From a virus, in IMG/VR virus record IMGVR_UViG_3300030107_003503, positions 7,814 to 34,303 of that record: a DNA stretch of 26,490 nucleotides, one strand, 5' to 3'. Position numbers and translations under genes: made by a program. Position 1 is the stretch's first letter; every line of letters starts with the position of its first letter. The notes below the pieces were generated by a model. That model saw only the letters and a program-made list of their open reading frames with translations. It had not been told where the DNA came from and did no database searches. Shown here in pieces: positions 1 through 26,490 of the stretch.

Positions 1-3000
1 CCTTTAGATGACCACCCATCAATAAAGTATTTCCTGTTGTTATAATAATCCCAATCATATATAACGTGATTACCTGATGGGGCGTCTGAAATAGAAACAA
101 TACTAGTACCTGCATGAGCACCTGCTTCGGATGATGATAATTTAAATTTTCTATTACTATCTCCAGAATCGGATACTCTTACTATATAATAAGCTTGTGG
201 TGTATCTGTAAAATCACCAGATGCTGAAGTTAATCCTGTTATACTTGTGTTTCCGTTATTAAAATAACACACCTTTTGTCCTGTTTTCCAGAAGTGCCCA
301 TCACCACCAAAAGGGCCATTTTCTGTTGTTAAAGTATTACTACTTATAGCTGTGGCTGACGGAGCAACTACAACACCTAAAGATGGACACATAGAAGCCA
401 TTGGTTGTTCTGAACCATATAAACCTTCTGTTGTGTCATCTAAATCTGTAGCATCGTTTAATGAAAAAGTCTTATTAAAAAATAAATTTCTAGTAGTTAT
501 AACCTCATCAGAAAATGTAGCTCCAGAAGTATGATGTCCGTCACTGTAAAAAGCATAAGCAGTAGGATTAATTCTTGATGTATATTCACTATAAGCCAAA
601 GGCATACCTGCATCAGCATATAAGGCGAGGTGTGGGTTAGTTCCATCTGTACCATCAGCAGCACCACCAAGACTCCAAAGTCCATCGAAATTCATTAGTG
701 TAAAATTTTTGTAACTAGCACCCGTTGCAGAACTACCTACAGCATTGAACCATTCATCAGCGTCACTAGGTTGTCTCGAAGAGTCTATACCTGAAGTTGC
801 TGGCAAGGTACCATCAGCTGTCCATGTTGTTTTACCATCAGCTCCTAAATTTGCTGACTGATAACCATTCCAGAAAATATATCTCCATGATGGTTCTATA
901 TCATAAGCTGAGGATATTTGAGAAGGGTCTTCAAAACCTAATAATACTATATTATCTGAACGCTTTGTTATACTATTGATTCCTTTTTTATTAAATCTAC
1001 TAGCAGATATATTACCATATTGAAATGAGGATTCATGAGTTTCAGAACCTGTTATTGATATTCTACCTCTAGGTTTCCCTGTGCCTATTGTAGCGTTAGT
1101 ATGATTTAAATTTACTCCGTATACGCTAACACTGTCTATAAATATATTGGATTCTGTATCTCTATCTTCATAATTGGCCATCCAATCATTACCTTCACCA
1201 CTAGCAGTCGCATCGAAATCAGATATAGTATTGGTACACCATATAGAAAGGTGTTGCCACCATTTATCTTGATTTAGTGCTGAACCACCATCACCATCAC
1301 GTCCATACCATAAACCAGTTCTTGCCGTTTCGCTTCCACCAGATGCTCCAAAATTTTCTAATTCCAATCCAACAGCGTCTTCTTCAACATAAGTTGCGTC
1401 GTAATCTGTTACATTTTGTCCATCTTCATTTTCTACAACTAACATAGCTCTATTTGTAGAAGCAGTAGGAATTACAAATTTTATATCGTACCATTCACCT
1501 TCATTCATCATGGTAAGCATACTTTCACCTCCTTCGTTATGTGCCTCGTGGTCTTCGTTTGTCCACGTTATGTCTTTATCTCCAGTATTAATTAAGTCGT
1601 TTGCAAACGCTGATTTATCCAAAGGAAGGATTTTAATTGCTGAACTATCTTCTTCACCTGAATTTGTTGCAGAAGAAACATTAACAAAAGAAACTGCTAT
1701 TCCATCATGGTCTGCTGGGTCTGTACCAGAGCTATTCCAAGAACCATCATCTGATAATCTATAACAATAATCATAAAATGTTTCATCTGCTAAAGGAGGT
1801 GATGTCGCTAAAACTACATGAAAACCTCTTCTTGCTGTTATAGTGTCATGGTTAGCATCCACTCCTTTGACGAAAGCTTTTTCCAATTTTTTAAAGTTAA
1901 CTTTTAAACTTAAAGTCCAATCCTGAGCTCCTAGATTTGTATGTGCATTAGCAGCATCCTGTGTTAATGGAAATTTTCCATGTCCGAATGCTCCGTAATC
2001 TACATTTCCGTAATTAACAGTAGGCATCGGAAGTCCTTTGTAACATAAGAAACTTTCTTGTTGGTTATGAGAGTATTTAACGTGAGTTGCTGTTGTCTTC
2101 CAGAAACTATACATATTACATGCTTGTCCACCTGTTTTTTTACATTCTGTACTGAAACGAACAGCTCCTGTCGCATCTAAAACATTCTCACCTTCTCCCG
2201 AAGTAGGGGCTGACGTAAATTCTGAGGCACCTTTAACTATATGAAACATAGTATTTGCAGGAGTAACTTCATCACCATAAGGCTCTGAACCAACTAAGGT
2301 TTCTTCGTTATATTGAATATTAGTATTTGGGCTCAAAGAGTTTGGAGGAATTGTTTTAGGTACATACTCATATCCACCTTTCCATTTACCTGCATCCTTT
2401 CTAGTTTGATACCATCCTGTACCATCTGAATTAGATTCATAATCATCTAAATATATTTTGTAAGTATCATCACTTTGTTTTTCACCATACCATCTTTTAA
2501 TAGCCCAATCTGATTCAATTCTCCATGCTCCTTCTTCACCCTGTGCTCTTTCTGTTCCTTCAGGTGCGTCCCATAATGCATCACCTGTTGTAACATAAGG
2601 GTCAGTTTTTCTTATTACTGTTCGTTGTACAGATTCAAAATCTAAATCACTTTCTCTATAGGGTGAACCGTTAAAATTTTCTGATATTGTCTCATATCCT
2701 GTAGGTTTTGCTGAGACGACGTGTATATCTTGTTTGTATGTTTCTGCACGAATATAACCCCAAGGTCCTTCACCTGTGGTATCTGTAGGAACATAATTGT
2801 TACTAGAGTAAGCTACTAATGTTACTCTTGTATCTGCTAAAGCATTTGTTATACTTGTAGCAAAAGCGAAATTATCTCTGTCTATTCTTATAGCATAATA
2901 TTCTAATTCAGGTGTTATACCTGCTAACAAAACATCTTTATACTGATTAGTGAATGGTGAATGGTATATTCTATCACCAGTGTTTAATCCATGGTTAAGA

Positions 3001-3386
3001 ACCTTAACATAAGAACCAGTCTCACTACCACCACTTGTATGTGTGATACCAACAATTTGTTTTCCACGAGGCACTGTTCTTATTCTACCATCTCCAGACC
3101 AAGCATCTGCATCTTGAGGTCCTGTTTTTAATTTATAAATATTAAAAGTTGGAAATGACCCTTGTGAAGCTGAAAGACCAGTGGTATACAAACCTATTTC
3201 TCCACCTTTAAGTTCGGCATTACCATATGAAGGTTTATCTGCTATTTCAAATCTAACTAAAGATTTTTTAGGTTCGTCATTTCCACCTACCTTTAGGTAA
3301 GGTGCTGTACCATCATATAGGTCTGGGTATGATGCGTGTAGTGTAGTATCTGCGGTTGCTACTTTTTTAATTTTAAATTCTACCAT
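1..3386 (-). CDS. Giant adhesin-like tail protein, 3' end beyond left edge
   Basis: The frame is open from an ATG at 3386 to the window edge, about 1128 codons without a stop, so the gene is truncated at its 3' end. The ATG overlaps the tape measure stop (TAATG) and has AGGAG seven bases upstream. Residues 1 to about 95 resemble a DNRLRE/disaggregatase-type domain: a TADTTLHASYPDLYDG start, then YLKVGG, KKSLVRFEI and a hydrophobic strand GGEIGLYTTGL. Residues about 131-190 form a module with NHGLNTGDRI, YYAIRIDRDNFAFAT and NALADTRVTL, a pattern common in phage fibre proteins. A second copy (TGQKVCYF, YYIVRV, RKFKLSS) lies near residues 1030-1100. The middle is beta-rich with many Trp, Tyr and Gly. 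Directly after the tape measure gene, this is where distal-tail or receptor-binding proteins usually sit, so host adhesion is the likely role. The domain assignments are by eye only. Confidence 0.85.
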   Translation of the reverse strand, partial: MVEFKIKKVATADTTLHASYPDLYDGTAPYLKVGGNDEPKKSLVRFEIADKPSYGNAELKGGEIGLYTTGLSASQGSFPTFNIYKLKTGPQDADAWSGDGRIRTVPRGKQIVGITHTSGGSETGSYVKVLNHGLNTGDRIYHSPFTNQYKDVLLAGITPELEYYAIRIDRDNFAFATSITNALADTRVTLVAYSSNNYVPTDTTGEGPWGYIRAETYKQDIHVVSAKPTGYETISENFNGSPYRESDLDFESVQRTVIRKTDPYVTTGDALWDAPEGTERAQGEEGAWRIESDWAIKRWYGEKQSDDTYKIYLDDYESNSDGTGWYQTRKDAGKWKGGYEYVPKTIPPNSLSPNTNIQYNEETLVGSEPYGDEVTPANTMFHIVKGASEFTSAPTSGEGENVLDATGAVRFSTECKKTGGQACNMYSFWKTTATHVKYSHNQQESFLCYKGLPMPTVNYGNVDYGAFGHGKFPLTQDAANAHTNLGAQDWTLSLKVNFKKLEKAFVKGVDANHDTITARRGFHVVLATSPPLADETFYDYCYRLSDDGSWNSSGTDPADHDGIAVSFVNVSSATNSGEEDSSAIKILPLDKSAFANDLINTGDKDITWTNEDHEAHNEGGESMLTMMNEGEWYDIKFVIPTASTNRAMLVVENEDGQNVTDYDATYVEEDAVGLELENFGASGGSETARTGLWYGRDGDGGSALNQDKWWQHLSIWCTNTISDFDATASGEGNDWMANYEDRDTESNIFIDSVSVYGVNLNHTNATIGTGKPRGRISITGSETHESSFQYGNISASRFNKKGINSITKRSDNIVLLGFEDPSQISSAYDIEPSWRYIFWNGYQSANLGADGKTTWTADGTLPATSGIDSSRQPSDADEWFNAVGSSATGASYKNFTLMNFDGLWSLGGAADGTDGTNPHLALYADAGMPLAYSEYTSRINPTAYAFYSDGHHTSGATFSDEVITTRNLFFNKTFSLNDATDLDDTTEGLYGSEQPMASMCPSLGVVVAPSATAISSNTLTTENGPFGGDGHFWKTGQKVCYFNNGNTSITGLTSASGDFTDTPQAYYIVRVSDSGDSNRKFKLSSSEAGAHAGTSIVSISDAPSGNHVIYDWDYYNNRKYFIDGWSSK

Positions 3387-6298
3387 TATATCGCTCCTGA
3401 ATCATTTACTCTTTGTAATGCAGAGGGTAAAGCCGCTGCAACTCTTTCGGCGAAGTCTTCTCCATCTTGGACATTAACATCGCCCATATTTAAAGTTATG
3501 CCTCCACCAAGCATATTTTGTGTCTTAGGTATAACTGTCTCTCCTTTTTGTAGCATAGCCATACCATGTTCAGTGGTCATACCACCATTATCGTAAGTTG
3601 GGAGGAAAGTTCCTCCTCCATCATAACTTCTTTCTTTGTTGAATTTCATATCTGGTAAATCTCCACCTGAGCCACCGTGGGCCTGTGATGCTTGTGATGC
3701 AAATTTCTTGTATAGTGCCCATGAACCTACTGCAATAATAGTTCCAGCAGCAAGGGCAATAGCAGCGGCTGTAAATGGTTCTTTATAAATATCCAGTGCG
3801 CCCTCTGTTGCTTTCATCATATTAAGTAAGTAAAGAGCAGCTGCTACACCAGCAATAGCTGCACCCAATGGTCCCATCAAATCTATTAACATTTTTGTTC
3901 CAACCACAAAAGCTGTAATTTTAATAGTTGCCATTGCTACAGATGCTGCATACAACATATAAGCTCTACTAGTGCTAGTTGCCATTAGTCCTTCAACAAA
4001 AAGTGACCCAGCTGATAAATCAATAGATTTTGCCATTGCTATTTTACCTGCTATCCATGTTGGCATCAATCCCATATCTTTCATCATTTGCATTGTGCTT
4101 ACTTTGTGTATAGGAATACCTTGTGCCATAGCGTACATTAACATCATTTGAGCTCTAGCAGCCATTATTGTCAATATATTAGATATAGGTAATATAGCAG
4201 TTACTATTTTTAATCCAGCATACCATTTAAGAGAAGAGGGACCTAAAAATTCTATAATTGATAGTAAAGCTTTAAGTGGAGCAGTTGCTACCTTTAATAA
4301 ACTTGCAAAGGTTTCTAAACCAGAATCTTGTTCTAAAAATACATCTTTTAATTGTCTTATAACTATAACTGCTTCTTCGAGTACTGCTAATACAAATTGT
4401 TTGAGAGATTCACCATGCTTAGAGTATGTCTCTTGGCCATCTGGTCCTATCACAATAAAGAACTGAGTGAACTCGTCCACAAGCTCTTTTATCCTAAGAG
4501 TGAACTCGTTTAATGAACCTTGAGCTGCACCTACCTCGTCAGCGAGCAAAAACGGAGCCAATAGAGCGTTTTTAACTCTTTGGATTTGCATAGCTAAAGA
4601 TTCTTGCTGAATGTCTGCCATCCTTGTAGCTTCTCCAGTTGAGTTAGCTACAGTTCTAACAGCATTATCAAATTCATCTGCATTTTGAACTAATAGAGCG
4701 AACGCAGTTGCACCACGTACGTTCATATCTTCTAACATAGCAGTTAAAGCTTCAAGGTCAGTAACATCACCGAAAGCTGCTTTTGCTTCTAAAGCAATAG
4801 CTGATAAAGCTTTCATGTTACCTTCTGCATCCATGAGAGATACTCCCATCTTAGCAAATGCTGATTCATTATCACTAGCGTGTTTTGCAAATTGTGCTAA
4901 TGCCTGTCGTAAACCACGACCTGCAATACCAGCTTCTAAAGCACGGTTAGATAGAACTTCCAAACCACCAAGTAATTCATCTATACTCTGTCCGGTAGCC
5001 ACAAAGAAAGGCATAGCAAATTTAACAGAACTTGATAAATCTTGCCATTCAACTAAAGATTTCTGAATTGTGTGTGCAAATTTATCTGTAAGCATGCCAG
5101 CATCAGTCATTTCCATACCGAAACCCATAATTGTCTGTGTAGTCAATTTAGCTAATGTGTTGTGGTCACCCTGAGTTGCCATAGCTAATTTCATAGTGTG
5201 TTGAAGAACTTCCTGAGATTCTGCTGCACTAAGACCAGCAGAAGCCAGTTGGTATAAACCAGTAGCTGTTTCTTGTGCAGAAACACCATATCTAAGTGTA
5301 AAGTTAACCATTGTGTCACTTACTTCATGTAATTCTTTCTTAGTTACATTAAAAACCGAATTAGCATTAACTATAGTCTTTTCAAAATCCATAACAGTTT
5401 CAGCTAAAGGCTGCATTTTATAAAAGAATGCTGTAGCTGCTGCTGTACCTATAACAAAAGCATTCTGTATACCAGCTTTAATTTTACCAGCTGTCATAGA
5501 CGCAACTTGTCCTATTCTTTGAAATCCTTGCTGGACAGCTTTAAGTCTTTGTATTTGTTTCTTTTGTTCTACAGCTCGTGTCTTTTCAGCTTTACGCTCA
5601 TCTCTAGCGTTTTTTCGTTTAATTTTATCAAGTTTTCTTTCTTGTTGAGTCAAATCTTCATTAAGATTAACCATAGCCTTTTCTTGTTTGACTAAAGCTT
5701 CTAACTCTGCTTCAGCAGCTTCAGTAGCTTGTCCTCGCTTTTTCATATTGGCTATTCTTTCTTTCTCATCTTTAACCATTCTTTTGGTTAAATTAATTAA
5801 ACGCTTTCTTTGTTCTACATCTTTCTTTTGGAAATCAGTTACAGACTGACCTGTTCCAAATCCACCTTGGGCTTTTCTAACTTTGATGCCCATCTTCTCA
5901 GCATTTTTTACATATTTAGAATAAGAAGATTCCATACCCTTCATTGACTTTTTGAATTTATCTTCATACTCAGTAATTTCTTTGGTACTCATTTTCTTTT
6001 TCTGAGCATCAGTCAAAGGTTTAGGCATAGACCGTTGTAATGCCTTTTGAGTTTGTTGTGCTGCTTTAGTTGAACTTTTTCTTAAAGCTTCAGTAGCTTC
6101 TTGGTCGATTTTTTCTATTTTCTTCATCGAAGCAGCATAATCTTTTTCGGTCTGTTCGAAACCTTTTGCTGTTGATTTCATAGCCACTGAATTTAGCGTG
6201 TTCGCTAACGATTCAAATAATCCTATCGTTTTGCGTGCACCACTTCTATCTACGTCAAAGCCTACTCCGGCTTGTACTAGATAATCAGACCTACCCAT
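3386..6298 (-). CDS. Tail tape measure protein
   Basis: This 970-aa protein is the tail length ruler and scaffold for tube polymerisation. Residues 1-260 are highly charged and helical (Lys/Glu/Gln-rich coiled coil). Residues about 305-580 match the TP901/PhageMin tape-measure core, with MDFEKTIVNANSVFNVTKKE, RYGVSAQETATGLYQLASAG and AGIAGRGLRQALAQF. Several hydrophobic segments follow at about 690-870. The C-terminus has the Gly-rich tape-measure ending, with YDNGG, then EHGMAMLQKGETVIPK. It lies just downstream of the two chaperone genes, the usual place. At the usual rule of about 0.15 nm per residue, the tail would be near 145 nm, so siphovirus-like if non-contractile (inference). The ATG at 6298 has a weak purine-rich leader (AAGAGAAG). 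Confidence 0.95.
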   Translation of the reverse strand: MGRSDYLVQAGVGFDVDRSGARKTIGLFESLANTLNSVAMKSTAKGFEQTEKDYAASMKKIEKIDQEATEALRKSSTKAAQQTQKALQRSMPKPLTDAQKKKMSTKEITEYEDKFKKSMKGMESSYSKYVKNAEKMGIKVRKAQGGFGTGQSVTDFQKKDVEQRKRLINLTKRMVKDEKERIANMKKRGQATEAAEAELEALVKQEKAMVNLNEDLTQQERKLDKIKRKNARDERKAEKTRAVEQKKQIQRLKAVQQGFQRIGQVASMTAGKIKAGIQNAFVIGTAAATAFFYKMQPLAETVMDFEKTIVNANSVFNVTKKELHEVSDTMVNFTLRYGVSAQETATGLYQLASAGLSAAESQEVLQHTMKLAMATQGDHNTLAKLTTQTIMGFGMEMTDAGMLTDKFAHTIQKSLVEWQDLSSSVKFAMPFFVATGQSIDELLGGLEVLSNRALEAGIAGRGLRQALAQFAKHASDNESAFAKMGVSLMDAEGNMKALSAIALEAKAAFGDVTDLEALTAMLEDMNVRGATAFALLVQNADEFDNAVRTVANSTGEATRMADIQQESLAMQIQRVKNALLAPFLLADEVGAAQGSLNEFTLRIKELVDEFTQFFIVIGPDGQETYSKHGESLKQFVLAVLEEAVIVIRQLKDVFLEQDSGLETFASLLKVATAPLKALLSIIEFLGPSSLKWYAGLKIVTAILPISNILTIMAARAQMMLMYAMAQGIPIHKVSTMQMMKDMGLMPTWIAGKIAMAKSIDLSAGSLFVEGLMATSTSRAYMLYAASVAMATIKITAFVVGTKMLIDLMGPLGAAIAGVAAALYLLNMMKATEGALDIYKEPFTAAAIALAAGTIIAVGSWALYKKFASQASQAHGGSGGDLPDMKFNKERSYDGGGTFLPTYDNGGMTTEHGMAMLQKGETVIPKTQNMLGGGITLNMGDVNVQDGEDFAERVAAALPSALQRVNDSGAI

Positions 6299-6313
6299 AT
6301 TATTCTTCTCTTA

Positions 6314-6616
6314 TTAAGTTAATCCTAAATCTTTAAAGGATTTCGCTCTCTCTACTTTACCTGCCCTCAATTCATATTTTCTTTTCATTGAAATACTACG
6401 ACTATACTGTGACCTAAGTTCGGGTTTATCTTTTGCTAGTTTACCTATCTCATCAGGTGTATAACCGTCGAACTGGTGTATAACATTATAATTATTCAAG
6501 GCCATCAATAACCCTGTTAATTCATGTCTTGGAGTTGCTTTTATTTCACTCCAATTCATACCTAGTTCTTTCATACATGGGATGATTACAAACACCGCAT
6601 CTGGCGATGTAGTCAT
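6314..6616 (-). CDS. Tail assembly chaperone, T-like part (frameshift product)
   Basis: This frame encodes 100 aa from an ATG at 6616 and lies between the G-like gene and the tape measure, as the T frame does in lambda-like viruses. The ATG has no purine-rich Shine-Dalgarno site (the bases before it are TTTGTAAATTGG), unlike nearly all neighbours. The frame is open upstream into the -1 slip site at 6625-6631, which gives the bridge Val-Asn-Trp before this Met. I infer that it is mostly made as a G-T fusion of about 220 aa (117 + 3 + 100), which would bind the tape measure and recruit tube subunits. The protein is basic toward its end, with RSISMKRKYELRAGKVERAK. I recognise it by position and frame relation, not by sequence. 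Confidence 0.8.
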   Translation of the reverse strand: MTTSPDAVFVIIPCMKELGMNWSEIKATPRHELTGLLMALNNYNVIHQFDGYTPDEIGKLAKDKPELRSQYSRSISMKRKYELRAGKVERAKSFKDLGLT

Positions 6617-6631
6617 CCAATTTACAAATTT
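6580..6631 (-). promoter_or_regulatory. Predicted -1 ribosomal frameshift signal (G to G-T)
   Basis: The slippery heptamer A_AAT_TTG lies at 6631-6625 in the X_XXY_YYZ phase of the G-like gene, immediately before its TAA. A -1 slip re-pairs AAT to AAA and TTG to TTT, then reads GTA AAT TGG ATG straight into the T-like gene. Six bases (TAAATT) separate it from a predicted RNA stem: GGATGA at 6618-6613 pairs with TCATCC at 6585-6580. After one C-A mismatch, TACA at 6611-6608 pairs with TGTA at 6590-6587. The loop is 17 nt. Slip site, spacer and stem all fit the known architecture of -1 frameshifting in tail chaperone genes. The Z base G is not the commonest choice. Confidence 0.8.
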
Positions 6632-6975
6632 TCAGCTTGTGTTCCTAATATCGTACTAGAAATGCTCCACCTGAGTGTAGTTGGTAGAGAGCCCCAATTT
6701 TCTTCTGTTAATGATGTACCTTCGGGGTTTTTATCATTAGCTTTTTTAATCATTGCTAATACTCTTTCTGATGCCATTTTTTTGAAATACTCTGTTTGTT
6801 CCTCTTCAGGCATGTCATCTGTTGGTATAGCCATCTTTGGTTCTTCTGCTTCTACTAATTCACACCATTGTATGTGTAGTTTCTTTCCTTGCCAATCCAA
6901 ATTGGTTGACTGTACTTTTTCTGTCATTTGGACTAATTCTTCGATTGTCCACATTTCGTTTGCTTCTTCTGTCAT
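6622..6975 (-). CDS. Tail assembly chaperone, G-like part
   Basis: This is a 117-aa acidic protein starting MTEEANEMWTIEELVQMTEK, with AAGGAG seven bases before its ATG. In siphoviruses the gene just before the tape measure encodes chaperone G, and a fraction of ribosomes shift -1 near its end to make G-T. Here the last sense codons are GAA AAT TTG before TAA, and they contain the heptamer A AAT TTG in the correct phase. The next gene begins five bases after the stop in the -1 frame. It follows the tail tube genes and a 55-aa protein. Assignment rests on order, size and the frameshift signal. Confidence 0.8.
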   Translation of the reverse strand: MTEEANEMWTIEELVQMTEKVQSTNLDWQGKKLHIQWCELVEAEEPKMAIPTDDMPEEEQTEYFKKMASERVLAMIKKANDKNPEGTSLTEENWGSLPTTLRWSISSTILGTQAENL

Positions 6976-7003
6976 ATTTTCTCCTTAAAACGCTTACGCG
7001 TGT

Positions 7004-7171
7004 TTAATCTTGTACTGCTACCATGCTACCATCAGGAAGCTTGAGCATAGGTCCGTTAGCGGTATATATTATTTCGCCTTCGGGTTTCTTTTCTGGTTTA
7101 GGAGTAGGCTCCTCTTCTGGAGCCTTTTCCTCTACCAATTCTTCTTTCTTTTCTTTTTTGTCTTTAGCCAT
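7004..7171 (-). CDS. Small charged protein of 55 aa in the tail module
   Basis: This ORF starts at an ATG at 7171 and stops at 7006-7004. The first 32 residues are almost wholly Lys, Glu and Pro, starting MAKDKKEKKEELVEEKAPEE. The rest is a compact segment, EIIYTANGPMLKLPDGSMVA, that could form a small beta hairpin. The site GAGGTGA spans the stop of the tail tube gene, with seven bases to the ATG, which strongly supports translation. It sits between the second tail tube gene and the chaperone G gene, so a minor tail or assembly role is likely. I do not recognise a family. After its stop, ACGC-GTAA-GCGT could form a tiny GNRA-loop hairpin before the next gene. Confidence 0.8.
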   Translation of the reverse strand: MAKDKKEKKEELVEEKAPEEEPTPKPEKKPEGEIIYTANGPMLKLPDGSMVAVQD

Positions 7172-7182
7172 ATTTATTCACC

Positions 7183-7869
7183 TCAGAAGGTAGTATTAGC
7201 TGTTACGTTATCAGTACCAGTTGTACCTGCTGTAATTATAGGTTGTAAGTAAGACATGAATTCTATTGTTTCTTCAGTTGTTCCATCAGCATTTACTGTG
7301 ACAGTATGTGATTGTACACAACATTGTGGTAAAGTTAAAACTTGACCATCTGTCTTTAATTTCAAGAAAACTCTATATCCATAATCTGAACGTGCTGGGT
7401 TTGCATTTTCATGGTATTGTCCGTTAGCCAATACACCATGTCTTGCAGCATTGAATATTGCATCGTAGACGTTATTATTCTTTTTCCTTGTGATTGATAA
7501 AGTAGTTTCTTTCTTAACTTCTACTTTCATAGCAGTCCTAGAACCAATATAAGTTATATCTTCGTCCTGAACACCCAAAGAGATATCTACTCCTGTAACA
7601 TCTGATTGTTCGTTAGACCATTGGTAATTACCACCATCTGATGGTTCTTGTGTACCAAAAACAGTCGTATCACCGCTACTAAAGTTAGTATTAGGGCTAT
7701 TTGCTACATTGTATCTTGCTCTTGGTCCAGCAAAAACATTTGTATTAGGGTCTGGTCCTTCATTATATTGAGGAGTTTGTAATCCTCCGGCTGCTGTGAC
7801 ACCTATTCCATATTGGTCATCTTCTGTGGTAAGGGCTACAACAACATCTCTTCCAAGATAGTAAGCCAT
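7183..7869 (-). CDS. Tail tube protein, paralogue 2
   Basis: This 228-aa protein is clearly homologous to the gene just upstream. Both start MAYYLGRDV, both have a VTGVDI or ITGVDI strand, then VQDEDITYIGSRTAMKVEVK, a central YGYRV strand, and a C-terminal block with SHTVTVNADGTTEETIEFMS and QPII. The order (before the chaperones and tape measure) and the beta-rich composition fit a tail tube subunit. The stretch at residues about 24-75 is Asn/Pro/Gly/Thr-rich and unlike the paralogue, so it may be a surface loop. GAGGT precedes the ATG by seven bases. The gap to the upstream gene is nine bases. Confidence 0.75.
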   Translation of the reverse strand: MAYYLGRDVVVALTTEDDQYGIGVTAAGGLQTPQYNEGPDPNTNVFAGPRARYNVANSPNTNFSSGDTTVFGTQEPSDGGNYQWSNEQSDVTGVDISLGVQDEDITYIGSRTAMKVEVKKETTLSITRKKNNNVYDAIFNAARHGVLANGQYHENANPARSDYGYRVFLKLKTDGQVLTLPQCCVQSHTVTVNADGTTEETIEFMSYLQPIITAGTTGTDNVTANTTF

Positions 7870-7878
7870 ATCAAAACC

Positions 7879-8535
7879 TCAGATTGCAGTCGTAACTGCG
7901 TACATTGCTGCGTCGTCTGCGTTAGCTGCTATAATTGGTGTAACGTGAGAAGTAAATTCTAAAGTTTCTTCTGTAACACCGTCTGCACTCAAAGAAACAC
8001 TGTGTCCTGTTATACAAGCATTTGGTATTGCTATTGCTTCTACTGCATCTTGTAACTGAACAACTACTCTATATCCGTATGATATATCTGAACCTGCTTT
8101 ATGGTCTTCTGGTGATGATAGACCTGCTGATATTAAATTATTATCACAACCCCATCTTGCTCCCACTTGTCGGTGTGCGTTACCATCTGAACATTCAGCT
8201 GCCTTGATTGGTCCGTTAAAAATAACGTCAAGTTCATTGTCTGATTTCTTGAATGTTAAAGAAACAGTTGTTTCTTTTTTAATCTCTGCTTTTAGTACTG
8301 AGCGTTGTCCCATGTAGGATACGTCTTCATCTACTACGCCTATTCCGATGTCTACTCCGGTTATATCTGTTTTTGCCAGACCATCAGCTAAACCTGCTTG
8401 TGTTCTAGTGTTTGCAAAGTTTGTGATAGCGTTAGTATCCAAAACTGTACATTCATTAGAGCTTACAGCTATACTGTCGTCGGCATCTTCGGTTATAATC
8501 CAGACTTTAACATCTCTTCCTAAATAATATGCCAT
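7879..8535 (-). CDS. Tail tube protein, paralogue 1
   Basis: This 218-aa protein is the first gene behind the promoter at 8600-8631. Shared landmarks with its neighbour are MAYYLGRDVKVW at the N-terminus, TGVDIGIGVVDEDVSYMGQR, KAEIKKETTVSLTFKK, YGYRVVVQL, and a C-terminal TGHSVSLSADGVTEETLEF. Tube subunits are the most abundant tail protein, so a dedicated promoter here makes sense. TTGGAG lies about ten bases before the ATG. The inferred 5' leader is about 59 nt. It could instead be a distal or collar tube variant paired with the other copy. Which copy is the major tube cannot be told from sequence. Confidence 0.75.
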   Translation of the reverse strand: MAYYLGRDVKVWIITEDADDSIAVSSNECTVLDTNAITNFANTRTQAGLADGLAKTDITGVDIGIGVVDEDVSYMGQRSVLKAEIKKETTVSLTFKKSDNELDVIFNGPIKAAECSDGNAHRQVGARWGCDNNLISAGLSSPEDHKAGSDISYGYRVVVQLQDAVEAIAIPNACITGHSVSLSADGVTEETLEFTSHVTPIIAANADDAAMYAVTTAI

Positions 8536-8599
8536 ATTTATTTTTCTCCAATTGGTTTACGTTAATGCGATTGTCTAGAATAGCTTTAACGCTTACTAG

Positions 8600-8631
8600 T
8601 ATTATATAACGGGACTATATAAAGGTTTCGG
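8600..8631 (-). promoter_or_regulatory. Archaeal-type BRE/TATA promoter of the tail genes
   Basis: On the minus strand, CCGAAACC-TTTATATA lies at 8631-8616, four bases after the stop codon of the 581-aa gene. It fits the archaeal consensus of a purine-rich BRE (CGAAA), two bases and TTTATATA. A second box, GTTATATAATA, follows at 8610-8600 with the same spacing as in the portal promoter. Transcription would start near 8593, giving a leader of about 59 nt to the tail tube ATG. Within this leader CGTTAA and TTAACG form a 6-bp inverted repeat. A bacterial reading (TATAAT as -10) is possible, but the region 17 bp upstream does not resemble TTGACA. Confidence 0.75.
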
Positions 8632-8635
8632 CAAA

Positions 8636-10381
8636 TCACTCTGATTTAGTAGGATATTCCATCAAACCTATATAAGGCATGGCCCAAAACTTTGTGCTTC
8701 CAAATGAATCTAATTTATGTTTCCTTTTATTAGACATAAAATTCTTACCTGCTTGCATAACACTGTCAGGTTTTGTGTTGGTTCCTACTATAGCAGGTAT
8801 CTTTGAAATTAATTTTTCAAAAGACTTTGGAGCAAATGTAACTGTGGTTGATTGCCTAACTCTAGTTCTAATATTAGTTTGTGCGTTTGCTTTAGTTTTT
8901 TGTTGACCTTTAGCTCCCACTCCACATATTTTTCCTTGCATAAAAGCTTGTTTCTGTCTTGCGCTGGTTTCTCTAGCTACTCCATCAGCTAAATTTCTAT
9001 CCTTTTCCATTATAGCTAAAAGGTGGTTTTCTCCTTGTAACATTAGAACACCTTGTGGTGGGTCCTTTGCAATTACACTTTTCATAAATTGTGGTATACC
9101 TAAACCTCCAACCTGTGTATTTTTTAATTTCATAGGAACACTAGCATAAGTGTTTTGTCCTTGTATAGTACCTACAAGGTGACCTTGTCTGAAATTTTGA
9201 TTAGCATCTCCTGCTAAATTAATAACGGTGTGTATAACATATTTTAAGGCTGTAGCTTGACTATTTTTTTCAGCTGTGTCTATACCTAAAATTGCACCTA
9301 CTTGTGCAACTGTAGCTCTTGGGTCTTTTGGGGGTACATCTTTAGATTTATTAGCTTTTGTAATACTTTTTAGTATTTTTTCCATAGATTTTATTCCACT
9401 TTTCTTATCAGCGCCTTCAGCGCCAACTCTTGTTATTAGTTTAGTAATTTGTTTATTATATACATCTACATTAGCAATAAACATTTTTACAACAGCTTGT
9501 CTAAGTGCTTCTAACTCTTCTTCTCCTCCTTCCTTAGCTGCCTCAATAGCTTCTTTCATACCACCTATACTTTCTTGAACAATACCGTGTTGATTTGCTT
9601 GATGGATGGGCATTTCTGTAGAATCCATATATAAAGCTGTACCATCTTCCATTCTGTATTTTATATCAGCTGACCTCGCTTGTGTTATACTTTCGAAAGA
9701 TGAGGGTATAGAATCTACCTTTTCGGTATAAGGAGTTTCTTCACGTTCTTCTTCTGGAACGTCAGCTTCAGCCCCTACGCTTTTCAAATCTTTTCTTAAA
9801 TTAGATTCATCTAATGCTTCACCGAACGCATCTCTAGCTAAATCTTTAGCCATTTTAATTAATGCAGTTTCTTTATCTTTATATAAATTTTGTAAATATA
9901 CTGGAAGGTCCTTTTTAGTTTTCATCCAATTAGTTAAGTCTGTTTCTATAAGAGATTTATCTGTATCTCTTGTTCCATGTTGATACCAAACTCTAGAGCC
10001 CCATAGTTTGTACATTTCTCCATGGCCCATAAATTTAGCTTTTGTTAATCTTGTTTCCATTTCTTCTTGAGACATCCCAAGTTCTTGTCCTTTACTTTTT
10101 ATGGCTTTTTTTTGAGGGCCTTCTAATGATTCATACGCTTTATTCCAAGGTTGTCCTTGTCCTAATTTTCCAAAGAACTTACCAACCCATCCTTCTGTCA
10201 GTGTAGGTTTGCCTTGAATTGTTTTAAATGTACCTTTACCCCAACCTCGTTTATGCATCCACTGCATACCTTTTCTACCTTTACCCTTTCCAGCTTTCCA
10301 ACCTGCATCTTTACTGAATAATTCTGGATAAAAACCAGAAGTTATGGTGTAAACCATTTCTTGTGGTAATTGAGTGCCCAT
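8636..10381 (-). CDS. Unrecognised 581-aa virion-module protein
   Basis: I do not recognise this protein. The N-terminus has a Lys/Gly/Trp-rich stretch at residues about 27-60 (AGKGKGRKGMQWMHKRGWGK), an acidic patch near 208-220 (VPEEEREETPYTEK), and predicted helices through residues 270-370. The C-terminal 150 residues are basic, with RQKQAFMQGK, TKANAQTNIRTRVRQ and SNKRKHKLDS. No signal peptide or TM segment is evident. It lies between the tail-terminator candidate and the tail tube promoter, a place where siphoviruses rarely carry a gene this large. AAGGTGAT precedes the ATG by about six bases. It ends just before the tail promoter, so it is the last gene of the head/connector operon. A minor virion or DNA-binding protein is possible. 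Confidence 0.85.
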   Translation of the reverse strand: MGTQLPQEMVYTITSGFYPELFSKDAGWKAGKGKGRKGMQWMHKRGWGKGTFKTIQGKPTLTEGWVGKFFGKLGQGQPWNKAYESLEGPQKKAIKSKGQELGMSQEEMETRLTKAKFMGHGEMYKLWGSRVWYQHGTRDTDKSLIETDLTNWMKTKKDLPVYLQNLYKDKETALIKMAKDLARDAFGEALDESNLRKDLKSVGAEADVPEEEREETPYTEKVDSIPSSFESITQARSADIKYRMEDGTALYMDSTEMPIHQANQHGIVQESIGGMKEAIEAAKEGGEEELEALRQAVVKMFIANVDVYNKQITKLITRVGAEGADKKSGIKSMEKILKSITKANKSKDVPPKDPRATVAQVGAILGIDTAEKNSQATALKYVIHTVINLAGDANQNFRQGHLVGTIQGQNTYASVPMKLKNTQVGGLGIPQFMKSVIAKDPPQGVLMLQGENHLLAIMEKDRNLADGVARETSARQKQAFMQGKICGVGAKGQQKTKANAQTNIRTRVRQSTTVTFAPKSFEKLISKIPAIVGTNTKPDSVMQAGKNFMSNKRKHKLDSFGSTKFWAMPYIGLMEYPTKSE

Positions 10382-10385
10382 GTTA

Positions 10386-10934
10386 TCACCTTAAATTTAA
10401 GAAATATAATTCAAATTCAGCTGTAGCGCCATGCCATTGAGCTGATGGGAAATAACCTATATCACGCCATTGAGCAAGATTTCTTTCGACTACTTCTAAC
10501 TCATCTTCTTCATAATCGTCCCACTCTATTTCCATAACAGCATTAGCTATATTTAACATCAACCAATTTAATAAACGACGTTGTTTATATGTAGTCGTTT
10601 CAGAAGCATTGTTTTTAATTCTATTGCTAGTAATAGTAACTTCTGTATCCTTGTCAACAAATAAATGTACCAAAAAAGCAACTCCATAAACTTCACCAGA
10701 ACCTGATGATGTACTATTACTGGAACTACCAAAAGTTACACTTTCACCAAAAAACTTTTCCTCAAACCCTGAAGCGACTTGTTGAACTATTACAGCAGGG
10801 AATCGCAACTCTTCTGTCTCAGGATACTGACCATAAACATATATATCTTCTCCTGACCCTGTCTGTGTATTTATCTTGTCGCTTATACCCATAATAAGGG
10901 CACGTTCTATAAGATTGAGAAAGTCTTTTGCCAT
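10386..10934 (-). CDS. Tail terminator / tail completion candidate
   Basis: This is a 182-aa protein with an N-terminal helix (DFLNLIERALIMGISDKI). A pattern ETEELRFPAVIVQQVASGFEE follows, then two beta segments (VYGVAFLVHLFVDKDTEVTI), an amphipathic helix with QRRLLNWLMLNI, and a C-terminal strand AEFELYFLNLR. This helix-strand-strand-helix-strand layout, its size and its position between connector and tube genes match tail terminator or completion proteins such as gpU-type. The match is by pattern, not clear homology. It begins one base after the stop of the basic 98-aa gene. Confidence 0.55.
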   Translation of the reverse strand: MAKDFLNLIERALIMGISDKINTQTGSGEDIYVYGQYPETEELRFPAVIVQQVASGFEEKFFGESVTFGSSSNSTSSGSGEVYGVAFLVHLFVDKDTEVTITSNRIKNNASETTTYKQRRLLNWLMLNIANAVMEIEWDDYEEDELEVVERNLAQWRDIGYFPSAQWHGATAEFELYFLNLR

Positions 10935-10935
10935 A

Positions 10936-11232
10936 CTACCACTTTACCTTGTTAGCCCAATATGCAGCTGACATTTTACCTTTCTTTATATTTTTACCAT
11001 GACGTGCTTTAAAACTCTTACGTCTTGCTTTTTGTCTTGCAGATTCTCCTTTCTTAGGTTTACCTGCTGTTTTAACTCCTTGTTGACCAAATCTAATCAA
11101 TTTAGTTTTACCACCTTCTTTAGCCACAACTACGTGTGACTTCTTAGGGTGATTAGGAGTTCTCTTAGGTTTGTTATAAGCTGTTACTCCTGCTCTTGTT
11201 AGTTTTGCATCTTTCTTCTTTTTTATTGGCAT
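10936..11232 (-). CDS. Small basic protein, 98 aa (conserved viral family)
   Basis: This strongly basic 98-aa protein has a dense set of motifs I associate with short proteins of marine tailed viruses (I recall the family as DUF6321, not certain): NKPKRTPNHPKKSHVVVAKE, KTKLIRFGQQGVKTAG, RRKSFKARHGKNIKKGKMSA and AYWANKVKW. These match closely in length, so it is likely complete. The ATG overlaps the previous stop (TAATG), so it is translationally coupled. Its function is unknown. High charge suggests contact with DNA or with the portal channel. Confidence 0.85.
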   Translation of the reverse strand: MPIKKKKDAKLTRAGVTAYNKPKRTPNHPKKSHVVVAKEGGKTKLIRFGQQGVKTAGKPKKGESARQKARRKSFKARHGKNIKKGKMSAAYWANKVKW

Positions 11233-11309
11233 TACTTCTTCCTCTTCTTAGTCTTTTTCTTTTTTGGTCGTCCTACTTTTTTTCCGTATGTTCCTTTTCC
11301 ATATGGCAT
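11232..11309 (-). CDS. 25-aa basic micro-protein with AT-hook-like motif
   Basis: This micro-ORF reads MPYGKGTYGKKVGRPKKKKT followed by KKRKK and a stop at 11234-11232. It is joined to both neighbours by TAATG overlaps, and GGAGG stands eight bases before its ATG, inside the end of the upstream gene. The GRPKKKK core resembles an AT-hook, which binds the minor groove of AT-rich DNA. The tight coupling and strong ribosome site argue that it is a real gene despite its size. It is one of four consecutive basic genes. Function is inferred only. Confidence 0.8.
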   Translation of the reverse strand: MPYGKGTYGKKVGRPKKKKTKKRKK

Positions 11310-11554
11310 TATTTCGCCCTCCTTACAGCTTTTTTTACCTTTTTAGAGTACTTTGCTCGACTGCCAACTCCACCAGCTTTTCGTTTCTTACGATTTGCTG
11401 CTGCCTTTTGTGATTTAGTCATTTTTGCTCTAACACTCTTAGGTAGGTAACGTCCTCTTTTTGATTTAGGCTTTTTTGCATCAGCCTTAGTAATATAGCC
11501 CCATTTTTGTTTTCCCCACTTCTTAAGGGACTTTTGAGATTTCTTCATTGCCAT
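11309..11554 (-). CDS. Small basic protein, 81 aa (conserved viral family)
   Basis: This 81-aa protein contains SLKKWGKQKWGYITKADAKK, then SKRGRYLPKSVRAKMTKSQK and a Lys/Arg-rich C-terminus. The pattern (Trp-Gln-x-Trp, RYLPK, then TKSQKAAANRKK) recurs in short proteins of marine phages in my experience, often beside the next gene. Its ATG overlaps the upstream stop as TAATG and has GGAGG nine bases before. It has no Cys and few acidic residues, in keeping with a DNA- or RNA-binding protein. Role unknown. Confidence 0.85.
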   Translation of the reverse strand: MAMKKSQKSLKKWGKQKWGYITKADAKKPKSKRGRYLPKSVRAKMTKSQKAAANRKKRKAGGVGSRAKYSKKVKKAVRRAK

Positions 11555-11763
11555 TAACGGTAGCCTCCACCTGCTTTCTTATATGCTTTGGCAAGCATCT
11601 GTGCTTTACGTGCTGACCACTGTCCGGGTGCTCCACCCTTGCTACCTGCTTTAATTCTATTGAATAATCTTTTACGCATAGTAGGTTTAGTATAATTACC
11701 TGCTTCGTTTACTCTACTTTTCTTTGTGGATAATTTTCCACCTGATGTATATACTTTAGCCAT
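11554..11763 (-). CDS. Small basic protein, 69 aa (DUF5872-like)
   Basis: This 69-aa protein has the near-invariant block NYTKPTMRKRLFNRIKAGSK, then GGAPGQWSARKAQMLAKAYK and KAGGGYR at the end. I recall this as a widespread short family in phages and some giant viruses (DUF5872, tentative). The ATG lies inside the end of the 333-aa gene (8-nt overlap) with AGGAG nine bases upstream. It is first in the run of four basic genes. Function unknown; it may be virion-associated given its place between connector genes. Confidence 0.85.
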   Translation of the reverse strand: MAKVYTSGGKLSTKKSRVNEAGNYTKPTMRKRLFNRIKAGSKGGAPGQWSARKAQMLAKAYKKAGGGYR

Positions 11764-12757
11764 AAGCTCTTCTCCTGCTTCCTCTTTCTCCTCTTACTCT
11801 AACAGCCTCTATTTGCATATATTCATCTCTATAGTCTTTAATAGTCTCTATCCTCCACTCAGCTTCTTTATATAGATATATGTCTTTAAGCTCTATTGAG
11901 CCATTGCTCGACATAGTAATTAATAGGGAGCTTAGATAGGAAGATGAAGCTCCACCTCTTAACTTATCTATGTTTAAATCAGTAGTTGTAGCTGTAAAGG
12001 ATTTATTTGCACCATTGATGTATACTTCTTGAGTGTCATTAGTTTCTATGTCTCTGAGTGGTAAGTCTATTGTTGTCCAATCAGATGGTTCTAATGGGTC
12101 AGATGCAAATGAATTGTTTGTCCAGACTAATGTCTTGGATGTTGAGTCTATACCTGTAAGGGTTATACTCTTGAGTCCGTCTGTGTCGGATTTAATCTTA
12201 AATTGAATTCTGTCGATTTCATATCCTGCGGGGTAAGTGGAGCCCGGGGATAAATCTATACCTTTCGAAGTAGAGCTTGTTGAGCTCTCATCGGATGGAT
12301 TTATTATTACTCTTTCCATATCTATTAATTTATCGAAAGTTTCTAACTCGTTAAACTGTTCTGTTTCGCTGAAATTATCTAAAGCCTTAATGTAGGATAA
12401 AGAAGGGGCATAAAAGGTACAAGTGCCAGTTACTCTGTGTCCAGTCCTTTCTAATTTACCAGAACGGCTAGAAATAGGGCTTTGAAGCATTTTAAGGCCC
12501 GGTAGAACTAGTTGTGGTGTGTTATGATAGTAAGCAGCATCTGTGCCCGCAGATTGCGTTGTAGTGCTACTTGTCTCATAACCAAAATTTACTGCTGGAC
12601 CAGCTAAAGAAGATGCATCTGCTTTTGTGGTCTTTGTTTCTTTTGAATAAATAGCGTCTCTTACAAAAAGTAAATCTCGTACTTGTTTAGAGCGGTGACT
12701 GAGATGTCTTAACATCTTGGGCATATTTATAGACCCAGTGTTCACCGCACTAGCCAT
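11756..12757 (-). CDS. Unassigned structural protein with predicted beta-sandwich
   Basis: This 333-aa protein lies between the connector candidate and the basic gene cluster. Residues 1-60 contain a helical basic segment (MLRHLSHRSKQVRDLLFVRD). Residues about 175-300 read as alternating strands: EIDRIQFKIKSDTDGLKSIT, LTGIDST, LVWTNN, WTTIDLPLRDI, SLLITMSS and IELKDIYLYKEAEW. This resembles carbohydrate-binding or jelly-roll beta-sandwich modules (inference). The C-terminus is Arg-rich (RVRGERGSRRRAYG). I do not recognise a family. A head-tail joining or neck-decoration role would suit its place. GAGGA precedes the ATG by eight bases. Confidence 0.8.
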   Translation of the reverse strand: MASAVNTGSINMPKMLRHLSHRSKQVRDLLFVRDAIYSKETKTTKADASSLAGPAVNFGYETSSTTTQSAGTDAAYYHNTPQLVLPGLKMLQSPISSRSGKLERTGHRVTGTCTFYAPSLSYIKALDNFSETEQFNELETFDKLIDMERVIINPSDESSTSSTSKGIDLSPGSTYPAGYEIDRIQFKIKSDTDGLKSITLTGIDSTSKTLVWTNNSFASDPLEPSDWTTIDLPLRDIETNDTQEVYINGANKSFTATTTDLNIDKLRGGASSSYLSSLLITMSSNGSIELKDIYLYKEAEWRIETIKDYRDEYMQIEAVRVRGERGSRRRAYG

Positions 12758-12758
12758 A

Positions 12759-13223
12759 TTACATTCCTCGTGGTTTTTGTCTTACGTTCAGTGTTGAATC
12801 ACTACCATCAATGTTTTTCTTCCAGTCAACATCACCTTGTGTTGCACTGGCATTGTATGTGCTAGTTTTAATACTCAAGGCTTGTTTTGCTATTATTGCC
12901 TCATTTGCTAATTCTAAATATTTGTTATATGGTTCTTCATCAACATATTGGACGAATATATCTCCTATCCTTAGTTGTTCAATTCCCATACCATTCTGTG
13001 CTATACTTCCTAAATAACAACTATAATACATAACTGCATTGTCATAAGCTGCATCGGCAGAAGTTACATCATACGTCAAAGCTGTTTGTTCTGTAAACCA
13101 CTCACTTGCCATACTAATAACTAAATCTAAATCATCATCTGATATTTCTTCAACATTAATACCGCTGAGTAAACGTATTCTACTTCTCAAACCAGCTAAA
13201 GTTGTTATTGTTGTTATTGCCAT
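12759..13223 (-). CDS. Head-tail connector (adaptor) candidate
   Basis: This is a 154-aa protein with the helical N-terminal pattern of gp6/gp15-type adaptors: LAGLRSRIRLLSG, EISDDDLDLVISMASEWFTE, a middle helix DNAVMYYSCYLGSIA, and KYLELANEAIIAKQALSI. Such adaptors bind the bottom of the portal ring. It starts directly after the stop of the coiled-coil gene (TAAATG) with GGGGATG upstream. The C-terminus (DWKKNIDGSDSTLNVRQKPR) is likely flexible. The family is inferred from pattern and place. Confidence 0.6.
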   Translation of the reverse strand: MAITTITTLAGLRSRIRLLSGINVEEISDDDLDLVISMASEWFTEQTALTYDVTSADAAYDNAVMYYSCYLGSIAQNGMGIEQLRIGDIFVQYVDEEPYNKYLELANEAIIAKQALSIKTSTYNASATQGDVDWKKNIDGSDSTLNVRQKPRGM

Positions 13224-13433
13224 TTACATCATCCCCATTGCACCTGCTCCACCAGCTGCTGTAACTAATACAGCTAACCATCTTTGAAGTGATGACTTTA
13301 TATCATTTTCCCACATTTCGTGGTGAGCTAAATGATTCGTAAAAAGAGTTTCGAACTTATCCATTCTATTGTAGATAGTCTTAATCCTTTCGTCCATACG
13401 AATTAATAATTCTTCTCTTTCCCATTCGTCCAT
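13224..13433 (-). CDS. Small coiled-coil protein with C-terminal TM segment
   Basis: This 69-aa protein has a charged amphipathic helix (MDEWEREELLIRMDERIKTI then YNRMDKFETLFTNHLAHHEM) followed by about 18 hydrophobic residues, WLAVLVTAAGGAGAMGMM, ending at the C-terminus. This layout resembles XhlA/haemolysin-type or other holin-associated phage proteins with an N-terminal coiled coil and a C-terminal membrane anchor. GGAGGG lies six bases before the ATG, overlapping the fibre gene's stop. Membrane function is inferred. Its place among virion genes would also allow a small membrane-active structural role. Confidence 0.75.
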   Translation of the reverse strand: MDEWEREELLIRMDERIKTIYNRMDKFETLFTNHLAHHEMWENDIKSSLQRWLAVLVTAAGGAGAMGMM

Positions 13434-13434
13434 A

Positions 13435-16400
13435 TTATCCCTCCAACACTGCTATTCTAGCTTCGAGTGCAGTATTTTTTGCTGATAATTCTTGAACAGC
13501 CTTTATTAGTGCCATTCTATACTCATTTCCAAATTTCATTGATATACCTGCTATGTCACCATAGGTTTCATCACCTTCTTTAGCAACATTAACATATTCA
13601 GAATCTATAGTTTCTATATCTTGTGTTAAAACACCAATATGTGTTCCTGAAGGACCGTAACCATCTTTGTAAGTAAATGTCTTTAATTTTAAAGCGTCTA
13701 TTAAACTTAATCCTGTAGTAAAATCTGTGATATTTTCTTTTACTCTACTATCCGAAGCACCCGGAGCTGAAGCTGCATGAGTTACAATACCTACAGAAGC
13801 CGTTAAATCAACTTGCATTGATGGCATACCTGCTGTTGTAAAACTAAACACACCAGCACCCACATCAACTCCAGCATCTCCGTGACCAGTATATGTATCA
13901 GCTTCTACGTTTCCATCAAAGAATGCATCTTTAAATTGGCGGCTTACTGTTCCCAAATCATATTGATTGTTGGTGTCAGGTACCAAATCTGAATCGACTT
14001 GGTCAGACCATGCGTTACCGCTTCCTCCACCACCTGTAGCTGCTATTGTAATGCTACCACTACCATTAGTAACAGATATACCGCTACCTGCTGTAATAGT
14101 TGCTAGTTGTGGGTCTGTACTACCATCACCAATAGGAATTTGTCCATTAGATGCAACGCCCAGTGCAGTAATTGCCCCTGTACCAGAACCTAATAATAGC
14201 CCACCATCAGTAAGAGATGTTGCACCCGTACCGCCATTAGCTACTGGTAAAGTTCCAGTCATATCATTTGCTAAGTCAACATTAGAAAGACTATTTCCAG
14301 AAGCATTAGCATCGAATGTTTTATTTGTAAATGTATTTGTACTTGAGGATGTAGCATTGTTGGCAGCATGTGCCATTACATCAGTTCCTATTTCTAAACC
14401 TAAATCTGATTTTACTTCAGAATAACTTCTACCTTCTAAACCATTGGCAGTAAATTTAGCGAAATCATTATCTGCTGCATCTGCGTCATCTATTTCTACA
14501 ATATTATTATCTGCTATACCTATAGCTCTTGAGTTTATACCAGAGGTACCATTACCCAATAATACCTGACCAGATGATAAAGTGCTTCTACCAGTTCCAC
14601 CATGTGCTACTGCAATATCTGTTGCTGCCCACTCACCGGCTGTTACACTACCAAGTTCCGTGATGGTTAACGAATTAGCTCCAGCTACGTCAGTAATTGC
14701 TGCATCAACTATATTATGGTGAGCAGTACTCATTAATCCTGCTATAGAACCTGTTGCCTCTCCTATTACTACATCGTTTCCTGTAGATGATGTAATTGTA
14801 ATTTGATTTGTAGCAGTAGTTTTACCAAGGTCTGTAGAACCTCCTCCGGATGTTGCAAATCTATCATTTATTGCTGCTGCTGTCATTAGTGCAGCATCTG
14901 AATCACTGAAGGTTTCTCCAGACTTTGTTACTTGTGTTATTCCTTGTGTAGAACCACCTGTAGTATCAAAAGTCCATGTTCCTGTAGTTGTAAAACCACC
15001 TGCTGTGATTGTACCACTTGTGGTATCATTAGCATCATTCTTTAAGAAAGCATCATCAACAGCAACAGTAGCTGTTCCACTACTATAGGTAACAGTTGCG
15101 TTAGTTCCACCTGCTACAATAACTGCTCCTTTATTAGAAGCTGTACTATCTTCAGCTGCAATAGAAATATTTACACCACTATTTGTGACATTCATACCTG
15201 AACCACCAGTCATTACAAAACTTGCAGTTGTTCCAGAACTATCTGATGCCTTAGAACCAGTACCAGTATCTGTTGTAAATTCAACTGTGTCAAATTTGGT
15301 TGGAAGTTCAGCTCCTATTTTATCAAGAATTGCTGCTGAAGTCATTAAAGAAGTGTCGTTATCTGCGAAAGATTCATTAGTACTTTGTATAGTACTTACT
15401 ACAGCTCCAGAACCACCAAGTTGAATACCATCATCATCGTCTATACGCATAACTTCTGAATCGCCATTATCTTTAAATACTATATCTTTATTATTAATCA
15501 TTTGTCTAATAACGATATCACCACTGTTGGTATTTGTAAATTTAAGGTGTCCTGCTGCGCCCCCAAACTTAAAATCTATTTCATCGCCGTCTGCATTTAA
15601 TTCTATATCTCCTGCTGCATCTAAATCTATATCACTAGCACTTTCTATTTCTAAGGCTCCTGAAGAAGTGGACCATTTACATGCTTCGGCTGATGTAATT
15701 GTAACTGGTGAACCTGCAATGGTTCCTCCAGTATCATTATCGTGAGTAATTGTAAAATCATTCCCTGCACCCATATTTATAACTGACGCATCAGATGTTA
15801 AGAATAAATCATCTCCTACTTTGAGGTCAGTACTTATATTAACTTCTGTACTTGCATCTATATCTACTGTAGGTGCAGTAATTGCTAATTCAGTAGTTGC
15901 TGCAATATCTAATTGGTTGTCTGTTGACTCATAGATGTGTTGTCCAGAACTGGCTCCTCCAAATTCTAATTTACCTGAACTGGCAATTACTAAATCATCT
16001 CCATCAAATGTTAGATTTGCTTCTCCCTTTAAACCATCTGTACCAGTCGCTGTAACTACATAATTATTAGAACCAGTTGCTAAAAAATCAGAAACGTCCA
16101 CTCCAATCGTTGCAGCGTAATCTCCACTACTTGCTCCAGATACACTTGTAATATCTACACCTGTTCCAGCTGTTAAACTTACACTAGTTATATCTCCGCC
16201 ACCTGTAATCCATTCAGGGGCACCAGCACTTGAGTCCATTGCAAGAATCTGGCCAGCAGTACCTTTTGCTAGTTTAGCTAAAGTTGTTGAACCTGATGCA
16301 TATAAAATATCTCCAGAAGTAAATGAGGTTATGTTTGTACCACCATTAGCTACTGGTAAAGTTCCAGATACATCATCAGCCAAAGCAATTGCTCCTAAAG

Positions 16401-16971
16401 TAATTGCTTGAGAAGATAATGATAAATAATCGTGTGAAGATGTTACAAGGGTTACATTTGTTGAATTATCAGTTCCTGCTGCGTCAACACCAAGAGTAGT
16501 TCTTTGTGCAGCTGCATCGGCATCATCTAATATTGCTCTACCTGCTGCTGTTAAACCAGTTACTGCGTATGTATCAGAACCGCTAGTATATATCATTTTG
16601 TTAGCAGCTGTTGTAAGACCTGCTATAGAGTTGAGACCAGCATCATAAGCTTGTACATCAGTTCCAATTTCTAAATTTAAATCTTGTTTCACTTCAGAAT
16701 AACTTCTTCCTTCTATTGTGTTTGCATCCGTAAATTTAGCAAAATCGTTACTTACTGGTGTACCTGAAGTATCTACCGTACCTGTATTGGTGGTGTATCC
16801 ACTATCATTATTAAAACTAGATATTTTAAAAGTTGACCTTTCATTGGATGAATCACCAAACCAGATTAATCTGTCTGCGGTATTCAATACTATTTCACCA
16901 CTTGTAAAATCTGAATTAACAGGTACGTCAGATGAAGTTGTACTATGTTTCATTATGATTGTGTTTGCCAT
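13435..16971 (-). CDS. Large fibre protein with S74 intramolecular chaperone
   Basis: This 1178-aa protein begins with a module shared with the 761-aa neighbour (MANTIIMKHS, then SGEIVLNTADRLIWFGDSSN). Typical fibre repeats follow: YDAGLNSIAGLTTA at 108-162, and GGTN/GGTG modules near 205, 790 and 910 (ANGGTGATSLTDGGLLLGSG). A segment at about 76-108 (DFAKF, EGRSYSEVKQDLNLEIGTDV) recurs near 835-865. Residues about 1068-1178 are a peptidase S74/ICA chaperone: SDSRVKENITDF with the Ser-Lys dyad, THIGVLTQDIE, and a C-terminal coiled coil (QELSAKNTALEARIAVLEG). Such domains trimerise fibres and are cut off after folding at the Ser. AAAGGAG precedes the ATG by six bases. It has its own promoter candidate upstream. 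Confidence 0.92.
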   Translation of the reverse strand: MANTIIMKHSTTSSDVPVNSDFTSGEIVLNTADRLIWFGDSSNERSTFKISSFNNDSGYTTNTGTVDTSGTPVSNDFAKFTDANTIEGRSYSEVKQDLNLEIGTDVQAYDAGLNSIAGLTTAANKMIYTSGSDTYAVTGLTAAGRAILDDADAAAQRTTLGVDAAGTDNSTNVTLVTSSHDYLSLSSQAITLGAIALADDVSGTLPVANGGTNITSFTSGDILYASGSTTLAKLAKGTAGQILAMDSSAGAPEWITGGGDITSVSLTAGTGVDITSVSGASSGDYAATIGVDVSDFLATGSNNYVVTATGTDGLKGEANLTFDGDDLVIASSGKLEFGGASSGQHIYESTDNQLDIAATTELAITAPTVDIDASTEVNISTDLKVGDDLFLTSDASVINMGAGNDFTITHDNDTGGTIAGSPVTITSAEACKWSTSSGALEIESASDIDLDAAGDIELNADGDEIDFKFGGAAGHLKFTNTNSGDIVIRQMINNKDIVFKDNGDSEVMRIDDDDGIQLGGSGAVVSTIQSTNESFADNDTSLMTSAAILDKIGAELPTKFDTVEFTTDTGTGSKASDSSGTTASFVMTGGSGMNVTNSGVNISIAAEDSTASNKGAVIVAGGTNATVTYSSGTATVAVDDAFLKNDANDTTSGTITAGGFTTTGTWTFDTTGGSTQGITQVTKSGETFSDSDAALMTAAAINDRFATSGGGSTDLGKTTATNQITITSSTGNDVVIGEATGSIAGLMSTAHHNIVDAAITDVAGANSLTITELGSVTAGEWAATDIAVAHGGTGRSTLSSGQVLLGNGTSGINSRAIGIADNNIVEIDDADAADNDFAKFTANGLEGRSYSEVKSDLGLEIGTDVMAHAANNATSSSTNTFTNKTFDANASGNSLSNVDLANDMTGTLPVANGGTGATSLTDGGLLLGSGTGAITALGVASNGQIPIGDGSTDPQLATITAGSGISVTNGSGSITIAATGGGGSGNAWSDQVDSDLVPDTNNQYDLGTVSRQFKDAFFDGNVEADTYTGHGDAGVDVGAGVFSFTTAGMPSMQVDLTASVGIVTHAASAPGASDSRVKENITDFTTGLSLIDALKLKTFTYKDGYGPSGTHIGVLTQDIETIDSEYVNVAKEGDETYGDIAGISMKFGNEYRMALIKAVQELSAKNTALEARIAVLEG

Positions 16972-16988
16972 TTTTTCTCCTTTGGTTT

Positions 16989-17021
16989 AATAGACCATCA
17001 TTGCATAAGCTCAGGTCTATT
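16989..17021. repeat. Inverted repeat overlapping the fibre-gene TATA box
   Basis: AATAGACC at 16989-16996 and GGTCTATT at 17014-17021 are perfect 8-bp inverted arms with a 17-bp centre. One arm overlaps the TATA box and the other the predicted start site. It could be an operator, or a weak hairpin ending the upstream transcript; there is no long T-run after it. Confidence 0.55.
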
Positions 17022-17032
17022 TAAAGTTTGTG
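17018..17032 (-). promoter_or_regulatory. Candidate archaeal promoter of the 1178-aa fibre gene
   Basis: On the minus strand ACACAAAC-TTTAAATA lies in the 67-nt gap before the fibre gene. TTTAAATA is a standard archaeal TATA box; the A-rich BRE is weaker than in the other two promoters and the second TTATATAATA box is absent. Start would be near 16996, giving a leader of about 25 nt that contains the strong AAAGGAG site. Confidence 0.5.
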
Positions 17033-17038
17033 TTAGTT

Positions 17039-19324
17039 CTAGAATGAACCACCGTCTATAGTTGCACCACCAATTTTCCCATCAACGTATAATGCATATG
17101 AATTAGTTAATGTTTGATTGCTTCCTGCTACTGGGTCACCACTAATAAATACTGTGGCTGCTGTAGTTGTTGTTACACTAGAGTTACTAGCTGCAAAAGT
17201 TGGTTTTTCAAAACTATACAAATAAGCTTGTGTTGCTGTTCCAGAAGCTGATGTGGAATTATCAGTATAAGTTACTCCACCTTCATTGTGTAATAATATA
17301 CCATCAGTGGCAGGGGTGAAAGTTGTTGCTGCAACATCAAGAGTTAATTTACCAGTGGTAGTTATAGCTCCAGCTGCGACAGTTCCTACTGTAATGTTAG
17401 GTGTTCCTGCTAATCCTGTTGCAGTACCTGTTACTGTTGTTGTGACTCCTGCTGATGTTAGCATTCCACTATTTGGGTTATAGCTAAGACCTGTGTCTGT
17501 TTCAATTCCTTGAGTTCCTGTAGCGCCATCGACAAATGTTAGGTATACTGTTTCATCCGTTGAATTGTTAGCTGTTGCTGTAATACTTGTTGCTAATGTA
17601 GCCGTATCTGCATTACCTGAAGTGTCTGCTGCGTTATCAGGTATGTCACCTGAAGCAAGACCATAAGACCCTGAAACAGTCAAAGCACCAGTAATATCTA
17701 CACCTGCTGCGTCCACTCTCATTCTCTCTGTACTATCAGTATCGAATAATATTACATCATCGGTTCCAAAATCAATTGTATTGTTTTGCGAATTACCACC
17801 AATGATAAGTGAATTATGTTTAACTGAAGTTATTCCAGTTTGTGCTGCTGCAACTGAAAGAGTATTTGTTGATTTGGACAATCCTGTACCAGCTGTTAAA
17901 TTACCTGCTGCGTTGAATTGTGCCCAATTAATATCATCAGTACCAACAGTTTGCGAATCAGTGTCGTTAGTACATACATAACTTGTATCCGCACCGGCTG
18001 TACCAGCTGTCACGAAAACAAAGGCATTTGCGATTTGGTCACCTGCTGCGTCAAAATCACTTACTCTAGACCAACTACCACTAGCGGTAGTATATATACC
18101 ATTTTGTGAAGCATCTGTTTGGTCTTTGACAAGAATTCTTGATGTCGAAGTTGTTACTCCATCAATACTTTGTTCTCCACTTAAAGTAATATTTGTGGTT
18201 GTTGCTACTGCACAGTCTGTTTTAACTACTAGACCTAAAGCTGCTGCATCTGATGCTGCGTCTACATAAGCAGTTGTTGCTAAAGTTGTATTATTCGTAC
18301 CTGCTGATTGTGTTGTTGCTGTAGTTCCGTTTGGTAAAGCTGGCGTTCCACTTACGTTTGCCGCTGTTCCAGTTGTATTCTGATTTAATGTTGGGACAGA
18401 AGCTGCTGCTAAATTATCAATTGTTATGCTGTCAGCTTCTAATGCTATGATACCATCACCGGAACCTGCGTTAGATGCTTTAATAGTCATTGTTTTATCA
18501 CTACCGGAATTAGTTGTCATTGTTAAGTTAGAAGTATCAGTTCCGTCGATAGAGACTGTTGTTCCGTCCATTGTTATTCCAGCGGTAACATCTATGTCTA
18601 ATATACCAGCGTCTATTTGAACTTCTGAACCTGCGTTTGCATTTGCGTCAATATGAAATGCTAAACCAGATGTATGTGCTGAAGTTAATGTCATGTGACC
18701 ATCAGCACTTGTAGTTGCTATGTGAATTTCGTCAGCAGCATCCACTGTGACATTTTCTGCTGCGTCTATATCCACACTACCAGCACTTGCGTTTAAGTGT
18801 AATGCACTTGCACCAGTACCAGCTGAAGCTAGTCTCAATTCTTGAGTACTTCCACCAGCTACTGCTATGTCTAAATCTTTTGCTGAGCCTGTAACTGTTA
18901 AGTTAGAATCGTCTGTACCATCTATTGACAGGGTTGTTGCATCTAGTGTAAAACCAGTTGTACAGTCTATATCTAAGTCTGCTGCTGCATCTATATCAAC
19001 TTGTCCTGCCGAATTTAAATGTACTTTACCACTTGTTGTGGTTTTTACTGTGTTAGCTGCTGCTGTTGCGTTTGTAGTGACAGTGTGTGTGCTTCCACCT
19101 GCTATGGTGATATTTGCATCACCAGTTGTTATATCGTCTGCTGCGGTACTTCCTGCACCAGCAGTAGCGACTTTTGTCATTACCGGAGTAGAATCTGATG
19201 AACCTATCCACAACTCGCCGGGGTCTGAACCATTGTTTAACCAAGCAAGTTCTCCTGCTTCAAGGTTAGTTGGGTCAGATGTTCCAGCAGCTGCACTCCT
19301 TTTTATTTGTATTGTATTTGCCAT
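17039..19324 (-). CDS. Large fibre protein, 761 aa
   Basis: The N-terminus (MANTIQIKRS, then LEAGELAWLNNGSDPGELWI and GSSDSTPV) is the same adaptor module as in the 1178-aa protein and is common in marine virus fibres. Beta-helix-like repeats follow: residues about 118-148 and 243-274 are near copies (TTLSIDGTDDSNLTVT and TTVSIDGTDTSNLTMT). Residues about 363-475 are a recognised fibre module with NITLSGEQSIDGV, RILVKDQTDASQNGIYTTAS, GSWSRVSDFDA and FVFVTAGT. The C-terminus ends IGGATIDGGSF, like the small next gene upstream. It is rich in Thr, Ser, Ala and Asp and has almost no Lys. It lies in the head module, so it may be a head fibre. AAGGT stands about eleven bases before the ATG. Confidence 0.9.
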   Translation of the reverse strand: MANTIQIKRSAAAGTSDPTNLEAGELAWLNNGSDPGELWIGSSDSTPVMTKVATAGAGSTAADDITTGDANITIAGGSTHTVTTNATAAANTVKTTTSGKVHLNSAGQVDIDAAADLDIDCTTGFTLDATTLSIDGTDDSNLTVTGSAKDLDIAVAGGSTQELRLASAGTGASALHLNASAGSVDIDAAENVTVDAADEIHIATTSADGHMTLTSAHTSGLAFHIDANANAGSEVQIDAGILDIDVTAGITMDGTTVSIDGTDTSNLTMTTNSGSDKTMTIKASNAGSGDGIIALEADSITIDNLAAASVPTLNQNTTGTAANVSGTPALPNGTTATTQSAGTNNTTLATTAYVDAASDAAALGLVVKTDCAVATTTNITLSGEQSIDGVTTSTSRILVKDQTDASQNGIYTTASGSWSRVSDFDAAGDQIANAFVFVTAGTAGADTSYVCTNDTDSQTVGTDDINWAQFNAAGNLTAGTGLSKSTNTLSVAAAQTGITSVKHNSLIIGGNSQNNTIDFGTDDVILFDTDSTERMRVDAAGVDITGALTVSGSYGLASGDIPDNAADTSGNADTATLATSITATANNSTDETVYLTFVDGATGTQGIETDTGLSYNPNSGMLTSAGVTTTVTGTATGLAGTPNITVGTVAAGAITTTGKLTLDVAATTFTPATDGILLHNEGGVTYTDNSTSASGTATQAYLYSFEKPTFAASNSSVTTTTAATVFISGDPVAGSNQTLTNSYALYVDGKIGGATIDGGSF

Positions 19325-19342
19325 TTTTTATTTTTACCTTGC

Positions 19343-19519
19343 TTAGAAGGTTCCTCCATCAAGTTTCATTCCGTCTAATTTCACTTTATCTGTACTTGTG
19401 TCTCCTTCAGTGTCTTCTGGTTCCATAGAACCAATCTCTGTCCCATCATTATTATAGAATTCAATCTTTCCTTCTACTCCGGAACCTCCTCCGGTTACAA
19501 CTACTCTTGGGTCAGGCAT
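19343..19519 (-). CDS. 58-aa satellite protein of the fibre genes
   Basis: I place the start at the ATG at 19519, not the longer start at 19558. GGAGG lies nine bases before it, and the ATG overlaps the end of the 507-aa gene by 8 nt (ATGCCTGA), as elsewhere in this operon. The protein begins MPDPRVVVTGGGSGVEGKIE, has an acidic middle (MEPEDTEGDTSTDKV) and ends LDGMKLDGGTF. That ending resembles IGGATIDGGSF at the end of the 761-aa fibre just downstream. It may be a fibre cap, an adaptor, or a remnant of a duplicated fibre end. No family recognised. Confidence 0.8.
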   Translation of the reverse strand: MPDPRVVVTGGGSGVEGKIEFYNNDGTEIGSMEPEDTEGDTSTDKVKLDGMKLDGGTF

Positions 19520-21035
19520 CGGGTTCAACCTCCAACTTTGCGTCCTTACGACATCCAATTACACTCCAATCAAAACTCCAATCATTTTCTGCATTAGTTT
19601 CTAACCAGAAACCACTATCATTCCTTTCTGATATCCATACGTTATAATCTCCGTATGTAGTTAAATTCACTGTATAGTCTGGGTTTACCATATTAGACCA
19701 ATACATAGGTAAATCAACTGCAACCTTTCTTCTTTCATCTACCACATCAAAAGAACCGCGAGCATACATTCCATGCTCTGGACCTTCTAAAGAGCCATAA
19801 ACTAATCGCTTATTCTCTAATAGAGGATGGGGTATATTAAAAGATTTCGTCGTTGCCTCAAGATGCCCCGTAATCGAGACTGCTGCATTCGACGCTGCGG
19901 AGTTACCACCAGTTACGCTTAAAGCTGTAGTTCCACCACTACCTGATGTTCCAGACAATACTAATTGTCCAGTCATTGTATCTCCTGTATTCTTAACCAT
20001 AACATCATTAACTGTTATAGCTTGACCACTTAGCGATAAAAGACCTAAAGATTGATTATCTATAGTTATCGCATCATGAGCTGAAGCTCCTGTTGATATA
20101 TCACTGTAAGATGAACCATCATTTGTTAATTGCCATTTATCTGTACTTTCATTCCATCTTATTGCTACATTATCTGAAGTACCACGTTCAATTTCTAATC
20201 CTGCATTTTCACTTGGTGTGCCAGTCACATCTTTATTTAATACCATTATATTATCACTAGTTGATAAAGTAGTTGTTTCTATAGATGTAGCTGTTCCTGT
20301 AACTGTTAAATTACCTGAAATTGTTGTATTACCTGAAACAGTTAATGCTCCAGAAATATCAGCATCTCCATTAATATCTGCATTTCCATTCATTTCTATT
20401 TCAGTTGCTGTTAAATCTATTTCGTCTGTAGCACCAATAGATAATATTGTTGTACTAGAACCTTGAATAAATTGAGAACCGTCATTAAAACATAATTTGT
20501 TGGTGTCATTAAGGGTCAAACCAAGTCCATCTGTGTGGGTTAGTATTGTATCATTATCTACACCAAATTTTAATTGTGAAGAATCTGAAAGGAAAGATAG
20601 ACTGCTTGGTGTACCTGCCGTTCCTGTAATTAAATTACCAGTACCTTTTATATTCCCATCTACAGTTAATCTTTCTGTAATAGAACTATACGCTAAACCT
20701 GAACCAGCACCTATACCTACATTTCCTGTATCAACAGTTCTTGATTTAGAATCAGCTGCTGAAGCATCTTCTTGTGTCCAAGGGCCAGCAGTTACTTCTA
20801 AAGAATTTAAATAAGCCTGAACTGCACTTTTACTTGGAGCAACATCTGTTACATCTGCCCAAGAACCCCCAAATGCAGCGTCACTAACTTTAGCATCTAC
20901 TCTATTTGTAATATATTGTTTTGAAAGTAGCCTGTCGTCTAATACTAAGGAATGTGTTCTTTTATCTTGAGCTTGTGCTCCTATTCCTCCTAACGGTTTT
21001 GTTACTTTCTTGATGTTTCTTGCTATTTTGACCAT
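19512..21035 (-). CDS. Fibre / spike protein, 507 aa
   Basis: The N-terminus is basic (MVKIARNIKKVTKPLGGIGA) and may anchor to the capsid. The middle has beta-helix-like repeats (GNADINGDADISGALTVSGN, TTISGNLTVTGTATSIETTT). Residues about 395-507 form a domain well known in marine phage fibres and baseplate proteins: KSFNIPHPLLENKRLVYGSL, EGPEHGMYARG, then VDLPMYWSNMVNPDYTVNLT. It lies immediately after the major capsid gene, so a head-fibre role is possible. AAAGGT precedes the ATG by eight bases. Confidence 0.9.
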   Translation of the reverse strand: MVKIARNIKKVTKPLGGIGAQAQDKRTHSLVLDDRLLSKQYITNRVDAKVSDAAFGGSWADVTDVAPSKSAVQAYLNSLEVTAGPWTQEDASAADSKSRTVDTGNVGIGAGSGLAYSSITERLTVDGNIKGTGNLITGTAGTPSSLSFLSDSSQLKFGVDNDTILTHTDGLGLTLNDTNKLCFNDGSQFIQGSSTTILSIGATDEIDLTATEIEMNGNADINGDADISGALTVSGNTTISGNLTVTGTATSIETTTLSTSDNIMVLNKDVTGTPSENAGLEIERGTSDNVAIRWNESTDKWQLTNDGSSYSDISTGASAHDAITIDNQSLGLLSLSGQAITVNDVMVKNTGDTMTGQLVLSGTSGSGGTTALSVTGGNSAASNAAVSITGHLEATTKSFNIPHPLLENKRLVYGSLEGPEHGMYARGSFDVVDERRKVAVDLPMYWSNMVNPDYTVNLTTYGDYNVWISERNDSGFWLETNAENDWSFDWSVIGCRKDAKLEVEPDA

Positions 21036-21059
21036 GTAATTTTACCTTTGTGGGGTTAG

Positions 21060-21085
21060 TGGCGGTTTGTTTTGCCGCACCGCCA
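21060..21085. terminator. GC-rich hairpin after the major capsid gene
   Basis: TGGCGGT at 21060-21066 and ACCGCCA at 21079-21085 form a perfect 7-bp stem with a 12-nt loop, 33 bases past the capsid stop. It is unusually GC-rich for this region. There is no U-tract, so it may partly attenuate transcription or protect the capsid mRNA's 3' end rather than end it. Confidence 0.5.
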
Positions 21086-21110
21086 AGCGACTTTATTCTT
21101 AAGACTTATA

Positions 21111-21124
21111 GATTAAGCTTAATC
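21111..21124. repeat. 14-bp perfect palindrome at the capsid gene stop
   Basis: GATTAAGCTTAATC reads the same on both strands and includes the TAA stop codon of the capsid gene. It could be a protein-binding site or chance in AT-rich DNA. Confidence 0.5.
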
Positions 21125-22195
21125 ACCGACTACGATGACACCAGCTTCAGGTCTGATAATCTTTAATCCATATCTCATGGACATATAAGAACCAGTTATA
21201 CCGAATCCGGGGTTAGCTTCTTCTACAGTTAGACCACGTCTTTCGACGTATGCCATTGGCTTAACAGACATATCAAAGACACCAAATCTGTCTTTTGGTA
21301 TGTAAGAGTTCATTACGACGTTTAATCCGTAAAGTTGTCCTACAACACCAGTTTTAGATGTGTCATTGACATAATCAATACCACCCTTTGCGGAGTCTGT
21401 GCTTCCGAAAGGTGATGTGAAATCTGCTAAGTTCAATAGAGTTTTATAGTGCATTGGGGAAATCATAACAGTATCTGCTGTCAATCCTTTTGCGCTAATT
21501 AATTCCATTGCTGCGGTCAAATCTTGTAAAGAAATATCTCCAGTGACACTTACAGTGCCTGATGCATCTGTAGCTGCCATGTAGTGAGTACCGTCAGAGC
21601 CGGGACCTAGAACTGCCAAATCGGAAGTTCCGTATATTCCGTAGTCTGTTAGTCTGTCACCAACTGCTGAATCCATTTTACCGAAGAAACCACCGTGTAC
21701 ATTGTTAGCGAATGTTGCAACTTGTGCTTCTGTGTTAGAAGTAGCTATGCTTGTATTGCTAATTCCTGTACCGAAGGTTGCGTCTCCAACACCGAAAAGT
21801 GCCTTGACTGCGTGTTCGGTTACGTGTCTCGTAACTGCTCTTCTTGCTTCGTTCAAAGCTAATTCCATTTCAGAGAAACGTGAATCTTCGAGCATTCTAC
21901 GAGTTACACCAACTGCAATTCCCCATTCCTTAACGCTGATACGCTCGGAGCGTAGGTCAGTGTGTTGGTATGAAGGAGTTGCGCCTTCTTCTATTTGTTC
22001 TAGCTTCATGCTAGGTTTAGAGAAACTTATGTCTACATCTCCACCAGTTTCAGTTGTGAAACGCTCTGCGAACATTTCGATTACAGGCATTTCTGTGACT
22101 CTGTAGTCTTGTAATGCGTCTTTGTAATCTACTAATACTCGGTTTGCGGTTGCTGAAAGTGATGTCGTTGCTAGACCTTCTTTTGCTGTTACCAT
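21119..22195 (-). CDS. Major capsid protein, HK97 fold
   Basis: This 358-aa protein forms the icosahedral shell. It follows portal, protease and decoration genes in the standard order. Residues about 48-135 carry the HK97-type signature: GGDVDISFSKPSMKLEQIEE, GATPSYQHTDLRSERISVKE (E-loop region), WGIAVGVTRRMLEDS, then a long helix FSEMELALNEARRAVTRHVT (spine). The later part contains a recognisable A/P-domain segment (MISPMHYKTLLNLADF, GLNVVMNSYIP, PMAYVERRGLTVE) and ends GVIVVGD. There is no clear N-terminal delta domain; the separate scaffold is fused to the protease. AAGGAG lies eight bases before the ATG. Confidence 0.93.
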   Translation of the reverse strand: MVTAKEGLATTSLSATANRVLVDYKDALQDYRVTEMPVIEMFAERFTTETGGDVDISFSKPSMKLEQIEEGATPSYQHTDLRSERISVKEWGIAVGVTRRMLEDSRFSEMELALNEARRAVTRHVTEHAVKALFGVGDATFGTGISNTSIATSNTEAQVATFANNVHGGFFGKMDSAVGDRLTDYGIYGTSDLAVLGPGSDGTHYMAATDASGTVSVTGDISLQDLTAAMELISAKGLTADTVMISPMHYKTLLNLADFTSPFGSTDSAKGGIDYVNDTSKTGVVGQLYGLNVVMNSYIPKDRFGVFDMSVKPMAYVERRGLTVEEANPGFGITGSYMSMRYGLKIIRPEAGVIVVGD

Positions 22196-22206
22196 ATTTT
22201 ATCTCC

Positions 22207-22626
22207 TTACTTAACCAATACCTTGAACAAGGCTCCTGCTGTTAAGTTGTTTGCTGCGGTGTCTGTAGCTGCTTCTAAAGCGATTGCTACTGGACTGTCT
22301 CCGTCAACATTTGCTGATTTACTCAAAGCTCCTGAGTCAGATGCTGCCACGACCAAGTTATTTCCGACGTCGATATCAGTTGTTCCGTCCAAGTGAACGT
22401 ACAAAATCAATCCGCTTCCGGTAATAACGGAACACAAATCTCCAGCTGCGGCGTCAGTCAAAGCCCAACCTGCAACCAATATGTTTGCTGTGTCGGCCAT
22501 TTTGACTTTACCATTGCCATCAATTTCCATTGCGGTTCCGGCAGTAATTGCTTCAGCGGCTTCGAAATTGACGATTCGAGCTGGTGCTCCACCGTCATTT
22601 GCCAATACGCTAGTTGTTACTGTCAT
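22207..22626 (-). CDS. Capsid decoration / cement protein (DUF2190-like)
   Basis: This 139-aa protein shows the capsid cement pattern: FEAAEAITAGTAMEIDGNGK, VKMADTANILVAGWALTDAA, AGDLCSVITGSGLILYVHLD, and a C-terminal strand LTAGALFKVLVK. Proteins of this type bind the outer capsid lattice and stabilise it. It lies between the scaffold and capsid genes, as is normal. GGAAG precedes the ATG by about eight bases. The family is inferred from pattern. Confidence 0.75.
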   Translation of the reverse strand: MTVTTSVLANDGGAPARIVNFEAAEAITAGTAMEIDGNGKVKMADTANILVAGWALTDAAAGDLCSVITGSGLILYVHLDGTTDIDVGNNLVVAASDSGALSKSANVDGDSPVAIALEAATDTAANNLTAGALFKVLVK

Positions 22627-22628
22627 AT

Positions 22629-23888
22629 TTATTCTTCCTTATTGTTTTCTTCTTCTACACCATTGAATACTATGCGACCATCTTTCATAGCGAACATTCG
22701 CTGTGTTTCTGGTGCTGTTTCTTCAACAGGCTTTGCTTCAGCTTCTACGGACTTACCTTTTCCGAAGGTCCTTTCGGTCTCTTCAGGAACAGGCATTTGT
22801 TCCATAGCGATGCTGAATCCTTCTAGCTTAATCTCATCCCATGCGTTAAGTTCTTTCATACGCTCATCTTTAGTCTCATCATTCACTTTGCCGAGTAATG
22901 CTTCCTTGTTGATAATTGCATCAACGAATCCAGATACGCGTGCTTTTGCAGCTTCTACGTTTCTTAATTCTTCTGCTTCCTCGAACTTTGCGATTGTTTT
23001 GAGAGCTTCTTCATGAGCTGAAGTTTTCTCTGCAAGGACAGATTCCATCTCTGCGAGCTTATCTTTCATAGCTGCGAATTCACGCTCTACGATTGGATTA
23101 CTCTCTGATTTATTTTCTACTACTTCTTCTGTCATAGTTACCTCGCTAGTTGACCCGTGTTCTACAGGTACTTGCTTTTCCTCATGACCATTACAGTCAC
23201 AAGATTCTTCCTTTTCTTCACATTTCGTTTCAATTGTACATGCGTCACACACAGGTGTACGAGTCTCATTATCAATGAAACTCACCTCGACAGGACGTAT
23301 GTCCGTTGCAAACGGCTCACCTAGAACGTCAACATCCTTGGAAAGCCAATCAATACTGACATGAGTCATGTCGCCATTTTCTATTTTTTCTAACACTTCA
23401 TTTGCTTTATTTGCATCCTTGTGGATACGTGCCATAAGCTTCACAGCTTGTAAACCATCTTCTAATTCTACGTATTCCGGGTTGATAGCCATGCCCAACA
23501 AATCGTCGGGGGTACGTTGATGGTTAAAGTAAACCGGAAGCTCGTTGAAAGCTTCTATATTATCTTTTAGTATAGTGGGTTCTATATAAACTTTTTGGTC
23601 ACCTTCTTCATCGTGGGGGCCCGATGTTATAGCAATGACCGGAAATTCATGATAATCTTCAACGAGTGCTACATCTCCAAACACTTCCATTGCAAATGTA
23701 CGTTTAGTGCCATCTACGTTACCGTTTACGTTACTTGCAAATTGTCGGCCAGCTTCTTCATCTGGCATGGTGTCAACTCGCATTCTACATAAGTTAGATG
23801 CAAGTTCTTGGTAGTTCTCGTGGCCACGCTTTTTTAATCGTGGCGCTGTTTCTAATAAGCAATGCTCATACGCATATTCTTTACTCAT
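22629..23888 (-). CDS. Prohead protease fused to scaffold
   Basis: I start at the ATG at 23888: it overlaps the portal stop by 8 nt (ATGAGTAA) and has GGGGGA eight bases before it; a longer start at 23930 lacks this. The 419-aa product has an N-terminal U35/HK97-type protease. His123 in PVYFNHQRTPDDLLGM and Ser178 in DMTHVSIDWLS are the candidate catalytic pair, followed by RPVEVSFIDNETRTP. Residues about 214-235 are Cys-rich (CDAC, C, CDC, then H), an unusual insertion that could bind zinc. Residues about 265-345 are a Lys/Glu/Ala-rich coiled coil typical of scaffolds. The protease would cut the scaffold during capsid maturation. Confidence 0.88.
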   Translation of the reverse strand: MSKEYAYEHCLLETAPRLKKRGHENYQELASNLCRMRVDTMPDEEAGRQFASNVNGNVDGTKRTFAMEVFGDVALVEDYHEFPVIAITSGPHDEEGDQKVYIEPTILKDNIEAFNELPVYFNHQRTPDDLLGMAINPEYVELEDGLQAVKLMARIHKDANKANEVLEKIENGDMTHVSIDWLSKDVDVLGEPFATDIRPVEVSFIDNETRTPVCDACTIETKCEEKEESCDCNGHEEKQVPVEHGSTSEVTMTEEVVENKSESNPIVEREFAAMKDKLAEMESVLAEKTSAHEEALKTIAKFEEAEELRNVEAAKARVSGFVDAIINKEALLGKVNDETKDERMKELNAWDEIKLEGFSIAMEQMPVPEETERTFGKGKSVEAEAKPVEETAPETQRMFAMKDGRIVFNGVEEENNKEE

Positions 23889-25155
23889 TTTCTCTATCCC
23901 CCGTTGGATTTGCTGATGGTTGATTACCATCTCTATTTTCTGTCCTCTCGGACTCTTCTTGTTTGTCTTGGTCTTTTCCTCCAGATATATTTACATTCTC
24001 TGCGGTATCTTGCATTTCAGATATTCCATCTGGATTCAATCCTCTTTCCATTCTAACTTCTGAAGGTGACAATACTCCTTCAGATAGATAAACCATATCA
24101 GTCTTTGCTTTGACAAATGCATCATCTACATTGATTTGTCTAAACTTAAATCTAGCTTCACCACTTTCTAGTTGTGGCATCAATTGTGCATTGATAGCTG
24201 ATTCAATAGCAGACTGTAAGTGTTTAACGTAAGGTTCAAAAATAGGTCTTGCCTGTTCTGGCTTTTCCCACATCGTTATAGGTACTTTTAATGCTATATG
24301 TATCTTTTTAAGAATATCGTCTGTATACTTACCATATTCAAAAGCGCGTTGTGTACCTTGTAATTCTTTAACACTAATATCATTACCGTGGATAATATCT
24401 TCACCGGGTTCTAATCCGTTGAACGCTGCCACCACTTCATTAATTTTGTCAGCATTATAAGGCATATCGGGAAGTCCGCAGCTAATATCAAAGCGACTAT
24501 TAGCGTATTTATTGAGAGCAGCACCGATATCCCGTTCTGCATAATCTTTAAGGTCAACCAAATAAAGAATTGGATGAATGTCAGATAAACCATAAGCGTA
24601 ATCATCGAATGGGTTATTTTTAAATTCGATAATTTCATCCTCTTCAAACCTCACTGAATTCTTGTCGTCACCTAAATCTTGGTAATAATGCATTATTTGA
24701 CCATTGGCTGCTCTTTGTACATTCATATTTAGTGAAGACCTTAAAATAAGGTTGTCTCCTGTAAATTCTAAATAACCAGTACCAAATATACGACCATTTC
24801 TTAACCAACCATATAATAATTGGTCAATATTGATTTCATCAAACAATTTAGTGATAGCTTGGCGTTCTTCGTCATTATCTGTTACTATATCGTAACCATC
24901 CTTGGCCGCATATAAACACGGTAAATCAATAAGCGTCTTAACAATAGGGTCAGCTAGGTACACATTCATGTACGTTCTTGCATCTCCTATTTGCTTTTCG
25001 TATGCAGAACCGAACATTCCGTTATTCTGTTGGAGCTGAATGCGTTTAATAACGCCAGCACCGAAGTCTCGGGGTTCATTTTCTGCAAATGGCGGGTTTG
25101 ACCCCACCGACGCAAATTTACGCCTATTCCAAGGCAAATAATCACGTAGAGCCAT
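23881..25155 (-). CDS. Portal protein
   Basis: The portal forms the 12-fold ring at one capsid vertex through which DNA enters. I choose the ATG at 25155 (MALRDYLPWN, 424 aa); a TTG at 25164 is upstream but sits only one base after AGGA. Portal features are YEKQIGDARTYMNVYLADPI near the N-terminus, LYGWLRNGRIFGTGYLEFTG, FKNNPFDDYAYGLSDIHPIL, ALNKYANSRFDI, FNGLEPGEDIIHGNDI, and IHIALKVPITMWEKPE. The C-terminal 50 residues are polar and disordered. It is the first gene after a promoter placed directly behind the terminase stop, so its mRNA would be nearly leaderless. Confidence 0.93.
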   Translation of the reverse strand: MALRDYLPWNRRKFASVGSNPPFAENEPRDFGAGVIKRIQLQQNNGMFGSAYEKQIGDARTYMNVYLADPIVKTLIDLPCLYAAKDGYDIVTDNDEERQAITKLFDEINIDQLLYGWLRNGRIFGTGYLEFTGDNLILRSSLNMNVQRAANGQIMHYYQDLGDDKNSVRFEEDEIIEFKNNPFDDYAYGLSDIHPILYLVDLKDYAERDIGAALNKYANSRFDISCGLPDMPYNADKINEVVAAFNGLEPGEDIIHGNDISVKELQGTQRAFEYGKYTDDILKKIHIALKVPITMWEKPEQARPIFEPYVKHLQSAIESAINAQLMPQLESGEARFKFRQINVDDAFVKAKTDMVYLSEGVLSPSEVRMERGLNPDGISEMQDTAENVNISGGKDQDKQEESERTENRDGNQPSANPTGDRENE

Positions 25156-25168
25156 AGCTATCAATTCC

Positions 25169-25199
25169 TATTATATAAACAGAGTATATAAAGCTTTCG
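25169..25199 (-). promoter_or_regulatory. Archaeal-type BRE/TATA promoter of the head genes
   Basis: CGAAAGC-TTTATATA lies at 25199-25185, starting one base after the terminase TGA. It is an excellent fit to the archaeal BRE/TATA consensus. A second box GTTTATATAATA follows at 25180-25169, at the same distance as in the tail promoter. The start site falls near 25162, leaving about 7 nt before the portal ATG. A bacterial -10 (TATAAT) is present, but no TTGACA-like hexamer stands 17 bp upstream. Confidence 0.78.
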
Positions 25200-25200
25200 C

Positions 25201-26490: not shown

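Follow-up and report, generated by a model that had tools for sequence, protein, structure and literature searches.

The tail assembly chaperones G and GT of phage lambda arise by a -1 ribosomal frameshift (PMC5009743, citing Xu, Hendrix and Duda 2004). Among archaeal viruses, a -1 frameshift in the chaperone pair has been proposed for HVTV-1 and HCTV-1/2/5 and a +1 frameshift for HSTV-2 (PMC5009743, PMC8211752), and Hardycor1 has been proposed to shift at G_GGA_AAT (PMC7911831), in each case on computational evidence; the HCTV-6 record is annotated with a -2 frameshift in its chaperone pair. The fucA1 gene of Saccharolobus solfataricus undergoes a -1 frameshift on A_AAA_AAT with an efficiency of about 10% in vitro, and a 2021 review lists it as the sole demonstrated archaeal -1 frameshift, describing the haloarchaeal virus cases as "reported" or "apparent" (PMC8211752). 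Viruses of marine Poseidoniales have been described as Magrovirales and Adrikavirales (PMC12451623, PMC13108676), and a magrovirus paper searched for frameshifting in these viruses contained no mention of it.

The window analysed here is a 26,490-nt stretch of IMG/VR record IMGVR_UViG_3300030107_003503 (34.3 kb), and the genes considered are read from the minus strand of that record. As in lambda, two ORFs lie just ahead of the tape measure gene; the first closes with a slip heptamer, the second is in the -1 frame, and a fusion product is predicted. The lambda heptamer is GGGAAAG, unlike the AAATTTG, AAATTTT and GGATTTT heptamers of the present group, most members of which also have a strong downstream hairpin and whose proteins show no detectable likeness to known chaperones. 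The locus resembles those of the haloarchaeal tailed viruses in that the proposed frameshift lies in the putative chaperone pair of a probable archaeal head-tailed virus, but the present viruses are marine and distantly related (terminase 24% and portal 23% identical), and the group's conservation and RNA structure were tested over 32 junctions. With fucA1 it would share -1 slippage on a tandem heptamer followed by a putative stem-loop in a probable archaeal host, although fucA1 is a cellular gene and not a conserved two-product chaperone system. Like the Magrovirales and Adrikavirales, these appear to be marine archaeal head-tailed viruses, with tRNAs that point to Poseidoniia/Marine Group III; searches of the phage collection with G, the major capsid protein (MCP) and the portal gave no match to any record of either order. 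The initial annotation of the window implied that such a case would be a rarity, which was overstated because tail-chaperone frameshifting had already been proposed for the archaeal viruses above and annotated in HCTV-6. The locus represents a new group of a known frameshift type, with unusually good support, and its fresh aspects are the depth of the comparison and the exchange of one stimulator for another.

The G-like/T-like junction of the window

The features of the junction are collected in Table 1. The G-like ORF ends with ...CAA GCT GAA AAT TTG TAA, and the heptamer A_AAT_TTG was found in X_XXY_YYZ phase right ahead of the stop and followed by a 6-nt spacer, just as the initial annotation had described. 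Read in the -1 frame, the junction is TGA|AAA TTT GTA AAT TGG ATG ACT..., which continues without a stop into the T-like gene and bears out the proposed fusion of 117 + 3 (VNW) + 100 = 220 aa. The two frames share just 7 nt; since a -1 TGA lies immediately 5' of the heptamer, one in-phase position alone can join them, and the heptamer occupies that position. The order of G-like ORF, T-like ORF and, directly downstream, the tape measure gene is the arrangement expected of a G/GT pair.

Table 1. Positions of the features discussed, in window coordinates or, where a handle precedes the numbers, in those of a relative.
Feature	Position	Strand	Basis or remark
G-like ORF, 117 aa, 0 frame	6622..6975	(-)	Homologues; AAGGAG 5 nt ahead of start
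Slippery heptamer A_AAT_TTG (XXXYYYZ, 0-frame phase)	6625..6631	(-)	A slip heptamer aligns here in 31/31 other distinct -1 junctions
TAA stop of G-like ORF	6622..6624	(-)	Abuts heptamer; first half of 6-nt spacer
Spacer TAAATT, 6 nt	6619-6624	(-)	Gap between heptamer and hairpin
Stimulatory hairpin (putative), -16.9 kcal/mol	6580..6618	(-)	MFE folding; shuffle controls; pairing in class I
Hairpin outer helix	6613-6618/6580-6585	(-)	Paired in 14/14 class I
Hairpin middle helix	6608-6611/6587-6590	(-)
Hairpin inner helix, four pairs	6603-6606/6593-6596	(-)	Paired in 95% of class I cells
-1 frame, stop-free from heptamer to T-like stop	6314..6631	(-)	Stop-to-stop ORF; C-terminal half of predicted fusion
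T-like ORF from its own ATG, 100 aa, without Shine-Dalgarno	6314..6616	(-)	AF2 pLDDT 90
Tape measure protein gene, 970 aa	3386..6298	(-)	PHROG tape measure E = 2.4e-41; Pfam PhageMin_Tail E = 1.8e-24
Pair of neighbouring conserved proteins, similar in length, just upstream of G	7183-7869; 7879-8535		Relatives start MxYFLGxDV
Frozen CTGATG...TCGCCTGATGCGGTA element	L034:3348-3407 and 11 other class II junctions		Replaces hairpin
Candidate +1 site, conserved Phe as UUU_C (UCU_UUU_CGU)	L022:3320-3390

A stem of 10 bp with one mismatch had been claimed downstream of the spacer. Its ten-nt arms, GGATGACTAC (6609-6618) and GTAATCATCC (6580-6589), do form nine pairs and one C.A mismatch, and the structure extends further than first read, as the inner helix had been overlooked. 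The hairpin folds better than 300 of 300 versions in which the codons were shuffled without changing the protein (z = -5.2) and outdoes 199 of 200 dinucleotide shuffles (z = -3.2); an Rfam search of the window returned zero matches. An X_XXY_YYZ heptamer, a short spacer and a stable structure under selection were found together in the window and in most relatives.

Together with the comparison of relatives below, these features make it very probable that the two genes are joined by programmed -1 ribosomal frameshifting, of the G/GT type known from tail assembly chaperones. Most ribosomes would end at the TAA and release the 117-aa G-like protein, while the hairpin 6 nt downstream would slow a minority. 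These would slip one base back on A_AAU_UUG, with Asn-tRNA moving from AAU to AAA and Leu-tRNA from UUG to UUU, and would then read GTA AAT TGG ATG and the T-like frame to yield the 220-aa G-T fusion. If the proteins act as they do in lambda, G would be expected to coat the tape measure protein and the fusion to bring in tail-tube subunits through its T part, and tail assembly would depend on the G:GT ratio. Polymerase slippage can also arise on A or T runs and would place the fusion in the mRNA instead of in the act of translation; here the A run is just 4 nt long and the T run 3-4 nt, relatives with GGATTTT have no A run, and the hairpin sits at a spacing that points to ribosomes, all of which leaves transcriptional slippage a negligible prospect.

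Putative slip site and stimulator across the relatives

Relatives were collected from IMG/VR, giving 46 loci with both genes and 33 distinct junctions including the window. Relatives of G were absent from 50,697 phage records and from GTDB genomes, and a provirus search of the GTDB genomes with the G alignment found none. T lies in the -1 frame of G in 32 of the 33 distinct junctions (the window and 31 others), the exception being L022. Every one of these 32 carries a slip heptamer at one alignment position, AAATTTT in 20, GGATTTT in 9, AAGTTTT in 2 and AAATTTG in the window alone, and has a T frame that is stop-free back to the heptamer. GGAUUUU corresponds to a described slip motif, G_GAU_UUU of a Fusarium mycovirus (PMC11050907); for GGATTTT and AAGTTTT, re-pairing in the P site is imperfect only. 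The Phe codon of the heptamer is TTT in 31/31 relatives, against 78% TTT usage. The relatives' proteins share 42-65% identity with the G of the window, and outside the element the synonymous sites of most T codons agree about as often as expected, so this conservation is not merely recent descent. Retention of the slip site in 31 diverged relatives makes the frameshift signal almost certainly real. The sequence comparison thereby establishes the signal, its conservation and selection on the RNA, and from it we infer slippage and its efficiency.

Were G and T ordinary neighbouring genes, the signal would have to be a coincidence of an A+T-rich genome. AAATTT-type heptamers are indeed common at 37% G+C, and this strand of the window holds 125 XXXYYYZ heptamers in any phase. 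Those in X_XXY_YYZ phase take up 0.59% of the codons of the genes in the window and 0.7% elsewhere in the same family genes, so that a heptamer in phase at the sole admissible position is expected by chance in about 0.6% of cases, against 32/32 junctions observed. A chance heptamer was rejected on these rates, and with the signal recurring in 31 diverged relatives and the folding independent of codon content, coincidence can be practically discounted.

Averaged across the relatives, folding energy in 50-nt windows is lowest exactly 3' of the heptamer, and the codon-shuffle z of the hairpin region averages -2.9 in the family. Four kinds of junction can be distinguished by RNA structure. Class I comprises the window and 13 others, with a GGATG/CATCC outer helix that is 100% paired, and covariation within the class consists of two double changes, a small number: a compensatory GC->AU change in the outer helix of L029 and a CG->GC change in the inner helix of L035. 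Pairing holds in 98% of class I cells, against at most 49% with slid partners, with kinship remaining in the shuffle control. A second group (L033, L045, L049) has stems of the GGATGACCG/CGGTCGTCC type, and a third (L025, L027, L054) has tight GGGC[A/G/UG]...[U/C/CA]GCCC stems with changes matched on both sides. These side-lineage stems keep the same start point with new partners (GGGCA..UGCCC, GGGCG..CGCCC and GGGCUG..CAGCCC).

The 12 junctions of class II keep the heptamer and are mostly devoid of a significant hairpin (codon-shuffle z +0.5 to -2.7). No consistent signal was found in a search for longer-range structure up to 120 nt, and RNAalifold gave a stem of 3 bp at most. The place of the hairpin is taken by a synonymously frozen TCG-CCT-GAT-GCG-GTA, in which TCG is present in 11/12 (5% of Ser codons) and GCG in 11/12 (9% of Ala codons); this element may stimulate slippage by another route. 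In L022 the heptamer is absent, the spacer is 2 nt longer and T lies in the +1 frame. Its UUU_C is plausible as a +1 frameshift site, and an assembly error is also possible, the frame change being seen in a single contig.

The initial annotation had proposed aligning related viruses for covariation of heptamer and stem, and had named loss of either beside two intact genes as evidence against frameshifting. The heptamer stood in 31/31 of the -1 relatives, and compensatory stem pairs were found. The stem is not universal, as the hairpin is missing in 12 relatives, and loss of the heptamer with both genes present is confined to L022.

Translation and identity of the G-like and T-like proteins

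Translational coupling would offer a different route to T, in which ribosomes that have finished G at the TAA re-initiate at the T ATG and make a separate T, the heptamer and hairpin being incidental or tuning re-initiation. In the window, this ATG (6614-6616, in frame with the -1 reading) lies 5 nt past the TAA, in class II the stop of G and the start of T share bases in TGATG, and an ATG near the G stop is retained in 28/32 junctions, all of which would suit coupling. In L025, L027 and L054, however, there is no start codon at the T position, where Ala stands in place of the start Met, and the T frame of L025 has no ATG, GTG or TTG before codon 19, which lies inside the conserved domain. The T start has no Shine-Dalgarno site in the window, as first noted and now confirmed against the other window genes, most of which do have one, and nearly all relatives likewise have none there. 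Coupling also leaves unexplained the fixed place of the heptamer and the T frame open back to it in all 32 -1 junctions, and the start of the hairpin 6 nt past the heptamer in most junctions. We therefore regard coupling as improbable and favour the -1 frameshift, on which T, judged from its sequence, depends in at least one relative. Because an ATG close to the G stop is so widely kept, a separate T made by re-initiation is possible as well, and the stop/start overlap of class II means that re-initiation may add free T there.

AF2 models of both proteins are confident (pLDDT 87 for the G-like and 90 for the T-like protein), and the T domain is conserved in relatives. Searches of G and T against PHROG, Pfam and PDB sequences and with Foldseek (PDB and BFVD for G, BFVD for T) gave no match at E <= 0.001. 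Homology to known tail chaperones was set aside as a claim; "tail assembly chaperone" was mentioned only at prob 0.04-0.23, which is not evidence. Such ORFs of different phages show low mutual similarity (PMC5009743), so the missing protein or fold match lowers the claim of homology and not that of function. The description of the pair as tail chaperone genes accordingly holds for their position before the tape measure gene and fails for sequence or fold matches to known chaperones; position and mode of expression, as in lambda (PMC5009743), suggest a chaperone role. The two conserved proteins just upstream of G, for which Pfam and PHROG searches were without match, are candidates for tail tube subunits. 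Elsewhere in the window, the product of 13435-16971 is large and fibre-like and carries a Peptidase_S74 (endosialidase chaperone) domain at its C-terminus.

Host and significance of the virus group

Three relatives carry tRNA genes. A 21-mer from the D-arm of the G001 and G006 tRNAs occurs in 17 GTDB r220 genomes, 17/17 of them archaeal and mostly Marine Group III/Poseidoniia, and the archaeal-type tRNA-Glu of G005 is 84-86% identical over 56 nt to tRNAs of those Marine Group III/Poseidoniia-rich genomes. The virus-encoded tRNAs at L061:9415-9492 (-) and L062:2465-2542 (+) have an encoded CCA and resemble the tRNA-Glu(CUC) of Marine Group III in their bodies, but with the anticodon CUU (Lys by ARAGORN), one anticodon base away from Glu. 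For the window's large terminase subunit (TerL), the best and longest match is to a haloarchaeal virus and those to cyanophages are shorter; this TerL is 24% identical to that of Halogranum tailed virus 1; the portal matched haloarchaeal viruses only and is 23% identical to that of HCTV-6. TerL of the window virus is 64-71% identical to those of five long contigs from this group, the tRNA being present on two of the five, and in the long contigs compared the portal is 69-78%, MCP 50-71% and ribonucleotide reductase (RNR) 80-90% identical. The RNR of the window's own record is the C-terminal part of a class II enzyme at the end of the record (L011:3-1019 (+)), 80-90% identical to those of the relatives. 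The replication marker MCM was absent in 16 contigs, and it was rejected as not discriminating after the control matched all 14 genomes, bacteria included.

A tRNA search of the window's record found none, and we thus infer the virus's own host from the tRNAs of its relatives and its nearest TerL and portal matches. On this indirect evidence the archaeal host, which the initial annotation had entertained as a condition, is likely for this record; Marine Group III as the host is less certain than an archaeal host in general.

We give even weight, for and against, to the broader proposal that an archaeal -1 shift operates across a whole group of uncultured marine viruses, probably of Marine Group III/Poseidoniia hosts, in which the slip codon has stayed constant and the stimulator has been repeatedly replaced, with three kinds of hairpin, a hairpin-less class with a frozen element and the +1 arrangement of L022. 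For annotation, the two ORFs should be joined, as they otherwise look like two orphan genes. The group amounts to a natural series in which 32 related signals differ in heptamer and hairpin and one lineage shows an apparent switch of direction, so that the requirements for slippage of archaeal ribosomes are testable with short reporter inserts.
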